Source of the DNA: Sphingomonas panacis
GTDB taxonomy: Bacteria > Pseudomonadota > Alphaproteobacteria > Sphingomonadales > Sphingomonadaceae
Direction: 5' to 3'
DNA: 64,000 bases
NCBI RefSeq assembly: GCF_001717955.1
Contig: NZ_CP014168.1
Coordinates: 4,619,501-4,683,500 of the forward strand
The translations under genes were made by a program, and so were the position numbers. The notes below the pieces were generated by a model. It searched no databases. It saw only the letters and a program-made list of their open reading frames with translations, and was not told the origin of the DNA. Shown here in pieces: positions 1 to 64,000 of this stretch; position 1 is the first letter of the stretch, and every line of letters starts with the position of its first letter.

Positions 1-182
1 ACGACGAGTATTTCTGCTCGGAATATCTCGACGAATGCTACCAGCGGCTCGGCGTGACGATCCCGTGGGACGGGCGCGGCTTCATCGCCCCGTCCGATTT
101 CGCGCGCGCGCCGCATGTCCACGCGGTGATGCGGGTTTCGCGCTTCCCGTTCCGCACCGGCGCGGTACAAGCGGACGAATGA
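1..182 (+). CDS. C-terminal end of a truncated gene (possible YiiX-like cysteine hydrolase)
   Basis: An open frame enters from the left edge (first full codon at position 3) and stops with TGA at 180-182, overlapping the next gene's ATG by 4 nt (ATGA). About 59 residues are visible, beginning DEYFCSEYLDECYQRLGV and ending AVQADE. The FCSEYL...Y..LGV pattern resembles the conserved Cys-Ser-Glu segment of permuted NlpC/P60 (YiiX/YebB-type) hydrolases. That assignment is a guess from a short tail. The codon pattern and tight overlap with a secreted hydrolase downstream suggest a real gene in the same operon. Confidence 0.5.
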   Translation, partial: DEYFCSEYLDECYQRLGVTIPWDGRGFIAPSDFARAPHVHAVMRVSRFPFRTGAVQADE

Positions 183-1567
183 AAGCCCTGCTCGCCGCGC
201 TGCTGCTCACCGCCGCTCCTGTTTCCGCACAGGAGCTGTCACCTGCCGAGACCGCGAAGGTCGAGAAGATCGTCGCCGACAGCCTCGCCCGCACCGGCGT
301 CCCCTCCGCCTCGATCGCGATCGTGCGCGGCGGCCGCATCGTCCTCGCCAAAGCCTATGGCAAGCAATCCGAAACGATCCCGCAGGCCCGCGCCGACACC
401 AAATACCCGATCGCCTCGATCTCGAAGCAGTTCACCGCCGCCGCGATCCTGATGCTGCGCGATCAGGGCAAATTGAGCCTCGACGATAAAGTCTCGAAAT
501 ACGTCCCCGGCATCAGCGGCGGCGACATCATCACGATCCGCCAATTGCTCAGCCACACCTCGGGCCTGCAGGACTACTGGCCGCAGGATTACAGCTTCGC
601 GGCGATGCGCGAACCCGTCACCCCGCAGGACATCGTCGATCGCTGGGCGAAGAAGCCGCTCGATTTCGCGCCGGGCACGCAGTGGCAATATTCGAACACC
701 GGCTATGTCGTCGCCGGCATGATCGTCGAGAAGGTCGCGGCGATGCCTTTGCTCGATTTCCTCAAGGGCCACGTCTTCACCCCGCTCGGCATGGCGCCGG
801 TCGATCAGGATATCGCGGTCGGCCCCGGCTATCCGCAGGGCTATCAGCGTTTCGCGCTCGGCCCGGTCCGGCCTGAGCGGCCCGCCGCGCACGGCTGGCT
901 GTTCGCGGCCGGCGAACTGGCGATGTCGGCGAGCGATCTCGCCAGATGGGACATCGCGCGGATGAACCGCACGCTCCTCCCCGCCGCCGACTGGGCCGAG
1001 CAGGAAACCCCGGTCAAGCTCACCGACGGCACCACCAACGGCTACGGCCTCGGCGTCACCGCCGGCGAGCAGCTCGGCCACCGCTTCGTCGAGCATAGCG
1101 GCGAGGCGGTCGGCTTCCTGTCGCAGAACACCGTCTTCCCCGATGACAAGGCGGCGGTGGTGGTGTTGGTCAACGCCGATTTCAGCGACGCGTTCAGCAG
1201 CATCGCCGCGCAGATCGCCGAAACGATCCTGCCGCCCTCGCAGACCCAGCGCGCCGAAGGGACGACCACCGCCAAGGCGCGCCGCGTCTACGCGATGCTG
1301 CGCTCGGGCACTCTCGACCGCGCGGTGATGACGCCCGACTCCAATTATTATTTCTCCGCCAGCGCGCTTGCCGATTACAAGGCCACGCTCGGCCCGCTCG
1401 GCGAACCCAGGAGCTTCGAGCTGGTGCGGCCCCCGCGGCTGCGCGGCGGTTTCGTCAACCGCAATTACCGGGCAGTCTTCGCCGACCGCACGCTCAACAT
1501 CGTGACCTACGCCGAACCCGGCGAGACCGGGCGCTACGAACAATTTCTGGTGATGCCGAGCCAATGA
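179..1567 (+). CDS. Secreted serine hydrolase, beta-lactamase/class C (AmpC-like) family
   Basis: The protein has 462 residues and starts MKALLAALLLTAAPVSAQ, a clear signal peptide, so it is probably periplasmic. An upstream in-frame start at 35 would bury that signal peptide and overlap the preceding gene, so ATG 179 was chosen. The serine beta-lactamase/penicillin-binding fold is supported by the SxxK motif (SISKQFTA), the YxN motif (YSNTGY) and a late HSG triad box (EHSGEAVGF). A C-terminal extension of about 120 residues follows the catalytic domain. Members of this family include esterases, D-aminopeptidases and carboxypeptidases, and the substrate cannot be read from sequence. The gene overlaps its upstream neighbour and the following aminopeptidase gene by 4 nt each, suggesting one operon concerned with peptide or cell-wall hydrolysis. 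Confidence 0.85.
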   Translation: MKALLAALLLTAAPVSAQELSPAETAKVEKIVADSLARTGVPSASIAIVRGGRIVLAKAYGKQSETIPQARADTKYPIASISKQFTAAAILMLRDQGKLSLDDKVSKYVPGISGGDIITIRQLLSHTSGLQDYWPQDYSFAAMREPVTPQDIVDRWAKKPLDFAPGTQWQYSNTGYVVAGMIVEKVAAMPLLDFLKGHVFTPLGMAPVDQDIAVGPGYPQGYQRFALGPVRPERPAAHGWLFAAGELAMSASDLARWDIARMNRTLLPAADWAEQETPVKLTDGTTNGYGLGVTAGEQLGHRFVEHSGEAVGFLSQNTVFPDDKAAVVVLVNADFSDAFSSIAAQIAETILPPSQTQRAEGTTTAKARRVYAMLRSGTLDRAVMTPDSNYYFSASALADYKATLGPLGEPRSFELVRPPRLRGGFVNRNYRAVFADRTLNIVTYAEPGETGRYEQFLVMPSQ

Positions 1568-2955
1568 CCTACGATCCCACGCCCCTGTTCCAACCCGATC
1601 GCGGCCAGAGCGCCCACACCATCCACGTGGTTACGAAGGACGCGTTCGAAGGCTGGCGCACCGCCCAGTCGCCGCGCGTGCGAACCGCGCTCGACGCCGC
1701 CCGCGTCGAGGCCAAGCCGGGCGCAACCGCGATCCTACCCGGTGCGGAGGCCGAGGATTGGTCGGTGCTGCTGTGCGTCGCCAAGACGCCGCTCGGCACA
1801 TGGGATCTCGCCAAGCTCGCCGAGACCCTGCCCGACGGCAGCTACCGCCTAGACGGCGCGAACGCCGGTGCGGCGCTGCTCGGCTGGGCGCTCGGCCAAC
1901 ACGCCTTCACGCGATACAAAAAGCCCGACCGCACCCCCGGCCGCGTGCTGCTCACCGCCGAACCCGCGCGCATCGCCGAAGCGGTCGCGCTCGCCCGCGC
2001 CACCGCTGTCGTGCGCGACCTCGTCAACACCCCCGCCGCCGATCTCGGCCCCGCCGAACTTGAGGCGGAAGCCGCCGCGCTCGCCGAAACGCACGGCGCG
2101 CAGCTCACCGTCACCAAGGGCGCGGCGCTCGTCAGCGGCTATCCGATGATCCACGCCGTCGGCCAGGCCGCCGCGACCGGCCGCGAACCCCGCCTGATCG
2201 AACTCGAATGGGGCAATCCCGCGCATCCGCGCCTCGCCGTGATCGGCAAGGGCGTGTGCTTCGATTCGGGCGGGCTGGACATCAAGCCTTCCTCGGGCAT
2301 GCGGCTGATGAAGAAGGACATGGGCGGCGCCGCGCACGCGCTCGCGCTCGCCGGCCTCATCATGGGCGCGCGCCTGCCGGTGCGGCTCCACCTGCTGATC
2401 CCGGCGGTCGAGAACGCCATCGCCGGCAACGCCTTCCGCCCCGGCGACGTGCTCGCCACCCGCAAGGGCCTTACCGTCGAGAACACCAACACCGACGCCG
2501 AAGGCCGCCTCGTCCTCGGCGATGCGCTCACCCGCGCCGGCGAGAATACGCCAGACCTGATCCTCGATTTCGCCACGCTCACCGGCGCGGCGCGCGTCGC
2601 GCTCGGCCCCGATCTCCCCGCCACCTTCGCCAACGACGATGCGCTCGCCGAAGCGTTGCTCGCGGCCGGCACGGCGAGCGAAGACCCGCTGTGGCGCATG
2701 CCCTTGTGGGACGGCTATGACGAGATGCTCAAGTCCGACATCGCCGACCTGCTCAACGCCCCCGATGGCGGCTTCGCTGGCGCGGTGACGGCGGCGCTGT
2801 TCCTGCGCCGCTTCGTCCCCGAACATACGCAATGGGCGCATCTCGACACTTTCGCGTGGCGCCCCAGCGGCAAGCCGGGCCGCCCCAAGGGCGGCGAGGC
2901 GCTTGGCTTGCGCGCGGTGTGGGGGATGCTCAAGGGGCGCTACGGCGCGGCGTAA
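1564..2955 (+). CDS. Leucyl aminopeptidase family (M17) metallopeptidase
   Basis: The 463-residue protein belongs to the M17 cytosol aminopeptidase family, which removes N-terminal residues from peptides using two metal ions. The metal-binding segments are visible: GKGVCFDSGGLDIKP, LMKKDMGGAA and the family signature NTDAEGRL followed by VLGDAL. The N-terminal 150 residues are the usual divergent domain. No signal peptide is present, so it should act in the cytoplasm. The ATG overlaps the stop of the serine hydrolase (ATGA at 1564-1567), which indicates translational coupling. It is the shorter PepB-like type often found in alphaproteobacteria; whether it also binds DNA like E. coli PepA cannot be said. 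Confidence 0.9.
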   Translation: MTYDPTPLFQPDRGQSAHTIHVVTKDAFEGWRTAQSPRVRTALDAARVEAKPGATAILPGAEAEDWSVLLCVAKTPLGTWDLAKLAETLPDGSYRLDGANAGAALLGWALGQHAFTRYKKPDRTPGRVLLTAEPARIAEAVALARATAVVRDLVNTPAADLGPAELEAEAAALAETHGAQLTVTKGAALVSGYPMIHAVGQAAATGREPRLIELEWGNPAHPRLAVIGKGVCFDSGGLDIKPSSGMRLMKKDMGGAAHALALAGLIMGARLPVRLHLLIPAVENAIAGNAFRPGDVLATRKGLTVENTNTDAEGRLVLGDALTRAGENTPDLILDFATLTGAARVALGPDLPATFANDDALAEALLAAGTASEDPLWRMPLWDGYDEMLKSDIADLLNAPDGGFAGAVTAALFLRRFVPEHTQWAHLDTFAWRPSGKPGRPKGGEALGLRAVWGMLKGRYGAA

Positions 2956-2982
2956 CGGGAACGCGCCGCCGACACCGGTCGC

Positions 2983-5112
2983 TCACCAGGCGACTTTCAC
3001 CGCCAGCGCGCCGTTCCGCGCCTCGCCGATATTGCCGAGGCCCCAATACGTCTCGTTGAAGACGTTGTTGACGTTGCCCGTGAAGAGCACCTTCTGCCCG
3101 CCGATCACGGTCGCATATTGCAATCCAAAATTCGCGAGCGTGCGGTCCGGGATATACAGTCGGTCGGTATCATCGGTCGGCGCCTTGCCGAAATAGCGGA
3201 CGTTGCCATGCACGCTCAGCCCCGGCACTGCCGCGAAACTGTAGTCGGCATTGGCCGTCACCTGCCACCGCGCCGCCTGCCCGGGAATGTTGCCGGCGAG
3301 ATCGGCGTTTTCGGGTGAGACGCGGCGGATGCGCGGATCGAGGTGGATCGCGCCAAGGCCGACCCGGAGCGTCCGGCTCACATCATACGCCGCGCTGGCT
3401 TCCACGCCCTGATAGACGGTGAGGCCATCCTGCGACAGATACCGTTTGCCATCGGTGAACCGGTCGATCGTCGCGGCGCGTTCGATGCGGAAACCCGCGC
3501 CGGCAAGGCTCAATCCGCCATGTTCGTACTTCACGCCCGCTTCATATTGCTTGCTGACGGTGGCCTTCAGGACATCGCCGACATTGACGTAATCGGCGCC
3601 GACCCGGCTGCCCGGCTCCATCCCCTCGACATAGCTCGCATAGAGCGAGGCGTAGGCGGTTGGCTTGTAGATCAGCGCGAACGTCGGCGTCACCGCCGAG
3701 GTGCGGTAGCCGCTGTTGGTGACGGCATTCCCATCGGTGTCGAGCAGCCGGTACACCGTATAGCGCGCGCCCAGCACCGCCTGAATGTGCTCGCCGAGAT
3801 GAAGCGTATCGCTGGCGAACACCGCGCGCTGGCGTTCGCGCGTCGGCGAGCCGTCGGTGCCGTAGGAAATATCGCGCGTCACCCGGAACGGCTGGCGCTG
3901 ATAGATATTACCGTTGAAATCATTGCTCCAATAATAATCGTTCAGGCCGAAATCCGAGTCGTTTATCATGAACGATCCGCCGGCCACGATCTCGTGACGA
4001 ACCGGGCCGGTCCGAAACTCGCCCTGCAGCATCGCCTGCGCGAAGTGATTTCTGTCCAGTTCGGCAAAGTTATAGGCAGCGCCTTCGTAATCGCCCGCCT
4101 GATTGAGCATATACACAAACATCTTGTTCGAATGATGCAGCTTGCTCGTGTAGCCATAGGTCAGCCGCGCGGACCATTGCGGCGCGATCTGCCAGTCCAG
4201 CCCGGTCGCGGTCGCCAGCGTCCGCGCGCGATACGAGCTGTTGGCGATGTTGAGATTGTCGTAATCATAGGTCGGCTTGGGCAGCACTGTATCCTGATAC
4301 GCGCTCCAGTAGATCTGGAACGGCTCGTGGCGCAGCGTGCTGTCCTCATAGGTCGAGGTCGCATACCATTTCACGTCGGGCGTGATCGCATATTCGAGCG
4401 CCAGCGAGCCGACGAAGCGCTCGACCCCGGCGCCGTTGTAGACGGTGCCCTTTTCCCCCGAAAGATTGAGCCGATACCCGAGCCGCCCATCCTGCGTCAG
4501 CGGGCCACCGGCATCGAGGCGGCCGTAAACATCGCTGTTCGATCGCCAGCCGATCTCGGTCGTCAGCAGCGGCGCCGCCGTCGGGCGCTTGGTGCGGTAG
4601 CTGATCGCCCCGCCGGGCGATCCGAAGCCATACATGAAGCCGCTCAGGCCCTTCAGCGCCTCGACCCGCTCGACCGACTCCAGCGGGAAGTCGCCGCCCC
4701 AGTAGAGCAGCAGCGGCACGTCATCGATATAATAATTGCGCACGCCCAGCCCGCGGATCTGCGTGCCCCACCAGTTCGTCGTGCCCGCCGTCGCGAACGA
4801 GAACACCGACGGATCGTTGATGAAGATCTGGCCGATCGTGGTCGCCTGCCGCTTGTCGATATCGTCGCGGTCGACGATCGTGACCGAGAACGGCGTATCC
4901 AGCAGCGACCGGGTGCCGAGCGCACCGCCCTTCGCGACCTCGGCCTGGCCGGCGTTCGTCTGCACGCCGGTCACGACAATGTCGGATTGCCCCGCCTTGC
5001 GCGCCACCTCCTCATCGTCCGCGGCGTCCGTCGCCTGCGCGACGCCTGGTATCGCGATCACCGCGACCGAAACCAGCAAAGACGAAACCAACCCCAAAGC
5101 GTGTACGCGCAT
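2983..5112 (-). CDS. TonB-dependent outer-membrane receptor (siderophore type)
   Basis: The 709-residue receptor starts MRVHALGLVSSLLVSVAV, a signal peptide. ATG 5112 has a GGGGGA ribosome-binding site 7 nt upstream, so it is preferred over an in-frame ATG at 5142. Residues after the signal hold a TonB-box-like DIVVTGV, then a plug domain (TPFSVTIVDRDDI, IRGLGVRNYYIDDVPL) and a long beta barrel ending in an aromatic residue (AVKVAW). The plug phrase on sequential TIGQIFINDPSV and the GFMYGFGSPGG segment match TonB-dependent siderophore receptors. Its substrate is unknown. It is divergent from the Rieske oxygenase gene, and no siderophore synthesis gene is adjacent. Confidence 0.88.
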   Translation of the reverse strand: MRVHALGLVSSLLVSVAVIAIPGVAQATDAADDEEVARKAGQSDIVVTGVQTNAGQAEVAKGGALGTRSLLDTPFSVTIVDRDDIDKRQATTIGQIFINDPSVFSFATAGTTNWWGTQIRGLGVRNYYIDDVPLLLYWGGDFPLESVERVEALKGLSGFMYGFGSPGGAISYRTKRPTAAPLLTTEIGWRSNSDVYGRLDAGGPLTQDGRLGYRLNLSGEKGTVYNGAGVERFVGSLALEYAITPDVKWYATSTYEDSTLRHEPFQIYWSAYQDTVLPKPTYDYDNLNIANSSYRARTLATATGLDWQIAPQWSARLTYGYTSKLHHSNKMFVYMLNQAGDYEGAAYNFAELDRNHFAQAMLQGEFRTGPVRHEIVAGGSFMINDSDFGLNDYYWSNDFNGNIYQRQPFRVTRDISYGTDGSPTRERQRAVFASDTLHLGEHIQAVLGARYTVYRLLDTDGNAVTNSGYRTSAVTPTFALIYKPTAYASLYASYVEGMEPGSRVGADYVNVGDVLKATVSKQYEAGVKYEHGGLSLAGAGFRIERAATIDRFTDGKRYLSQDGLTVYQGVEASAAYDVSRTLRVGLGAIHLDPRIRRVSPENADLAGNIPGQAARWQVTANADYSFAAVPGLSVHGNVRYFGKAPTDDTDRLYIPDRTLANFGLQYATVIGGQKVLFTGNVNNVFNETYWGLGNIGEARNGALAVKVAW

Positions 5113-5289
5113 CCAACGTCCCCCGATGTGAGCGCCGGGCAACTAACGCTACGCTATTGCGAGTCAATATCGAAAAAGGAATTAGCCGCTACCGCGCGCA
5201 TTTTCGCAACGCGCCGTGAAAATCATTGCGTTTGATCGAGCGGCCTGATCCCGGCATCCCGCCGCCATCCGCTTTCGATGAGGCCCCCA

Positions 5290-6354
5290 ATGGCGACTGC
5301 CGCGATCTTCACGCCCGATGAGCCGGTATTGCCGCGCAACTGCACCTTCGATCCGACCGACTGGGCGATCCTCGCACAGCATTGGTATCCGGTCGCGCTC
5401 GTCCGCGAGATCGGCGACGCGCCGCTCGGCACCAAATTGCTCGACCAGCCGCTCGTCATCTACCGCGCCGAGGGCGAGATCGTCGTCGCGCCCGATATCT
5501 GCCCGCATCGCGGCGTGCCGCTCAGCATGGGCACGCAGACCGGTAGCGGCGTGGTCTGCGCTTATCACGGCCTGAAGTTCGGCGCGGGCGGGCGCTGCGT
5601 GCATGTGCCCGCGCACCCCGCCAAGGGCATCCCCGACCGGATGCACCTCAAGACCTACCCGCATGTCGAACGCTACGGGCTGATCTGGACCTGCCTCACC
5701 GCCGCACCGGGCGCGCAACCCGCGCCGGGCGAGATCCTCGACGTGCCGCACTGGGACGAGCCGGGCTATCAGCAGATCGTCTGCCCGTGGATCGACATTC
5801 ACGGCTTCGCCGGGCGCCAGATGGAGGGCTTCCTAGACGTCGCGCATTTCGCTTTCGTCCACACCGATACGTTCGGCGACGCCAACAACGCCGAAGTGCC
5901 CGCCTACAAGCCGCGCACCACCGATTACGGCTTCGAGGCCGAATATTGGAGCACGGTCGGCAATTATCCGATCGGCGTGAGCGGGCGCGGCGTGCCCGAT
6001 TTCCGCTGGCTGCGCCATTTCCGCTGCCACGTGCCGTTCTCGGCCTCGCTCGAAATCCACTTCCCAGGCGCCGACCGGCTCGTCGTGGTCAACTGCGCCT
6101 CGCCGGTCTCGGCCAAGGTGACGCGGCTGTTCGCGCCGATCGCGCGCAATTTCGACACCGACCTGCCCGTGCAGGACGTGTACGACTTCAACCTGCGCGT
6201 GTTCCACGAGGACAAGGCGATCGTCGAGGCGCAAATGCCCGAGGAACTCCCGCTCGATCCGATGATGGAAGCGCACATTCCCGCCGACATGAGCTCGCTC
6301 GCCTACCGCCGCCTGCTCCGCGACATGGGCCTGAGCCGCTTCTTCACGTCGTAA
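5290..6354 (+). CDS. Rieske 2Fe-2S aromatic ring-hydroxylating oxygenase, alpha subunit (VanA-like)
   Basis: The 354-residue protein has an N-terminal Rieske domain with C71-P-H73 and C90-A-Y-H93 as cluster ligands. A catalytic domain follows, with the mononuclear-iron motif FLDVAHFAFVH (D/E-x2-H-x4-H). This layout matches three-component oxygenases of the vanillate O-demethylase / phenoxybenzoate dioxygenase type, which demethylate or hydroxylate small aromatics using a separate reductase. No reductase gene is next to it, so electrons must come from elsewhere. ATG 5290 is preferred to ATG 5278 because GAGG lies 6 nt upstream of it. Substrate not assignable. Confidence 0.85.
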   Translation: MATAAIFTPDEPVLPRNCTFDPTDWAILAQHWYPVALVREIGDAPLGTKLLDQPLVIYRAEGEIVVAPDICPHRGVPLSMGTQTGSGVVCAYHGLKFGAGGRCVHVPAHPAKGIPDRMHLKTYPHVERYGLIWTCLTAAPGAQPAPGEILDVPHWDEPGYQQIVCPWIDIHGFAGRQMEGFLDVAHFAFVHTDTFGDANNAEVPAYKPRTTDYGFEAEYWSTVGNYPIGVSGRGVPDFRWLRHFRCHVPFSASLEIHFPGADRLVVVNCASPVSAKVTRLFAPIARNFDTDLPVQDVYDFNLRVFHEDKAIVEAQMPEELPLDPMMEAHIPADMSSLAYRRLLRDMGLSRFFTS

Positions 6355-6359
6355 AAACG

Positions 6360-6440
6360 CCGTTCGTGCTGAGCCTGTCGAAGCACGTGCTCAAGCGCCG
6401 CGCTCCGGGCACACCCTTCGACTTCGCTCAGGGCGAACGG
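6360..6440. repeat. REP-like palindromic element, family A copy 1
   Basis: Two arms, 6360-6383 and 6416-6440, are imperfect inverted repeats built on CCGTTCG..CTGAGC...TCGAAG. The same arms recur at 18624-18705 and 33646-33727. It lies between the convergent Rieske and tpiA genes, where the hairpin could also end transcription. Confidence 0.75.
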
Positions 6441-6451
6441 TGCTGGCGGCG

Positions 6452-7201
6452 CTATCCCAGCCCAGCCGCCGCCGCGATGATCGGCACGAACTTCGCCGCC
6501 GTCAGGCTCGCGCCGCCGACCAGCGCGCCATCGACATCGCCTGCGGAAAGCAGCGCGGCGGCGTTATCCCCCGTCACCGATCCGCCGTACAAAATCCGCA
6601 TCGCCTGCGCGTCGTCGCCGAGCAACTCGACCAGAGTCGCGCGGATCGCACCGTGGATCGCGGCGGCGTCCGCAACGGTCGGCGTCCGCCCGGTGCCGAT
6701 CGCCCAGATCGGCTCATAGGCGATCGACAGCCAGCCAGACCGCGCGCCCCACGGCATCGATCCGCGCAATTGCCCGGTCACCACCGCGACCGCGTTGCCC
6801 GCATCGCGCTGCTCCGCCGTCTCGCCGATGCACAGGATGCCGTTCAGCCCGTGCCGCAGCAGCGCCTCGGCCTTGCCCTTCACCTCGGCGTCGGTTTCAT
6901 CGTAGCCGCCACGGCGCTCGCTGTGGCCGACGATCGCGAAGCTTGCCCCCACCTCACGCACCATCCCGGCCGAGATACAGCCGGTAAAGGCGCCGCTGTC
7001 CGCCGAATGGACATCCTCGGCGCCGATCGCGAGGCCCGGCGCGCGCGCCGCCGCCGGCGCGATCAGCGTCGCCGGCACACCGATCGCCACGTCGACGCCC
7101 GGATACGCCACCGCCGCCGCCGCGATCGCGTCGATCTCGGCGAGCGCGGCAAGATCGCCGTTCATTTTCCAATTGCCCGCAATCAGCTTGCGTCTCGTCA
7201 T
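6452..7201 (-). CDS. tpiA: Triosephosphate isomerase
   Basis: The 249-residue enzyme interconverts dihydroxyacetone phosphate and glyceraldehyde 3-phosphate in glycolysis. The catalytic residues are visible: K12 in GNWKMNG, H93 in VGHSERR and E163 in AYEPIWAIGTG, with the phosphate-binding loop YGGSVTGDNA near the C-terminus. The start at 7201 (MTRRKLIAGNWK) places the conserved first strand at the N-terminus; the longer in-frame extension to 7282 is not family-like. The gene is divergent from the PpiD-like gene and convergent with the Rieske oxygenase gene. The length is normal for the family. Confidence 0.97.
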   Translation of the reverse strand: MTRRKLIAGNWKMNGDLAALAEIDAIAAAAVAYPGVDVAIGVPATLIAPAAARAPGLAIGAEDVHSADSGAFTGCISAGMVREVGASFAIVGHSERRGGYDETDAEVKGKAEALLRHGLNGILCIGETAEQRDAGNAVAVVTGQLRGSMPWGARSGWLSIAYEPIWAIGTGRTPTVADAAAIHGAIRATLVELLGDDAQAMRILYGGSVTGDNAAALLSAGDVDGALVGGASLTAAKFVPIIAAAAGLG

Positions 7202-7335
7202 CCCCAGTGTCTCCCTTTTTGGGTTTTGTTGCGCTGCGATAACAACCCTGCGCCTGCACACAAGCTTGAAGCGCTCGCCCACGCCGCTTAAAGCGACGCG
7301 TTAAACCGCCTTCAACAGATCGGCCCGTCCGCTTT

Positions 7336-9291
7336 ATGCTCAGTTTCTTTCGCCGGATCATCAACTCGAAGGTCGGCGTCGTCGTCACCCTCGCGGGGCT
7401 GATCGTCATAGCCTTGATGTTCGGGCTGACCGACATCACCGGCCTCACCGGCGGCAGCGGCACGACCGGATCGGGCGATTCGCTGGCGAGCGTGGACGGC
7501 ACCAAGATCGGCTCGAACGACATCCGTAGCCGCGCGCAGCGCGAGCTTGAAGGCTATCGTCAGCAGAACCCGACTCTCGACATGGCGCAATATGTCGCCG
7601 GCGGCGGCGTCGACGGCACGCTCAACCGCATGATCGATACGATCGCGCTCGAGCGGTTCGGCCACAAGCAGGGCATGTTCGTCAGCGACCGGCTCGTCGA
7701 TGGCCGCATCGCCAGCATCCCCTCGCTGCAAGGCCCCGACGGCAAGTTCAGCCAGGACGCCTATAACCGCGCGCTCAAGCAGGCGCACCAGACCGACGCC
7801 GCGCTGCGCGCCGACATGAAGCAGGGCATGATCGCGCAGTTGCTCGTCACCCCGCTTCAGGCCGACACGCCGCAGGTGGCCAAGGCGCTCGCGCAGACCT
7901 ATGCCGGGCTGCTGCTCGAAAAGCGCCACGCGCAGATCGCAATGATCCCCGCCGCCGCGCTCGCCACCGGCCCTGCGCCGACCGACGCCCAGCTCGCCGC
8001 GTTCTACAAGACCAACGCCGCGCGCTACAGCCTCGCCGAGCGCCGCGTGATCCGCTACGCGACCATCTCCGGCAAGGCGCTGACCACCCCGGTCACCGTC
8101 AGCGATGCTGAAATCGCCAAGGCCTATCAGACGCAGATCGCCAGCTTCCGCGCGGTCCAGCGCCGCACCGTCGCGCGCGTGATCGTCGGCGATGCCGCCA
8201 CCGCCAACGCGCTCGCCGCCAAGATCAAGGCCGGCACCCCGATCGACCAGGCCGCGCGCGCCGCCGGGCTCGAATCCGCAACGATGACCGCGCTGGAAAA
8301 GAGCGCCATCGCCGCACAGACCTCGCCCGCCTTCGCCGATGCCGTATTCGCCGCCGCCAAGGGCAGCGTGATCGGCCCGGTCAAGGGCACGCTCGGCTAT
8401 GTCGTCGGCCGCGTCGAGAGCATCGATGATCGCGGCGAGATCCCGCTCGCGCAGGCCAAGACCCAGCTCACCGAGCAGCTCACCACGCAGAAGAAGAACG
8501 ACCAGCTCCGCAAAATCCACGACGCGCTCGACGATGCGATCTCGAACCACGCGACGTTCGATCAGCTCGTCAGCCAGCAGAAACTGACTGCGCAGGTTTC
8601 GCCGCCGGTGCTGGCGAGCGGGGCCGATCCCGCGCAACCCGATGCCAAGGTGCCGCCCGCCGCGAAGGCGATCGTCGATGCCGGCTTCGCCAACCAGCCC
8701 GGCGACACGCCGCAGCTCGTGCCGGTCGATGCCGACAGCTTCGCGGTGATCTCCACCGCGAAGGTGTTCCCCTCGGCACCGCCGCCGCTCGCCGAGATCC
8801 GGGCAGCGGTCACGCGCGATTTCACGATGGAGCGCGCCGCCAAGGCCGCACGCGATGTCGCCAAGAAGGTGATGGACGCCGCCAACAAGGGCACGCCGAT
8901 CGCGCAGGCGGTCGCCGCCGCGGGCGTCAAGCTGCCCCCGGTCCAGCCGCTCGACAAGACCCGCGCCGAGCTTACCGCCAACCCCAACGGCGTGCCCGCG
9001 CCGCTCGCGCTTCTGTTCAGCATGGCGCCGCACACCGCCAAGATCATCGCCGCGCCCAACAATGCCGGCTGGTTCGTGCTGTGGCTCGACCGGATCGACA
9101 AGGGCGATGCGCGCGGCCGTCCCGACATCGTCGCGGCGACCCAGGCCGATATCGGCAAGGCGACCGGCGGCGAATATATCCAGCAGTTCGTCAAGGCGGT
9201 GCGTGGCACGGTCGGCGTCAAGACCGATGCCGCCGCGCTCGCCAAGCTCAAGGCGGCGCTGATCGGACAGGAGACGACCGATCAGCCCTGA
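7336..9291 (+). CDS. PpiD/SurA-like peptidylprolyl isomerase, inner-membrane anchored
   Basis: The 651-residue protein begins with a short cytoplasmic segment and one transmembrane helix (VVVTLAGLIVIALMFGLTDI, about residues 14-34). A SurA_N-like region and a parvulin-type domain follow (about 240-360, including RVIVGDAATANALAAKIKAG). This is the PpiD architecture: a periplasmic chaperone tethered to the inner membrane that helps outer-membrane proteins leave the Sec translocon. The parvulin active-site residues look weak, so the isomerase activity may be reduced while chaperone function remains. It directly precedes trpE, a common order in sphingomonads, and the intergenic gap is very short. 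Confidence 0.88.
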   Translation: MLSFFRRIINSKVGVVVTLAGLIVIALMFGLTDITGLTGGSGTTGSGDSLASVDGTKIGSNDIRSRAQRELEGYRQQNPTLDMAQYVAGGGVDGTLNRMIDTIALERFGHKQGMFVSDRLVDGRIASIPSLQGPDGKFSQDAYNRALKQAHQTDAALRADMKQGMIAQLLVTPLQADTPQVAKALAQTYAGLLLEKRHAQIAMIPAAALATGPAPTDAQLAAFYKTNAARYSLAERRVIRYATISGKALTTPVTVSDAEIAKAYQTQIASFRAVQRRTVARVIVGDAATANALAAKIKAGTPIDQAARAAGLESATMTALEKSAIAAQTSPAFADAVFAAAKGSVIGPVKGTLGYVVGRVESIDDRGEIPLAQAKTQLTEQLTTQKKNDQLRKIHDALDDAISNHATFDQLVSQQKLTAQVSPPVLASGADPAQPDAKVPPAAKAIVDAGFANQPGDTPQLVPVDADSFAVISTAKVFPSAPPPLAEIRAAVTRDFTMERAAKAARDVAKKVMDAANKGTPIAQAVAAAGVKLPPVQPLDKTRAELTANPNGVPAPLALLFSMAPHTAKIIAAPNNAGWFVLWLDRIDKGDARGRPDIVAATQADIGKATGGEYIQQFVKAVRGTVGVKTDAAALAKLKAALIGQETTDQP

Positions 9292-9346
9292 TCGTGATGG
9301 CGTAACGGCGTCAGCGGTCGCGGCGCTCGCCGCCGGCCGCCCGGCC

Positions 9347-10801
9347 TTGCTGTGGCAGCGGCAGATCGCCGACACCGAAACCCCGGTCGGCGCCGCGCTG
9401 CGGCTGATCGAGCCGGGGCGCGGCGACTTCCTGCTCGAATCGGTCGAAGGGGGCGAGACGCGCGGGCGGCACAGCCTGATCGGCCTCGCGCCCGATCTCG
9501 TCTTCCGCGCGAACGGCCAGTCCGCCGAGATCAACCCGGACTGGCTGACCGACCGCGACGCCTTCGCGCCGGCGGACAAGCCGACGCTCGCCGCGTTGCG
9601 CGATCTCGTCGCCTCGTGCCGGATGGACGTGCCCGCCGAACTCCCGCGCGCGCTCGCGTGTCTGGTCGGCTATTTCGGCTATGAAACGATCGGGCTGGTC
9701 GAAACCCTGCCGCGCCCGGATGTCGACCCGCTCGGCCTGCCGGACATGATCTTCGTGCGCCCCACCGTGATCCTGATCTTCGACCGGCTCGCCGATGCCT
9801 TGTTCTTCGTCGCACCCGTCTGGCCCGACGCGGCGCGCGATCCGCGCGCGATCGTCGCGCAAGCCGCCGATCGGATCGACGCGGTCGCCGCGCGCCTCGC
9901 CGCGACCCCGCTGCCCGCGCCCGTTCGCGCGCTCGACTTGCCCGAGATCGCGCTGACGCCAACCCTACCCGCCGGCCGCTACGCCGAGATGGTGGAAAAG
10001 GCGCGCGACTATATCGTCGCCGGAGACATCTTTCAGGTGGTGCTCGCGCAGCGCTTCACCGCCCCCTTCCCGCTGCCGCCGTTCGAACTGTACCGCTCGC
10101 TCAGGCGCATCAACCCCTCGCCCTTCCTCTATCATCTCGATCTGCCCGGCTTCTCGCTCAGCGGCTCCTCGCCCGAAATCCTCGTCCGCGTGCGCGACGG
10201 CGAAGTGACGATCCGCCCGATCGCGGGCACGCGCCCGCGCGGGCGAACGGCGGCGGAAGACGAAGCCAACCGCACCAGCCTGCTCGCCGATCCCAAGGAG
10301 CGCGCCGAGCATCTGATGCTGCTCGATCTCGGCCGTAACGATGTCGGCCGCGTCGCGGCGGCGGGCAGCGTGCAGGTGACGGCGAGCTACACCACCGAAT
10401 TCTACAGCCACGTCATGCACATCGTTTCGAACGTGGTCGGCACGCTCGCGGAAGACAGCGACGCGCTCGATGCCTTGTTCGCCGGCTTCCCCGCCGGCAC
10501 CGTCAGCGGCGCGCCCAAGGTCCGCGCGTGCGAGATCATCGCCGAACTCGAGGGCGTGGTGCGTGGGCCGTATGCGGGCGGCGTCGGCTATTTCTCGCCC
10601 GACGGATCGATGGATTCGTGCATCGTGCTGCGCACCGGAATCGTGAAGGACGGCGTCATGCACGTCCAGGCCGGCGCCGGCATCGTCGCCGATTCGAACC
10701 CGGACTACGAACAGCGCGAATGCGAAGCCAAAGCGGGCGCGCTGCTCGCGGCGGCACGCGAAGCGGTGGCACGCGCGGGAGCGCCGGGTTTCGGGCAGTA
10801 G
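9347..10801 (+). CDS. trpE: Anthranilate synthase component I (start codon unclear)
   Basis: This subunit converts chorismate to anthranilate using ammonia from TrpG, the first step of tryptophan synthesis. The Anth_synt_I_N region (LIEPGRGDFLLES, HSLIGLAPD) and the chorismate-binding domain (GTRPRGRT, DLGRNDVGRV, GFPAGTVSGAPKVRA, GGVGYFSPDGSMD) are all present. TTG 9347 is the first conventional start in frame and gives 484 residues, but coding-like sequence continues upstream (AVAALAAGRPA). An ATG at 9297 is out of frame by one base and meets TAA after two codons. A one-base loss near 9301 would explain this (see findings). The gene lies far from trpGDC. Confidence 0.93.
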   Translation: MLWQRQIADTETPVGAALRLIEPGRGDFLLESVEGGETRGRHSLIGLAPDLVFRANGQSAEINPDWLTDRDAFAPADKPTLAALRDLVASCRMDVPAELPRALACLVGYFGYETIGLVETLPRPDVDPLGLPDMIFVRPTVILIFDRLADALFFVAPVWPDAARDPRAIVAQAADRIDAVAARLAATPLPAPVRALDLPEIALTPTLPAGRYAEMVEKARDYIVAGDIFQVVLAQRFTAPFPLPPFELYRSLRRINPSPFLYHLDLPGFSLSGSSPEILVRVRDGEVTIRPIAGTRPRGRTAAEDEANRTSLLADPKERAEHLMLLDLGRNDVGRVAAAGSVQVTASYTTEFYSHVMHIVSNVVGTLAEDSDALDALFAGFPAGTVSGAPKVRACEIIAELEGVVRGPYAGGVGYFSPDGSMDSCIVLRTGIVKDGVMHVQAGAGIVADSNPDYEQRECEAKAGALLAAAREAVARAGAPGFGQ

Positions 10802-11279
10802 CCAGGCGCCCGTACGGGCTGGAAATGAGTCGAGGTCGGTACATGGAACGGGGCGGGAGTTACGCTAAGCGCTGGCAGACCCGCTCGGGCGGCGCGGAAC
10901 ACCTGATTGTCGTCACCCTGCGAACGTCAGCGGACCTGGCTGCTACCCAACGATTGGACTCCATGATTTGTTAAGGGCGCGTCCGCCTCATCCGTGGCGA
11001 CGGAACGGCAAGGTATGGGTGGCAAGCGGACATGACAGCTTTTGGTGAGAGAAATAGGCATAGCTGCGGTTGAGCGAGCCCCGGTTTGGGGCACCTCCCG
11101 ACCAATTCACGACCTTCAGCGGCCGGGACGTGAACGACCGCTCGCTCTGGAACCTGCCGTTCGCCTTATTGCAAACCGCCCGGACGACTACTCGCCAACT
11201 GTCGCCGTCCACCGACCAGATTGACGATCTTGGAAGCGGTCGTTGTCCAGTTGGTTCGCTGCGCGAAGTAGAAGGCCTG
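10802..11279. other. Intergenic stretch without a recognisable gene
   Basis: About 480 bp between trpE and the convergent ptuB. No reading frame here has family-like content or a good start. The part around 11013-11035 (GGTATGGGTGGCAAGCGGACAT) and what follows looks like degenerate non-coding filler. I see no tRNA, terminator or direct-repeat boundary that would mark the end of an insertion. Confidence 0.5.
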
Positions 11280-12089
11280 CTAGTCAAAAGCCCAGTCTGG
11301 ATCGGGCAGAAGGGATCCATCCAGCGCCGGCCCAAAGAAGTCTCGTAGTACTGTGATGAAACCGACCAAAGTTTTACCTGGTGTTGGGCTAAGGTGATTC
11401 GCTAGCTGCGTCATTGCGCTGCGCACAGCGTCGAGCGGATCAAGATCGGTGACTTCCGATTCGTATCTGGCGAGTTCGTCATTCAAATATTGCCGGACAG
11501 CCGCGCGCGCAATCTTAAGGCGATCGCAGTTCAAACCTAAGTAGCTGATTGTTGCCGCGATGCGGTCTGCGGATAGACCCGCAGAAATTGCGTCGGGATT
11601 TACCTCTAGTGTCCCATCAAATTGAACGCTGAAGATTGGTGGGGAGAGCGGCAGCTCAGTCGGTCTATACGGCCGGTTAGCGATCAAGAAGCTGTCCGGG
11701 CTGACATCCCCCTTTTTCTGACCACAGCTGACGTTATCACCCTTGGCAAGGCCGGAAGTCCCGAACGGCGGTCTCAGATGAGGCTTAATGCCTCCAAGGC
11801 AACTGGCATGAAAGTTTGTGAAGCCGAAAGTGATCTCAGGCCTCGGATTTCCGCCGTTCGATTTCGGAATCCAGTGTTCGACCTGACGCGCAGGCGTCGG
11901 GATTTCGGTAAAAAGGCGGGCTTCGCAAAAGGCGCAGATCCCCCGCTGACGCTTGCTCAAAGCATCCGCAAGCTCGACATACCGATTTCCGTCGTCCCGA
12001 AACCGGGCCCAATTGGTTTCTTCGGAGTTTTCAGCTCGAAACCGAGCAAGCCCCGGCGTATCGCCGGCAAGCAGCGCACAAAACTTCAT
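11280..12089 (-). CDS. ptuB: PtuB-like HNH endonuclease of a Septu defence pair (TIGR02646-like)
   Basis: The 269-residue protein carries a zinc-stabilised HNH fold: C52-x2-C55 (ICAFC), H72 in VEHWIPKS, N92 in FTNFHASC and a late CGQKKG box. This C..C-H-N-CG..KG arrangement matches the TIGR02646/PtuB family, the nuclease partner in Septu anti-phage systems and in the Ec78-type retron effector. It starts 2 nt after the stop of the ATPase gene, so the two are surely co-transcribed. In Septu the ATPase senses infection and licenses the nuclease to cut nucleic acid. That role is inferred from family and gene pairing. Confidence 0.82.
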   Translation of the reverse strand: MKFCALLAGDTPGLARFRAENSEETNWARFRDDGNRYVELADALSKRQRGICAFCEARLFTEIPTPARQVEHWIPKSNGGNPRPEITFGFTNFHASCLGGIKPHLRPPFGTSGLAKGDNVSCGQKKGDVSPDSFLIANRPYRPTELPLSPPIFSVQFDGTLEVNPDAISAGLSADRIAATISYLGLNCDRLKIARAAVRQYLNDELARYESEVTDLDPLDAVRSAMTQLANHLSPTPGKTLVGFITVLRDFFGPALDGSLLPDPDWAFD

Positions 12090-12091
12090 TT

Positions 12092-13411
12092 TCAGATCCG
12101 GCGTGCCGCCAGACGGCGTTTCTCGAGGTCAAGCGTTGCGAGCACCGGATCATCTGGCGAGACCGTTTGCATCTCCTGGAGCGCCTTTAAAGCCGGCTGC
12201 GTGTCTGCCTTTCCGGCGCGGAGCAAACTGGCGTATTTTTCCAGCGCCCTTACGAAATCCGAGACATCTGCCGGCGGCCGTTCTGATACGCCCATCACCG
12301 TGCTTAATAGCCGTCCGGACTCTGCGCCCTCCGTCGACGGCAGTTGTTCAAGCTTTAGTTTACCATCGACCCAGCCAAGCTTGAGAATACTATCTTCTCG
12401 AAGCGTAGTGAGCACTTGGGGGCTGTGCGTAGACATGATGAACTGGACGTTCGGGAATGCCTCCAGCAAGCCTTTGACGACCAGTTGCTGCCAACGTGGA
12501 TGCAGATGAAGATCGATCTCGTCAATCAGGACGACCCCGGGGCTTTGGGTTGGATCCTCAAGATGCGGATTCAAGTCCGCCATGCGACGTGCAAGGTCCA
12601 TCGCCAGAGCAACCATCGTGCGAAAACCGCTACTGAGTTGGCCAGCTGTCAACAAGCGAGGCGCTTGCCCCTCGCTCTGTAGTGTCATCGAAAGCTGTGG
12701 AGGTCGTCCGAGCATGCGCAGCTCAGAGACTTCGGGCACCAGCTTCTCGACCGCATAACGAACAGACATCAGCCTGCGATCAACAAAATCACTCCCGCGC
12801 TCACGCTGATCGCGCAACTCAGCATTCTCCGCCTCTTCAAACCAGTTGACCGATTCGTCGAAGTAAACTCGCGTATCGAAAGCTAAATGGTAGGCTCCCA
12901 AGCGCCCTTTAGATTGTCGGCGGTAGACTGAATCGCCGCCGTGCAGTTGACCTCGGTCATCACGATAATAAGCTAGAACAGGCGCGGTTTGATCCGTATC
13001 GATCAACTGGTGGAACCAGCGCTCTGAACTGCCGTCACGCCGTTGTCGGACCCTCGGCTGATCTGAGTACGTGTCGTCGAGCAGATAATGGCACGTAATT
13101 TCGTTGCCATTCGTTTCAAGGCTTATAACGAGATCGTCCGCCCGCTGCGGCTCGCCAAGCAAATCCTTGTCGATCAGAGTACGAAAATCCTCGACAGAAA
13201 CTCGGCTGCCGCGTCTGCTGGGGGGGGTGGAGTTTCTCAAGAGCGACGACAGCGCCACGGCGATCGCTTCCAGTATCGTGGTTTTTCCAGTCGCATTATC
13301 GCCAACTAGCACCGTCAACTGTCGGTGCAGTGGGATAGTCGCCTGGTCGATCGCCCGGAAATTTTCGATCCGGACGGATTTGAGCAGCAGCGAGTTAAAG
13401 TCAGGTATCAT
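12092..13411 (-). CDS. ptuA: PtuA-like AAA ATPase of a Septu defence pair
   Basis: The 439-residue protein is an ABC/SMC-type ATPase of the OLD/AAA_21 group. Walker A is GDNATGKTT (37-45), the ABC signature is LSSGF (from 259), Walker B is VVLIDEID (293-300) with a D-loop beyond it, and the switch histidine is H329 in STHSP. There is no TOPRIM domain, which separates it from OLD nucleases and fits PtuA, whose partner supplies the nuclease. No reverse transcriptase lies nearby, so this is a plain Septu arrangement and not a retron. ATG 13411 has no strong ribosome-binding site, so the exact start is moderately certain. Codon use is less GC-biased than in the flanking trp genes. Confidence 0.82.
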   Translation of the reverse strand: MIPDFNSLLLKSVRIENFRAIDQATIPLHRQLTVLVGDNATGKTTILEAIAVALSSLLRNSTPPSRRGSRVSVEDFRTLIDKDLLGEPQRADDLVISLETNGNEITCHYLLDDTYSDQPRVRQRRDGSSERWFHQLIDTDQTAPVLAYYRDDRGQLHGGDSVYRRQSKGRLGAYHLAFDTRVYFDESVNWFEEAENAELRDQRERGSDFVDRRLMSVRYAVEKLVPEVSELRMLGRPPQLSMTLQSEGQAPRLLTAGQLSSGFRTMVALAMDLARRMADLNPHLEDPTQSPGVVLIDEIDLHLHPRWQQLVVKGLLEAFPNVQFIMSTHSPQVLTTLREDSILKLGWVDGKLKLEQLPSTEGAESGRLLSTVMGVSERPPADVSDFVRALEKYASLLRAGKADTQPALKALQEMQTVSPDDPVLATLDLEKRRLAARRI

Positions 13412-13971
13412 CGTGCATCATTAGCAGATTGCTGACTGAGCGGAAGCGCGCCGTTCGCTGGCATGTGCCCCGAAAGCTCGGTGTCTACAAACGGTAATCC
13501 ACACCCAATTCGCCAGAGGCTGCTTGGTTTAAGTTACGCAGCCATGGAGACGTCGTCTAGTGTGACATAGTATTGCGCTTCAGAATTAGCACGCGAGATG
13601 TAACCGCCGTGTTGGAGAGTGGGCACCGGGTGTTGGACCCGCCGTCACCAACGCTGGCAGCCGTAATGTCGGCTGACAGCTCTTGCTCATTCCGGGATGC
13701 TGCGTCGTCCTGCGCCGGACGTCCGGTTCTGACGATAGCTGCCTTTTAACGAGTGTACCCGGAACGGCAGCAACGTCCCAGGGCTCGTCATTCCAGCCTT
13801 CGCGTCGGAGATGAACCAACGGCAGGTTTCACGTCCGACGATTGCGACTCTGAACGACGTGGATTGGGCGAAAGCCGAAATTGCGCGGCACTGCCGTCTT
13901 CCGTGAGAAGGATGGTATCTCGAAAGCCGCTTTTCTTTCAGTCCGCAGCCCGCAGCCCGCCGCTCTTGGCG
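13412..13971. other. Intergenic stretch upstream of ptuA
   Basis: About 560 bp between the start of ptuA and the 3' end of the esterase gene, which is read in the same leftward direction. Short open frames at 13586-13819 and 13829-14020 have no family-like features or ribosome-binding site. The promoter of the Septu pair must lie in its right-hand part near 13412-13600. No structured retron-type RNA was evident by eye. Confidence 0.5.
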
Positions 13972-15024
13972 TCACAACATACCAATGTCGTGCAGCCACT
14001 GTTTGACCTGTCCGGGCCATTCGCGCGTAATCGGATCGGCCGTTGGCCGCATTCCGAAGGCATGGCCGCCCTTGGCATAGAGCCGCAAGTCGACCGGCAC
14101 GCCCGCATCACTGAGTGCCAGAGCATAGGCCATCGGTTGCCGGATCGCGTCCATGGGATCGTTCATGGCATGAAAGATCAGCGTCGGCGGTGCCTTGGGA
14201 CTGATGGTCACATACGGCCTGAGTTCGAGACTGTTCCTGCCCTTGCTGCTGTCCAGCATGCGCGCCGTGTAGGCGACGATCGCGAAGTCGGGCCGGGGCG
14301 ATTGGCGGTCAGCCGCGTCCGCAAGCGGATAGGTGCGCTCTTCGGTGTTGCTCATATTGGCCGCGAGATAGGCACCCGCCGAAAAGCCGATGACGCCGAT
14401 CTTGTGCGGATCGATTCCGTAGGACGACGCCTGCTGCCGCAGCAGCCCCATCGCGCGTTGCGCGTCTTCCAATCCCAATAGGACTTTTGGCCGCTGCCCC
14501 TCAGGCCAGGCTTGCGGCACCCGATATTTCAGCACCGCACAGGCCATCCCCTGCTGCACCACCCAATCACAGATTTCGGTGCCTTCCAAATCAGTCGCGA
14601 TGACTTCGAATCCGCCGCCCGGGAGGACCAGCATCGCCGCTCCGACATTGCGCCCCTTTGGTAGATAAAGCGTCATGGTCGGTCGGGTGACGTAGCTCGC
14701 CCAATGCCATTTGCGCCCTCCGACAAGCCCGGTCCCGTTACCGGTCGCTTCGGGACGATCACCGGAATCGGGCTTTGCCAGAGGCGTGCTCGCCGGCCAG
14801 AGCGGCGTCTGAACTCCGCCCTGGGGAGGCTGCCAGACACCTGCCCGCTCGTTCTTTGGAAGGGCCGTATTCGCCGGCGAGGTACTGGGCTTGATGATCT
14901 GGCCACAGGCTGCGCCAGCGATGCCAACCGCAAGGATAGAGGGGATGATAAACCGCGACAAACCGCATCTCCTCTTGAGGACGCAATAGCCAGCCCGACT
15001 GCGGAAACGGAGGTTAGCGGCCAT
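13972..15024 (-). CDS. Secreted alpha/beta-hydrolase, acetyl-xylan-esterase-like (BD-FAE/DLH type)
   Basis: The protein of up to 350 residues has an N-terminal hydrophobic export segment (FIIPSILAVGIAGAACG) that could be a signal peptide or lipoprotein signal. An alpha/beta-hydrolase domain follows. The oxyanion-hole loop LPGGGFEV, the nucleophile elbow GFSAG, an aspartate in HAMNDPMD and a terminal histidine in KGGHAFG complete the catalytic set. The family includes carbohydrate esterases that remove acetyl or feruloyl groups from plant polysaccharides. It sits in the accessory block between trpE and trpG, with no sugar-degrading genes nearby. The start is uncertain, because several residues precede the hydrophobic segment. 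Confidence 0.8.
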   Translation of the reverse strand: MAANLRFRSRAGYCVLKRRCGLSRFIIPSILAVGIAGAACGQIIKPSTSPANTALPKNERAGVWQPPQGGVQTPLWPASTPLAKPDSGDRPEATGNGTGLVGGRKWHWASYVTRPTMTLYLPKGRNVGAAMLVLPGGGFEVIATDLEGTEICDWVVQQGMACAVLKYRVPQAWPEGQRPKVLLGLEDAQRAMGLLRQQASSYGIDPHKIGVIGFSAGAYLAANMSNTEERTYPLADAADRQSPRPDFAIVAYTARMLDSSKGRNSLELRPYVTISPKAPPTLIFHAMNDPMDAIRQPMAYALALSDAGVPVDLRLYAKGGHAFGMRPTADPITREWPGQVKQWLHDIGML

Positions 15025-15449
15025 AACCCGTCAAGCAACCAGTCGCTTCCCGAACGTCGCTTGTGCGCGACTCCCGTCATTGCGGGGAACGGAAAACACA
15101 GGGTGCCGACACTCTGCCCGCGTTCTCCCATGAACGTCGATGGGCCCCGGAGAGGGTATGCGGTAAATCATGTCGGATTGCCTGGCGGGACGGAAGCTGG
15201 ACCAGCAGGTTTTCCGTCATCGGCTAAGCATAGGCCTGTGCCCACTCCCTGACCTGCCCCCGAGTCGACCATCTGGTCGGCTCATCGCCTCGAACCTGAT
15301 CATCGGTCAGGGCGAACCGAACGCTCTGACGTATCCCCGCGTTAAAGATCGGCGATCACGGTGTCTTTGCTCACCGTCATTGCCCCTGACCGACCTCTCC
15401 CCGAGGCCGAACCGCCGCGATCAGCCTCCGCTCTCTTGCCGCGCCCGGC
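15025..15449. other. Intergenic stretch, no gene seen
   Basis: About 425 bp between the esterase start and the end of the small secreted protein gene; both genes are read leftward. Overlapping open frames on both strands have no recognisable content. Esterase promoter elements should lie near 15025-15150 but none is clear by eye. Confidence 0.45.
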
Positions 15450-15989
15450 TCAGGGCGCGGTCGGGTCGATCGACTGGCCGTTGCGCTTCGCCACCCGCTC
15501 GGCGGTCCATTGTTGCAGGCGCTGCGCGCTACAGCCGGTCTGCCCGCCCGAGCCGACCGGCGAGCACGAATCAGGCAGCCCCGCCGCCTGCCGGCCGACC
15601 TGATCCATCGATGCGGTGCGGTTGACCCAGCTCTGGTTCTGCGCGGGGATCGGCTTCTTGTCGCGCAGCGGCTTGGGGATGCGATACGGCTCGTCGATCC
15701 GCGAGCACACCACCACCTCGTCGGGGGAGCTCGCCTTCGGGCACGGCGCGGTGCCGGTGATCGCGATGTTGCGGATGCGTCTGACCGGCTGGCCCGACTC
15801 GGCTTGTTGGGTGACGCCGGCATGGTCCTGCTCGGCGAAATCCTTGCCCGCCACGTCCGCCGCGGTGATCGTGTCGCCCGATCTCGCCGCGGGCGTCGGG
15901 GTGCTCTGCGGAGGCGTGGTTTGCTGAGTCTGGGCGATCGCCGTCATCGGCAGGCTGAGCGCGGCGGCGAAAAACAGGGCGCGAACCAT
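15450..15989 (-). CDS. Small secreted protein of unknown function, sphingomonad type
   Basis: The 179-residue product starts with a good signal peptide (MVRALFFAAALSLPMTAIAQ) followed by a Gln/Thr/Pro-rich linker. A core follows with the phrases RRIRNIAITGTAPCPK, DEVVVCSRIDEPYRIPK and, near the end, SCSPVGSGGQTGCSAQRL. Four cysteines are spread through the core, so disulphides in the periplasm are possible. I recognise this as a conserved but unassigned sphingomonad-type envelope protein, with no named domain. It is divergent from trpG, sharing the short region 15990-16128 as promoter space. Confidence 0.7.
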   Translation of the reverse strand: MVRALFFAAALSLPMTAIAQTQQTTPPQSTPTPAARSGDTITAADVAGKDFAEQDHAGVTQQAESGQPVRRIRNIAITGTAPCPKASSPDEVVVCSRIDEPYRIPKPLRDKKPIPAQNQSWVNRTASMDQVGRQAAGLPDSCSPVGSGGQTGCSAQRLQQWTAERVAKRNGQSIDPTAP

Positions 15990-16128
15990 CGTCTTGAATC
16001 TCCTTGGGGCAAGCCGAACGCTCGGGCTGCCCGAATTGGTCCACCCCTAATACAGCGCGACCCGGCCGGAAAGGCGGCGGAATCGGGGCGCGGTTGCGCT
16101 GTCGGCCACAATGGCTATGGCGAAGATC

Positions 16129-16713
16129 ATGATCCTCGTCATCGACAATTATGACAGCTTCACCTGGAACCTCGTCCATTATCTGATGGAGCTTGGCGCG
16201 GAGGTGAAGGTGGTCCGCAACGACGCCCTCTCCGCGCGCGACGCGGTCGCGAGCAACGCGCAGGGTTTCCTGATCTCGCCCGGCCCCAAGACGCCGACGG
16301 AGGCGGGCATCAGCCTCGATCTCGTTGCCGCCTGCGCGGAGGCCGGCAAGCCGCTGATGGGCGTGTGCCTCGGCCATCAGGCGATCGGCCAGCATTTCGG
16401 CGGCAGCGTCGTGCGCGGCGGGCTGATGCACGGCAAGACCTCGCCGGTCGTCCACGACGGTACCGGGCTGTTCGAGGGCCTGCCCTCGCCCTTCACCGCC
16501 ACCCGCTACCATTCGCTGATCGTCGAGGATCTCCCCGCCGACCTGATCGTCAACGCCCGCGCCGACGACGGTTCGGTGATGGGCGTGCGCCACGCGACGC
16601 TCCCGATCCACGGCGTCCAGTTCCATCCCGAGAGCATCGCCACCGAACACGGCCACGCCCTGCTCGCCAATTTCGTGCGGCTCGCGGGGATCGACGTGAA
16701 GGCGCTCGCGTGA
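16129..16713 (+). CDS. trpG: Anthranilate synthase component II, glutamine amidotransferase
   Basis: This class I glutamine amidotransferase supplies ammonia to TrpE. It shows the start [16 protein letters not shown], the nucleophile elbow [10 protein letters not shown] and the His-Glu dyad in [13 protein letters not shown]. Family proteins begin at [10 protein letters not shown], so ATG 16129 (194 residues) is preferred over ATGs at 16111 and 16117; no strong ribosome-binding site distinguishes them. In many bacteria the same protein also serves aminodeoxychorismate synthase. Its last codon overlaps the GTG of trpD (GTGA), so trpG, trpD and trpC form a tightly coupled operon, while trpE lies 5.3 kb upstream. 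Confidence 0.93.
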
Positions 16714-17705
16714 CGACGATCGCCCTGCTCCCCGACCCCATTTCGCCGCTGTCGCGCGAAACCGCAGGGGAAGCGTTCGCCGCGATCCTCGACGGCACCG
16801 CGCCCGACGCCGAGATCGCCGAGTTCCTCACCGGCCTCGCGATCCGCGGCGAGACCAGCATCGAGATCGCCGCCGCCGCCCGCGCGCTGCGCGACCGCAT
16901 GATCGCGATCGAAGCCCCCAAAGGCGCGATCGACGTGTGCGGCACCGGCGGTGACGGCCACCACACGCTCAACGTCTCGACCGCCGTGTCGATCGTCGTC
17001 GCGGCGTGCGGCGTGCCGGTCGCCAAGCACGGCAACCGCGCCGCCTCGTCGCAAGCCGGCGCCGCCGACACGCTCGAAATGCTCGGGCTCGATCTCGATC
17101 GCGCCGAGCGCGATGCCGAGGGCAGCCTCGCCGACATCGGCATCGCCTTCCTGTTCGCCGCCAGCCACCACCCCGCGATCAAGCGCCTCACCCCGATCCG
17201 CCGCGCGATCGGCCGCCGCACGATCTTCAACCTGATGGGGCCGCTCGCCAGCCCGGCGCGGGTGACTCGCCAGCTCATCGGCATCGCCCGCCCCGATTAC
17301 GCCGCCACCTACGCCGCCGCGCTCGCCGATCTCGGCACCGAGGCGGCTTTGGTCGTCGCGGGCGAGGAAGCGCTCGACGAACTCTCCTGCGCCGGCCCCA
17401 GCGTCGTCGTCGCGCTCGGCATCCCCAATGTCGCCGATCGCATCGCGCCCGAGGATGCCGGCCTGCCGCGCCACCCGCTCAGCGCGATCCGCGGCGGCGA
17501 CGCCGCGCACAACGCGCACGCCCTGCGCGCGCTGCTCGACGGCGAGCGCGGACCCTACCGCGATGCCGTCCTCCTCAACGCCGCCGCCGCGCTGATCGTG
17601 GCCGGCACCGCCGACACCCTGAGCGAAGGCGCGGAAACCGCCGCCGCCGCGCTTGACGATGGCCGCCCCGCGGCGCTGCTCGACAGATGGATCGCCTACC
17701 GATGA
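16710..17705 (+). CDS. trpD: Anthranilate phosphoribosyltransferase
   Basis: The 331-residue enzyme joins anthranilate to PRPP, the second step of tryptophan synthesis. The PRPP-binding glycine loop [15 protein letters not shown], the anthranilate-site segment [18 protein letters not shown] and [10 protein letters not shown] are typical. The start is GTG at 16710, overlapping the trpG stop by 4 nt; the longer in-frame extension back to 16365 runs inside trpG and is spurious. The stop overlaps the trpC start (ATGA at 17702-17705). Length and motifs are normal. Confidence 0.96.
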
Positions 17706-18487
17706 CCGACGTGCTCGACCGTATCCTCGAAACCAAACGCGCCGATGTCGCCGCGCGCAAGGCGACCACCTCGCTCGCCGAACTCGACGAGCGAATCGCG
17801 CTGCGCACCAAGCCGCGCGGCTTCCGCGCCGCGCTCGACGCCAAGGCGAAGACCGGCCACGCGCTGATCGCGGAGATCAAGAAGGCCAGCCCCTCCAAGG
17901 GCCTGATCCGCGCGGATTTCGATCCGCCCGCACACGCCATCGCCTATCAGGCCGGCGGCGCCGCCTGTCTCTCGGTGCTGACCGACGAGGAATGGTTCCA
18001 GGGTTCGGACGACTATCTCACCGCCGCGCGCGACGCCTGCACGCTGCCGGCGCTGCGCAAGGATTTCATGGTCGATCCGTGGCAGGCGCCCGAATCGCGC
18101 GGGCTCGGGGCCGATTGCATCCTGCTCATCATGGCCGCGCTCGACGATGCCCTCCTCGCCGAGATCGAGGCGAGCGCGATCGAATGCGGCATGGACGTGC
18201 TGGTCGAGGTCCACAACGCCAAGGAGATGGACCGCGCGATGAAGCTCAAGTCGCGGCTGATCGGAGTCAACAACCGCAACTTGCGCGATTTCACCGTCGA
18301 TTTCGCGCGCACCTACGAACTGGTGTCGAAAGCGCCCAAGGACTGCACCTTCGTCGCCGAAAGCGGCCTCACCACCCGCGCCGATCTCGACGCGATGGCC
18401 GAACACAACATCCACTGCTTCCTGATCGGCGAAGCGCTGATGCGCCAGGACGATGTAGAGGCCGCCACCCGCGCGCTGGTGGGATGA
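17702..18487 (+). CDS. trpC: Indole-3-glycerol phosphate synthase
   Basis: The 261-residue beta-alpha-barrel enzyme closes the indole ring in tryptophan synthesis. Conserved segments include [15 protein letters not shown] (with the catalytic lysine region), [23 protein letters not shown] and FVAESGL. ATG 17702 overlaps the trpD stop by 4 nt. It is a single-domain TrpC without the TrpF fusion of E. coli. The last gene of the trpGDC block, it is followed by two repeat elements and then moaC in the same direction. Confidence 0.96.
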
Positions 18488-18504
18488 GCGCGGCGCTCGG
18501 CGCC

Positions 18505-18596
18505 TTCCCCTCCCTGAAAGGGAGGGGACCGAGGGGTGGGTCGGCCCGCGTGGGACCGCTCCGATCGCCTCAGCCCAGCCCTCCCCATCAGGGAGC
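18505..18596. repeat. Palindromic element, family B copy 1 (intergenic)
   Basis: The left arm near 18508-18540 (CCCTCCCTGAAAGGGAGGGG, then GAGGGGTGGGT) and the right arm near 18578-18596 (AGCCCTCCCCATCAGGGAG) form a G/C-rich imperfect inverted repeat. A closely similar element lies inside hpnB at 45808-45911. Here it is in the trpC-moaC gap. Confidence 0.65.
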
Positions 18597-18623
18597 CGAG
18601 CGCGAATGACCACCCTCACACCC

Positions 18624-18705
18624 CCGTTCGTGCCGAGCCCGTCGAAGCACGGGCCGCACACGCTGCCGTTCGGGGCACCGGCTTCGACACGCTCAGCCCG
18701 AACGG
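18624..18705. repeat. REP-like palindromic element, family A copy 2
   Basis: The arms at 18624-18647 and 18682-18705 pair around CCGTTCG/CTGAGC/TCGAAG, as in the copies at 6360 and 33646. The element ends only 13 nt before the moaC ATG, and the GAAGG that probably serves as the moaC ribosome-binding site follows it directly. Confidence 0.75.
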
Positions 18706-18718
18706 CGAAGGCTCCGCC

Positions 18719-19195
18719 ATGCCAGATCTGACTCACCTCGACGAAACCGGCGCCGCACACATGGTCGATGTCGGCGGCAAGGCCGTCACCGCGCGGCAGG
18801 CGATCGCCACCGGCCGCATCACCATGTCGGCCGCCGCCGCCGACGCGATCCGCCACGGCACCGCGGTCAAGGGCGATGTCCTCGCGGTCGCGCGCATCGC
18901 CGGCATCATGGCCGCCAAGCGCACCAGCGATCTTATCCCGCTCTGCCACCCGCTGCCGCTCACCCGCGTCGCGATTGATCTCGCGCCCGATGCGGAAGGC
19001 GTCACCGTCACCGCGACCGCCGCGACCGAGGGCAAGACCGGCGTCGAAATGGAAGCGCTCACCGCCGCCAGCGTCGCGCTGCTGACGATCTACGATATGG
19101 CCAAGGCGATCGACAAGGCGATGGTCATCACCGGCGTGCGGCTGCTGGAGAAACGTGGCGGCAAGTCGGGCGAGTGGCGGGCTGGGGCGGAGTAG
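18719..19195 (+). CDS. moaC: Cyclic pyranopterin monophosphate synthase
   Basis: The 158-residue enzyme acts with MoaA to make cPMP, the first intermediate of molybdenum cofactor. The family segments are [17 protein letters not shown] at the N-terminus, [10 protein letters not shown] (active site), [12 protein letters not shown] and [12 protein letters not shown] 18719 begins at the conserved N-terminus, whereas an upstream extension to 18536 would translate a repeat element. A GAAGG lies 8-12 nt upstream. moeA, which would normally follow, is 2.3 kb further on, beyond a toxin-antitoxin module and an AT-rich gene. Confidence 0.95.
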
Positions 19196-19205
19196 TTAAC
19201 TACCC

Positions 19206-19275
19206 CCGTTCGTCCTGAGTAGCGGCCCTGAGCGCCTGCCTTGGCAGGCAGCCGAAGGGACGCGTATCGAAGGAC
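19206..19275. repeat. REP-like element, variant of family A
   Basis: It starts with the same CCGTTCGTCCTGAG core as family A, continues through a CCTGCC-TTGG-CAGG hairpin and ends GTATCGAAGGACC. It lies directly after moaC and before the 3' end of the convergent toxin gene, marking the left side of the insertion between moaC and moeA. Confidence 0.55.
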
Positions 19276-19314
19276 CGGCCCGGCGCGAAACCCGTGCAGG
19301 CAAAGGCGCCGCAC

Positions 19315-19638
19315 TCACGCAATCGCGAAGAACACCGCCAGCGCACGCGTCACCGCCAGCATCGCCTCGGCATCGAGGCTGCCGATCGTCGCGCCGATCT
19401 TATCGCGCTTCACCGACATCGCCTTGTCCACCATGATCTGCGAACGCGCCCGCAGGCCATTGGCAGGCGTCGGCTCGATCGTCGTGCGGATCAGCGGCGC
19501 GTCCACCAACGTTCTGGAGACGAGCAACACCGTCACCGTGCCGGTTTCGGCGAACTGATCGGACTGGATGATGAGCGCCGGGCGCGGTTTGCCGAAATCC
19601 CCCGACAGCGCAATGGTGACGAGATCGCCCCGCTTCAC
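19315..19638 (-). CDS. MazF/PemK-type toxin of a toxin-antitoxin pair
   Basis: The 107-residue protein begins VKRGDLVTIALSGDFGKPRPALIIQ, the typical PemK/MazF opening: a GD(L/I)V strand followed by GKPRPALI. The RTTIEPTPANGL and SQIMVDKAMSVKRDKIG segments match the later strands that hold the active-site Thr/Ser-Gln and Lys. Such toxins are sequence-specific mRNA endonucleases that arrest growth when the antitoxin is lost. GTG 19638 overlaps the antitoxin stop (GTGA), and the longer frame to 19782 is spurious. Confidence 0.85.
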   Translation of the reverse strand: MKRGDLVTIALSGDFGKPRPALIIQSDQFAETGTVTVLLVSRTLVDAPLIRTTIEPTPANGLRARSQIMVDKAMSVKRDKIGATIGSLDAEAMLAVTRALAVFFAIA

Positions 19639-19859
19639 GCTTCGCCTGCGGGGTCCATATCGGCAAGCGCGGCGTCTAGGAATGCGTCCAGATCGGCGTC
19701 GGCGGCATCGGCCGCCGCGACGATGCGTGCCTGCCGCCGGCATTCCTCGGCGAAGCCGGCGCGTCGCGTGTCGGGCACCCAAATCTGAATCGGGCGCAAA
19801 CCAGCGGCACGCAGTGCGTCGCGGCGCTTGCGGACCCGTTCATTGAGAGGTGCTGGCAT
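19635..19859 (-). CDS. Antitoxin of the MazE-like / DUF3018 family
   Basis: The 74-residue protein (starts MPAPLNERVRKRRDALRAAG) resembles DUF3018 antitoxins: an N-terminal basic RxRKRRxxLRxxGLRPIQIWVPDTR region that should bind DNA as a ribbon-helix-helix-like dimer, and an acidic C-terminus (DADLDAFLDAALADMD) that should wrap the toxin. It is encoded first in the operon and overlaps the toxin start by 4 nt, the standard layout for type II modules. A perfect 12-bp palindrome 18 nt upstream of its ATG is a likely self-regulation site. Confidence 0.82.
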   Translation of the reverse strand: MPAPLNERVRKRRDALRAAGLRPIQIWVPDTRRAGFAEECRRQARIVAAADAADADLDAFLDAALADMDPAGEA

Positions 19860-19877
19860 CGCGCGGCCCTTTAGATT

Positions 19878-19889
19878 GTTACATGTAAC
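19878..19889. promoter_or_regulatory. Perfect 12-bp palindrome, candidate toxin-antitoxin operator
   Basis: GTTACATGTAAC reads identically on both strands and lies 18 nt upstream of the antitoxin ATG (19859). Type II antitoxins commonly repress their own operon through such a site. The position fits; binding is inferred. Confidence 0.55.
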
Positions 19890-19992
19890 GTATGCCTCGA
19901 ACGGCGCGGACGCAAGGACGAGGTCGCGTTAAGACGCAAATGCACCGCAGACGGTTTAGATATTTATCCCCTTCGAAATTTAATATTTAAAT

Positions 19993-21261
19993 TCATACGG
20001 ATTTATTTTTTAATAACGAACGGTGCTCTCTCATGATGCGCCTGTTCGCGCGTTCCAATTTACTCATAATATTATCTCGCAACAAAATGAGTATCTTGAG
20101 CTGTATCATATCATCAATATTTCCAGACCTTAGTATGAGACCAGTTACAAAAGTTATATCGAATGCAGAAAGCTGTGCCGGGTCGACGAACCCGATATTA
20201 CTCGCTCCGGCAAGGCCAGTCGGTGAACCAAGTTCGCGCAAAAGGCCGAGGCGAAACGCTATACCCTTTGGACTCGCATGCACGTTGTAACTTGCCATTC
20301 CATAGTAGGCTCTCATTTCGATCTTACCGGCGGCTTGTTCGAGATCGATGAAACGGGGCTTTTTCAGACCAAGGTGGAAGCCCGCCCAACCGTATTCGGA
20401 ACCAAACCGGTCGCCGTACAAAACGAGCGCCTGAGCATAAGCGCTTTCGACTTCTGCAATCTCTTTTTTTGAAAGAGGAGCTAGCCCCAACGTTGAATGA
20501 CTCGCCTGATAACGGTCCATCGCACGTTTCGCTTCGACAGCTTCGTGAGCTCGGTATCGTACGGCCAAATCTTCACCGAAATGCGCGATGACCGCTGCCA
20601 CGATTGTAATCTCGTGCAACGTACGCCACCGCGCCATCGCACCGTCAGCGAACCCGTTCTCCATCAGGCACAGGATTTCAGCTACGACTTGGCAGGCACG
20701 AACATGCAGATGCCTAATTGTATCTTGAAGAACGAGGTTGCGTTTGGCGCGGGAACGCCGTCGACGCTGCTCCACTATGGCACCAATCTCGTGTGAGATG
20801 GTGTACATCATTCTCAGTATGTCAAACGCCGCACCCCATCGCTCTTCAAGACGTTCACGAAAGCCGCCGCCCGTTGCCAACTGCCAATCACGCTGCGCTC
20901 GCCAATCGCCTTTAAGGCTCTTGAGAATAATCTGCGCTGAATCGTCAATGATTTTGGTGATGATCGAGGGAACTTCGGTCTTCACAAACGAGTGTATCTC
21001 ACGTTCGATATTTTGGATTTCGGCCGGGGTAAACTCTATCGTTATATCGCGTTCGTCCGCCGAATTAAACTCAAATGGTTTTTCGACTCTTGCGATTATA
21101 TGATCGGCAAACGCCAGCGCTAGACCGTGGGGCGCGTTAGGTACTTTCTGATCAATTAACGCAGTGATTTTAGTCTTGAACAATTGCTTAGGTATAGCCT
21201 TCAACTGCGTTACAATAATCTTGTGAATATCTGTGGTTCGTGATTCTTTGTTACGCGACAT
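19993..21261 (-). CDS. Unknown protein resembling DUF5677, AT-rich, probably acquired
   Basis: The 422-residue protein starts at ATG 21261, which has a strong GGGAGGG site 5 nt upstream; the extension to 21399 lacks support. The N-terminal 150 residues are charged and lysine-rich, without recognised motif. The middle, about 170-260 (HLHVRACQVVAEILCLMENGF followed by ARWRTLHEI), looks like the helical DUF5677 core, and its RxxHE segment is the best conserved part. No signal peptide or membrane helix is seen. The codons are visibly AT-richer than in all neighbours, with Ile/Lys/Asn-rich stretches, indicating horizontal transfer. Families of this type appear in defence and mobile contexts, but no activity can be assigned. 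Confidence 0.65.
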   Translation of the reverse strand: MSRNKESRTTDIHKIIVTQLKAIPKQLFKTKITALIDQKVPNAPHGLALAFADHIIARVEKPFEFNSADERDITIEFTPAEIQNIEREIHSFVKTEVPSIITKIIDDSAQIILKSLKGDWRAQRDWQLATGGGFRERLEERWGAAFDILRMMYTISHEIGAIVEQRRRRSRAKRNLVLQDTIRHLHVRACQVVAEILCLMENGFADGAMARWRTLHEITIVAAVIAHFGEDLAVRYRAHEAVEAKRAMDRYQASHSTLGLAPLSKKEIAEVESAYAQALVLYGDRFGSEYGWAGFHLGLKKPRFIDLEQAAGKIEMRAYYGMASYNVHASPKGIAFRLGLLRELGSPTGLAGASNIGFVDPAQLSAFDITFVTGLILRSGNIDDMIQLKILILLRDNIMSKLERANRRIMREHRSLLKNKSV

Positions 21262-21530
21262 AGTGCCCTCCCCGATCCCGGTATACTGGACGCGGGGATC
21301 AACTGCTACAATCCGCTCCCCACAGGAAACGCGACAGTAATCTAACGTCGGCCACGCTCTTAAAATCGGAGCGTGGGTTGGCGCCCTTACGCGGCGCATA
21401 AACTATAAATCGAACATCCTCACCCGAACATGCCTCTACTGTCCTAGTAGCCCTACACCCTCAACTCCCATATAGTGCGCTCCCCGGTACACGCCCCGGA
21501 GTAACGCTCACCGTCCCGGACTCCCCCAAC

Positions 21531-22715
21531 ATGCCACCCCTAGTCTCCGTAGAAACCGCCCTCGCCCGCCTCCTCGCGCTCGCGCACCCGGTCGCACCCG
21601 AAACCGTCCCGATCCGCGCCGCCGCCGGTCGCTGGGCCGCCGAGGACGTCGCGGCGCTGCGCACCCAGCCCTATGCCGATCTCTCGGCTATGGACGGCTA
21701 TGCGTTGCGCTTCGCCGATCTGCCCGGCCCCTTCACCGTCATCGGCGAGAGCGCGGCCGGCACGCCCTTCGCCGGAACGGTCGGCGCGCAGGAGGCGGTC
21801 CGCATCTTCACCGGCGCGACGATGCCCGCCGGGGCCGACACCGTGCTGGTGCAGGAGGAGGCCGCGCGCGACGGCACGATCCTGAGCGTCACCGGCGCAG
21901 GCCCGGCCTATGCCGGCCGCAACGTGCGCCGCGCGGGGCTGGATTTCCACGCGGGCGATGTGCTCGTCCCCGCCGGCGCGCGGATCACCCCGGCGCGGAT
22001 CGCGGTGGCGGCGACCGGCGGGCACGGCACCCTGCCCGTCCGCCGCGCGCTTCGCGTCGCCACCGTCGCGACCGGCGACGAACTGGTCGCGCCCGGCGCG
22101 CCGCTGCCGCCCGGCGCTTTGCCCGAATCGAACGGCGCGATGCTCGCCGCGATGCTCGCCGATCTGCCGGTCGAGGTCGTCGATCTCGGCATCCTGCCCG
22201 ATCGGCTCGACACGATCACCGCCGCCTTCGCACGCGTCGATGCCGATATCCTCGTCACCACCGGCGGCGCGTCGGTCGGCGATCATGATCTGGTGCGGCC
22301 CGCGCTGGAGGCGGCGGGCGGCGTCCTCGATTTCTGGCGGATCGCGCTTCGCCCCGGCAAGCCGATGCTGGCGGGGCGGCTGAACGGCACGGTGGTGCTC
22401 GGCCTGCCCGGCAACCCCGTCTCCGCCTTCGTCACCGCGACGTTGTTCCTGCGCCCGCTCATCGCGTTCATGAGCGGTGCCGCCGATCCCCAGCCGCGCC
22501 GCGCGAGCGCGATCCTCGGCGAAGACCTGCCCGCCAACGATCACCGCGCCGATTATCTGCGTGCCGAGACGCGGGGTGGCCGCGTCTATGTCGCGGCGAT
22601 CCAGGACAGTTCGATGCTGCGCACGCTTGCCCGCGCCGACTGCCTGGTGATCCGCGCGCCGAACGCGCCCGCCGCCAAGGCCGGCGACTCGGTGGAAATC
22701 CTGCCGCTCGGCTGA
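21531..22715 (+). CDS. moeA: Molybdopterin molybdenumtransferase
   Basis: The 394-residue enzyme inserts molybdate into adenylated molybdopterin. The segments SAMDGYALRF, VRIFTGATMPAGADTVLVQEE, SNGAMLAAML, TTGGASVGDHD and ALRPGKPMLAG, GLPGNPVSAFV follow in the usual MoeA domain order. No ribosome-binding site is evident before ATG 21531, but the residues SVETALARLL that follow match the family N-terminus. lexA follows 68 nt downstream in the same direction with its own promoter and SOS box. Its usual partner moaC is separated by the insertion described above. Confidence 0.95.
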   Translation: MPPLVSVETALARLLALAHPVAPETVPIRAAAGRWAAEDVAALRTQPYADLSAMDGYALRFADLPGPFTVIGESAAGTPFAGTVGAQEAVRIFTGATMPAGADTVLVQEEAARDGTILSVTGAGPAYAGRNVRRAGLDFHAGDVLVPAGARITPARIAVAATGGHGTLPVRRALRVATVATGDELVAPGAPLPPGALPESNGAMLAAMLADLPVEVVDLGILPDRLDTITAAFARVDADILVTTGGASVGDHDLVRPALEAAGGVLDFWRIALRPGKPMLAGRLNGTVVLGLPGNPVSAFVTATLFLRPLIAFMSGAADPQPRRASAILGEDLPANDHRADYLRAETRGGRVYVAAIQDSSMLRTLARADCLVIRAPNAPAAKAGDSVEILPLG

Positions 22716-22742
22716 TGGACGCTGCTTGACTTGCATCCTACC

Positions 22743-22757
22743 GTTCCATATTGGTTC
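22743..22757 (+). promoter_or_regulatory. LexA-binding SOS box upstream of lexA
   Basis: GTTC-CATATTG-GTTC (direct repeat with 7-nt spacer) matches the alphaproteobacterial SOS box GTTC-N7-GTTC exactly. It lies 26 nt before the lexA ATG and downstream of a TTGACT (22726-22731) that could be the -35 element, so LexA bound here would cover the -10 region and repress its own gene. Confidence 0.88.
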
Positions 22758-22783
22758 CGCATCTGTTCGGACGGAGGAACGCG

Positions 22784-23461
22784 ATGCTCACTCGCAAGCA
22801 GCACGAGCTGATCTGCTTCATCAATGATCGCCTGGAGGAAACCGGCGTGTCGCCCTCGTTCGAGGAGATGAAGGACGCGCTCGATCTCAAGTCGAAGTCG
22901 GGCGTGCATCGTTTGATCAGCGCGCTCGAGGAACGCCAGTTCATCCGCCGCTTGCCGAACCGCGCGCGTGCGCTCGAAGTGCTGCGCATGCCCGAGCGTG
23001 TCGCGACCGCAAAGAAGGCAAACGTCGCACCACCTTTGCCACCCGCAAACATCCGCACCCTGCCCCAGCCCGCCAACGACGTGATCGAAATCCCGCTCCA
23101 CGGCCGCATCGCCGCCGGCGTGCCGATCGAGGCGTTCGAGGGCCAGTCGATGCTCGCGGTCCCCGCCGCCCTGTTGGGCGGTGGCGAGCATTATGCCCTT
23201 GAAGTCGCAGGCGATTCGATGGTCGATGCCGGTATCTTGGATGGCGATTACGCGCTCATCCGCCGCACCGAAACCGCCCGCGACGGCGAGATCGTCGTCG
23301 CGCTGATCGAAGAGGCCGAAGCGACTCTCAAATACTTCCGCCGCGAAGGCGCGATGGTCCGTCTCGATCCCGCCAACCGCGCCTACGATCCCCAGCGCTA
23401 CGCCCCCGCCCAGGTCCGTATCCAGGGAAAGCTCGCCGGCCTGCTCCGCCGCTACGACTGA
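22784..23461 (+). CDS. lexA: LexA repressor of the SOS response
   Basis: The 225-residue repressor-protease has an N-terminal winged helix (about 1-65; [38 protein letters not shown]), a linker, and an S24 peptidase domain. The autocleavage site is A111-G112 in GRIAAGVP; the catalytic Ser145 ([10 protein letters not shown]) and Lys183 (ATLKYF) are present. RecA filaments trigger self-cleavage, releasing DNA-repair genes. ATG 22784 has GGAGG upstream and begins the conserved N-terminus. Self-regulation is indicated by the SOS box at 22743-22757. The 3' end overlaps the convergent comEC frame. Confidence 0.97.
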
Positions 23462-25583
23462 CCCGCCACGGATGACGGTCCTCGCTGTGGCTCACGATAG
23501 CGATGTTTCGGGTTGAGAAGGTGATCGCCACCCCGCCCGTCCGCGCCAGCGCCACCGCATCGAGCTTCAACCAGCGCGGCGCACACGCGCGCGGCAGCCG
23601 CCGCTCGGAGATGACGATATCGGCGCCGGCGCACAGCGGAACGAGCTGCTCGACCGGCACAAGGTAAGAACTCCGCGTCGCAAGGATTCGCCAAGCACCG
23701 CGCCGCACAAGACACAGATCGCGACTGCACCGCGCATCAGGCTGTTCGGACATCAGCAGCGGCACCGCATCCACGCCGCCGTTCTCGGCAAAGGTCGATG
23801 CGGTATAATCGCCGGTCCGGTCGCGCAGCACCGCCAGATTGCCGCCAGCCGTGCGGATCGCCGCGTGCCGCCCGTCGCCGGTCACGAGCAGATCCGGCGC
23901 CGGCGTCAACGCCGCCCACGCCGCCCCGACCACCAGCGGCGCTACGCCCAGCCGCCGCCACCGCGTCCGCCACAAAGCGATCCAAAGCCCGCCCGCGACC
24001 ATCAACCCGTAGGCGCCCGCGGGCATCGCCGGGATCGAAGCCACCGCCCCCGGCAGCCCCGCCACCGCATGCGCGATCCAGAGCAACACATCGAGCGACC
24101 GCGATGTAACCCACCAGAACGGCGCTCCGGCGCCGACGCAATCAAACAGCAACGCCAGCGCCTCGAACGGCATCGTCACGAACGTCGTCAGCGGGATCGC
24201 CACGATATTGGCGACCGATCCGTACACGCCCGCCCGGTGGAAGTGGAACACCGAGATCGGGATCAGCGCCAGTTCGACGACGATTCCGGTCAGCAACAGC
24301 GACGCCGGCCCACGCAACATCGCCCGCCCGCGCCCTTCCTCATGCGGCCCGAACCAGCGCTTCATCGCGGGATGTTCGTGAAGCGACACGATCGCCACGA
24401 CCGCCGCGAACGAAAGCTGAAAGCTCGGCCCTGCCAGTGCTTCAGGATAGAGCAACAGCACCACGAACGCCCCCGCCGCGACCAGCCGCAGCGTGATCGC
24501 CTCGCGCCCCATCGCCAGCGCGACCAGCACCAGCAGCGCGGCGACGCACGATCGCACGGTCGGCACCTCGGCGCCGGTCAGCACCGTATAACCAATCGCC
24601 GCTAGCGCCCCCGCGCCGGCGGCGATCAGCGGCACCCGCCAGCGCAGCGCGATCCACGGCACCAGCGCGAGCAGGCGCGTCACGATCAACATCACCGCGC
24701 CGACCACGGCGGTGATGTGCAACCCGCTCACCGACAGCAGATGCGCGAGACCGGACCTCCGCATCGCCTCAGCGTCCTTCTCCGGGATCGCGCCCTGATC
24801 GCCGGTAGCGAGCGCGGCCGCGATCGCGCCGGTGCCGCCGCGCGCGCTCGCTTGGATGTGGCGGGACAACCGCTGCCGAAGCCCGTCATTCGCTGGCGCG
24901 CCGTGCCTTAGCACCGCCACCGGCGCGATCCCGCGCCCAGTCGCCCCGATCCCATCGAACCAGGCGACCCGCGCGAAATCATAGGCGCCCGGTACGGCGG
25001 GCGCTGGCGGCGGGAGCAGCCGCGCGCGCAACCGGATCGTCGCGCCGACGCCCAGCCCCGGCGGCACATCCGCAACCGCGAGGTTGACGCGCAGGTGCGC
25101 CGGCAAGACTGGCGCGGCGCGTTTGCCGTCCGCGATCACGCGCAAGGGCGCCAGCCGCAGCCGCACAAGATCGCGCGCGGCGATCGGATCGATCCGTTCG
25201 ACCTTCGCCTCGAATCGCGCCAGCACGGGGCCGGCAAGCGGCGCAACATCGGCTGACTCGGCGCGCCACCAGATCAAAATGATGCCGAACACGACGAGCA
25301 GTGCCGCCACCGCAACCGCTCGCCCCGCCCGATCACCGCGCGCGACCGCGATTGCGGTGAGCGACACGCCTCCTGCCCCCAACGCCGCGACACGCCATGT
25401 CAGCGGATCGGGCAGCACCAGCCACGCAGTGATGCCCGCGCCCAGCATCACCGGCAGCCAGAGCACGAGTTGGTCCCGCTCGGCCTCCAGCCATCGCTCC
25501 AGCGCCGCGCGGCACGGGCGCTGCCAGCCGATTTGAAGCGGCGAAGGTCGCGTGCTAGGGGCGTCGGCGGCTGAGTTGGCCAT
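23328..25583 (-). CDS. comEC: ComEC/Rec2-family DNA-uptake channel, with 3' extension over lexA
   Basis: The 751-residue membrane protein has an N-terminal DUF4131 region ([15 protein letters not shown] helices, then a soluble domain), and the Competence domain with the hallmark [24 protein letters not shown] segment and about ten helices. The C-terminal domain (from about 600) is a remnant of the metallo-beta-lactamase fold lacking the HxHxDH metal site, as in many alphaproteobacteria. ComEC moves single-stranded DNA across the inner membrane during transformation. The last 45 or so codons run antisense to lexA and are Arg/Gly-rich, which suggests a lost stop codon (see findings). The ATG at 25583 lies inside the longest possible gltX frame, so the two starts are close and divergent. 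Confidence 0.85.
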
Positions 25584-25611
25584 CGATATTCATGTCTGGG
25601 AGCAAGCGCGG

Positions 25612-27051
25612 TTGGGCGCAACATCTGATAGCGCGGCGGCCGTATCCGGCACGCCCGAAACCGCAAACATCGTCACCCGGTTCGCGCCCTCGCCGACCGG
25701 TTATCTGCACATCGGCGGCGCGCGCACGGCTTTGTTCAACTGGCTGTACGCGAAAGCAAAGGGCGGCAAGTTCCTGCTGCGAATCGAGGATACCGATCGC
25801 GCGCGCTCGACCCAGCCGGCGATCGATGCGATCCTGACCTCGATGCAGTGGCTCGGGCTGGATTGGGACGGCGATGCCGTGTTCCAGTTCGAACGCGCCG
25901 TGCGCCATGCGGAGGTCGCGCATCAGATGGTTGAAAGCGGCCACGCCTACCGCTGCTACATGACGCACGAGGAACTCGCCGCGATGCGCGCCCAGGCGGA
26001 AGCCGCCAAGCGTCCGTTGCGGGTTCGCAGCCCGTGGCGTGATCGCGCACCGGAAGCGGGCGAGAAGCCCTATGTCATTCGCCTCAAGGCGCCGACCGAA
26101 GGCGCCACGACGATCGTCGACCGCGTTCAGGGCAGCATCACCGTCCAGAATTCGGAACTCGACGATCTCATCCTGCTGCGCTCGGATGGCACGCCGACCT
26201 ATATGCTCGCGGTGGTGGTGGACGATCACGACATGGGCGTGACGCACGTCATCCGCGGCGACGACCATCTCAATAATGCCTTCCGCCAGTTGCCGATCAT
26301 CAAGGCGATGAATTGGCCCGAGCCGGTCTATGCGCACGTACCGATGATCCACGGGCCGGACGGCGGCAAGCTTTCCAAGCGGCACGGCGCGGTCGGCGTC
26401 GAATATTATCGCGACGAACTCGGCATGCTGCCCGAGGCGGTCGACAATTATCTGCTCCGGCTCGGCTGGGGTCACGGCGATGACGAGATCATCAGCCGCG
26501 AGCAAGCCGTAGCGTGGTTCGACCTGGACGGCATCGGCAAGTCGCCATCGCGCTTCGATCTAAAGAAGCTCGAAAACCTCAACGGGCATTATATCCGTGA
26601 AGCGGACGACGCACGATTGGCCAAGCTGGTCGCTGCGCGGTTCGATCCCGCACTAGACGGGCATCAGCTCACGCTGCTCGAACGAGCCATGCCATCGCTC
26701 AAACCGCGCGCGGCCAGCGTGATCGAGCTTGTCGATGGTGCGCAGTTCCTGTTCCGCCAGCGGCCGCTCGCCATTGCGGCAGAGGCTGAGCCGCTAATCG
26801 CCGGAAACGCGCAACCGTTGCTCGCTGCACTGCACACAGCGCTTGACGCGCTCGACGACTGGGATACGGAAGCTCTCGAGTCTGCGGTTCGGCAGGTTGC
26901 CGAGGATGCGGGGGTCAAACTCGGCCAGGTCGCGCAGCCGCTGCGCGCCGCATTGACCGGACGCAAGACCTCTCCCGGTATCTTCGACGTGCTTGTGCTG
27001 CTCGGGCGCGAGGAAAGCCTCGGCCGGATTGCAGATCAGATAAAGAACTGA
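25612..27051 (+). CDS. gltX: Glutamyl-tRNA synthetase
   Basis: The enzyme charges tRNA-Glu. The class I signatures are [19 protein letters not shown] (HIGH-type) and [10 protein letters not shown] (KMSKS-type), and the C-terminal anticodon-binding domain is complete. No ATG lies before the conserved [13 protein letters not shown] 25612, with GGGAG about 9 nt upstream, gives 479 residues and is preferred; GTG 25552 and TTG 25576 are alternatives that would overlap the divergent comEC. The gene is followed after 18 nt by gltA, which has its own strong ribosome-binding site. Confidence 0.94.
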
Positions 27052-27069
27052 ATAGAGGAAGAGACATCG

Positions 27070-28353
27070 ATGACCGACACCGCGAAACTAAGTGTAGCCG
27101 GCAAGGACGTTGAAAACGCGGTGATTTCGGGCACGGTCGGCCCGGATGTGATCGACATTCGCAAGCTGTATGCGCAGACTGGAATGTTCACCTACGATCC
27201 GGGCTTCACCTCGACGGCGAGCTGCGACTCGGCGATCACCTATATTGACGGTGACGAAGGTGTGCTGCTCCACCGCGGGTATCCGATCGGCCAGCTCGCC
27301 GAACAGTCGAGCTTCATGGAAACATGCTATCTCTTGCTCAACGGCGAGCTGCCCTCGGGCGACGAACTCACCAAGTTCGAATACACGATCAGCCGCCATA
27401 CCATGCTCCACGAGCAACTCGCGACCTTCTATCGCGGTTTCCGCCGCGACGCGCACCCGATGGCGGTAATGTGCGGCGTCGTCGGCGCGCTGTCAGCCTT
27501 CTACCAGGATTCGGCCGATGTGTCGGACCCGATGCAGCGCATGATCGCGAGCCACCGGCTGATCGCCAAGATGCCGACGATCGCGGCGATGGCGTATAAA
27601 TATTCGATCGGCCAGCCGTTCATGCACCCCAAGAACGACCTGAGCTACACCGGCAACTTCCTGCGCATGACGTTCGGCGTTCCGGCCGAGGAATATGAGG
27701 TCAACCCAATCGTCGAGAAGGCGATGGACCGGATCTTCATCCTCCACGCCGATCACGAACAGAACGCCTCGACCTCGACCGTCCGGCTCGCCGGCTCGTC
27801 GGGCGCCAATCCCTTCGCGTGTATCGCGGCGGGCATCGCCTGTTTGTGGGGTCCCGCACATGGCGGCGCCAACGAGGCCGCCCTCAACATGCTGCGCGAG
27901 ATCGGCACACCCGACAAGATTCCGCATTATATCGAACGCGCCAAGGACAAGAACGACCCGTTCCGCCTGATGGGCTTCGGTCACCGCGTTTACAAAAACT
28001 ACGATCCGCGCGCGACGGTGATGCAGAAGACCGTGCGCGAGGTGTTCGCCTCGCTCAACGTCACCGATCCGGTGTTCGAAACCGCACTGCGGCTCGAGGA
28101 AATCGCGCTCAGCGACCCGTACTTCATCGAGAAGAAGCTGTTTCCGAACGTGGATTTCTACTCGGGCATCATCCTCTCGGCGATCGGCTTCCCTACGACG
28201 ATGTTCACCGCGCTGTTCGCGCTCGCCCGCACCGTCGGCTGGGTCGCTCAGTGGAACGAGATGATCTCGGACCCGGCGCAGAAGATCGGCCGTCCGCGCC
28301 AGCTCTACACCGGCGCGACCGAGCGCGACTATGTCCCCGTCGCCGCGCGCTAA
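27070..28353 (+). CDS. gltA: Citrate synthase, type II
   Basis: The 427-residue TCA-cycle enzyme condenses oxaloacetate with acetyl-CoA. The active-site histidines and aspartate lie in [30 protein letters not shown] and PNVDFYSGI. The N-terminal small domain (YTQTG-like [16 protein letters not shown]) marks the hexameric, NADH-sensitive Gram-negative type. ATG 27070 is preceded by GAGGAAGAG. A small membrane-protein gene overlaps its last codons. It probably shares transcripts with gltX. Confidence 0.97.
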
Positions 28354-28552
28354 CGCGCTGCGCATCGTTCTCCTCATCGCTGGCGCGCTCGCGCTGGCGA
28401 TGGGAGTGCTGTGGATCGGGCAAGGCATCGGCCTGATCCGCTGGCCGGCGTCGAGCTTCATGATCGATGAGCGGCGCTGGGTGCTTTATGGCGCGGTATT
28501 GGTCCTAGCGGGCGGTTTGCTGATCCTGCGGAACCGCCGCCCACGGCGGTGA
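28331..28552 (+). CDS. Small two-helix membrane protein, unknown
   Basis: The 73-residue protein has two hydrophobic helices (about 11-32, [20 protein letters not shown]; about 49-65, [15 protein letters not shown]) separated by a polar loop ([14 protein letters not shown]), and basic tails at both ends. The ATG overlaps the end of gltA by 23 nt in another frame, suggesting coupled translation. No named family is recognised, but the amphipathic layout and good codon pattern support a real gene. A hairpin covers its last codons. Confidence 0.65.
28533..28550. terminator. Hairpin between convergent gltA-side genes and corA
   Basis: ACCGCCG-CCCA-CGGCGGT is a perfect 7-bp stem with a 4-nt loop at the 3' end of the small membrane-protein gene, just before the convergent corA stop. 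No T-run follows, so it is at best a weak or bidirectional terminator. Confidence 0.4.
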
Positions 28553-28556
28553 TTGT

Positions 28557-29525
28557 CTACAGCCAGCCCAGCCGTCGGAACCGCCAGTAGAGCACGCCGC
28601 ATACCCCAGCGATCACCACGAGCGTCGACGGGTAGCCCCAGATCCATTTCAGTTCCGGCATGTGCTCGAAATTCATGCCGTAGATGCCTGCAATCGCGGT
28701 CGGTACGGCGAGGATTGCGGCCCAGGCGGCAAGCTGCCGGGTGATCGCGCCGGTACGTTGCCCTTCGAGCAGGTTGCTGAATTCGAATACCGACGTCAGC
28801 ACCTCGCGCAGCCCCTCGACCATCGATTGCACGCGGCGAACATGGTCGAGCACGTCGCTGAAATACGGCCGGGCATCGACATCGATGCACGGCAGATCGA
28901 GCCGCACGAACTTGCCCGCGACTTCGCCCATCGGCACCAGCACGCGCTGGAAGCGCATCAGTTCGCGGCGCAGCGCGAAGATTCGTGCGACCTCGTCTCG
29001 GTTGAGAAACGAATCGATCGCCCGGCGCTCCATCGCGATCACATCCTCTTCGATGGTCTCGACGATTGGCAGATAGCCGTCGGCGATGAAGTCGAGGATC
29101 GCGTGGAGGACATAGTCGACACCCTGCGCGAGCAGGGTCGGCGCCTTCTCGAGATTATCGCGCAAAGAGAGATGTTTGCGTGGTGAGCCGTGGCGCACGC
29201 TGATGATGTGACTGTGCCCGACGAAGATTGACGTCTCGCCATAGATGATCTTGTCGCCTTCCAGATGCGCCGTGCGCGCGACGACGAAGAGCTGATCGCC
29301 ATAGACATCAACCTTCGGAAGCTGATCGGCCTTGAGCGCATCCTCGATCGCAAGCGGATGGAGATCATAGGTCTTTTGCAAGATGCGCAGTTCGGCCTCG
29401 TCTGGTTCGGCAATGCCGATCCAGACGAATTCGGACTTGTTGTGTGCGCAATCGACCTTCTCGTCGATTTCGACCTCCCGCACCTTTTTGCCGTCACGAT
29501 AGAGATACGCGGCAATCACACTCAT
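28557..29525 (-). CDS. corA: CorA-family magnesium transporter
   Basis: The 322-residue protein has the CorA layout: a long acidic cytoplasmic N-terminal domain (about 1-255), then two C-terminal transmembrane helices. The essential selectivity motif GMN is present in IYGMNFEHMPELKWIWGYP between the helices. CorA pentamers let Mg2+ (also Co2+ or Ni2+) enter the cell and are gated by cytoplasmic Mg2+. It is transcribed alone, convergent with the gltA cluster and divergent from the RNA methyltransferase gene. Confidence 0.93.
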   Translation of the reverse strand: MSVIAAYLYRDGKKVREVEIDEKVDCAHNKSEFVWIGIAEPDEAELRILQKTYDLHPLAIEDALKADQLPKVDVYGDQLFVVARTAHLEGDKIIYGETSIFVGHSHIISVRHGSPRKHLSLRDNLEKAPTLLAQGVDYVLHAILDFIADGYLPIVETIEEDVIAMERRAIDSFLNRDEVARIFALRRELMRFQRVLVPMGEVAGKFVRLDLPCIDVDARPYFSDVLDHVRRVQSMVEGLREVLTSVFEFSNLLEGQRTGAITRQLAAWAAILAVPTAIAGIYGMNFEHMPELKWIWGYPSTLVVIAGVCGVLYWRFRRLGWL

Positions 29526-29624
29526 CGACGGGCCTCTGGAAACACGGGTTTGGCCCGCGGTAGCAGACCGGATGCGCCTCGCTCAATCATCGACGCGCGG
29601 CTTTTGTTGCGGCATAGGCGGGCG

Positions 29625-30419
29625 ATGCCGCGCGAGATAACCGCTTATTCGAACCCGCTCATCAAACGCGTGCGCTCGCTACGCGAGAAACGCCATCGCC
29701 GCGAGGAAGGGCTGTTCCTCGCTGAAGGACTTCGCATCCTCACCGAAGCGCGTGAGAGCGGTCGCCTGCCGGTCTATCTGTTCTTCGCGCGCGACAGCGC
29801 GGCGCATCCGTTGGTTCGCGCACTTGTCGCCGATGTCGAGGCGGCGGGGGGCGAGGCGATCGAAACCGTGCCCGATATCCTGTCGAAGCTGTCGGGCAAG
29901 GACAATCCGCAAGCGGTGGTCGGTGTCTTCGAAGAGTTTTCCGCCAAACTGGAGTCGCTCGACCGCACCGCCGCAACGATATGGCTGGTCGCCGAACGGC
30001 TGCGCGATCCGGGCAATCTCGGTACGATCCTGCGCACCGGGGATGCGGTCGGTGCGGGCGGGCTGATCCTCATCGGCGAATGCGTCGATCCTTTCTCGGT
30101 CGAGGCCGTGCGCGCGAGCATGGGCGCTTTGTTCACGGTGCCGATCGTCCAGAGCGGGTGGGACGATTTTCTCGCTTGGCTGCGCAGCGGGCCGGGCCAA
30201 CTCGTCGGTCTCAGCCTCGACACCGATCAGCATTACCGCGAGGCGCGCTACGCTTCACCGACGTTCCTGCTCACCGGCAACGAGGCGCAGGGCATGCCTG
30301 CCGAGTACGCGCAGGCATGCGACCTGCTGGTGAAGATCCCGATGCTCGGCAAGGCGGACAGCCTCAACGCCGCCGTTGCCACTGCTGTGATGGCCTATGA
30401 GGTGCTCGCGCGCGCCTGA
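29625..30419 (+). CDS. SPOUT-family RNA 2'-O-methyltransferase (TrmH/SpoU type)
   Basis: The 264-residue protein has an N-terminal substrate-binding domain (NPLIKRVRSLREKRHRREEGLF, as in rRNA methyltransferases) and a C-terminal knotted SPOUT domain. The three SpoU motifs are AERLRDPGNLGTILRTGDAVGA, FLLTGNEAQGM and VKIPMLGKADSLNAAVATAV. It should use S-adenosylmethionine to methylate a ribose 2'-OH in rRNA or tRNA; the target site is not predictable. ATG 29625 starts at the conserved N-terminus, and the longer frame to 29265 is antisense to corA. Confidence 0.9.
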   Translation: MPREITAYSNPLIKRVRSLREKRHRREEGLFLAEGLRILTEARESGRLPVYLFFARDSAAHPLVRALVADVEAAGGEAIETVPDILSKLSGKDNPQAVVGVFEEFSAKLESLDRTAATIWLVAERLRDPGNLGTILRTGDAVGAGGLILIGECVDPFSVEAVRASMGALFTVPIVQSGWDDFLAWLRSGPGQLVGLSLDTDQHYREARYASPTFLLTGNEAQGMPAEYAQACDLLVKIPMLGKADSLNAAVATAVMAYEVLARA

Positions 30420-30437
30420 CGACGCGCGCGACTCGGC

Positions 30438-31004
30438 TCACACGGCGTCGTGCGGCACCGTCTTGGGTTCGGGCGCTGGCGCCTTCACGGGCGTTGGCGC
30501 GGTGCCGAATTTCGGCGCCTTGCTGCAATCGCCTGAGCTTTGCGAGACGACCTTCGGCTGCGCGTTCGCACCGTACGACGTCATCTGGTAGCTTTGGGTG
30601 CAACCGCCGCCCTTGCCGTCACCGCTGCTGTACGAGGTGAACGAATAGCTCACCGCCCCCCCGGCGGGCAGGTTCTTGATCGCGGCTTCGTCGATCTTGC
30701 CGTCCTGCGGTGTGGCGCGCTGCATCGCCGCGACGTGCTGGAGCATCGCTTGCTGCTGGCGATCCATATCGGCGAACATATGGTCGAACGAGGCGAACGA
30801 ATCGAGCATCGCGACGGGTTCGACCTGCGCGACGGGCACCAGAACGACCTTGGGCGCGACGTCGCCAAAATAGCGAACGTGAGCCACAGAACCGTCGGGC
30901 AGGTTGACGTCCAACAGGTGCATCGCGCGGTCGGCGGCGAGTGCGCTGCCGGCCAGCGTGGCGGTGCTGATACCGGCCAAGGCAATCTTTGCGAACAGGT
31001 TCAT
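30438..31004 (-). CDS. Secreted protein of unknown function
   Basis: The 188-residue protein has a signal peptide (MNLFAKIALAGISTATLAGSALA) and a strong GAGGAGG site upstream of ATG 31004. The mature part starts with a strand-like HLLDVNLPDGSVAHVRYFGDVAPKVV, then a helical Met/Gln-rich DHMFADMDRQQQAML stretch, then a Ser/Gly/Tyr-rich region with two cysteines (GGGCTQSYQ, SSGDCSKAP), and ends in a Pro/Ala/Lys-rich tail. No named domain is recognised. It is probably periplasmic, and the two cysteines could pair. Confidence 0.7.
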   Translation of the reverse strand: MNLFAKIALAGISTATLAGSALAADRAMHLLDVNLPDGSVAHVRYFGDVAPKVVLVPVAQVEPVAMLDSFASFDHMFADMDRQQQAMLQHVAAMQRATPQDGKIDEAAIKNLPAGGAVSYSFTSYSSGDGKGGGCTQSYQMTSYGANAQPKVVSQSSGDCSKAPKFGTAPTPVKAPAPEPKTVPHDAV

Positions 31005-31127
31005 GACATGCCTCCTCAGCGTTTGAAGAACCGTAGGAAATCTATTCCGCCAAGCTGAACCGCAGATGAAAGCAACGTCGCGGCTTGCCGCACGTTGTGG
31101 TAGTCTCACCGCGCGAAGGAAACAGCC

Positions 31128-31529
31128 ATGCACGTCGAATATGCGGTTCTCGCCTGGGGGTGCATCCTCGGCTTCGTTCACATCTTCGGCGCGGCGCAGG
31201 TGCGGACGGCGCAGCTCGGCACCGCATGGAACGCGGGCCCCCGCGATGCGCCGATGCCGCCGCCGACTCCGCTCGGCGGGCGGCTCGCGCGGGCGCAGGC
31301 GAATTTCTTCGAGACGTTTCCGATCGTGGTGGCGGCGGTGGCGCTGCTCGGCGTCGCCGACATCCACACGCGCTGGACCGCGATCGGCGCGATCGTGTGG
31401 CTGGTCGCGCGGATCATCTACATCCCGCTCTATGCGGCGGGGATTCCCTACATCCGCTCGCTCGTTTTCCTCATCAGCGTGGCGGGGATATTGATGATGC
31501 TGTGGCCGGTGCTGGCGGCGACGCTCTGA
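31128..31529 (+). CDS. MAPEG-family membrane protein
   Basis: The 133-residue protein has four predicted helices. The segment LARAQANFFETFPIVVAAVALLGV is the family hallmark (R..AQxNxxE at the end of helix 1 to helix 2), followed by ARIIYIPLYAAGIPYIRSL. The family includes glutathione-using membrane enzymes. The bacterial YecN-like members mostly have no known substrate. A good AAGGAAA site precedes ATG 31128. It is convergent with the S9 peptidase gene, 3 nt apart. Confidence 0.85.
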   Translation: MHVEYAVLAWGCILGFVHIFGAAQVRTAQLGTAWNAGPRDAPMPPPTPLGGRLARAQANFFETFPIVVAAVALLGVADIHTRWTAIGAIVWLVARIIYIPLYAAGIPYIRSLVFLISVAGILMMLWPVLAATL

Positions 31530-31532
31530 CGT

Positions 31533-33578
31533 CTATTGCGCCGCCTTGCCGGTCCACTTCCCCAGCCAGCCGAGCACCTCATGATACCATTGGCGGCTCT
31601 CCTTGGGCTTCTGAACCCAATGGCTGCCGCCGGGGAACACGACCAGCCGTGATGGCACGTCGCGTCGCTGGAGCGCGGTGAAGGCGGCGATGCCCTGCGT
31701 GTAGGGAATGCGGTAATCGCCTTCGGAGGTGATGACGAGTTGCGGCGTCTTCCACGCGGTGACGTGGTTGACCGGGTTCCACTTCTCGAACGCCTGCGGG
31801 TCTTCATAATAGGGGTGCCCGCCGTGCTCCCATTCGTCGAACCACAATTCCTCGGTTTCATAGGCCATCGCGCGCGCGTCGAAGACGCCGTCGTGCTGGA
31901 CGATGCACTTGAACCGATCGGGCCAATTGCCCTCGATCCAGTTCATCATATAGCCGCCATAGGACGCCCCGAGCGCGCAGGCGTTGTCGCCGTCGAGCCA
32001 GCCGAACCTCTCGGTCGCGGCTTTCAGCCCGGCCTTGAGGTCTTCGAGCGGCCAGCCGCCCCAATTGTTTCGGATCGCATCGGTGAACGCCTGCCCGTAA
32101 CCGGTCGAGCCGTGGAAATCGACCGCGACGAGGCCGTAGCCGGCGCCCGCGAACAGCGCCGGGTTCCAGCGGTACGACCAGCTATTGTTGCTCGACCCTT
32201 GCGGGCCGCCATGCACCATATAGGCGAGCGGCACCTTGCCGGTCGCGCCGGCCGGCTTCACCGCATAGCCCCAGACTTTATCGTTGTTCGCGCCGGCGAA
32301 GCTGAAGCGGGTGACGCTCGGCATGTCGATACCGGCGAGCTTGTCGGCGTTGACGCTGGTGAGCCGCACCGGCGTCTTGCCGGTGAGCATCCAGAAATCG
32401 TCGGGCGCGGTCAGGCTGTTCATCGCATAGACCAGCCCCTTGGCGGTCGGCACGACGGCGGAGACATTGCCCTGCCCGGTCAGCCGCGTCACCTTGCCGC
32501 TCGTGGCATCGACCGACCAGATCGGGTTTTCCTGCGTATCCTCGGCGGTGACGATCAGGTTCTTGCCGTCGGGCGCCCAGGCGATCGATTCGATCGAGCG
32601 ATCCCAGCTTTCGGTGAGCGCCCTCACCTGCCCCGTGGCGAGATCGCGCAGCATCAGCACTTGCCGGTCGGCTTCGTAACCGGCGCGCTTCATCGCCGCA
32701 TACGCCAGCCATTTGCCGTCGGGCGATACGCTCGGGATCGTGTCGGTCGCGAGATTGGCTTCGGTGAGATTGACCGGCGCGGCCGACCCGTCCGCCGGCG
32801 CGGCATAGATGTCGAGATTGGTTGAGAGCGGCTCCTTGGCGTCGCCCTTGCGCAGCGCGAAATAGACGGTCTTGCCGTCCGCGCCCCAGGCGATCTCGCT
32901 GCCGTCGCCGAACGGCTTGGACGGCGTATCGCCGACCAGACCGTGTTCGATCGCGATGCCATTGCCCTTCGCGCCCGCTGCGGTGAGCGGCAGCACGAAG
33001 AGTTGCGAGCGCAACCCCTCGTACCAGCTCGCCCAATGGCGCACGAACAATTGGTCGAAGGTGCGGCCGTTGCCCGCGCGCGAATCCTTCTTGACCATCG
33101 GCAGTTCGAGGCTCGGCGCGCCGATGCGGCGATCGGCGTAGATCAGCAATTTGTCGCCGGTCGGCGCGACAAGGAAGCCGCCCATCCCGCCCTTGAAATC
33201 GGTGAGGCGCGTAGGTGTTCCGCCCGCCACCGGCACCGACCAGACGGCATCGTCGCCGCCCTTGTCGGACTGGAAATAGACGGTCTTGCCGTCACGCGAG
33301 ACTTGCGGCGCGGTTTCGTTGACTTGCGTTTCGGCGACGAGCTTCTCGGGCTTGGCGCCGCGAGCGCTCAGATCGAGCCGCCACAGATCGAAATGGCCAG
33401 TATCGGCGTCGAGATCGGTTTCGCGCTGCTGCCACACCAGCCAGTGCCCGTCGCCGGAGACGTCGGGCGCCGACACGCGCGACAGCGCGATCACATCATC
33501 GATGGTGAGTTGGCGGGCGGCGACCGGGGTCGCGGTTACGGCGAGCAACGCGGTGCCCGCAGCGAGAAAGGTCTTCAT
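31533..33578 (-). CDS. Secreted S9-family (prolyl-oligopeptidase-type) peptidase
   Basis: The 681-residue protein begins with a signal peptide (MKTFLAAGTALLAVTATPVAA). Residues 30-400 form a WD40-like beta propeller with repeated SPDGKW/DGKTVYF phrases. The C-terminal alpha/beta-hydrolase has Ser in GASYGGYMMNW, Asp in TSEGDYRIPY and His in FPGGSHWVQKP. This is the acylaminoacyl-peptidase/dipeptidyl-peptidase branch, which trims short oligopeptides, probably in the periplasm. It is followed on its upstream side by a REP element and the PopZ-like gene. Confidence 0.9.
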   Translation of the reverse strand: MKTFLAAGTALLAVTATPVAARQLTIDDVIALSRVSAPDVSGDGHWLVWQQRETDLDADTGHFDLWRLDLSARGAKPEKLVAETQVNETAPQVSRDGKTVYFQSDKGGDDAVWSVPVAGGTPTRLTDFKGGMGGFLVAPTGDKLLIYADRRIGAPSLELPMVKKDSRAGNGRTFDQLFVRHWASWYEGLRSQLFVLPLTAAGAKGNGIAIEHGLVGDTPSKPFGDGSEIAWGADGKTVYFALRKGDAKEPLSTNLDIYAAPADGSAAPVNLTEANLATDTIPSVSPDGKWLAYAAMKRAGYEADRQVLMLRDLATGQVRALTESWDRSIESIAWAPDGKNLIVTAEDTQENPIWSVDATSGKVTRLTGQGNVSAVVPTAKGLVYAMNSLTAPDDFWMLTGKTPVRLTSVNADKLAGIDMPSVTRFSFAGANNDKVWGYAVKPAGATGKVPLAYMVHGGPQGSSNNSWSYRWNPALFAGAGYGLVAVDFHGSTGYGQAFTDAIRNNWGGWPLEDLKAGLKAATERFGWLDGDNACALGASYGGYMMNWIEGNWPDRFKCIVQHDGVFDARAMAYETEELWFDEWEHGGHPYYEDPQAFEKWNPVNHVTAWKTPQLVITSEGDYRIPYTQGIAAFTALQRRDVPSRLVVFPGGSHWVQKPKESRQWYHEVLGWLGKWTGKAAQ

Positions 33579-33645
33579 GCGCCAGATAAAGCAGAGCGAC
33601 CTTCGCTACGCAACCGGGGTCGGAGGGCGATGGTTTTAGATAGCT

Positions 33646-33727
33646 CCGCTCGTCCTGAGCTTGTCGAAGGGCGTGCAATGCGCGTCAGCGTTTGGGGCAC
33701 GTGCTTCGACACGCTCAGCACGAACGG
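33646..33727. repeat. REP-like palindromic element, family A copy 3
   Basis: The arms at 33646-33669 and 33704-33727 match the family A arms at 6360 and 18624. It lies in the gap between the S9 peptidase start and the PopZ-like stop, both read leftward. Confidence 0.75.
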
Positions 33728-33747
33728 ATGATGGACCGCAACGCGCT

Positions 33748-34233
33748 TCAGCGGCCCTGGCTGGTGATGCGGGATATCTCTTTGGCGACCATCTGCTCGA
33801 CCATCGCGGGAAGATGCGAATCGAGCCACTCGCGCAGCATCGGCCTAAGCATCTCACGCACCATGCCTTCGAGCGTGTCTGAGCCCGACACCTCGGGCTT
33901 GACGATCAGCCGCGAGAGCGCATCGAGCGTGGCACTCTCGGCACCGCGCGACAGCAGCGGCTCGCCGGGCGAATCAGGCTTGGCCATCGCGTTGACGGAC
34001 TGGATGGGGGTCGGCTCGGGCGCGGTCATCTTCGCAGGCTCCTCGGCCTCGTCTTCGGCATCATACTCGACAGGATCGCTCAGTTCGAGCACGTCACGCG
34101 GCAGCGGACGACCGCCGGCCGGACGCAGCGGGCGACGATTGCGCACGGCACCGACATCGCCCTCTTCGGCGATGATCCGTTTGATCGAGGAGAGGATGTC
34201 CTCCATCGACGGCTCGGAGCTGATATCCCCCAT
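33748..34233 (-). CDS. PopZ-like DUF2497 cell-pole organising protein
   Basis: The 161-residue protein has the three-part PopZ layout. A conserved N-terminal helix reads EPSMEDILSSIKRIIAEE, the middle is an acidic, proline-rich disordered region (DAEDEAEEPAKMTAPEPTP), and the C-terminal helices read LEGMVREMLRPMLREWLDSHLP then MVEQMVAKEI. In Caulobacter PopZ forms a polar network that captures the ParB-bound origin and client proteins through the N-terminal helix. ATG 34233 puts the conserved helix first. The pcm-tolC-DUF2497 order is conserved in alphaproteobacteria. The role in this organism is inferred. Confidence 0.85.
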   Translation of the reverse strand: MGDISSEPSMEDILSSIKRIIAEEGDVGAVRNRRPLRPAGGRPLPRDVLELSDPVEYDAEDEAEEPAKMTAPEPTPIQSVNAMAKPDSPGEPLLSRGAESATLDALSRLIVKPEVSGSDTLEGMVREMLRPMLREWLDSHLPAMVEQMVAKEISRITSQGR

Positions 34234-34264
34234 TGCGATCAACCTTTTCGCCCCGGCATCTTGG

Positions 34265-35773
34265 TTAACGTTTTCTGACCGTGCTGTCTGTGGGATTTGT
34301 AGCAGGGCTGTCAACTGGTGTATCGAGAAACGGGTCAAGCGGCTTGGTCACAATCGCGGTTTGCGGCGGGGTGGCGGTGGTGCGGGTCGCGACCGGCTTG
34401 GGCGCGGGCGCCGGCGCATAATCCCAGATCGTATGGCTGACGTGTCTGTAGTTGACGACCGGATCGTACAGCGCACCGCCGTCCAGCCCGAGATCGCGCG
34501 CTTCGGCCTTGCCCATCGCCGCGAGCAGCGAGAAGCCGGCGACATAGGCGTCGCGCTGGGCGGAAACGAGCGTGATCTGCGAATTGAGCAATTCCTGCTC
34601 GGCATTGAGGATGTCGAGAATGGTGCGGCTGCCGACGCTGTTCTCGGCGCGGACACCTTCGAGCGAAAGCTTGTTGGCGTTGACTGCGGTCTCGCTCGAC
34701 GCGATCACCTGAAGCGAGGACTTCCAGATCGCATAGGCCGATCGCGCCTGCGCGATGACGCTGCGCTCGACCTCGGTGACTTGTTCGATCGCCTGACCGC
34801 GCCGCGCTTGCGCCTGCCGGATTTGCGCGGTGGGGCCGCCGCCCTGATAGAGCGGCAGGTTTAGCTGGACGCCGATCGTCGCCGACTTGCCGGTCTGGGT
34901 CAGGCCGAACTGCGTGGCCGACCCGAGCGAATCGAAATAGTTGAAATAGTTGCCGCTCACCACCGCGCTGACGCGTGGCAACCGCGCCGCCGCTGCGGTG
35001 CCGACATCGAACACCGTGGCATCGCGGCTCTTCTGCGCGGCGAGAAGCGCGGGATTGTCCTTGAGCGCGACATCGACCGCGACTTCCGGGTCGGCGGGCA
35101 GATTGGGCAGCGCCGGTGGCTCTTCGAGCGCGCCGGGCGGCGTGCCGACGTAGCGGATGTAGCCCTCCCGGCTGGAGATCAACTGCGCCTGCGCACTCTG
35201 CAACTGGCTGCGCGCGAGCGCGAGCCGCGCTTCGGACTGGGCAACATCGGTGCGGGTCAGGTCGCCGACTTGAAAGCGATCGCGGCTGGCCTGAAGATTG
35301 ACCTCGAGCACATGGACGTTCTGCGCGTTGAGCGACACGATCGCCTCGTCGCGGATCACGTCCATATACGCGCCGACCACCGAACTGAACACGCTCGCTT
35401 CGGTATCGCGCAGCGACAGCCGCCCGGCATCTACGCGGGTTTTGGCCGCGTTGATCGAACTGCGGATACCACCGCCCGCGTAGAGCGGCACCGAGAGCTG
35501 CGGCTGCAAGCCGATCTGGCGCTTGGGGTTGGAGAGCGTATTGGCGTCGTTGTAGACGTTTTCGCTATATTGCACGGACGCGTTGGCGGCGGGCAGCCCC
35601 TGCGCGCGCGCGATCGGCACATTCTCGTCGATCGCGCGGACATTGGCGCGATCGGCGGTGAGCGTAGGATTGGTGTTATACGCCTTGGCGAGCGCCTCGC
35701 GGAGTGTTTCGGCACCCGCCGGCGCAGCGGCGAGCAGCAGCCCCGCGCCGGCAACAGATAGAGAATATCGCAT
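34265..35773 (-). CDS. tolC: TolC-family outer-membrane efflux channel
   Basis: The 502-residue protein has a signal peptide (MRYSLSVAGAGLLLAAAPAGA), then two OEP repeats rich in long coiled-coil helices (LREALAKAYNTNPTL, LRDTEASVFSSVVGAYMDVI; LEGVRAENSVGSRTILDILNAEQELLNSQ). TolC trimers make the outer-membrane duct for type I secretion and RND efflux. The C-terminal 60 residues are Pro/Thr/Ala-rich and probably unstructured. It sits between pcm (18 nt upstream) and the PopZ-like gene (31 nt downstream) in one operon. Confidence 0.93.
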   Translation of the reverse strand: MRYSLSVAGAGLLLAAAPAGAETLREALAKAYNTNPTLTADRANVRAIDENVPIARAQGLPAANASVQYSENVYNDANTLSNPKRQIGLQPQLSVPLYAGGGIRSSINAAKTRVDAGRLSLRDTEASVFSSVVGAYMDVIRDEAIVSLNAQNVHVLEVNLQASRDRFQVGDLTRTDVAQSEARLALARSQLQSAQAQLISSREGYIRYVGTPPGALEEPPALPNLPADPEVAVDVALKDNPALLAAQKSRDATVFDVGTAAAARLPRVSAVVSGNYFNYFDSLGSATQFGLTQTGKSATIGVQLNLPLYQGGGPTAQIRQAQARRGQAIEQVTEVERSVIAQARSAYAIWKSSLQVIASSETAVNANKLSLEGVRAENSVGSRTILDILNAEQELLNSQITLVSAQRDAYVAGFSLLAAMGKAEARDLGLDGGALYDPVVNYRHVSHTIWDYAPAPAPKPVATRTTATPPQTAIVTKPLDPFLDTPVDSPATNPTDSTVRKR

Positions 35774-35791
35774 TGCCGGCGGAGTATCCCG

Positions 35792-36457
35792 TCAGAAAGA
35801 GAAGGTTTTCGGGCGTGCGAAGCCCGGCAGCGGTACGCATTCGATGTCGGCGAAACCGACCAGCCCGAAGCCGCCAGCCGTGCGCCGGCCGGAGCTGAGC
35901 CGGGTCACGCCGCGATCGCTGATGCCGGCGACGGCGCGGCCGCCGGGGCGGACCTGAGCGACGATCGCGTCGGGCACCTGCTCGACCGCGCCGTCGATCA
36001 CCAGCACGTCGTAGGGCGCGCCGGCGGCGTGACCGGCTTCGAGCGGCCCCGTGACGACGGTGACCGACGGATAGCCGGCGAGCGCGGCGCGCGCATCGGC
36101 CGCGAGCGTCGCGTCACTTTCGACAGCGACGACCGAGGCGACGAGCTGCGCGAGCACCGCGGCGGTATAGCCGCCCGCCGCGCCGATCAGCAGCACGCGG
36201 TCGGTCGGTTGAAGATAGGCTTCGGTCAGGAGACGACCGGTCGCGATTGGCACGTTCTGGAAACGGCCGTGGCCGAGCGGCACTGCGGTATCGCGGTACG
36301 CGATCTCCGCGGCGGCGGCGGGCAGGAACGCCTCGCGCGGCACCCGGTCCATCGCGGTGACGACACGCGGATCGTTGACCGCATTGGGCCGCAATTGGCT
36401 CGCGACCATCGCGTGACGCATGGTTTCGTGGGTCGGTTGAGATGCCGTCGAAGTCAT
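35792..36457 (-). CDS. pcm: Protein-L-isoaspartate O-methyltransferase family
   Basis: The 221-residue methyltransferase has the start MRHAMVASQLRPNAVNDPRV, the post-I motif VPREAFLP, the SAM loop LLIGAAGGYTAAVLAQL, and the acidic YDVLVIDGAVEQVP segment. Pcm repairs damaged isoaspartyl residues in proteins. The canonical GTGSGY loop reads GAAGGY and the QTIS-type segment reads QNVPIATGR, so this is the divergent alphaproteobacterial form linked to tolC, whose repair activity is not established. Confidence 0.85.
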   Translation of the reverse strand: MTSTASQPTHETMRHAMVASQLRPNAVNDPRVVTAMDRVPREAFLPAAAAEIAYRDTAVPLGHGRFQNVPIATGRLLTEAYLQPTDRVLLIGAAGGYTAAVLAQLVASVVAVESDATLAADARAALAGYPSVTVVTGPLEAGHAAGAPYDVLVIDGAVEQVPDAIVAQVRPGGRAVAGISDRGVTRLSSGRRTAGGFGLVGFADIECVPLPGFARPKTFSF

Positions 36458-36608
36458 AACGCCCCTGTCGCATAACTGTGTTGCTTATGCAATGCACTTG
36501 TCGAGATTGCCGCTTGTATCGTGGTGGCGGGGCGCCGCCAAGCCACGCACGGATTTTTCGCATGTCGCGGTTGACTTGCGCGCATTGTCCGCGCATCTGC
36601 CCGCCTCC

Positions 36609-36682
36609 GGCCCGATGGCGGAGTGGTGACGCAGAGGACTGCAAATCCTTGCACCCGGGTTCGATTCCCGGTCGGGCCTCCA
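36609..36682 (+). tRNA. tRNA-Cys (anticodon GCA)
   Basis: The acceptor stem GGCCCGA (36609-36615) pairs with TCGGGCC (36672-36678), followed by T and an encoded CCA (36680-36682). The anticodon stem GAGGA/TCCTT encloses the loop CTGCAAA with GCA at 36641-36643. The T arm GGGTTCGATTCCC is canonical. The 74 nt length is normal for tRNA-Cys. No integrated element is attached to its 3' end. Confidence 0.97.
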
Positions 36683-36760
36683 CTTCCACGCGCTGCCCCA
36701 GTCGGCGCGTCCCCTGACAGAAAGCCCTTCGCGCGAGGCGCTTTCCTGTCCTAAGGCTGG

Positions 36761-37597
36761 GTGGTGACGACGCCCCCGACCGTGACCGCGCTGTACCGTT
36801 ACCCCGTGAAGAGCCTGCGCGGCCACGCACTCGACGCGGCGGCGATCAGCGCGCGCGGGATCGACGGCGACCGGCGGTGGATGATCGTCGATGCGAACGG
36901 CCGCTTCCTCACCCGCCGCGAGACGCCCGCGATGGCGCTGTTCGACGTGCGGATGGAGCGGGACGCGCTGGTGTTCGATCATCCCCTCGTCGGTAGGCAC
37001 CGGGCGCCCTGCCCCACCGACGCCGCTTTGCGGATCGATGCGCGGATCTGGAACGACAGCGTCAGCGTGCGGATGGCGGATGCGGAGACCAACGCCTATC
37101 TGTCGCGCGCGCTGGGGAAGCCGGTGCGGCTGGTGTTCCAGGGCGACGAGGGCCTGCGGCCGGTCAGCCCCAAACATGCCGCGCCGGGCGATCATGTCAG
37201 CCTGTCGGACGGCTATCCGCTGCTGATCGTGTCGCGCGCCTCGCTCGACTCGCTGAACGCCGCGTTGGCGGTGCCGGTGGCGGTCGAACGGTTTCGCCCG
37301 AACCTCGTCGTCGATGGCGGTGATGCGTGGAGCGAAGATCGCTGGCGGCGGATTCGCATTGGCGGGGTGACGTTTCGCACACCCAAGCTGTGTTCGCGCT
37401 GCATCATCGTCACCCAGCAGCCGCTGACCGGGGAGCGGCTGGAGGGGAACGAGCCGCTCACCACGCTGCGCACGCTTGGCCGCATGACGAAGAGCGGCGT
37501 GGTGTTCGGGCAGAATGCCATCCCCGAGAACGACGGGGTGATCGTGCCGGGCGACCGAGTCGAGGTGCTGGAGACGGGCGAGTCGGTCCTCGATTAA
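36761..37597 (+). CDS. MOSC-domain protein (YcbX-like)
   Basis: The 278-residue protein has an N-terminal beta-barrel MOSC_N domain (TALYRYPVKSLRGHALDAA, GIDGDRRWMIVD) and a MOSC domain with ERFRPNLVVDG, then the sulphur-carrying cysteine in FRTPKLCSRCIIVTQQP. MOSC proteins bind molybdenum cofactor or carry activated sulphur; YcbX and mARC types reduce N-hydroxylated compounds with a separate ferredoxin partner. No ferredoxin domain is fused here. The GTG at 36761 is used as start with AAGG upstream. Confidence 0.9.
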   Translation: MVTTPPTVTALYRYPVKSLRGHALDAAAISARGIDGDRRWMIVDANGRFLTRRETPAMALFDVRMERDALVFDHPLVGRHRAPCPTDAALRIDARIWNDSVSVRMADAETNAYLSRALGKPVRLVFQGDEGLRPVSPKHAAPGDHVSLSDGYPLLIVSRASLDSLNAALAVPVAVERFRPNLVVDGGDAWSEDRWRRIRIGGVTFRTPKLCSRCIIVTQQPLTGERLEGNEPLTTLRTLGRMTKSGVVFGQNAIPENDGVIVPGDRVEVLETGESVLD

Positions 37598-37604
37598 CGC
37601 GCGA

Positions 37605-38918
37605 TCACCAGAGCAGGCGCGCGGCGGTCCCGATCAGCGCCACGCCGATGGCGGGCAAGGCCGCGAGCACGAGGCGACGCCGTGGCACGCCCGCATCGAC
37701 GAGAAACGCGACGGCGAGGCCGGCTGCGAGCATCGTCCAGAGGTGGTAGCGCAGGTCCGAGGCGACACTCAGCACGAGATAGCCGCCGCCGTAGAGCGCT
37801 GCCGATAGCGCCAGCGGCATCGCCATGCCCGGCACGCCGCGGCTCGCGAACACCATGCCGAGCGCGAGCGCGATCCAGCAGATCGGCCAGCCGAGCGGCG
37901 TGCGGCAGGTCTGCACCGCAAGCCAGTCGAGCGCGCGCTGGAGCGGGTTCTGCGCGATTCGGTAGCCCCAGTCGTTGGGGGCGGATTGCGGTTGGACGGG
38001 GCGTTCGAATTCGTGGCCGATCACGAAGCGCATGTTCTGGTTGGCGTGGCGCAGGCGGTGTTCGGCGTAGGCGATCGGGTGCGCGGCGATCGCCTCCAGC
38101 CAGAACACATAGGGGCTCTGGTGGTGGGCGGCGAAGGTGTCGCGGATCAGCGCGAAGCCGATCGGGCATGGCTCGGCGACCCACCATGCGTAGCTGTCCC
38201 ACCGGACCGGATCATAGCAGCGATGGTTGACCGCGACCGGCGACGCGACCGGCAGCGGCGGGAAGGCGTCGACGCTGCCGTGTTCGGTGATGCCGCCGAG
38301 ATCGAAGATCACCAGCGACAGCGCGACGCCGCTGGGCTTGGCGCCGATCGCGTGGTTGGCGAGCGGCATCGCCACCGCGAGCGCGAGACCGCCGACGAGC
38401 GTGCAGACCGCCCATCGCGCGGGGGTCCGCCGCCAGTGCGCCGGCAGCACCGCGACGAGCAGCGGCAGCGCGGCGAGCAAGGCGTTGAAGCGCAACGTGG
38501 CGGCGAACAGCAGCAGCGCGATCGCGGCGATGCGCAGGCCCCAGCGGCCTTCGCGCCCGGCCCATGCGGCCAGCCCCGCTGCCGCGAGCAATGCGCCCGC
38601 CATCAGACTGTCCTTGAGCACCGACCCGAGCGTCGCCAGCGCGAACGGCAGCAGCGCGACCAGCACGATCAGCCATCGGCGTTGCGCGCGCGCGACGAGC
38701 AGGGCGAAGCCGAGCCAGTACAGCCCGGCTTGCAGCAGCAGCATCGGCGCGGGGCCGGGCCGGAGCGCGATCATCTGCCGCCACACCCATTCCATCGCGG
38801 GCGGATGCCAGTCGTCGAAGGCGCCGCTGACCGCCTGGCCATATTGGCGAACCGCGTCCCAATACATGATGCCGGGCCAATAGGCGGCAAGCTGGAGCGC
38901 CGCCGCCAGCACCAGCAC
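37605..38918 (-). CDS. GT-C-type polytopic membrane protein, unknown, in the hopanoid locus
   Basis: The roughly 437-residue protein has about ten hydrophobic helices. The first periplasmic loop holds an acidic residue after the first helix (YWPGIMYWDAVRQYGQAV, then FDDWHPPAMEW), the arrangement of GT-C glycosyltransferases that use lipid-linked sugars. A large loop around 240-320 contains several cysteines and tryptophans. No ATG occurs: GTG 38918 or a CTG overlapping the hpnL stop (CTGA at 38951) could be the start. It is last in the hpnI-J-K-L operon. Glycosyl transfer to a hopanoid or other lipid is possible but unproven. Confidence 0.7.
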   Translation of the reverse strand: MLVLAAALQLAAYWPGIMYWDAVRQYGQAVSGAFDDWHPPAMEWVWRQMIALRPGPAPMLLLQAGLYWLGFALLVARAQRRWLIVLVALLPFALATLGSVLKDSLMAGALLAAAGLAAWAGREGRWGLRIAAIALLLFAATLRFNALLAALPLLVAVLPAHWRRTPARWAVCTLVGGLALAVAMPLANHAIGAKPSGVALSLVIFDLGGITEHGSVDAFPPLPVASPVAVNHRCYDPVRWDSYAWWVAEPCPIGFALIRDTFAAHHQSPYVFWLEAIAAHPIAYAEHRLRHANQNMRFVIGHEFERPVQPQSAPNDWGYRIAQNPLQRALDWLAVQTCRTPLGWPICWIALALGMVFASRGVPGMAMPLALSAALYGGGYLVLSVASDLRYHLWTMLAAGLAVAFLVDAGVPRRRLVLAALPAIGVALIGTAARLLW

Positions 38919-38947
38919 GGCCGCGACGATGCGGGGCGCGCGGGCGG

Positions 38948-39940
38948 TCAGGCGGGTTCGGCCCGCTTGGCGACGAGCGCGCCGACTTCGCCCGCCTGCC
39001 ACGCGAGAATCGCGGGCACGCCGATGATGAGATCCCGCGCGCGCTTGAGCAGCGAGAGCGCGAGCGCGGTGGTCGGCGGCAAGCCGAACACCGGGCCGAT
39101 CAGCGCGTAAGCGGCTTCCTGAATGCCGATCGCGCCGGGCACCGCGAAGGCGACACTGCGCAAGGTGAAGATCAGCGCCTCGATCGTCAGCGCGGCCCAC
39201 AGCGGCACGTGCGAGCCCATGAACCACAAGGCAACCCACGCCCCCGCCGCGCTGCCGACCCAGGCGAGCAGGTTGAGCGCGAAGGCGGCGAGAATCCGTT
39301 TGGGCTGACGATAGACCGCGTCGAGCTGCACGCGCACCGCGCCGACCGCCTCGACCGAGCCGGGGATCATGCGCGCCGCCAGCGCGCCGATCAGCTTGAG
39401 CACCGGGCGTTGCCCGACCACGAAAGCGATCATCAGCACCGCCATCACCCCCAACCCACCGATCGCGAGCGGCACCAGCCCGGCATGGACCGGACCGCTG
39501 GTCAGCACGACCAGCAGGGCCGCGACCCCGCCGATGGTGAACAGCAATTGCGCCGCCATTTCGGTGGTCATGTCCGCGACCATCGAGGCGTAGATCAGCG
39601 AATCGGGCACGCCGCGTACGCCCAGCGTGCGCGCGCCTACGACGAGGCCGCCGAGTTGCGAGAAGGGCAGCACGTCGGTCGCCGCCTCGCGCGTCGTGCG
39701 TGCCCAGACGAACAACGGCAGCCGACGCAGCGGCTGGCCGGGCGCGGTGACGAGCCACGCGCCGCCAAGCAGCAACAGCACGCCCACCGAGCAGAGCAGG
39801 AACGCGCCCATGCCGAGCCAGCCGATCGCCGCCATCGCCACGAACACCTGCCGCGCGCCAACCGCCCCGACCGTCCAGCCAGCGACCGCAATGCCAATCA
39901 GGGTGGCGGCGAGCAGGCCGGCGCGCGCGAAGCGGTTCAT
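38948..39940 (-). CDS. hpnL: Hopanoid-associated membrane protein HpnL (UPF0104/LPG-synthase TM type)
   Basis: The 330-residue protein has about eight transmembrane helices. The diagnostic segment REAATDVLPFSQLGGLVVGARTL matches HpnL, which belongs to the lysylphosphatidylglycerol-synthase transmembrane/flippase-like superfamily. HpnL is named for its position in hopanoid loci; a role in moving or presenting hopanoid lipids is suspected. The ATG (39940) overlaps the stop of the diiron protein gene by 4 nt. Confidence 0.88.
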   Translation of the reverse strand: MNRFARAGLLAATLIGIAVAGWTVGAVGARQVFVAMAAIGWLGMGAFLLCSVGVLLLLGGAWLVTAPGQPLRRLPLFVWARTTREAATDVLPFSQLGGLVVGARTLGVRGVPDSLIYASMVADMTTEMAAQLLFTIGGVAALLVVLTSGPVHAGLVPLAIGGLGVMAVLMIAFVVGQRPVLKLIGALAARMIPGSVEAVGAVRVQLDAVYRQPKRILAAFALNLLAWVGSAAGAWVALWFMGSHVPLWAALTIEALIFTLRSVAFAVPGAIGIQEAAYALIGPVFGLPPTTALALSLLKRARDLIIGVPAILAWQAGEVGALVAKRAEPA

Positions 39941-40833
39941 GCGGTGGCCGGGATCTTCTTCCGCATCAGCCGGAGCACGAGCCGGATCGCACCGGGCACG
40001 AATTTGGGGCGGATGAGCCGCGCGTCATACGGCGCGAGCCGGCGGTCGTTCTCGGCGAGGCAGATCGCCGCCAGATCGGCGAACTCGATCTCGACACCGA
40101 GTTCCTTCGATCCGTTGAGCGTGAAATTGTTTTCCTGCGCCTTGGTGTTGTCGCCCATGCCCTTGGCCATGTCGATCCGCTCCCAGAACAGGAAGCACCA
40201 CACCGCCCAGACCTTGAGTTCGAAATACGGGCGCCGCCACCACGGCATGTTGCGCCGCCACCACGCCACCCAGTTGACGAAGAACAGGATGTGCCGCCCC
40301 TCCTCGCGCATCACCGGCTCGAACGTATCGATCAACTCGGGCGGGAAGAAGCCGGTGTCCTTGGCGATCTTGAACAGGCCAAAGCCGAAGAAGCTGTCGA
40401 TACACTCCGAGAAGCCCGAGCGCATGAATGCCCATTCGGCGTCCTTCGGCTTGATATAGGGCGGCTCGGGTTCGAGCACGATGCCATAATGCTGGACCAT
40501 GTCGGCGAGCACGATCTTGTGGCGCTTCTCCTCGAAGGCATCCATTTCGAGCGCGGTCTTGAGTTCGGGATCGCGCACGAAATCCGCGAAGGTCTGGACG
40601 AACAGCCCGGTACGCCCTTCGGTCTGCACCGCCATGTCCCAGATCGGCAACGACACGATCTTGGCGCGCACATCATCTTCCAGCACCGGCCAGTCGATCA
40701 GCGCGGGCGTGTAGGGATCATGCGTGTCGAGCAGCGCGCGACAGAACAGGATCTTGTGCGCCTGGCTGCCGAGCTTGACGCGCTCGCCGAGCGCGGGGCC
40801 GGCGGCTTCGATCTTGCCGGGGATATAATTCAT
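39937..40833 (-). CDS. Ferritin-like diiron protein of the hopanoid locus
   Basis: The 298-residue protein starts at ATG 40833 (MNYIPGKIEAAG). Two carboxylate-histidine helices typical of ferritin-like diiron proteins are visible: EMDAFEEKRHKIVLAD (about 106-121) and EPVMREEGRHILFFVNWVAWWR (about 190-211), each with ExxRH. A WWRRNMPWWRRPYFELKVWAVWCF stretch next to the second helix could sit at the membrane. No named hopanoid step uses a diiron enzyme, so an oxidation, desaturation or hydroxylation role is open. Position between hpnK and hpnL, with 4-nt and 13-nt spacing, ties it to the pathway. Confidence 0.8.
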   Translation of the reverse strand: MNYIPGKIEAAGPALGERVKLGSQAHKILFCRALLDTHDPYTPALIDWPVLEDDVRAKIVSLPIWDMAVQTEGRTGLFVQTFADFVRDPELKTALEMDAFEEKRHKIVLADMVQHYGIVLEPEPPYIKPKDAEWAFMRSGFSECIDSFFGFGLFKIAKDTGFFPPELIDTFEPVMREEGRHILFFVNWVAWWRRNMPWWRRPYFELKVWAVWCFLFWERIDMAKGMGDNTKAQENNFTLNGSKELGVEIEFADLAAICLAENDRRLAPYDARLIRPKFVPGAIRLVLRLMRKKIPATA

Positions 40834-40846
40834 TCGCGTGTTCCGT

Positions 40847-41671
40847 CTACAAATCGGCGAAACGCGCCAGCCGGATGCCACCGCGCACGATGATCTCGCG
40901 CGCGACCGGATCGAGCAGCGCCGCCAATTCTTCCTGATATCTATACCCCGGTGCGGCGAGCGCATAGTCGCCGGTGGCGGGGTGGAGATAGATTTCGCTG
41001 ACCCCGTCGGGCAGATGCCGCAGGATGCCGCGCAGCCGGTCGGGCGTCATCGCGCCGGACCAGGCGAGCCCGAAGACATGATCGGGTGCTTTCATGCCGG
41101 CGCGGCGCAGTTTGGTGCGGACGCGGCGCGCGAAGGGACCGGCGATGTCCACGCCCTTAACCGGCTCGACCTTGCGAAGCACCGCGCGCGGCTCGACCGG
41201 CGCTCGCCCGGCGCGCATCCCGAACCGCTGGCCGACCGCGATGACGACCGAGGCGATCGCCGGGTGCATGTGCATGTGCTTGTGCGAATCGACATGATCG
41301 AGCGGCAGGCCGGTCGCGGCGAACAGGCGGAATTGCGCTTCGATCTCGGCGGTGAGCTGGCGCCGTACGCTTGGGCGCAGCAGGATCGCGAGGCTGGTGC
41401 CGAGCGCCTCGATGCGGAACATGCCGCTCGAATCGACGAGATCCGGAATCCGCTCGGGCGGGAGCGCCGGCGGCACCTCGGCGAGCGCGATGTGCAGGCC
41501 GACACCGAGCTGCGGCATCGTCCGCGTCCGCGCCACCGCATCGGCACACGCCTCGCCCGTCACCATCAGGCTGGTGGTGGTGAGGATGCCGTCGCGGTGC
41601 GCCTGCTCGATCGCCGCGTTGACCGGGATCGACACGCCGAAATCATCGGCGTTGAGAATGACCGTCTTCAC
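40847..41671 (-). CDS. hpnK: Hopanoid head-group N-deacetylase HpnK
   Basis: The 274-residue protein belongs to the YdjC/ChbG carbohydrate deacetylase family. The metal site is seen in ILNADDFGVS (Asp-Asp), GVGLHIALAE (His) and DHVDSHKHMHMHPAI (His cluster). HpnK removes the acetyl group from N-acetylglucosaminyl bacteriohopanetetrol made by HpnI. It starts 9 nt after a 65-residue protein gene and is followed by the diiron protein gene 13 nt later. Confidence 0.92.
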   Translation of the reverse strand: MKTVILNADDFGVSIPVNAAIEQAHRDGILTTTSLMVTGEACADAVARTRTMPQLGVGLHIALAEVPPALPPERIPDLVDSSGMFRIEALGTSLAILLRPSVRRQLTAEIEAQFRLFAATGLPLDHVDSHKHMHMHPAIASVVIAVGQRFGMRAGRAPVEPRAVLRKVEPVKGVDIAGPFARRVRTKLRRAGMKAPDHVFGLAWSGAMTPDRLRGILRHLPDGVSEIYLHPATGDYALAAPGYRYQEELAALLDPVAREIIVRGGIRLARFADL

Positions 41672-41680
41672 GCCCGTCCC

Positions 41681-41878
41681 TTACGCCGCGCCGATGCCGT
41701 AGAAGGCGGGATCGGCGAGCACGATATCAGCGACGCGCGGGGCGTTGGGGATGCCGATGCGGCGTAGCAACAGCACCATCGTCGCGCGGTCGCCGTCGCG
41801 CACCGCATGTTCCCAATCCTCGAACAGCCCGCGCGCGGCGAGCCGTTCGTTCACCGTCATGTCCGAAGCCGTGCTCAC
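41681..41878 (-). CDS. 65-residue protein of unknown function between hpnJ and hpnK
   Basis: The small soluble protein begins MSTASDMTVNERLAARGLFE and is mainly helical with charged ends (FEDWEHAVRDGDRATMVLLLRRIGI). No signal or membrane helix is seen. It is set 24 nt after hpnJ and 9 nt before hpnK, and its codon pattern matches theirs, so it is very likely translated. It could be an accessory subunit for HpnJ or HpnK. No known family is recognised. Confidence 0.65.
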   Translation of the reverse strand: MSTASDMTVNERLAARGLFEDWEHAVRDGDRATMVLLLRRIGIPNAPRVADIVLADPAFYGIGAA

Positions 41879-41902
41879 GATAAGCGCCTTGTTATCAGTG
41901 GC

Positions 41903-43348
41903 TTACGCGGCCTCTTTGCGGCGGCGCAGGAAGTCGAAGAATTCGACACCTTCGCGCAGGCGGCGCTTCATCATGTCCCAATCGCGCAACATCTCCCACA
42001 CGATCGAGCCGATCTTGGAGGGGCGGAAGTAGAAGCGCTTGTAGAATTCCTCGACCTTGTCGAAGATCACCTTCGCATGGAGATGCGGGTAGGAAAGCTG
42101 CGCGATCTGGTTGCCGTCGTCGGTCAAGAGGCTGTTGCTGTTGTCGAACCAGCCGTTCTCGGTCGCCTGCTTGTAGAGGAAGGTGCCCGGATATGGCGCC
42201 GCCAGCGACACCTGGATGGTGTGCGGGTTGATCTCCTTGGCGTAGTTGATCGTCTCCTCGATCGTCTCTTCGGTTTCGCCCGGCAGGCCGAGGATGAAGG
42301 TGCCGTGGATGACGATGCCGAGTTCGTGGCAGTCCTTGGTGAACTGCTTGGCGACGTCGACGCGCAGGCCCTTCTTGATGTTGTGCAGGATCTGCTGGTT
42401 GCCGCTCTCATAGCCGACCAGCAGCAGGCGCAGGCCGTTGGCCTTGAGGATTTCCAAAGTCTTGCGCGGCACATTGGCCTTCGCGTTGCAGCTCCACGTC
42501 ATCGGGAAACCGGGCTTGCCGAAACCCAGTTCGCCGAGCGCGACAGCGATTTCCTCAACGCGCGAGTGGATGTCGGTCAGCGTGTCGTCGTCGAAGAAGA
42601 TCTCCTTGGTCTCGGGGATGTTCTCCATGATGTACTTCACTTCCTCGACCACCTTGGCAACCGAGCGGCCACGGTAGTTGTGCCCGCCGATGGTCTGCGG
42701 CCACAGGCAGAAAGTGCAGCGGCTCTTGCAGCCACGGCCGGTATAGAAGCTGACATACGGGTGCTTGAGATAGCCGCCGAAATATTTTTCGATCTGGAGA
42801 TCACGCTTGTAGATCGGCGAAACCATCGGGAGGGAGTCCATGTCCTCGATCATCGCCCGGTCCTTGTTGCGGACGAACGTGCCGTCCGGCGCACGCCAGG
42901 TGATGCCATCGACTTCGGCGAGCGGCTTGCCCTCGGCGATTTCGAGGATCGTGAAATCATATTCCTCGCGCGCGACGAAATCGACCGAGGCGGTGGCGGC
43001 GAGGCTCTTGTCCGGCTCGACCGCGACCTTGGCACCGACGAGACCGATCAGCGCGGTGGGGTTGCGCGCGCGGATCAGCTCGGCGCATTTCACGTCCTGC
43101 GCGAAACTGGGCGTCGAGGTGTGAAGCACGATCAGCTCCATGCCGTCGACCTCGTGCTTGATGTCGTTCCACGACTGGTCGTGCGCGGGCGCGTCGATCA
43201 GCTTCGATCCTGGCACCATCGCGGCGGGCTGCGCGAGCCAGGTCGGGTACCAGAACGACTTGACCTCGCGCTTCATCTGATAGCGCGCACCGGCCCCGCC
43301 GTCATAACCGTCGAACGAGGGGCCTTGCAGGAAAAGCGAACGCATCAT
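41903..43348 (-). CDS. hpnJ: Radical SAM protein HpnJ (BHT cyclitol ether formation)
   Basis: The 481-residue protein has an N-terminal B12-binding-like region (VDGMELIVLHTSTPSFAQDVKCAE) and a radical SAM barrel with the cluster motif CKSRCTFC (C-x3-C-x2-C). HpnJ contracts the glucosamine head group of bacteriohopanetetrol into the cyclitol ether, acting after HpnI and HpnK. The ATG overlaps the hpnI stop by 4 nt (43345-43348). Confidence 0.93.
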   Translation of the reverse strand: MMRSLFLQGPSFDGYDGGAGARYQMKREVKSFWYPTWLAQPAAMVPGSKLIDAPAHDQSWNDIKHEVDGMELIVLHTSTPSFAQDVKCAELIRARNPTALIGLVGAKVAVEPDKSLAATASVDFVAREEYDFTILEIAEGKPLAEVDGITWRAPDGTFVRNKDRAMIEDMDSLPMVSPIYKRDLQIEKYFGGYLKHPYVSFYTGRGCKSRCTFCLWPQTIGGHNYRGRSVAKVVEEVKYIMENIPETKEIFFDDDTLTDIHSRVEEIAVALGELGFGKPGFPMTWSCNAKANVPRKTLEILKANGLRLLLVGYESGNQQILHNIKKGLRVDVAKQFTKDCHELGIVIHGTFILGLPGETEETIEETINYAKEINPHTIQVSLAAPYPGTFLYKQATENGWFDNSNSLLTDDGNQIAQLSYPHLHAKVIFDKVEEFYKRFYFRPSKIGSIVWEMLRDWDMMKRRLREGVEFFDFLRRRKEAA

Positions 43349-44496
43349 GGTAAAGTCTCCGGGGCCGCAGCGATGTGGCCGTTTGGTCCTATTCTAAGCG
43401 TCGCGCCGCGCCAATCAACCGAGCGGACGAAGAAGCTGGCGCAATAGACCGCGAATCCGAAAGTGTCGCGTATCGGCAACACCCAGAGCGGCGCAGCCCG
43501 CGCACCCGCGACCCGTTCCACGGAAATTGCGGCGAAAAGGCGGACGGCGAGCGCGAATGACGCAAGTGTCATTCCCGCGCCCGGCCACCATAATGCGGCG
43601 AGCAGCGCGATCGGCAGCGGGAAGGTCACGATCAGCCCGAGGTATGGCGCGAGGCCGAGATCGCGCACGGTCACGCCCCAGCGCAGTTCGTGCCGCCACA
43701 AGGCGCGGGCGGACCGCTCGTCGAAGGCGTGAGTCACCAGCAGCGGCGGCACGACCACGGAGAGGCCGAGGCCGCGCACCGCCGCGCCGATTGCGTAATC
43801 GTCGGCGAGCACGTCGGCGAAGCGTGCGAAGCCGCCGATCCGCTCCAGCGTGTCGCGGCGCATTGCGATGGTCGATCCCATGCACGGTGTCGCGAGGCGG
43901 TTGGCGACGCCGAAGATCAGCCCGAGCAGGAATTGCCAGTCGATCCCGGCCGCACCCAGCCGAGACCAGAAGCCGGCGTCGCCGCGACCGTGATAGGCGC
44001 AGGTGACGATGCCGACATCGGGCTGGTCGAGCGCCGCCAGCACCTGCGCGATATAGTCGCGGCCGACCGCGATATCGCTGTCGCTGAGCATCACCACCGG
44101 ATGGCGAATGTGCGGTTTGAGATTGGCGAGGTTGGAGATCTTGCCGCTCGATCCATGACGGGTCGAGTCGATGATGAGGTCGATCGTCGCTTGCGGGTGG
44201 CGGCGGCGAAGCGCGTCGATGGCGCGAATCGCGGGGTCGTCGGCGCGCTGCACGCCGCACAGGAGCTGGACCGGGCCGGTGTGCGACTGGGCGAGGAAGC
44301 TGGCGAGCGTATCGAGGAAGCGCGGTTCGGCGCCGTGGAGCGGTTTGAGGATGGTGACGCCGGTGGTCGCGGCGCTCACGGGTGCCGGGTGCGCGAAGAA
44401 GCGGCGCAAAACCAACGTCGCCGCGAGCATCCATCCGATTCCGATCGCGGCGAGCGCCAGCGCGAGCGAACCGAGGATTGCGGTGATGTACCCCAC
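43345..44496 (-). CDS. hpnI: Hopanoid glycosyltransferase HpnI
   Basis: The 383-residue family 2 glycosyltransferase has an N-terminal helix (ITAILGSLALALAAIGIGWML), a GT-A domain with VTILKPLHGAEP, the acidic DxD-like SDSDIAVGRDYI and the acceptor-site HELRWGVTVR, and C-terminal helices. HpnI transfers N-acetylglucosamine to bacteriohopanetetrol. No ATG is near; GTG 44496 begins at the first helix and is used here, with only weak ribosome-binding sequence. It heads the leftward hopanoid operon, divergent from hpnA across about 200 bp. Confidence 0.9.
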   Translation of the reverse strand: MGYITAILGSLALALAAIGIGWMLAATLVLRRFFAHPAPVSAATTGVTILKPLHGAEPRFLDTLASFLAQSHTGPVQLLCGVQRADDPAIRAIDALRRRHPQATIDLIIDSTRHGSSGKISNLANLKPHIRHPVVMLSDSDIAVGRDYIAQVLAALDQPDVGIVTCAYHGRGDAGFWSRLGAAGIDWQFLLGLIFGVANRLATPCMGSTIAMRRDTLERIGGFARFADVLADDYAIGAAVRGLGLSVVVPPLLVTHAFDERSARALWRHELRWGVTVRDLGLAPYLGLIVTFPLPIALLAALWWPGAGMTLASFALAVRLFAAISVERVAGARAAPLWVLPIRDTFGFAVYCASFFVRSVDWRGATLRIGPNGHIAAAPETLP

Positions 44497-44700
44497 GTCC
44501 GAACGTCCCAATCGTTGCGCGCCGCACACGCCCCCAGCCGTTCGTCCCCAGCGAAGCCGAGGAACACGGTTACGGTTCGCCATGTGCCTCGACGTCGCTC
44601 GGCACGAACCGGAGGGGAGCGCTTCCTCCCGCCCCCTACCCGCCTCGCGCGTGAATGTCAGCGCCTTCCTTCCGCCATGACTTTGGGTAAAGGGGCGCGG

Positions 44701-45696
44701 ATGGACAGCAGCGATCTGGTTCTCGTCACGGGTGTGTCGGGGTTCGTCGGCTCGGCGGTCGCGCGGCGGCTGGCGGCGGAGGGGCGCGCCGTGCGCGGCG
44801 TCGTGCGGGCGAGCAGCGCGCGCGCCAATCTCGTCGATTTCCCGGGCGAACTGGTCGAGGGGGATGCGCGCGACCCGCAGGCGATGGCGCGGGCGATGGC
44901 CGGGGTGCGGCACCTGTTCCACGTCGCCGCCGATTACCGCATCTGGGCGCCCGACCCCGAGGAGATCGTCCGCAACAATCTGGCCAGCACGCGTGCCGTC
45001 ATGGAAGCGGCGCGCGATGCCGGGGTCGAGCGGATCGTCTATACCAGCAGCGTCGCGACGCTCCTGCCCGACCCCGCTCGCCCGGCCGACGAGACGCGGC
45101 CCGCCACGCCCGAACAGGCGGTCGGCGCGTACAAGCGCAGCAAGGTGGTCGCCGAGCGGCTGGTCGAGACGATGGCGGCGGCGGGGCTGCCGGTGGTGAT
45201 CGTCAATCCTTCCACCCCGATCGGTCCGCGTGACGTGCGCCCCACCCCGACCGGGCGGATCATCGTCGAGGCGGCGTCGGGCAAGATGCCGGCGTTCGTC
45301 GATAGCGGGCTGAACCTCGTCCATGTCGATGACGTGGCAGAGGGGCATCTGCTCGCGCTGGCGAAGGGGCGGATCGGCGAACGCTATATTCTGGGCGGGC
45401 AGGACGTGTCGCTGGGGGCGATGCTCGGCGAGATCGCGGCGCTGGTCGGGCGCAAGCCGCCGACCGTGGCGCTGCCGCGCGGGCCGCTGTATCCGCTGGC
45501 GTGGGCGAATGAGCTGCTCGCGCGGGTGACGGGCAAGGAGCCGTTCCTGACGATCGATTCGCTCAAGATGGCGGGGCACGCGATGTATTATTCGAGTGCG
45601 CGCGCGGAAAGCGAGCTTGGCTATCGCGCGCGGCCGCATGTCGAGGCGGTGCGCGACGCGATCGACTGGTTCCGGGGCGCGGGGATGATCCGGTGA
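44701..45696 (+). CDS. hpnA: Hopanoid-associated NAD(P)-dependent sugar epimerase/reductase HpnA
   Basis: The 331-residue SDR protein has the nucleotide loop VTGVSGFVGSAVARRL and the active-site YKRSK (Tyr-x3-Lys). NPSTPIGPRDVRPTPTGRII and the DDVAEGHLLA segment match the dihydroflavonol-reductase-like HpnA. The exact reaction is not established; a side-chain reduction is suspected. ATG 44701 is preferred over an upstream in-frame ATG at 44677. The GTG of hpnB overlaps its stop (GTGA), starting a run of coupled genes through hpnG. Confidence 0.9.
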   Translation: MDSSDLVLVTGVSGFVGSAVARRLAAEGRAVRGVVRASSARANLVDFPGELVEGDARDPQAMARAMAGVRHLFHVAADYRIWAPDPEEIVRNNLASTRAVMEAARDAGVERIVYTSSVATLLPDPARPADETRPATPEQAVGAYKRSKVVAERLVETMAAAGLPVVIVNPSTPIGPRDVRPTPTGRIIVEAASGKMPAFVDSGLNLVHVDDVAEGHLLALAKGRIGERYILGGQDVSLGAMLGEIAALVGRKPPTVALPRGPLYPLAWANELLARVTGKEPFLTIDSLKMAGHAMYYSSARAESELGYRARPHVEAVRDAIDWFRGAGMIR

Positions 45697-46937
45697 TCTG
45701 GCTGGGCGCGCTGACGGTGGCGATCTGGCTGGGGATCGCGCTGACACGCGACGGCTTCTGGCTGGCGCGCGAGCGGGATTCACAACCGATCCTTGTGCGC
45801 AACCGCACTCCCCTCCCTGACAGGAAGGGGTCGGGGGTGGGTTCCTCTCGTGGGAGCGCGGCGCTCGCCCCATACCAACCCACCCCCGGCCCCTCCCTTT
45901 CAGGGATGGGTGAAGAAGGACGCTGGCCCACGGTCGTCGCGGTTGTCCCTGCGCGGGACGAGGCCGAGGTGATCGCCGAGTCGATCGGCAGCCTTGTCGC
46001 GCAGGACTATCCGGGCGATTTTCGCATCATTCTCGTCGATGACGGCAGTAGCGACGGCACCGCCGCGACCGCGCGCACAGCCGCGCGAGGGTCGGATCGG
46101 CTGACGATCCTGCCCGGCGCGCCGCTCGCGCGGGGGTGGACGGGCAAGCTGTGGGCGGTGTCGCAGGGGATCGCGGCGGCGGGGGATGCGGATTACCTGC
46201 TGCTCACCGATGCCGATATCGCGCATGCGCCCGATACGCTCGCCAGCCTCGTCGCGCGCGCCGAAGGTGACGACCGCGTGCTGGTGTCGCTGATGGCGCG
46301 GCTGCGGTGCGAGAGCCTTGCCGAGCGCGCGCTGATCCCGGCGTTCGTGTGGTTCTTCCAGATGCTCTACCCGTTCGCCACGGTGAACGCGCGCGGGCGT
46401 GGCCTCGGTGGCGCCGCCGGGGGCGTGATGCTGGTGCGGCGTACCGCGCTCGAGGCGGCTGGCGGGATCGGCGCGGTGCGGGGTGCACTGATCGACGATT
46501 GCGCGTTCGGCGCACTGATGAAGCGCCACGGCGCGATCTGGCTCGGGCTGACCAACCGCGCGCGCAGCATCCGCGTCTACGATACCGCCGAGTCGGTCGC
46601 GGCGATGATCTCCCGATCGGCTTACGCACAACTACGCTATTCGCTTTGGCTGCTGGCAGGCACAACCATCGGGCTCGCGCTCACCTATCTCGCGCCGCCA
46701 TTGCTTGCGGTGTTCGCGCGGGGCTATGCGCAGGCGCTCGGGATCATGGCTTGGATTTTGATGGCGATACTGTTTCAGCCAATGTTGCGATTCTATCGCC
46801 GTTCGCCGCTGTGGGGCGTGGCGCTTCCGGGGATCGCGAGCTTCTACGCGGGTTGTACATTGCTGTCGGCATGGCAACATGCGCGCGGGCGCGGCGGCAT
46901 GTGGAAGGGCCGCGCACAGGCGGATCTGCACGCATGA
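45693..46937 (+). CDS. hpnB: Hopanoid glycosyltransferase HpnB, carrying an internal palindromic insertion
   Basis: The 414-residue protein has an N-terminal helix (MIWLGALTVAIWLGIAL), a GT-A family 2 domain (VVAVVPARDEAEVIAESI, ILVDDGSSDGT, LLLTDADIAHAP, and the acceptor motif QLRYSL) and C-terminal helices. HpnB is a putative sugar transferase in hopanoid loci. Residues about 39-73 (from NRTPLPD to SGMGEEG) are low-complexity Pro/Gly/Ser and come from a palindromic DNA element within the gene, placed between the first helix and the GT domain. The frame is intact, so the gene is probably functional. It overlaps hpnA and hpnC by 4 nt each. Confidence 0.9.
   Translation: MIWLGALTVAIWLGIALTRDGFWLARERDSQPILVRNRTPLPDRKGSGVGSSRGSAALAPYQPTPGPSLSGMGEEGRWPTVVAVVPARDEAEVIAESIGSLVAQDYPGDFRIILVDDGSSDGTAATARTAARGSDRLTILPGAPLARGWTGKLWAVSQGIAAAGDADYLLLTDADIAHAPDTLASLVARAEGDDRVLVSLMARLRCESLAERALIPAFVWFFQMLYPFATVNARGRGLGGAAGGVMLVRRTALEAAGGIGAVRGALIDDCAFGALMKRHGAIWLGLTNRARSIRVYDTAESVAAMISRSAYAQLRYSLWLLAGTTIGLALTYLAPPLLAVFARGYAQALGIMAWILMAILFQPMLRFYRRSPLWGVALPGIASFYAGCTLLSAWQHARGRGGMWKGRAQADLHA
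45808..45911. repeat. Palindromic element, family B copy 2, inside hpnB
   Basis: The left arm (about 45810-45842, including GGGGTCGGGGGTGGGTT) and the right arm (about 45878-45911, including AACCCACCCCCGGCCCC) are inverted repeats with 16 of 17 matches in the inner part and further outer pairing. The related intergenic copy is at 18505-18596. The reading frame of hpnB runs through it unbroken. Confidence 0.8.
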
Positions 46938-47770
46938 GCAAAGCAACCGATCTCGCCTCTGGCAAGGGGCATAAGGACGAGAATTTCCCGGTCGCATCGC
47001 TGCTCAAGCCGCAGCACCGCGCGCCGATCCTGGCGTTCTACCGCTTCGCGCGCGCGGCCGACGATGTCGCGGACAACGCGGGCGCCAGCGCGGACGAGAA
47101 GCTCGCGCTGCTTCACGCGATGCGCACAAGCATCGCCGGCACCAACGATGCCGACGCGGTTTCGGTCGACCTGCGCGGGGTGATGGCGGCGCACCGGCTC
47201 GATCCGGTCCATGCGCTCGATTTGCTCACCGCGTTCGAGCGCGACTGCACGATCGACCGCTATCAGACCTGGGACGATCTGATCGATTATTGCCGCTATT
47301 CGGCGATGCCGGTCGGGCGCTACGTGCTCGACGTGCATGGCGAGGACCGTGCCCTATGGCCCGCGAACGACGCCCTGTGCGCGGCGTTACAGGTCATCAA
47401 CCATCTGCAGGATTGCGGGAAGGATTACCGCGCGATCGGCCGGGTCTATATTCCGCTCGCGGCGCTTACGCGGCGCGGCGCTCAGGTGAGCGATCTCGGG
47501 CTCGACGCCTCGACCCCGGCTTTGCACGGGACGATCATCGACATCGGCAACCAGACGCTTGGGCTGCTCGCAGACTCGAAACGGTTCGCGCGCGGCATCC
47601 GCGACCGGCGGCTTGGCATGGAGGTGGCGATCATTCAACGACTGGCCGAAGACCTTACCCGCCGGGTGAAGAAGCGCGATCCGCTGTGCGACAAGGTTCA
47701 CCACGGCAAGATCGAGATGGCGCGAATCGCCGGCGGCGCGGTGCTGTCCTATCTGGTGGGCCGGGCATGA
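46934..47770 (+). CDS. hpnC: Squalene synthase component HpnC
   Basis: The 278-residue protein belongs to the squalene/phytoene synthase family. The aspartate-rich segment is FARAADDVADNAGAS, with a second acidic site in NHLQDCGKDYRAIGRVYIP. HpnC converts presqualene diphosphate (from HpnD) to hydroxysqualene. It overlaps the hpnB stop and the hpnD start by 4 nt each. The length and motifs are normal. Confidence 0.94.
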   Translation: MSKATDLASGKGHKDENFPVASLLKPQHRAPILAFYRFARAADDVADNAGASADEKLALLHAMRTSIAGTNDADAVSVDLRGVMAAHRLDPVHALDLLTAFERDCTIDRYQTWDDLIDYCRYSAMPVGRYVLDVHGEDRALWPANDALCAALQVINHLQDCGKDYRAIGRVYIPLAALTRRGAQVSDLGLDASTPALHGTIIDIGNQTLGLLADSKRFARGIRDRRLGMEVAIIQRLAEDLTRRVKKRDPLCDKVHHGKIEMARIAGGAVLSYLVGRA

Positions 47771-48606
47771 ACCCCAAGGCGACCCCCGCTTCGCTCCAGG
47801 CGCAGGTCTCGGGTAGCAGCTTCTATGCGGGCATGCGCGTGCTGCCCAAAGCCGAGCGCGAGGCGATGTACGCGGTCTATGCGTTCTGCCGCGCGGTCGA
47901 CGACATCGCCGACGACCAGCAGGGCGACCGGGCGAGCCGCGCCGTCGCGCTCCAACAGTGGCGCGACGATATCGAGGCTTTGTACGCGGGCGGCGATCCC
48001 GGCCAAGCGGCGCTGGTGGCGGATGCAGTGCGGCAGTTCGATCTGCAAAAGGACGATTTCGTCGCGGTGATCGACGGCATGGCGATGGATGTCGCCGATG
48101 ACGTCCGCTGGCCGCCGTTCGAGACGCTCGATCTATATTGCGACCGGGTGGCGTCGGCGGTGGGGCGGCTGTCGGTCAACATTTTCGGGATGGAGCGCGC
48201 GACCGGCGTCGCGCTGTCGCACCATCTCGGCCGCGCGCTGCAATTCACCAACATTCTGCGCGATATCGACGAGGATGCCGCGATCGGCCGGGTCTATCTG
48301 GCGAGCGAGCATCTCAGCGCCGCGGGGATTCCCCTCACCTCGCCCCCGCAAGTCGCCAACGATCCGCGCATAGACGCCGCCTGCCGGCCGCTGGCAGTCA
48401 TCGCGCATGACCATTATGCGAAAGCGAACGCGATCCTCGCCACCCGCCCGCATGGCCATCTGATCGCGCCGCGGCTGATGGCGGCGGTGTATGCGCCGAT
48501 CCTGTCGCGCATGGAGAAGGCCGGCTGGACCGCACCGCGCACCCGCATCCGAACCAACAAGCCCGCGCTGATCCTGACCGCGCTGCGGCTCTGGCTGTTC
48601 CGGTGA
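47767..48606 (+). CDS. hpnD: Presqualene diphosphate synthase HpnD
   Basis: The 279-residue enzyme joins two farnesyl diphosphates. The two aspartate-rich motifs are AVDDIADDQQGD and LRDIDEDAAIGRVYL, with LGRALQFTNIL between them. In the three-enzyme bacterial route HpnD makes presqualene diphosphate, HpnC hydroxysqualene and HpnE squalene. It overlaps hpnC and hpnE by 4 nt each. Confidence 0.95.
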   Translation: MNPKATPASLQAQVSGSSFYAGMRVLPKAEREAMYAVYAFCRAVDDIADDQQGDRASRAVALQQWRDDIEALYAGGDPGQAALVADAVRQFDLQKDDFVAVIDGMAMDVADDVRWPPFETLDLYCDRVASAVGRLSVNIFGMERATGVALSHHLGRALQFTNILRDIDEDAAIGRVYLASEHLSAAGIPLTSPPQVANDPRIDAACRPLAVIAHDHYAKANAILATRPHGHLIAPRLMAAVYAPILSRMEKAGWTAPRTRIRTNKPALILTALRLWLFR

Positions 48607-49856
48607 GCCGGCGCGCGCGCGTGATCGGTGCCGGCATGGCCGGACTGTCGGCGGCGGTGGAACTGGCGCGTGCCGGGTTCGCGGTGTCGATCTCCGAAAG
48701 CGCGGCGCAGGCGGGCGGGCGCTGCCGCAGCTATCACGATCCACAGCTTGGCCGGGTGATCGACAATGGCAACCATCTTGTCCTGTCGGGCAACGTTGCG
48801 GTCGAGCATTTCCTGGCGACGATCGGCGCGGGCGACCGGCTGGCTGGACCGGACTATGCCGAATTCGCCTTCGCCGACCGCCGCACCGGCGAACGCTGGA
48901 ACTTCCGGCCCAATGGCGGGCGGGTGCCGTGGTGGATATTCTCCAAGGCGCGGCGTGTGCCGGGCACGCGCGCGCGCGATTATCTGCGGCTGGCCGGGCT
49001 GACCTCGGGCAAACCGGGGCAGACCGTCGCGGACCGGATCGACACGCGCGGGCTGCTGTGGGACCGGTTGCTGGAACCGGTGCTGCTCGCGGCGCTCAAC
49101 ACCGCTCCGCAAGGCGGTGACGCGACGCTGACCGCGGCGATCATCAACCAGACGCTCGGGCGTGGCGGGCGGGCGATGAAGCCGCGCATCGCCGAGCCGA
49201 CGCTCGCCGCCGCGTTCGTCGACCCGGCGACCGAATGGCTCGCCGCGCAGGGCGCGAACCTCACGCTCGGCAAGCGGTTGCGCGCGATCGGCTTCGAAGG
49301 CGACCGCGTGACGACGCTCGATTTCGGCAGAGGTGCGGAGGCGATCGCGTCCGATGAGACGATCGTCCTCGCCGTGCCGCCCTGGATCGCCGAGACCCTC
49401 GTTCCCGACCTCATCGTCCCGTTCGATTTCCGGGCGATCGTCAACGCGCATTTCGCATTCACGCCGCCGCCGGGCACGCCGCCGATGGTCTGCGTGGTCG
49501 GTGGCGCGGCGGAGTGGATCTTCGCGTTTCCCGATCGCCTGTCGGTAACGGTGAGCGGCGCCGACCGGCTGATCGACACCGATCGCGCCGAGCTGGCCGC
49601 CGCGTTCTGGGCCGATATCGCCGCGATCCACAACCTGCCGCCCGAACTGCCGCGCTGGCAGATCGTCAAGGAAAAGCGCGCGACCTTCGCCGCGACACCG
49701 GCGCAGGAACGCCGCCGCCCGCCATCGCGCACGCGCTGGCGCAACCTGTTCCTTGCCGGCGACTGGACTGAGACCGGGCTGCCCGCGACGATCGAGGGCG
49801 CGCTGCGCTCCGGCGCGACCGCCGCGCGCTTGGCGCGGGACGCACGGCTGGTATAG
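48603..49856 (+). CDS. hpnE: Squalene-forming FAD-dependent oxidoreductase HpnE
   Basis: The 417-residue protein of the phytoene-desaturase family starts at GTG 48603 and has the FAD-binding Rossmann motif VIGAGMAGLSAAVELARAG, the SESAAQAGGRCRSY segment, and the C-terminal FAD site LFLAGDWTETGLPATIEGALRSG. HpnE reduces hydroxysqualene to squalene. It is coupled to hpnD by GTGA overlap and followed 8 nt later by shc. Confidence 0.94.
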   Translation: MSRRARVIGAGMAGLSAAVELARAGFAVSISESAAQAGGRCRSYHDPQLGRVIDNGNHLVLSGNVAVEHFLATIGAGDRLAGPDYAEFAFADRRTGERWNFRPNGGRVPWWIFSKARRVPGTRARDYLRLAGLTSGKPGQTVADRIDTRGLLWDRLLEPVLLAALNTAPQGGDATLTAAIINQTLGRGGRAMKPRIAEPTLAAAFVDPATEWLAAQGANLTLGKRLRAIGFEGDRVTTLDFGRGAEAIASDETIVLAVPPWIAETLVPDLIVPFDFRAIVNAHFAFTPPPGTPPMVCVVGGAAEWIFAFPDRLSVTVSGADRLIDTDRAELAAAFWADIAAIHNLPPELPRWQIVKEKRATFAATPAQERRRPPSRTRWRNLFLAGDWTETGLPATIEGALRSGATAARLARDARLV

Positions 49857-49864
49857 GCGCGACG

Positions 49865-51811
49865 ATGGCTACACTGCTGGAAACCCCCGACCTCGTCGCG
49901 ATCGCCGACGCCGCCACCACCCGCGCCGCCGCCGCGCTGGCCGATGCGCAGCGGCCAGACGGGCATTGGGTGTTCGAGCTTGAGGCGGATGCCACCATCC
50001 CGGCCGAATATGTGCTGCTGCGCCATTATCTCGGCGAGCCGCGTGCCGTTGAGCTGGAGGCGAAGATCGGGCGCTACCTGCGCCGCATCCAGGGCGCGCA
50101 TCACGGCTGGCCGCTGTTCCACGGTGGCGCGTTCGACGTGAGCGCAAGCGTGAAGGCCTATTATGCGCTCAAGATGATCGGTGACGATATCGACTCGCCG
50201 CACATGGCGGCGGCGCGGCGCGCGATCCTCGCGGCGGGCGGCGCCGAGGCGGCGAACGTCTTCACGCGAATCCAGCTTGCCTTGTTTGGTGCCGGGCCGT
50301 GGAAAGCGGTGCCGACCTTGCCGGTCGAGCTGATCCTGCTGCCGCGCTGGTTCCCGGTGCATCTCTCGAAGATGTCGTACTGGGCGCGCACGGTGATCGT
50401 GCCGTTGCTGGTGCTGGCGGCGAAGCAGCCGGTGGCGCGCAACCCGCTCGGCATCACGGTGGATGAGCTTTACACCGGCCGGCCCAAGCCGCCCGAGAGC
50501 AAGGCCGCCGACACCAAGCGCGGCTGGACGATGTTCTTCAACGGGCTCGACGTGGTGCTGAAGGGCGTCGAGGGGCTGTGGCCGAAGCGGCTGCGCGCGC
50601 GGGCGATTCAGGCGTGCATCGACTTCACCGTCGAGCGGCTGAACGGCGAGGATGGCCTCGGCGCGATCTATCCCGCGATGGCGAACAGCGTGATGATGTT
50701 CGATTGCCTCGGTTATGCCGAGGACCATCCGCACCGGGCGATTGCGCGGCAATCGGTCGAGAACCTGCTCGTCGTGAAAGACGACGAGGCCTATTGCCAG
50801 CCCTGCGTCTCGCCGGTGTGGGACACCGCGCTCGCCGCGCACGCGATGCTGGAAGCGGGCGGCGCGGAGAATGAGGCGAGGGCCGATGCCGCGCTCGAAT
50901 GGCTGCGGCCGTTGCAGGTGCTCGACGTGAAGGGCGACTGGGCCGAGCAGCGCCCCGATGTGCGCCCGGGCGGCTGGGCGTTCCAGTACAACAACGCGCA
51001 TTACCCCGATCTCGACGATACCGCGGTGGTGGTGATGGCGATGGACCGCGCCGCGCCGCGTTCGGGCGCCGACTACCGCATGGCGGTGGAGCGCGCGGTC
51101 GAGTGGACGGTCGGGTTGCAGAGCAAGGGCGGCGGCTGGGGTGCGTTCGACGCCGACAACCATCACCATTATCTCAACAACATCCCCTTTGCCGATCATG
51201 GTGCGTTGCTCGATCCGGCGACCAGCGACGTGTCCGCGCGAGTCGTGTCGATGCTCGGGCAATTGGGAGAACCGCTCGACACGCCCCGGATGCGCGAGGC
51301 GATCGGCTTTCTCGAACGCGAACAGATGACGGACGGGAGCTGGTTCGGGCGCTGGGGGGTGAATTACATCTACGGCACCTGGTCGGTGCTGTGTGCTTTG
51401 AACGCCGCTGGCGTGGATTCGCAGTCGCCGATGGTGCGCAAGGCGGTGGCGTGGCTGGTCGCGATCCAGAACGCCGATGGCGGCTGGGGCGAGGATTGCG
51501 ACAGCTACGACCTCGCCTACACGGGCCATACCCCTGCCCCTTCGACCGCGTCGCAAACCGGCTGGGCGTTGCTCGCGCTGATGGCGGCGGGCGAGGTCGA
51601 TCATCCGGCGGTGGAGCGCGGTGTGCGGTATCTGGCCGAGACGCAAGCCGAGGACGGGCTGTGGGGGCAGGAAATGTACACCGGCGGCGGTTTCCCGCGC
51701 GTGTTCTACCTGCGCTATCACGGCTACCCGAAGTATTTCCCGCTGTGGGCGCTGGCGCGCTATCGCAATCTGAAACGCTCGAACGACCGGCGGGTTACGG
51801 TGGGGATGTGA
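49865..51811 (+). CDS. shc: Squalene-hopene cyclase
   Basis: The 648-residue class II triterpene cyclase makes hopene and hopanol from squalene. The catalytic acid motif DxDD is D382-L-D-D385 in HYPDLDDTAV, and several QW motifs stabilise the double alpha-barrel (QSKGGGWGAFD, QNADGGWGEDCDSY, QAEDGLWGQE). The GYPKYFPLWALARY tail is usual. It is a monotopic inner-membrane enzyme. It follows hpnE by 8 nt, and its stop overlaps the GTG of hpnG. Confidence 0.97.
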   Translation: MATLLETPDLVAIADAATTRAAAALADAQRPDGHWVFELEADATIPAEYVLLRHYLGEPRAVELEAKIGRYLRRIQGAHHGWPLFHGGAFDVSASVKAYYALKMIGDDIDSPHMAAARRAILAAGGAEAANVFTRIQLALFGAGPWKAVPTLPVELILLPRWFPVHLSKMSYWARTVIVPLLVLAAKQPVARNPLGITVDELYTGRPKPPESKAADTKRGWTMFFNGLDVVLKGVEGLWPKRLRARAIQACIDFTVERLNGEDGLGAIYPAMANSVMMFDCLGYAEDHPHRAIARQSVENLLVVKDDEAYCQPCVSPVWDTALAAHAMLEAGGAENEARADAALEWLRPLQVLDVKGDWAEQRPDVRPGGWAFQYNNAHYPDLDDTAVVVMAMDRAAPRSGADYRMAVERAVEWTVGLQSKGGGWGAFDADNHHHYLNNIPFADHGALLDPATSDVSARVVSMLGQLGEPLDTPRMREAIGFLEREQMTDGSWFGRWGVNYIYGTWSVLCALNAAGVDSQSPMVRKAVAWLVAIQNADGGWGEDCDSYDLAYTGHTPAPSTASQTGWALLALMAAGEVDHPAVERGVRYLAETQAEDGLWGQEMYTGGGFPRVFYLRYHGYPKYFPLWALARYRNLKRSNDRRVTVGM

Positions 51812-52479
51812 CCTTGCTCGTCGCCTGCGGGCTGACGCGCGAGGCGCGGATTTTCGCGGGTGCTGGTGTCGTGGCGGTCGCCGGGGGCGGTGATGTGGCG
51901 CGGCTTGAGGCCGGGCTTGAGGCGGCGATCGCGGCGGGCGGCGTGACCGCGATCCTGTCGGGCGGCATCGCCGGTGCGCTCGATCCGGCGCTCAGGCCGG
52001 GGGATGTGGTGATCGGCACGTTGTTCTCCCGCGAAAGCGGGAGTTCAGAGCAACAAGGCCAAGCGTTCGCGGCCCTGGACTCCCGCTTTCGCGGGAGAAC
52101 AGCGGAGATATTCCCGAACGCGCATTTCGGCTGCATCGTCGGCAGCGACACGATCGTCGCCACGCTCGCCCAGAAGCGCGCGCTTTACGCAGCGACCGGA
52201 GCGCTCGCCGTGGATATGGAATCGCACATCGCCGCGCGCGTCGCCGCACGCCACGCCCTGCCCTTCGCGATCCTGCGCACGATTTCGGATGGGGCGGACC
52301 ACGTGCTGCCGCCCGCCGCGCTGGTCGGCATGAAGCCCGATGGTGGGATGGCGCTCGGCGCGGTGCTCGCCTCGCTGGCGCGGCATCCGGCGCAATTGCC
52401 GGCGCTGATCCGCACCGGGTGCGATGCCGGGCGGGCGTTCAGCGCGCTGGAGCGGGCCTGGACCTCGGTCGAGATCTGA
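51808..52479 (+). CDS. hpnG: Adenosylhopane nucleosidase HpnG, carrying an in-frame palindromic insertion
   Basis: The 223-residue protein belongs to the nucleoside phosphorylase family; the SGGIAGAL, AVDMESHIAARVAARH and ILRTISDGADH segments carry the catalytic and purine-binding residues. HpnG releases adenine from adenosylhopane, giving ribosylhopane after HpnH. GTG 51808 overlaps the shc stop. Residues about 72-98 are encoded by a 78-bp palindromic element, so the loop between VVIGT and AEIF is longer than expected, yet the frame continues and the catalytic motifs are intact. It is convergent with hpnH. Confidence 0.9.
   Translation: MTLLVACGLTREARIFAGAGVVAVAGGGDVARLEAGLEAAIAAGGVTAILSGGIAGALDPALRPGDVVIGTLFSRESGSSEQQGQAFAALDSRFRGRTAEIFPNAHFGCIVGSDTIVATLAQKRALYAATGALAVDMESHIAARVAARHALPFAILRTISDGADHVLPPAALVGMKPDGGMALGAVLASLARHPAQLPALIRTGCDAGRAFSALERAWTSVEI
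52023..52100. repeat. Palindromic element inside hpnG (perfect 22-bp inverted repeats)
   Basis: The arms 52023-52044 and 52079-52100 are perfect reverse complements over 22 nt (left arm GTTCTCCCGCGAAAGCGGGA, then GT). The whole element is 78 bp, exactly 26 codons, and keeps the hpnG frame open. Each arm is itself a small hairpin around CTCCCGC-GAAA-GCGGGAG. Confidence 0.92.
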
Positions 52480-52491
52480 CCCGCTCGTCGG

Positions 52492-53637
52492 TTACGCCGC
52501 CCGTTGCGTCCGCCGGAAGCCTTCCGGGTCCGCCGCCTTGATCTTGGCGAGTTCGCGTTCGACGTGAGTCGAATGCACGTCCTCGGCCGGGCGGGCGCGG
52601 GAGAGGTCGATGTCGGGGGCCATCGGGCCTTCGGTCCGCACGCCCTTGCGGCCGACGTTGAACATCGCGAGCGGGTTGCGGATCGATTCGCTCGCCGCGG
52701 TGCCCTCGAAGCCGCAATGGACCATGCAGTTCGAGCATTTCTCGTACTTGCCGACGCCGTACTGGTCCCAGTCGGTGCCCTCCATCAGTTCGGCGAACGT
52801 CGGCACATAGCCTTCGCCGACGAGGTAGCACGGCTTCTGCCAGCCGAAGACGGTGCGCAACGGCATCGACCAGGGCGTGCATTCGTAAGAGCGGTTGCCG
52901 GCGAGGAAATCGAGGAACAGCGGCGAGTTGGTGAAGGTCCACGCCTTGCCGCCGTTGCCGCGCCGGAACACGTCGCGGAAGAAGGTCTTGGTGCGTTCGC
53001 GAGTCAGGAAATGCTCCTGATCGGCGGCGCGCTCGTAGGAATAGCCGGGCGACAGCGTGATCTCGACGCCGCGCTTCTCCATCTCGTCGAAGAACGACGC
53101 CAGCCGAACCGGATCGGCGCCGTCGAACACGGTGCAATTGACCTGGACCCGGAAGCCCTTCGATTTGGCGAGTTCGATCGCCTCGATCGCGACCTCATAG
53201 GTGCCGTCCTGATCGACCGCGTGATCGTGCATGCCCTTGTCGCCATCGAGATGGATCGACCAGGTGAAGAAGTTCGACGGCTTGTACTGATCAATCTTCT
53301 TCTTGAGCAGCAGCGCATTGGTGCAGAGGATCACGAACTTCTTCTTCGCGATATAGCCCTCGACGATCTTGGGCATATCGCGGTGGAGCAAAGGCTCGCC
53401 GCCGGCGATCGACACGGCGGGGGCGCCGCATTCGTCGATCGCCTCCATGCACTGATCGTAGCTCAGCCGCTGGTTGAGGATCGCGTCGGGATAATCGATC
53501 TTGCCGCAGCCGGGACAGGCCAGATTGCAGCGCAACAGCGGTTCGAGCATCAGCACGAGCGGATATTTGCCGCCGCCGATATGCTTGCGCAGCGTGTAGC
53601 TGCCGATGCGGGCGAGCGCGGGAAGCGGAAGGCTCAT
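52492..53637 (-). CDS. hpnH: Adenosylhopane synthase HpnH (radical SAM)
   Basis: The 381-residue radical SAM enzyme attaches the adenosyl group of SAM to hopene, opening side-chain synthesis. The cluster motif is CNLACPGC (C-x3-C-x2-C). The SPASM-like C-terminal half carries extra cysteines (ECTPW, PCYLV, KCSNCMVHCGFE). The gene follows ispH by 12 nt and points leftward, convergent with hpnG, whose product acts next. Confidence 0.95.
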   Translation of the reverse strand: MSLPLPALARIGSYTLRKHIGGGKYPLVLMLEPLLRCNLACPGCGKIDYPDAILNQRLSYDQCMEAIDECGAPAVSIAGGEPLLHRDMPKIVEGYIAKKKFVILCTNALLLKKKIDQYKPSNFFTWSIHLDGDKGMHDHAVDQDGTYEVAIEAIELAKSKGFRVQVNCTVFDGADPVRLASFFDEMEKRGVEITLSPGYSYERAADQEHFLTRERTKTFFRDVFRRGNGGKAWTFTNSPLFLDFLAGNRSYECTPWSMPLRTVFGWQKPCYLVGEGYVPTFAELMEGTDWDQYGVGKYEKCSNCMVHCGFEGTAASESIRNPLAMFNVGRKGVRTEGPMAPDIDLSRARPAEDVHSTHVERELAKIKAADPEGFRRTQRAA

Positions 53638-53649
53638 GGTCTGTTCGTC

Positions 53650-54672
53650 CTAGTTCGCCATCGCGGGGCGGCTGGCGGCGGTCATCGGCCCTCTTAGCTC
53701 ACGCGGCAGGGCAAATTCCAGTGTCTCTTCAATACCGTCGAGCTGGCTGACCTCGACCGGGCCGATCCGGCGCAGCGCGGCGATGACATCATCGACCAGC
53801 GCATCGGGTGCGGAAGCGCCGGCGGTGAGCCCGACCGTCTCTACCCCGTCGAACCAGGCGGGGTCGATCGCGCTGCCATCGGCGACGAGATAGCTCGGCA
53901 GCCCCTCGTCCACGCCGAGATCGCGCAGGCGGCTCGAATTGGAGCTGTTCGCCGCGCCCACCACGAGCAGCAGATCGGCGACCCGGCACAGGTCGCGCAC
54001 CGCGGTCTGGCGGTTCTGCGTGGCATAGCAGATTTCCGACACGTCGGGGCCGATCAGGTTGCGGAAGCGCGCCTTCAATGCGGCGATGATCGAGCGCGTG
54101 TCGTCGACGCTGAGCGTCGTCTGGGTGATATAGGCGATCTCGCCGTCGTCGGGCAAATCGAGATCGGCGACTGCCGCTGCCGAGGAGACGAGATGCACGG
54201 GCGCATCGACCTGGCCGACCGTGCCGACCACTTCGGCATGGCCTTCGTGCCCGATCAGCACGAGCGCCCGGCCGGCCTGGGCATAGCGACGCCCCTGCAC
54301 ATGCACCTTGGTGACGAGCGGGCAGGTCGCGTCGAGCACGGGCAGACCGCGCGCGGCCGCCTCTTCCTCCACGGTGCGCGCGACGCCGTGCGCGCTGAAC
54401 ACCGTCATCGCGCCAGCCGGCACTTCCGACAGTTCCTCGACGAACACCGCGCCCTTGCGGCGCAGCGTATCTACGACATGCTTGTTGTGGACGATTTCGT
54501 GGCGCACGTAGACCGGCGCGCCGTAACGCTCGATCGCACGTTCGACGATCTCGATCGCCCGCACCACGCCCGCGCAAAATCCGCGCGGGTTCGCCAAGAT
54601 CACGCGCAAGGCGCCGTCCTTTCCGAATTGGACCATTTCCTGCGACGAGACAGACGGTCTGAAATCCCGCAT
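53650..54672 (-). CDS. ispH: 4-hydroxy-3-methylbut-2-enyl diphosphate reductase
   Basis: The enzyme makes IPP and DMAPP in the last step of the MEP pathway, supplying isoprenoids for hopanoids. The three cluster cysteines lie in [20 protein letters not shown] and [11 protein letters not shown]; the substrate-binding histidines are in [11 protein letters not shown] and FSAHGV. In-frame starts at 54774, 54693, 54672 and 54636 are possible. ATG 54672 has AGGGG about 10 nt upstream and gives 340 residues. It forms an operon with hpnH (12 nt gap) and is divergent from hpnM across a region with a 14-bp palindrome. Confidence 0.94.
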
Positions 54673-54738
54673 CGCCGCCCCTGTACGCTGCATATGCGAA
54701 GGGATGCCCGAAAAATGAAGCGGAAAAAGGGCAGACCC

Positions 54739-54752
54739 GTACCGATCGGTAC
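54739..54752. promoter_or_regulatory. Perfect 14-bp palindrome between divergent ispH and hpnM
   Basis: GTACCGATCGGTAC is its own reverse complement and lies about 67 nt before the ispH start and 106 nt before the hpnM start, in the only promoter space shared by the two hopanoid operons. It is a candidate operator; the binding protein is unknown. Confidence 0.45.
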
Positions 54753-54858
54753 TGAACTGTGCCCGTTCAGCCACGCGTCAGCGGTTTGTGCTTATCGACT
54801 GTGGTTGGTATCGGCCCACGGCGTCCCTATTTGACGGCCCAATATGATGGAGTATCGC

Positions 54859-55464
54859 ATGATCCGCGTTTCCGGCCTGGCGGCGCTGCTGCTCGCAGCC
54901 TCGATCACTGCCCCCGCCACCGCGCAGACCAGCGATCCCGCTGGCGCGACCGTGCAGGCGCTAGACGACGGGCTGCTCGCGATCATGAAGGGCGGCAAGG
55001 CGCTCGGCGTGGCGGGGCGTTCGGCCAAAATCGCGCCTATCGTCGATCGCGCGTTCGACATTCCGCTGATGACCCGGCTGTCTGTCGGCCCCGCCTGGAC
55101 GACGACCGCGCCGGCTGACCAGACCGCCTTGGTCGCCGCGATCCGCAAGCTGACGATCGCGCAATATGCCGGCAATTTCGATAGCTGGTCGGGCGAGAGC
55201 TTCAAGATCGCCCCGCAGGTCGAGACGCGCGGCACCGACAAATTGGTGCGCACGACATTGGTCGCGCCGAAGGGCGAACCGACCGCGATCGCCTATCGCC
55301 TGCGCCAGAGTGGCGGGCAGTGGAAGATCATCGACGTGTTCTACCAGAACTCGGTCAGCCAACTCGCCACGCGTCGCTCGGACTTCGCCGGCATTCTCGG
55401 CAAGGGCGGTGCCAAGGCGCTGGTGAAGCACCTCGACCAGCTCTCCGCCAAGGCGGCGAACTGA
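54859..55464 (+). CDS. hpnM: MlaC-type lipid-binding protein HpnM
   Basis: The 201-residue protein begins with a signal peptide (MIRVSGLAALLLAASITAPATAQ). The rest is an MlaC/Ttg2D fold (IVDRAFDIPLMTRLSVGPAW, then FDSWSGESFKIAPQVE and GGQWKIIDVFYQNSVSQLATRRSDF). MlaC carries phospholipids between membranes; HpnM is its counterpart in hopanoid loci. ATG 54859 has a TGGAG site; an upstream in-frame ATG at 54844 is less likely. mlaA follows 5 nt downstream. Confidence 0.92.
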   Translation: MIRVSGLAALLLAASITAPATAQTSDPAGATVQALDDGLLAIMKGGKALGVAGRSAKIAPIVDRAFDIPLMTRLSVGPAWTTTAPADQTALVAAIRKLTIAQYAGNFDSWSGESFKIAPQVETRGTDKLVRTTLVAPKGEPTAIAYRLRQSGGQWKIIDVFYQNSVSQLATRRSDFAGILGKGGAKALVKHLDQLSAKAAN

Positions 55465-55469
55465 TCCGC

Positions 55470-56513
55470 ATGGGATTTTCCGGGGGCGCGAGCGCCTTGG
55501 CGCTCGCCGCATCGTTGATGACGCCAATCATGGCGAGCGCGCAGCAGCAAGCCGCGCCAGCGGGGGTCATCGCGCCCAAGCCGCTGTCGCCGACCGCGGT
55601 ATCGCCTGCGGTGAAGGCGGCGCGGCCAGCGCATTTCCAGGGCGACCCGCTGGAGAACCTCAACCGCAAGCTGTTCTCGATCCATAATTTTTTCGAACGA
55701 ATCCTCTTCCGGCCGGTCGCCATGGCGTACAAGGCGGTGGTTCCCAAGATCATCCGGGGCGGCATCCGTCACGTCTTCTCAAACATCGGCGAGCCGGTGG
55801 TGTTCGTGAACGACATGCTGCAATTGAAGCCCAAGCGGGCGGTGCGAACGGTGGCGCGCTTCGCGATCAACACGACGATCGGCGTCGGCGGGCTGGTCGA
55901 TGTCGCCAAGACCGACGGATTCAAGCTGCCGCACCATTCCAACGGCTTCGGCAACACGCTGGGCCGCTACGGCGTCGGGCCGGGGCCGTATCTGTTCCTG
56001 CCGTTCCTCGGGCCAACCGACTTCCGTGACCTCGGCGCTGCGCCCGTCGACGGCGCGGTGCTGCCCGTCGCGATCGGTTTTCCGTTCAACCGCGTGGAAT
56101 ATCAGATCCCGCAGGGCGTGCTGGTTGGGTTGGACTTGCGCGCCGAGTCGGATGCCGACCTCAAGGCGCTGCTCGGCGGCGCGGTCGACCCATATGCGAC
56201 GCTGCGATCAGCCTTTTTGCAGACGCGCGCGGCGGAGGTCTACGCGCTTCGACACGGTGGCGGGGCAAGCGCCAGCCCGCTCGACGATCCGCTGGCCGAT
56301 CCAGCGGCCGGCGGCGGGACGTTCCCGGAGATGATCGATCCGCTGACCGATCCGGCGGCGCCGGTCGGGCAAGCGGCGCCGTCCCCGGCGTTGAGCGATC
56401 CGCTGGTCGATCCCGCCGCGCCTTCGGCCGCCCCGCCATCCTCTACCCCGGATGCGAAGCCGGCTGCGCCGGAGTTGAGCGATCCGTTGGCCGACCCGGC
56501 GAGCAAGCCCTAA
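55470..56513 (+). CDS. mlaA: MlaA/VacJ-family lipid-removal protein with DPLxDPA repeat tail
   Basis: The 347-residue protein has a signal peptide (GASALALAASLMTPIMASA) but no lipobox cysteine. The MlaA core follows (PLENLNRKLFSIHNF, GEPVVFVNDMLQ, ARFAINTTIGVGGLVDVA, LPFLGPTDFRDLGA). MlaA pulls misplaced phospholipids out of the outer leaflet and hands them to MlaC, here presumably HpnM. The C-terminal 80 residues are low-complexity, with four copies of a DPLxDPA unit. Such a tail and the absence of a lipid anchor are unusual compared with E. coli MlaA. Confidence 0.9.
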   Translation: MGFSGGASALALAASLMTPIMASAQQQAAPAGVIAPKPLSPTAVSPAVKAARPAHFQGDPLENLNRKLFSIHNFFERILFRPVAMAYKAVVPKIIRGGIRHVFSNIGEPVVFVNDMLQLKPKRAVRTVARFAINTTIGVGGLVDVAKTDGFKLPHHSNGFGNTLGRYGVGPGPYLFLPFLGPTDFRDLGAAPVDGAVLPVAIGFPFNRVEYQIPQGVLVGLDLRAESDADLKALLGGAVDPYATLRSAFLQTRAAEVYALRHGGGASASPLDDPLADPAAGGGTFPEMIDPLTDPAAPVGQAAPSPALSDPLVDPAAPSAAPPSSTPDAKPAAPELSDPLADPASKP

Positions 56514-56530
56514 GCCCCGCTCCATCGCCG

Positions 56531-56601
56531 CAGCGCAAGCTGGGGTCTCTCGGTGAGACGCGAAACACTCGCCCGGCCTCAAGAGACTCCAGCTTGCGCT
56601 G
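56531..56601. repeat. Inverted repeat between convergent mlaA and hpnN
   Basis: The arms 56531-56550 (CAGCGCAAGCTGGGGTCTCT) and 56582-56601 match as reverse complements at 19 of 20 positions. The element lies in the 127-bp gap between two convergent genes, so its hairpin may act as a two-way terminator. It is of a different sequence family from A and B. Confidence 0.8.
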
Positions 56602-56640
56602 GAGTGACGATTGGCGGGAGGAGCGCCTTTTCAGCCGCCG

Positions 56641-59238
56641 TTACGCCTTTTCCGTCTTCCTCGGCGGGCCGAGCAACGCCGGCTCGAAGATCAGCGCGCA
56701 TACCAGAGTCCATGCCAGCGAGATCATCAGGATCTTGCCCATGCTCGCGGTGCCGGGATGGTGCGACAGCCACAGGCTGCCGAACGCGCTGCCGGTGGCG
56801 AGCGCGCTGAACAGCACCGCGCGCGCCAAGCTCGATTGCAGCAGGTCGGTCGCCCCTGCCCGCCATGCCATCACGAAATAGATGTGGAAGGCGACGCCGA
56901 CGCCGAACAGCAGCGGGAAGGCGATGATGTTGGCGAAGTTGATCGGCTGGCCGATCAGCACGCAACTGCCCAGCGTCAGGAAGCCCGACAGCACCACCGG
57001 CGCGAGCGTAAACGCGACTTCGCGGGCATCGCGCAACACGATGAACAGCAAGCCGCTGATGAGCACCAGCGCGAGCACGCCCGCCTCGATGAACGCCCAG
57101 GCGATCGTGCCCGCCGCCTCCTGAGTTGCGACCGGCAGGCCGGAGGCATCGGGCGCGACCGTGCGCACCGCCTTGGTGAAACGGCGCAGCACCGCATTGT
57201 CGTTGCTGTCGCCGCGCGGGAAGACCTGGATCAGCGCGCGGCCATCCTTGGCGACCCAATTGCCGGCGATTTCGGGCGGCAAGGTCGTGCGCGTGACGGG
57301 TTCGGCCTGCAGCGTCGCGCGGACCTGATCGAGCATTACGCCGAGCGGGGTCACCAGCACGTCATGCGCGCGCGCGCGGATTTGCGGCGACGCCGAGGCG
57401 AGCCGCGCGAACAGAGTGGCGAGTCGGCGCGCGTCCTGCGCGGGTTTGTCAGCCACGCTCCCGGCGACCTTGCGGAGTTGCGCGGCGGTGGCGTTGAGCG
57501 CGGCGACGTTCTCCGCATCCGAGGGCGTGGCCGCCATATCGAACGGGTTGATCGTCGCGTCGAGCAGCAACGATGCGTCCTGAAGCAGCGCGAGTTTCTG
57601 CGGCTGATCCTCAGGCACGAAGCCATCGACCGTCACCGCCGCGTCGACTTCGGGCAGCTTGGCGAGTCGCGTCGCCAGCGTCTTCGCCGCGTCAGCGTTA
57701 GGGGCGAGCAGGTTGATCGTATTGGGGGTGCGCAGCGGATCGTGCATCAGATCGGCGAGCGCGCGCATCGCCGGACCGTTGGGGTTGCGCAGGTGGAGCG
57801 GGTTGAAGTCGAACCGAACGAACGGCAGCAGTGCGATGCTGACCAGCATCGACAGCGCGAACGCCCATAAGACCGCCTTGCGATGCGTGTGCAGCCAGCG
57901 ATCGAGCGGCGCGGCCTCCCGGAACCCAACCTCTCGGCGTGGGGTGCCCGGCTTGAACAGGGTGAGCAGCGCGGGCAGCAGGGTGATCGACAGCAGCAGC
58001 GCGATGACCATGCCGATGCCGGCGATGATGCCGAGTTCGGAGATGCCGATATAGTCGGTCGGCAGGAACGCGCCGAAGCCGAGGAACACCGCGCCCGCCG
58101 CCAACGCCAGCGGCGCGGACAAAGCGGTCGCCGCGCGGCGCAGCGCCTCGGGCGTGGCGTGGCCGTCGAGCCGCTCGGCATTGTAGCGCACGCTGATCTG
58201 GATGCCGAAATCGACCCCCAGCCCGACGAACAGCGGGATGAACGCGACCGAGATCAGATTGAGCGTGTGGACCGCGAGCATACCGGCGGCGGTGGTGATG
58301 ACGAGACCCGCGATGATGGTGACGACGATCGCCGCGACGATCTTCGCCGATCGCGTCGCCAGCCACAGCGTGACCAGCATCGCCAGCGCCATGATGAGGC
58401 CGACGATACCGATATTCTCTTCGAGCGTGGCGAACTCCTCGTCGGCGAGCGGCACCTCGCCGGTGGTCCGCACCGAGACGCCGTGCGCCGCGTCGAGCCC
58501 GAGCTTCGCCGCCTGCTGGTCGATCGCCGCGACGGCATCCTCGCCGGGCTGGAGCGCGCCGTAATCGAGCTTGGGCTGGGCGAGGATCAGGCGGCGACGC
58601 GGCGGCGCCTGGCCGCTGCCGGGCGCAGCCATGAGCTCCTGCCACGAGAAATAGGCGGGCTTGCCGGCGAGCGTCGTGTCGAGCGCATCGCCGAGCGAAC
58701 GCATCGGCGTATCGAAATCGGCGAGTTTGGCGGCACCCTGCTCCACCCCCATCAGCGCAGTGCCGAACGCACCGGCGATGCCGCGCAGCGACGGATCGCG
58801 CGCGAGCGGACCGAGCAGGGGCTGGGCTTTGATGAGCGCATCGGTCGCGTTTTTGACCTCGGCGACCGAGCCGAACATCAGCCCCTGTTTGGCGAAGTAT
58901 GCGCCGCCGTCGGGACGTTCGGCGCGGCGGAAGTGTTTGGTGTCTGCGGCGAGCGCGTCGGTGAGTTTGGCGGCACCGGCTTCGGCGAGTTCGGGGGTTT
59001 TGCCGTCGACGATGACGAGCAGCACGTCGGTGAGGTTCGGGAACGCCGTCTCGACCGCTTTCTCGTTCTGCCGCCACGCGACCTTGGGTGAGATCAGCGC
59101 CGCGGTGTCGGTGGTCATCGAGAAGCTGGTCGCCGCATAAGCGAGCGCGACGCCGGTCAGCGCGAGGCACGCCAGCACGGCCAGCACCGGACGACGCACG
59201 CTGGCCGCAACCAGCCGCAGGATCAGGGTGGCGATCAA
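56641..59238 (-). CDS. hpnN: Hopanoid RND transporter HpnN
   Basis: The 865-residue membrane protein is an MMPL/RND-type transporter with two halves of about six helices each. The first helix is followed by a large periplasmic loop, and the charge-relay region is seen at LIMALAMLVTLWLATRS and VFLGFGAFLPTDY. HpnN moves hopanoids from the inner to the outer membrane in Rhodopseudomonas; loss leaves them in the inner membrane. The ATG overlaps the stop of the upstream DUF2141 gene by 4 nt. Confidence 0.92.
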   Translation of the reverse strand: MIATLILRLVAASVRRPVLAVLACLALTGVALAYAATSFSMTTDTAALISPKVAWRQNEKAVETAFPNLTDVLLVIVDGKTPELAEAGAAKLTDALAADTKHFRRAERPDGGAYFAKQGLMFGSVAEVKNATDALIKAQPLLGPLARDPSLRGIAGAFGTALMGVEQGAAKLADFDTPMRSLGDALDTTLAGKPAYFSWQELMAAPGSGQAPPRRRLILAQPKLDYGALQPGEDAVAAIDQQAAKLGLDAAHGVSVRTTGEVPLADEEFATLEENIGIVGLIMALAMLVTLWLATRSAKIVAAIVVTIIAGLVITTAAGMLAVHTLNLISVAFIPLFVGLGVDFGIQISVRYNAERLDGHATPEALRRAATALSAPLALAAGAVFLGFGAFLPTDYIGISELGIIAGIGMVIALLLSITLLPALLTLFKPGTPRREVGFREAAPLDRWLHTHRKAVLWAFALSMLVSIALLPFVRFDFNPLHLRNPNGPAMRALADLMHDPLRTPNTINLLAPNADAAKTLATRLAKLPEVDAAVTVDGFVPEDQPQKLALLQDASLLLDATINPFDMAATPSDAENVAALNATAAQLRKVAGSVADKPAQDARRLATLFARLASASPQIRARAHDVLVTPLGVMLDQVRATLQAEPVTRTTLPPEIAGNWVAKDGRALIQVFPRGDSNDNAVLRRFTKAVRTVAPDASGLPVATQEAAGTIAWAFIEAGVLALVLISGLLFIVLRDAREVAFTLAPVVLSGFLTLGSCVLIGQPINFANIIAFPLLFGVGVAFHIYFVMAWRAGATDLLQSSLARAVLFSALATGSAFGSLWLSHHPGTASMGKILMISLAWTLVCALIFEPALLGPPRKTEKA

Positions 59239-59708
59239 CGCTTCGCGTCGCCGCCGAGGAAATAGCGCAGGTTGAACCTGATCGTCTGTTCACCGCCGGT
59301 CATATCGAACATCGCATCCGTCCATTTCGGCGGACCAAGCTTGATCCGCGCATCGTTCGAAAAGCCGACGCCTTCCTTGGGAATGCCGAACAACGCCTGA
59401 TCGACCTTGCCGTTGCCATTCTCGTCGAGAAAAGCCTGAACCGCATAGCGGCCCGGCGGCAGGCCGGTGACCGACACGGTCGTGACGCCAACCCGCGCGG
59501 GCGCATCGGCGGAGATCGGGCAGTCCTTGAGGAACTGCGCCTGCGTGCAGACGTCGATATGGACGCGGCCGTGCGCGGTGCGGACGTTGCCGATCTCGAC
59601 GTGCAAGGTGCCCGTGCCAGCCGCGCCGCCGGCCAGCGCCGGCGCGGTGGCCATCGCCCATACCGCCAGACCTGCCCACGCGCGCACTGTGCCGAAACCC
59701 GAAGTCAC
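59235..59708 (-). CDS. DUF2141 periplasmic protein
   Basis: The 157-residue protein has a signal peptide (ending APALAGG). A beta-rich DUF2141 domain follows with HVEIGNVRTAHGRVHIDVCT, GLPPGRYAVQAFLDENGNGK and LFGIPKEGVGFSNDARIKLGPP, in family order. The DENGNGKVD segment could bind calcium. Its function is unknown. The stop overlaps the hpnN start, so it heads that operon and may help hopanoid transport. Confidence 0.88.
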   Translation of the reverse strand: MTSGFGTVRAWAGLAVWAMATAPALAGGAAGTGTLHVEIGNVRTAHGRVHIDVCTQAQFLKDCPISADAPARVGVTTVSVTGLPPGRYAVQAFLDENGNGKVDQALFGIPKEGVGFSNDARIKLGPPKWTDAMFDMTGGEQTIRFNLRYFLGGDAKR

Positions 59709-59945
59709 GTTCGATCCTGTTCCATGATCCGCATTGAAGCGGACGCCTTTCGCGCTGCGGCGATGAATGCGGCGTGTATCGAGACGGCTGGCGCGGTCCA
59801 GCGTTTTCCGTCCGATCTGGCCAGAATCCGCGAAGATCGGGGCCGCGAGAGGGCATGACGCTGCCGTTCGATTGTCAAAGCGTGGGGGTGATTAAGGGAT
59901 AACTCACCTTTTTTTGGTTTGGTGCGCGCAACTGGGGAGATACCA

Positions 59946-61688
59946 ATGCGCGACCTGCCGGCGACGACTACCTTGTCGCACCCTATCAGCCTGCGAATCC
60001 GTGAGATCGTGCGGGACGCTGGCCCCGCCGTGGCGATCGAGTCGGGTGGCATGTCGCTGAGCTATGCCGACCTTGATGCACGCGCCGCCGCGCTGGCCGG
60101 AGCGCTCGCCGTGCGCGGCGTGACGCCGGGCGCGACCGTCGCGGTGGGCCTGCCGCGTTCGGCCGAGCAGATCGTCGCGCTGCTCGCGGTGTGGTATGCG
60201 GGCGCCGCCTATCTGCCGCTCGATCCGGCGTGGCCCGAGGCGCGACTGGAGTCGTTCGTCGAACGCGCCGGATGTGCGGCGGTGATCGCGCCGCGCGGTT
60301 CGGGCCTAGGCACGGTGGCGCCGGACGATCGCGGTGACTTCGTTGAGGTCGCGGCGGGTGATCTCGCCTACGTCATCTTCACCTCGGGTTCGACCGGCGA
60401 GCCCAAGGCGGTCGAGGTCGGGCACGACAATCTCGCCGCTTTGGTCGATTGGCATCTCGACGCGTTCGCGGTCGGTGCGGGCACGCGCAGCGCGCACCTC
60501 GCCGGGCTGGGCTTCGACGCGGCGGCGTGGGAGGTGTGGCCGACGCTGGCGGCGGGCGGCACGCTCTGCCTCGCCGACGATGCGGTGCGACTCGATCCTG
60601 TCGCGTTGCGCGACTGGCTGGTGCGTGAGCGCATCGACGTGGCGTTCGCGCCGACCGCGCTGGCCGAGCCGCTCGTCACGATGGACTGGCCGGCGGACGC
60701 CCGCTTGCGCGTGCTGCTCACCGGCGCGGACAAGCTGACGGTGCGGCCCAGGCCGGGCCAGCCGTTCGTCTTCGTCAACAATTACGGCCCGACCGAATGC
60801 ACCGTCGTCGCGACATCGGGCGTGGTCGCGGCGGAGGGCAGCGCGCTGCCGTCGATCGGCACGGCGATCAGCGGCACGACGATCCATCTGCTCGATCCGG
60901 GCGGCGACGACGTGATGCGCGGTGCGCCCGGCGAAGTGTACATCGGCGGTGCGCAGGTCGCGCGCGGCTATCGTGGCGATCCGGCGCTGACCGAGGCGCG
61001 CTTCGTCTCGCATCCGAAGTACGGTCGGCTCTATCGCACCGGCGACCTCGCGCTGCGGCTGGAGGATGGCGACTATGCTTTCCTCGGTCGTGTCGACGGA
61101 CAGGTGAAGGTGCGCGGGCACCGCATCGAACCGGCCGAAGTCGCCGCGGCGCTCAACCGCCTGCCCGAGATCGCGGCGAGCCATGTGCTGGTGCGCGACG
61201 GCGATCTGGTCGCTTATGTCACGCTGAACGGCGAGGCTACCGCCGGTGCGCTCCGCGCCGCGCTCGGGGAGATTTTGCCCGATTATATGGTGCCGGCGCA
61301 TTTCGCGCGGCTCGACGCGATGCCGCTCACCGCGAATGGCAAGATCGACGTGCGCGCGCTGCCTGATCCGGCCAGTGTTGCGATGGCGGAAAGCACCGGC
61401 GCGCGCGCACCGGCCACGCCGACCGAACTGCGGCTGTTCGAGATCGTCAGCGACGTGCTCGGCCACCGCGATTTCGGGGTGGACGACGATTTCTTCCTGC
61501 TCGGCGGACATTCGCTGCTCGGCACGCAGGTCATCATCCGCGCGCGTGATGCGTTCGGGATCGATCTGTCGCTGTTCCATCTGTTCGAGGCGGCGACCGT
61601 CGCCAAGCTGGCCGAGGTGGTCGAGACGCTGATCTTCGCGAAAATCGAAGCGATGAGCGATGCCGACATCGAGAGGCTGTCGGCATAA
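59946..61688 (+). CDS. Free-standing NRPS adenylation-carrier protein, predicted to load leucine
   Basis: The 580-residue protein has an adenylation domain (about 25-475): FTSGSTGEPKAVEV (ATP loop), NNYGPTE, YRTGDLA and the catalytic lysine in LTANGKID (K466). A carrier domain (about 490-565) follows, with phosphopantetheine Ser523 in LGGHSLLG. Ten pocket residues, placed by alignment to GrsA PheA, are D191, A192, W195, F234, L258, G260, N279, V287, V288 and K466, which reads DAWFLGNVVK, the published leucine code. ATG 59946 has GGGGAG upstream. The next gene starts inside the stop (TAATG). A tethered leucyl thioester is probably the product. Confidence 0.93.
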   Translation: MRDLPATTTLSHPISLRIREIVRDAGPAVAIESGGMSLSYADLDARAAALAGALAVRGVTPGATVAVGLPRSAEQIVALLAVWYAGAAYLPLDPAWPEARLESFVERAGCAAVIAPRGSGLGTVAPDDRGDFVEVAAGDLAYVIFTSGSTGEPKAVEVGHDNLAALVDWHLDAFAVGAGTRSAHLAGLGFDAAAWEVWPTLAAGGTLCLADDAVRLDPVALRDWLVRERIDVAFAPTALAEPLVTMDWPADARLRVLLTGADKLTVRPRPGQPFVFVNNYGPTECTVVATSGVVAAEGSALPSIGTAISGTTIHLLDPGGDDVMRGAPGEVYIGGAQVARGYRGDPALTEARFVSHPKYGRLYRTGDLALRLEDGDYAFLGRVDGQVKVRGHRIEPAEVAAALNRLPEIAASHVLVRDGDLVAYVTLNGEATAGALRAALGEILPDYMVPAHFARLDAMPLTANGKIDVRALPDPASVAMAESTGARAPATPTELRLFEIVSDVLGHRDFGVDDDFFLLGGHSLLGTQVIIRARDAFGIDLSLFHLFEAATVAKLAEVVETLIFAKIEAMSDADIERLSA

Positions 61689-62908
61689 TGGCGACCCGCC
61701 CCGTCTCCGACCCCTCACTCAGCCTGTTCCGGCTGCTCGATCCAACCGTACTGGCTGATCCCTATCCGCTCTACGCGCGGCTGCGCAGCGAAGACCCGGT
61801 CTATTGGGATCCGTATCTGCATAGCTGGGTGGTGACGCGCTACAGCGACGTCCATGCCGTGCTGCACCGCTTCTCGGCGGATCGTACCCCCTCGCCCGAC
61901 CTGATGCGCTCGCTCGGCCTCGGCTCGATCGAGCCGATCGCGGCAGTGATGGTCAAGCAGATGCTGTTCCTCGATCCGCCCAACCACACGATCCTGCGCA
62001 AGCTCTGCTCGACCGCGTTCACACCGCGCCGGGTGGAGGCGCTGGAGGAACGCGTGGTGTCGGTCGCCAACCGGCTGATCGACGCCGCGCTCGCCAAGGG
62101 CGAAATGGACGTGATGGCGGATTTCGCCGAACCGTTCCCCTCGATCGTGTTCGCGCATCTGATGGGTGTGCCCGAGGAGGATCATGCGCAGCTCAAGAAA
62201 TGGTCGGCCGATTACGCGCAGATGCTCGGCAATTTCTCGCACAACCCGGACGGGATCGCGCAGGTGCTGAAAAGTACCGCCGACATGATCGCCTATTTCC
62301 AGCATGCCATCCACAGCGGCTCGCTCAAGGACGGTCTCGTCAAATCGCTGGTCGAGGCCGAGATCGACGGCCAGAAACTGACCGAGGAAGAGGTGATCGC
62401 CAATGCCATCGTCACGATGGTGGGCGGACAGGAAACCACCACCAATCTGATCGGCTGCGGGCTGCTGACGCTGTTGCGCCAGCCCGATAAGCTCGCCGAG
62501 CTGCGCGACCGGCCCGAGATCATGGAGAGCGCGATCGAGGAACTGCTGCGCTACGAAAGCCCGTCGCAGCACACCTCGCGCATCGCCACCGAGGATACGC
62601 TGATGGGCGGCAAGCTCATCAAGAAGGGTACGCCGGTGATGGCGGTGATGGCCGCCGCCAACCGCGACCCCGAACGCTTCGCCGATCCCGACGCGCTCGA
62701 TTTCGAGCGCGCGGACAATCGCCACATGGCGTTCGGCTGGGCGGCGCATTTCTGTTTCGGCGCGCCACTCGCCCGGATGGAGGGGCGAATCGCGTTCCGC
62801 CTGCTGCTCGACCGGCTCAAGGCCCTCTCCTTGCCTGAGCAAAAGCTCGAATGGCGCGAGAATCTCGGCCTGCGCGGCCTCAAGGCTTTACGGGTGACCT
62901 TCGCATGA
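61688..62908 (+). CDS. Cytochrome P450, probably acting on a carrier-bound amino acid
   Basis: The 406-residue soluble P450 has the I-helix VGGQETTTNL (246-254), the K-helix ExxR (E285-L-L-R288), and the haem loop FGWAAHFCFG (349-358) with ligand Cys356. The normal glycine of the haem-loop motif (FGxGxHxCxG) is alanine (A352). P450s next to an A-T didomain commonly hydroxylate the amino acid while it is held on the carrier, often at the beta carbon. It is coupled to both neighbours (TAATG upstream, ATGA downstream). Redox partners are not in the window. Confidence 0.92.
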   Translation: MATRPVSDPSLSLFRLLDPTVLADPYPLYARLRSEDPVYWDPYLHSWVVTRYSDVHAVLHRFSADRTPSPDLMRSLGLGSIEPIAAVMVKQMLFLDPPNHTILRKLCSTAFTPRRVEALEERVVSVANRLIDAALAKGEMDVMADFAEPFPSIVFAHLMGVPEEDHAQLKKWSADYAQMLGNFSHNPDGIAQVLKSTADMIAYFQHAIHSGSLKDGLVKSLVEAEIDGQKLTEEEVIANAIVTMVGGQETTTNLIGCGLLTLLRQPDKLAELRDRPEIMESAIEELLRYESPSQHTSRIATEDTLMGGKLIKKGTPVMAVMAAANRDPERFADPDALDFERADNRHMAFGWAAHFCFGAPLARMEGRIAFRLLLDRLKALSLPEQKLEWRENLGLRGLKALRVTFA

Positions 62909-64000
62909 ACATGCCTGCCAAGATCGACGCTACTCAGGCGCGTCGCGACCTGCTCGCCAGGATGCTCGCCGGCAATGCCGCGACCGCGGCATCCGTCCCC
63001 GAGCCGATCCGCCCGCGCGACCCGGCGCGTACCATCCCGCTCACCGCCGAGCAGAACCAGCTCTGGCTGCACGCGCAGATGGCGCCGGAGATGCCGCTCT
63101 ACAACGAGTCGATCACGATCCACCGGCTCGGCCGCTACGATCATGCCGCGATGGAGCGCGCGCTGACCGAGATCGTGCGCCGCCACGCGATCTGGCGCTC
63201 GGCGATAGTCGAGGTCGATGGCGATTATGTCATGCAGGTCGCGCCCTCGACGCCGATCTCGCTGGCGATCATCGACATCAGCCATGTCCCGCAAGCCGAT
63301 CGCGAAGCCGAGGCGGTTCGGCTCGCCACCGAAGATGCGCGCGCGCCGATCGCGCCGGACGTGGCGCCGCTGTTCCGCGCCCGCGTCGTCAAGCTGGGCG
63401 ATCAGGAGCATCGGCTGTACCTGACGCTTCACCATGTCATTTTCGACGGCGTCTCGATCTACAAGACGTTGGTGCCCGAACTGGCGGCACTGGTCGATGC
63501 GTATGAGGCGGGCAAGCCCTCGCCGCTGCCCGAGCCGGCGCTGCAATATGCCGATTACGCCGTATGGCAGGCCGACCGCGAGCAGGGCGACGAATATCGC
63601 CGCCAGCTCGATTTCTGGCGCGGCCAGCTCGCCGCGCCGATCCCGCGCCTCGAAGTGGTCGGCGACCGCCCGCGCGCCGCGCTGCCGACGCATGCCGGTT
63701 CGATGGAGGTGTTCGAGCTCGACACGCCGCTGGTCGAGCGGCTCAAGGCGATCGCGCGCGCCGAGAACGCGACGCTCTATTCGGTGCTGCTCGCCGGCTA
63801 CAAGGCGATGCTGTTCCGCTATACCGGCGACGAGGACATCATCGTCGGCGGCGTCACCGACACGCGGCGGCGGCCCGAACTCCAGCCGCTGATGGGCTAT
63901 TTCCTCAACACGATGGCGATCCGCAGCCGTCCGCTGGGGGGCACGCCGTTCCGCGACTATCTGGCCGAGGTGAAGCGCAGCGTGATCGGCGCGCTCGGCG
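62905..64000 (+). CDS. Condensation-domain protein (NRPS), truncated by window end
   Basis: ATG 62905 overlaps the P450 stop (ATGA) and opens a frame that reaches position 64000, giving at least 365 residues. A short basic helix (about 10-25, RRDLLARMLAG) precedes a condensation domain with LTAEQNQLWLHAQM near 47-60 and the catalytic HHxxxDG at H176-H177-V-I-F-D181-G182. Later segments (LQYADYAVWQ, GYFLNTMAIRSRP) fit the same fold. The domain should form the amide bond with the substrate on the upstream carrier. What follows, such as further modules or a thioesterase, lies beyond the window. Confidence 0.92.
   Translation, partial: MNMPAKIDATQARRDLLARMLAGNAATAASVPEPIRPRDPARTIPLTAEQNQLWLHAQMAPEMPLYNESITIHRLGRYDHAAMERALTEIVRRHAIWRSAIVEVDGDYVMQVAPSTPISLAIIDISHVPQADREAEAVRLATEDARAPIAPDVAPLFRARVVKLGDQEHRLYLTLHHVIFDGVSIYKTLVPELAALVDAYEAGKPSPLPEPALQYADYAVWQADREQGDEYRRQLDFWRGQLAAPIPRLEVVGDRPRAALPTHAGSMEVFELDTPLVERLKAIARAENATLYSVLLAGYKAMLFRYTGDEDIIVGGVTDTRRRPELQPLMGYFLNTMAIRSRPLGGTPFRDYLAEVKRSVIGALG

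Follow-up and report, generated by a model that had tools for sequence, protein, structure and literature searches.

A single loop of HpnG seems to have been rebuilt repeatedly from scattered palindromic repeat DNA in Sphingomonas

Introduction

The hpnG gene of Sphingomonas panacis raises the question of how a palindromic repeat comes to lie in frame within the gene of an otherwise intact enzyme, and of whether the repeat or the site that it occupies is the more unusual of the two. Among the known systems, REPINs are dispersed elements made of two inverted REPs with a variable centre, and RAYT transposases mobilise them. To our knowledge, it is not yet settled for the Rickettsia palindromic elements (RPEs) if such repeats ever give rise to useful protein. 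RPEs enter genes at unusually high frequency, as stated in the part of PMC10969869 used here. The sections of Di Nocera et al. (2013, PMC3733652) on which we draw describe the CGTC REPs as alphaproteobacterial repeats of two inverted units, with a 4-nt loop, a CCA-type tail and no dedicated transposase, which are mostly intergenic; RPE-4 is a CGTC-4 REP and RPE-6 a CGTC-1 REP. Intragenic REPs, including some in DnaE2, and the occupation of roughly the same recB position by different REPs in two Xanthomonas species have already been published in those sections.

The element within hpnG

The locus lies in the window, that is, the whole 64,000-nt stretch of S. panacis DNA that was analysed, to which the following positions refer.

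51808..52479, + strand: hpnG, hopanoid-associated phosphorylase, 223 aa, GTG start (TIGR03468, PF01048)
52023..52100, + strand: palindromic REP-doublet-like element, 78 bp, in frame in hpnG (residues 72-98)
52023..52044, + strand: left arm, 22 nt, itself a mini-palindrome; core TCCCGCGAAAGCGGGA at 52027-52042
52045..52078, strand not applicable: variable centre, 34 nt; 9/34 sites vary among three orthologues, vs 0/44 in the arms
52079..52100, - strand: right arm, 22 nt, exact reverse complement of the left; core at 52081-52096
52048..52086, + strand: codons for the predicted helix 81-93 (EQQGQAFAALDSR), wholly repeat-encoded; pLDDT 65-73 by block of ten

The start of hpnG overlaps the stop of the upstream gene, and its product scores 194.8 bits against TIGR03468, above the curated cut-off of 187.1, which makes it a member of the HpnG family; its nearest folds are MTA nucleosidases. 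The original prediction held that the catalytic motifs are intact on either side of the insert, and E12, E138 and D161, which we take to be the catalytic residues, are indeed invariant over 51 aligned HpnGs. A pseudogene was rejected on the grounds of the open frames across the loop and of the third-position bias of flank changes: in pairs of orthologues with the host-type insert (class D below), the changes at codon positions 1/2/3 number 12/15/53, 15/11/44 and 15/18/53, of 196 each.

The predicted palindrome, with its exact inverted arms of 22 nt, its length of 78 bp and the open hpnG frame, was borne out in all its coordinates, and a wider inverted repeat extends over 52019-52104 with 33-nt arms that are 91% complementary. 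Since each arm is a mini-palindrome (a small palindrome, TCCCGCnnnnGCGGGA, lies within each), the element amounts to a pair of inverted REP-like units around a variable centre. Folded as RNA, the 94-nt stretch reaches -68.8 kcal/mol, compared with -33.3 (sd 3.3) among dinucleotide shuffles (z -10.8), and none of 200 shuffles folds as well, a result that led to the rejection of a chance palindrome. An Rfam RNA family was rejected too, the five matches all being far under gathering scores; four of them are to microRNA models, and they are taken as hairpin artefacts. The plasmid collection searched for copies of the element gave no match.

Copies elsewhere in the host genome

With the 94-bp stretch as query, the host genome returned at least 83 match rows, often representing both orientations of one place, and the core TCCCGCNNNNGCGGGA was found at 52 places, vs 1 for the reversed control. 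Besides the hpnG copy, at least 43 places were counted in 39 fetched stretches, 39 of these places being at least 50 nt long; such counts are lower bounds, since scoring covered 40 of 62 first-look candidates. The ends GTTCTCC...GGAGAAC of the hpnG element recur in many aligned copies, around a variable centre, and a longer subtype has about 10 bp more. The search for a second genomic copy thus yielded many, which supports the proposal of a sphingomonad counterpart of the Rickettsia elements, in the sense of a multi-copy palindromic repeat lying in frame within a gene.

The proposal went further and described a repeat that spreads into genes. An uninterrupted frame across the element says little on its own, because in this GC-rich genome 38 of the 43 further copies likewise have a frame that stays open for at least 30 codons on both sides. 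Copies were therefore called in frame when the best-scoring codon frame was identical on both flanks and stop-free, at 120, 210 or 300 nt, a test that genes ending close to a copy can escape. As controls, the hpnG copies of the host, G041, G187 and G059 were flagged in four of four cases, the B copy marginally (at 210 nt alone, its scores being close to 0). Among the 43 host places outside hpnG, 40 did not pass, and two (L053, ~2495; L059, ~2531) fitted the frame rule at one flank length each but scored negative on one or both sides, and are left undecided. The only one to pass with positive scores, at 210 and 300 nt, lies inside dnaE2 (L055:1604-5101, contig position ~619600), in an open reading frame that matches the error-prone DNA polymerase model across the insert with 1283.5 bits (cut-off 939). 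Applied to the best-scoring listed copies of other families outside hpnG (see below), the test found none in frame in a gene: 0/14 for C in G041, 0/6 for A in G187 and 0/22 places for B in G059. The hpnG-type repeat in the host lies mostly outside coding frames, and spreading into genes as a habit is too general a description, because 1 of 43 other places tests as in-gene.

The same loop in related species

The hpnG gene is patchy in the genus. An HpnG match was obtained in 56 of 295 genomes, host included, of which 55 were taken, the fragment in G271 being excluded; a contig end interrupts G132 at the loop, so that 54 genomes provide the complete HpnG loop. In G132 (L174/L210) the contig starts inside hpnG near the loop, as an assembly broken by a palindrome might give.

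An alignment of 36 HpnGs shows different inserts at one place. Over the 54 complete genes, in all of which the frame is open across the loop, the loop between VVIGTL and LPxAH measures 10-20 aa in 28 uninserted proteins and 29-75 aa in 25, and in G160 it measures 13 aa and contains one repeat arm. A palindromic insert is present in 24 of the 54, starting in the same stretch of ~20 nt. The call rests on a gapless inverted-repeat score of at least 14 in 23 genes, whose palindromes have their left ends between -7 and +13 nt from one anchor, and on homology to G213 in G164 (score 10); six uninserted genes tested score 5-7. The sole non-palindromic case among the 26 long or altered loops is G214, with a loop of 42 aa and a score of 7. 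Compared with 30 shuffles each, 21 of the 24 inserts fold with z of -5.4 or below and three fold weakly (G272, z -0.8; G213, -2.5; G164, -2.8). In the HpnG tree, the two nearest relatives of the host have the same insert with its palindrome and the next two are without it, so that the loop is not one that close relatives all share in the absence of the palindrome. The inserts fall into the following classes.

A: 6 genomes
B: 3 genomes
C: 2 genomes
C': 2 genomes
D (host type): 3 genomes
E and E': 4 genomes, plus the G160 remnant
F: 1 genome
G: 3 genomes

Among loci L088-L149 (61 of 62 covered, L112 being missing and L097 and L115 incomplete), the ones titled other than Sphingomonas show loop lengths of 10-32 aa, and none of these insert motifs was seen there. 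Within the genus, HpnG of G160 (L165:1705-1743) retains a lone arm of an E-type palindrome, the remainder of which has probably been lost, and by eye the loops of G067 and G238 contain short pieces resembling single arms of D and A. In the alignment, HpnG of G238 (L093) also has a separate insertion of ~25 residues elsewhere, from about residue 44.

Independence of the insertions

Representatives of A, B, C/C', D, E/E', F and G are mutually non-alignable (best cross-family E 0.017), and the within-class controls, C against C' and E against E', do align. Like D, the other families tested (C, A, B and E', four of the remaining six) are all multi-copy in their hpnG hosts. Counting both orientations, C gave at least 56-82 match rows in four hpnG-carrying genomes, A at least 70 and at least 28, B at least 79 and at least 80, and E' at least 8-32 in four genomes. 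Over all genomes searched, matches occurred in 14/15 for C, 6/9 for A, 8/9 for B and 9/10 for E', some with 1-4 rows. The D family was detected at E 1e-14 in at least 21 of 295 genomes, with three candidates at most scored per genome; among 10 genomes accessed through loci, 4 gave it at E 1e-5.

In a tree of HpnG built without the loop (192 columns; 23 of 51 inner branches well supported), the grouping of all inserted rows as one clade was rejected (p-AU 9.5e-5), that of C plus C' strongly so (p-AU 7e-67) and that of class A marginally (p-AU 0.046). The tree requires at least 5 changes for presence or absence of an insert and at least 10 for insert class. Because there are seven families and one of them (C) stands in two clades, at least eight insertions are likely from these sequence comparisons, provided that the tree holds and that hpnG itself has not been exchanged between species. 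Eight events in one 21-nt window would have a probability of ~3e-11 if all gene positions were equally likely; this figure ignores selection, precisely what our best explanation invokes. What is more unusual than the repeat is the hpnG site, where unrelated repeats occupy the same spot in related species.

We put at about 0.6 the probability that a single tolerant loop is the only place in hpnG where mobile REP-like doublets survive. The host element would be one copy of a non-autonomous, presumably mobile REP-doublet-like repeat that entered hpnG, with a stop-free frame, in an ancestor common to the host, S. populi and Sphingomonas sp. NFR15. The entry point would be the loop after strand VVIGTL, and in-frame insertions would be kept there because this loop is proposed to tolerate foreign peptide, others being purged. 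The same filter would have admitted at least six other unrelated palindromic families to the same site in other sphingomonads, and in the D and E lineages native loop and helix would have been lost, with repeat-encoded residues in their place. We infer that inserted HpnG is expressed and active. Tolerance alone, though, fails to account for the dominance of palindromes, or for arms that mostly change more slowly than the flanking codons.

The clustering of left ends within ~20 nt over seven families also speaks for a target at the DNA level, by which the elements or their copying process would prefer the site or its resident palindrome and new palindromes would replace old ones at a resident port. 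To this can be added the weak rejection of class A as one clade, the remnants at the site (the E-type arm in G160 and, by eye, the arm-like pieces in G067 and G238) and the C insert of G240, which sits within the clade of A inserts beside G187 and G114 (support 99/91). Since the A-insert clade holds this one C insert, exchange at one hpnG site is possible. Such a target is nevertheless rather unlikely, given that copies elsewhere lie at many unlike places and that the anchor sequences differ between classes.

Replacement of native sequence

The original prediction had the element adding a loop; the insert is at that place, but native residues are missing, so that it is largely a replacement. 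The span between the anchors is 87 nt in the host, of which only ~10 nt (52101-52110) lie outside the element, against 60 nt in G221 and 54 nt in G067, the nearest uninserted relatives; from this comparison, ~44-50 nt of native DNA seem to have gone from the host loop. To the right of the palindrome, A, B, C, C' (G213), F and G retain 22-47 native nt, and judging from the sequence the helix lies among them; D and E/E' retain only 9-11. AlphaFold2 predicts for host HpnG a helix at residues 81-93, which is repeat-encoded (EQQGQAFAALDSR) and of moderate confidence (pLDDT 65-73), and for the uninserted L072 a helix likewise at residues 81-93 (GRESTLVEALRAR; pLDDT 88-97 by block). The models support, without proving it, that the repeat-encoded helix stands in for the native one.

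In the single alignment shown (4kn5), the HpnG loop matches the stretch that follows strand GDIVIA of an MTA nucleosidase, a stretch that presumably borders both the pocket on its 5' side and the dimer interface. That position, together with the apparent replacement of the helix by repeat-encoded residues in the models, would suit adaptive inserts whose extra residues tune hopane substrate access, membrane contact or the dimer interface, palindromes being a handy source of them. We regard adaptation as improbable, since 28 of 54 HpnGs are without insert and the peptides of different classes have no evident common sequence.

Divergence of arms, centre and flanks

Among the three species with class D, variable sites number 0/44 in the arms, 9/34 in the centre and 116/588 in the flanks (p 1.6e-4), and at third positions 0/15 in the arms vs 73/196 in the flanks (p 0.0016). 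Over eight disjoint pairs from six families, differing sites amount to 21/450 in the arms and 235/1302 in the flanks; because the arms were delimited from the complementarity seen in one partner, the arm count is biased down, by an estimate of at most about half. The difference between arms and flanks reaches p below 0.05 in 10 of 14 pairs, the exceptions being G000/G110, G253/G042, G114/G187 and G105/G106. The slow arms possibly reflect conversion between copies, selection on the hairpin or, for E', repeated arrival, which is considered because the hpnG copy of G159 is closer to copies elsewhere (91-93% alike) than to the hpnG copy of G190 (79-83% in one comparison, 78% in another).

Retention of the palindrome for its RNA or DNA hairpin, which might for instance damp translation or transcription in the operon, with the peptide as a by-product, would agree with arms that change less than flanks both in class D and over the eight pairs, but we give it very little credence, since conversion between copies would likewise keep the arms constant, 4 of 14 pairs lack a significant difference and the arm definition itself lowers the arm count somewhat. 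A more far-reaching reading is tentative and, in our judgement, doubtful: the HpnG loop would be a standing port at which unrelated palindromes, exchanged over evolution, become working protein, the native helix being replaced and the arms actively kept uniform.

Relation to known repeats and mobilisation

Comparison with CGTC REPs was made on 69 arms. None carries a CGTC, TGTC or CCTC terminal tag, in place of which TGTT (29), CGTT (26) and others (14) were found. The A-T pairs at the first and second positions of an 8-9 bp stem are missing from most arms as well, the GCGGG stem being followed by ATCC in 8/69 and GTCC in 43/69. Shared features are the loop of 4-5 nt, with GAAA in 42/69 arms (a 4-nt loop was built into the search), the CCA tail, the tails being mostly TCC and then A in most sequences listed, and the arrangement as head-head dimers, since most listed host copies are two inverted units with the tags outside. 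The host element works like a CGTC-REP head-head dimer and an intragenic RPE, yet it is not filed as a CGTC REP because its tag is mostly YGTT, with 0/69 arms bearing CGTC, TGTC or CCTC.

The parallel with Rickettsia palindromic elements drawn in the original prediction holds in part: as in host hpnG, an RPE is a palindrome in frame that adds a peptide to an otherwise intact enzyme, but the frequent in-frame occupation of many genes is not seen in the host (1 of 43 other places, in dnaE2). With REPINs the element shares the two inverted REPs, the variable centre and the dispersal, and it differs in that the host has no RAYT gene flanked by the same REP.

The literature search yielded no recognised report of an hpnG hotspot, Additional file 3 of PMC3733652 (intragenic REPs) lying outside the comparison and possibly including hpnG; the sections of PMC3733652 used here describe no multi-family hotspot over many species. 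As far as the literature was compared, the novelty lies in how many unrelated families occur at one loop and in the disappearance of native sequence. One enzyme loop offers at least eight likely natural insertions, drawn from seven sequences, and uninserted relatives as controls, so that it becomes testable from hpnG whether insertion is merely tolerated and whether landing is by chance.

The site may also help to learn how REPs without a transposase move. The host's one Y1 transposase (L049:4952-5371) is IS200-like by eye and has its own inverted repeat at ~5370-5440; no repeat core was found near it, and mobilisation by a RAYT in the host was rejected. As regards the Y1 type, which was the one searched, the lack of a transposase tied to the host repeat agrees with the CGTC REPs as described in the consulted sections of Di Nocera et al. 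(2013, PMC3733652). Among 12 related genomes searched for Y1 transposases, eight gave none, and G106, G213 and G250 have two or three each, with open frames of 150-274 aa, which could be RAYTs.
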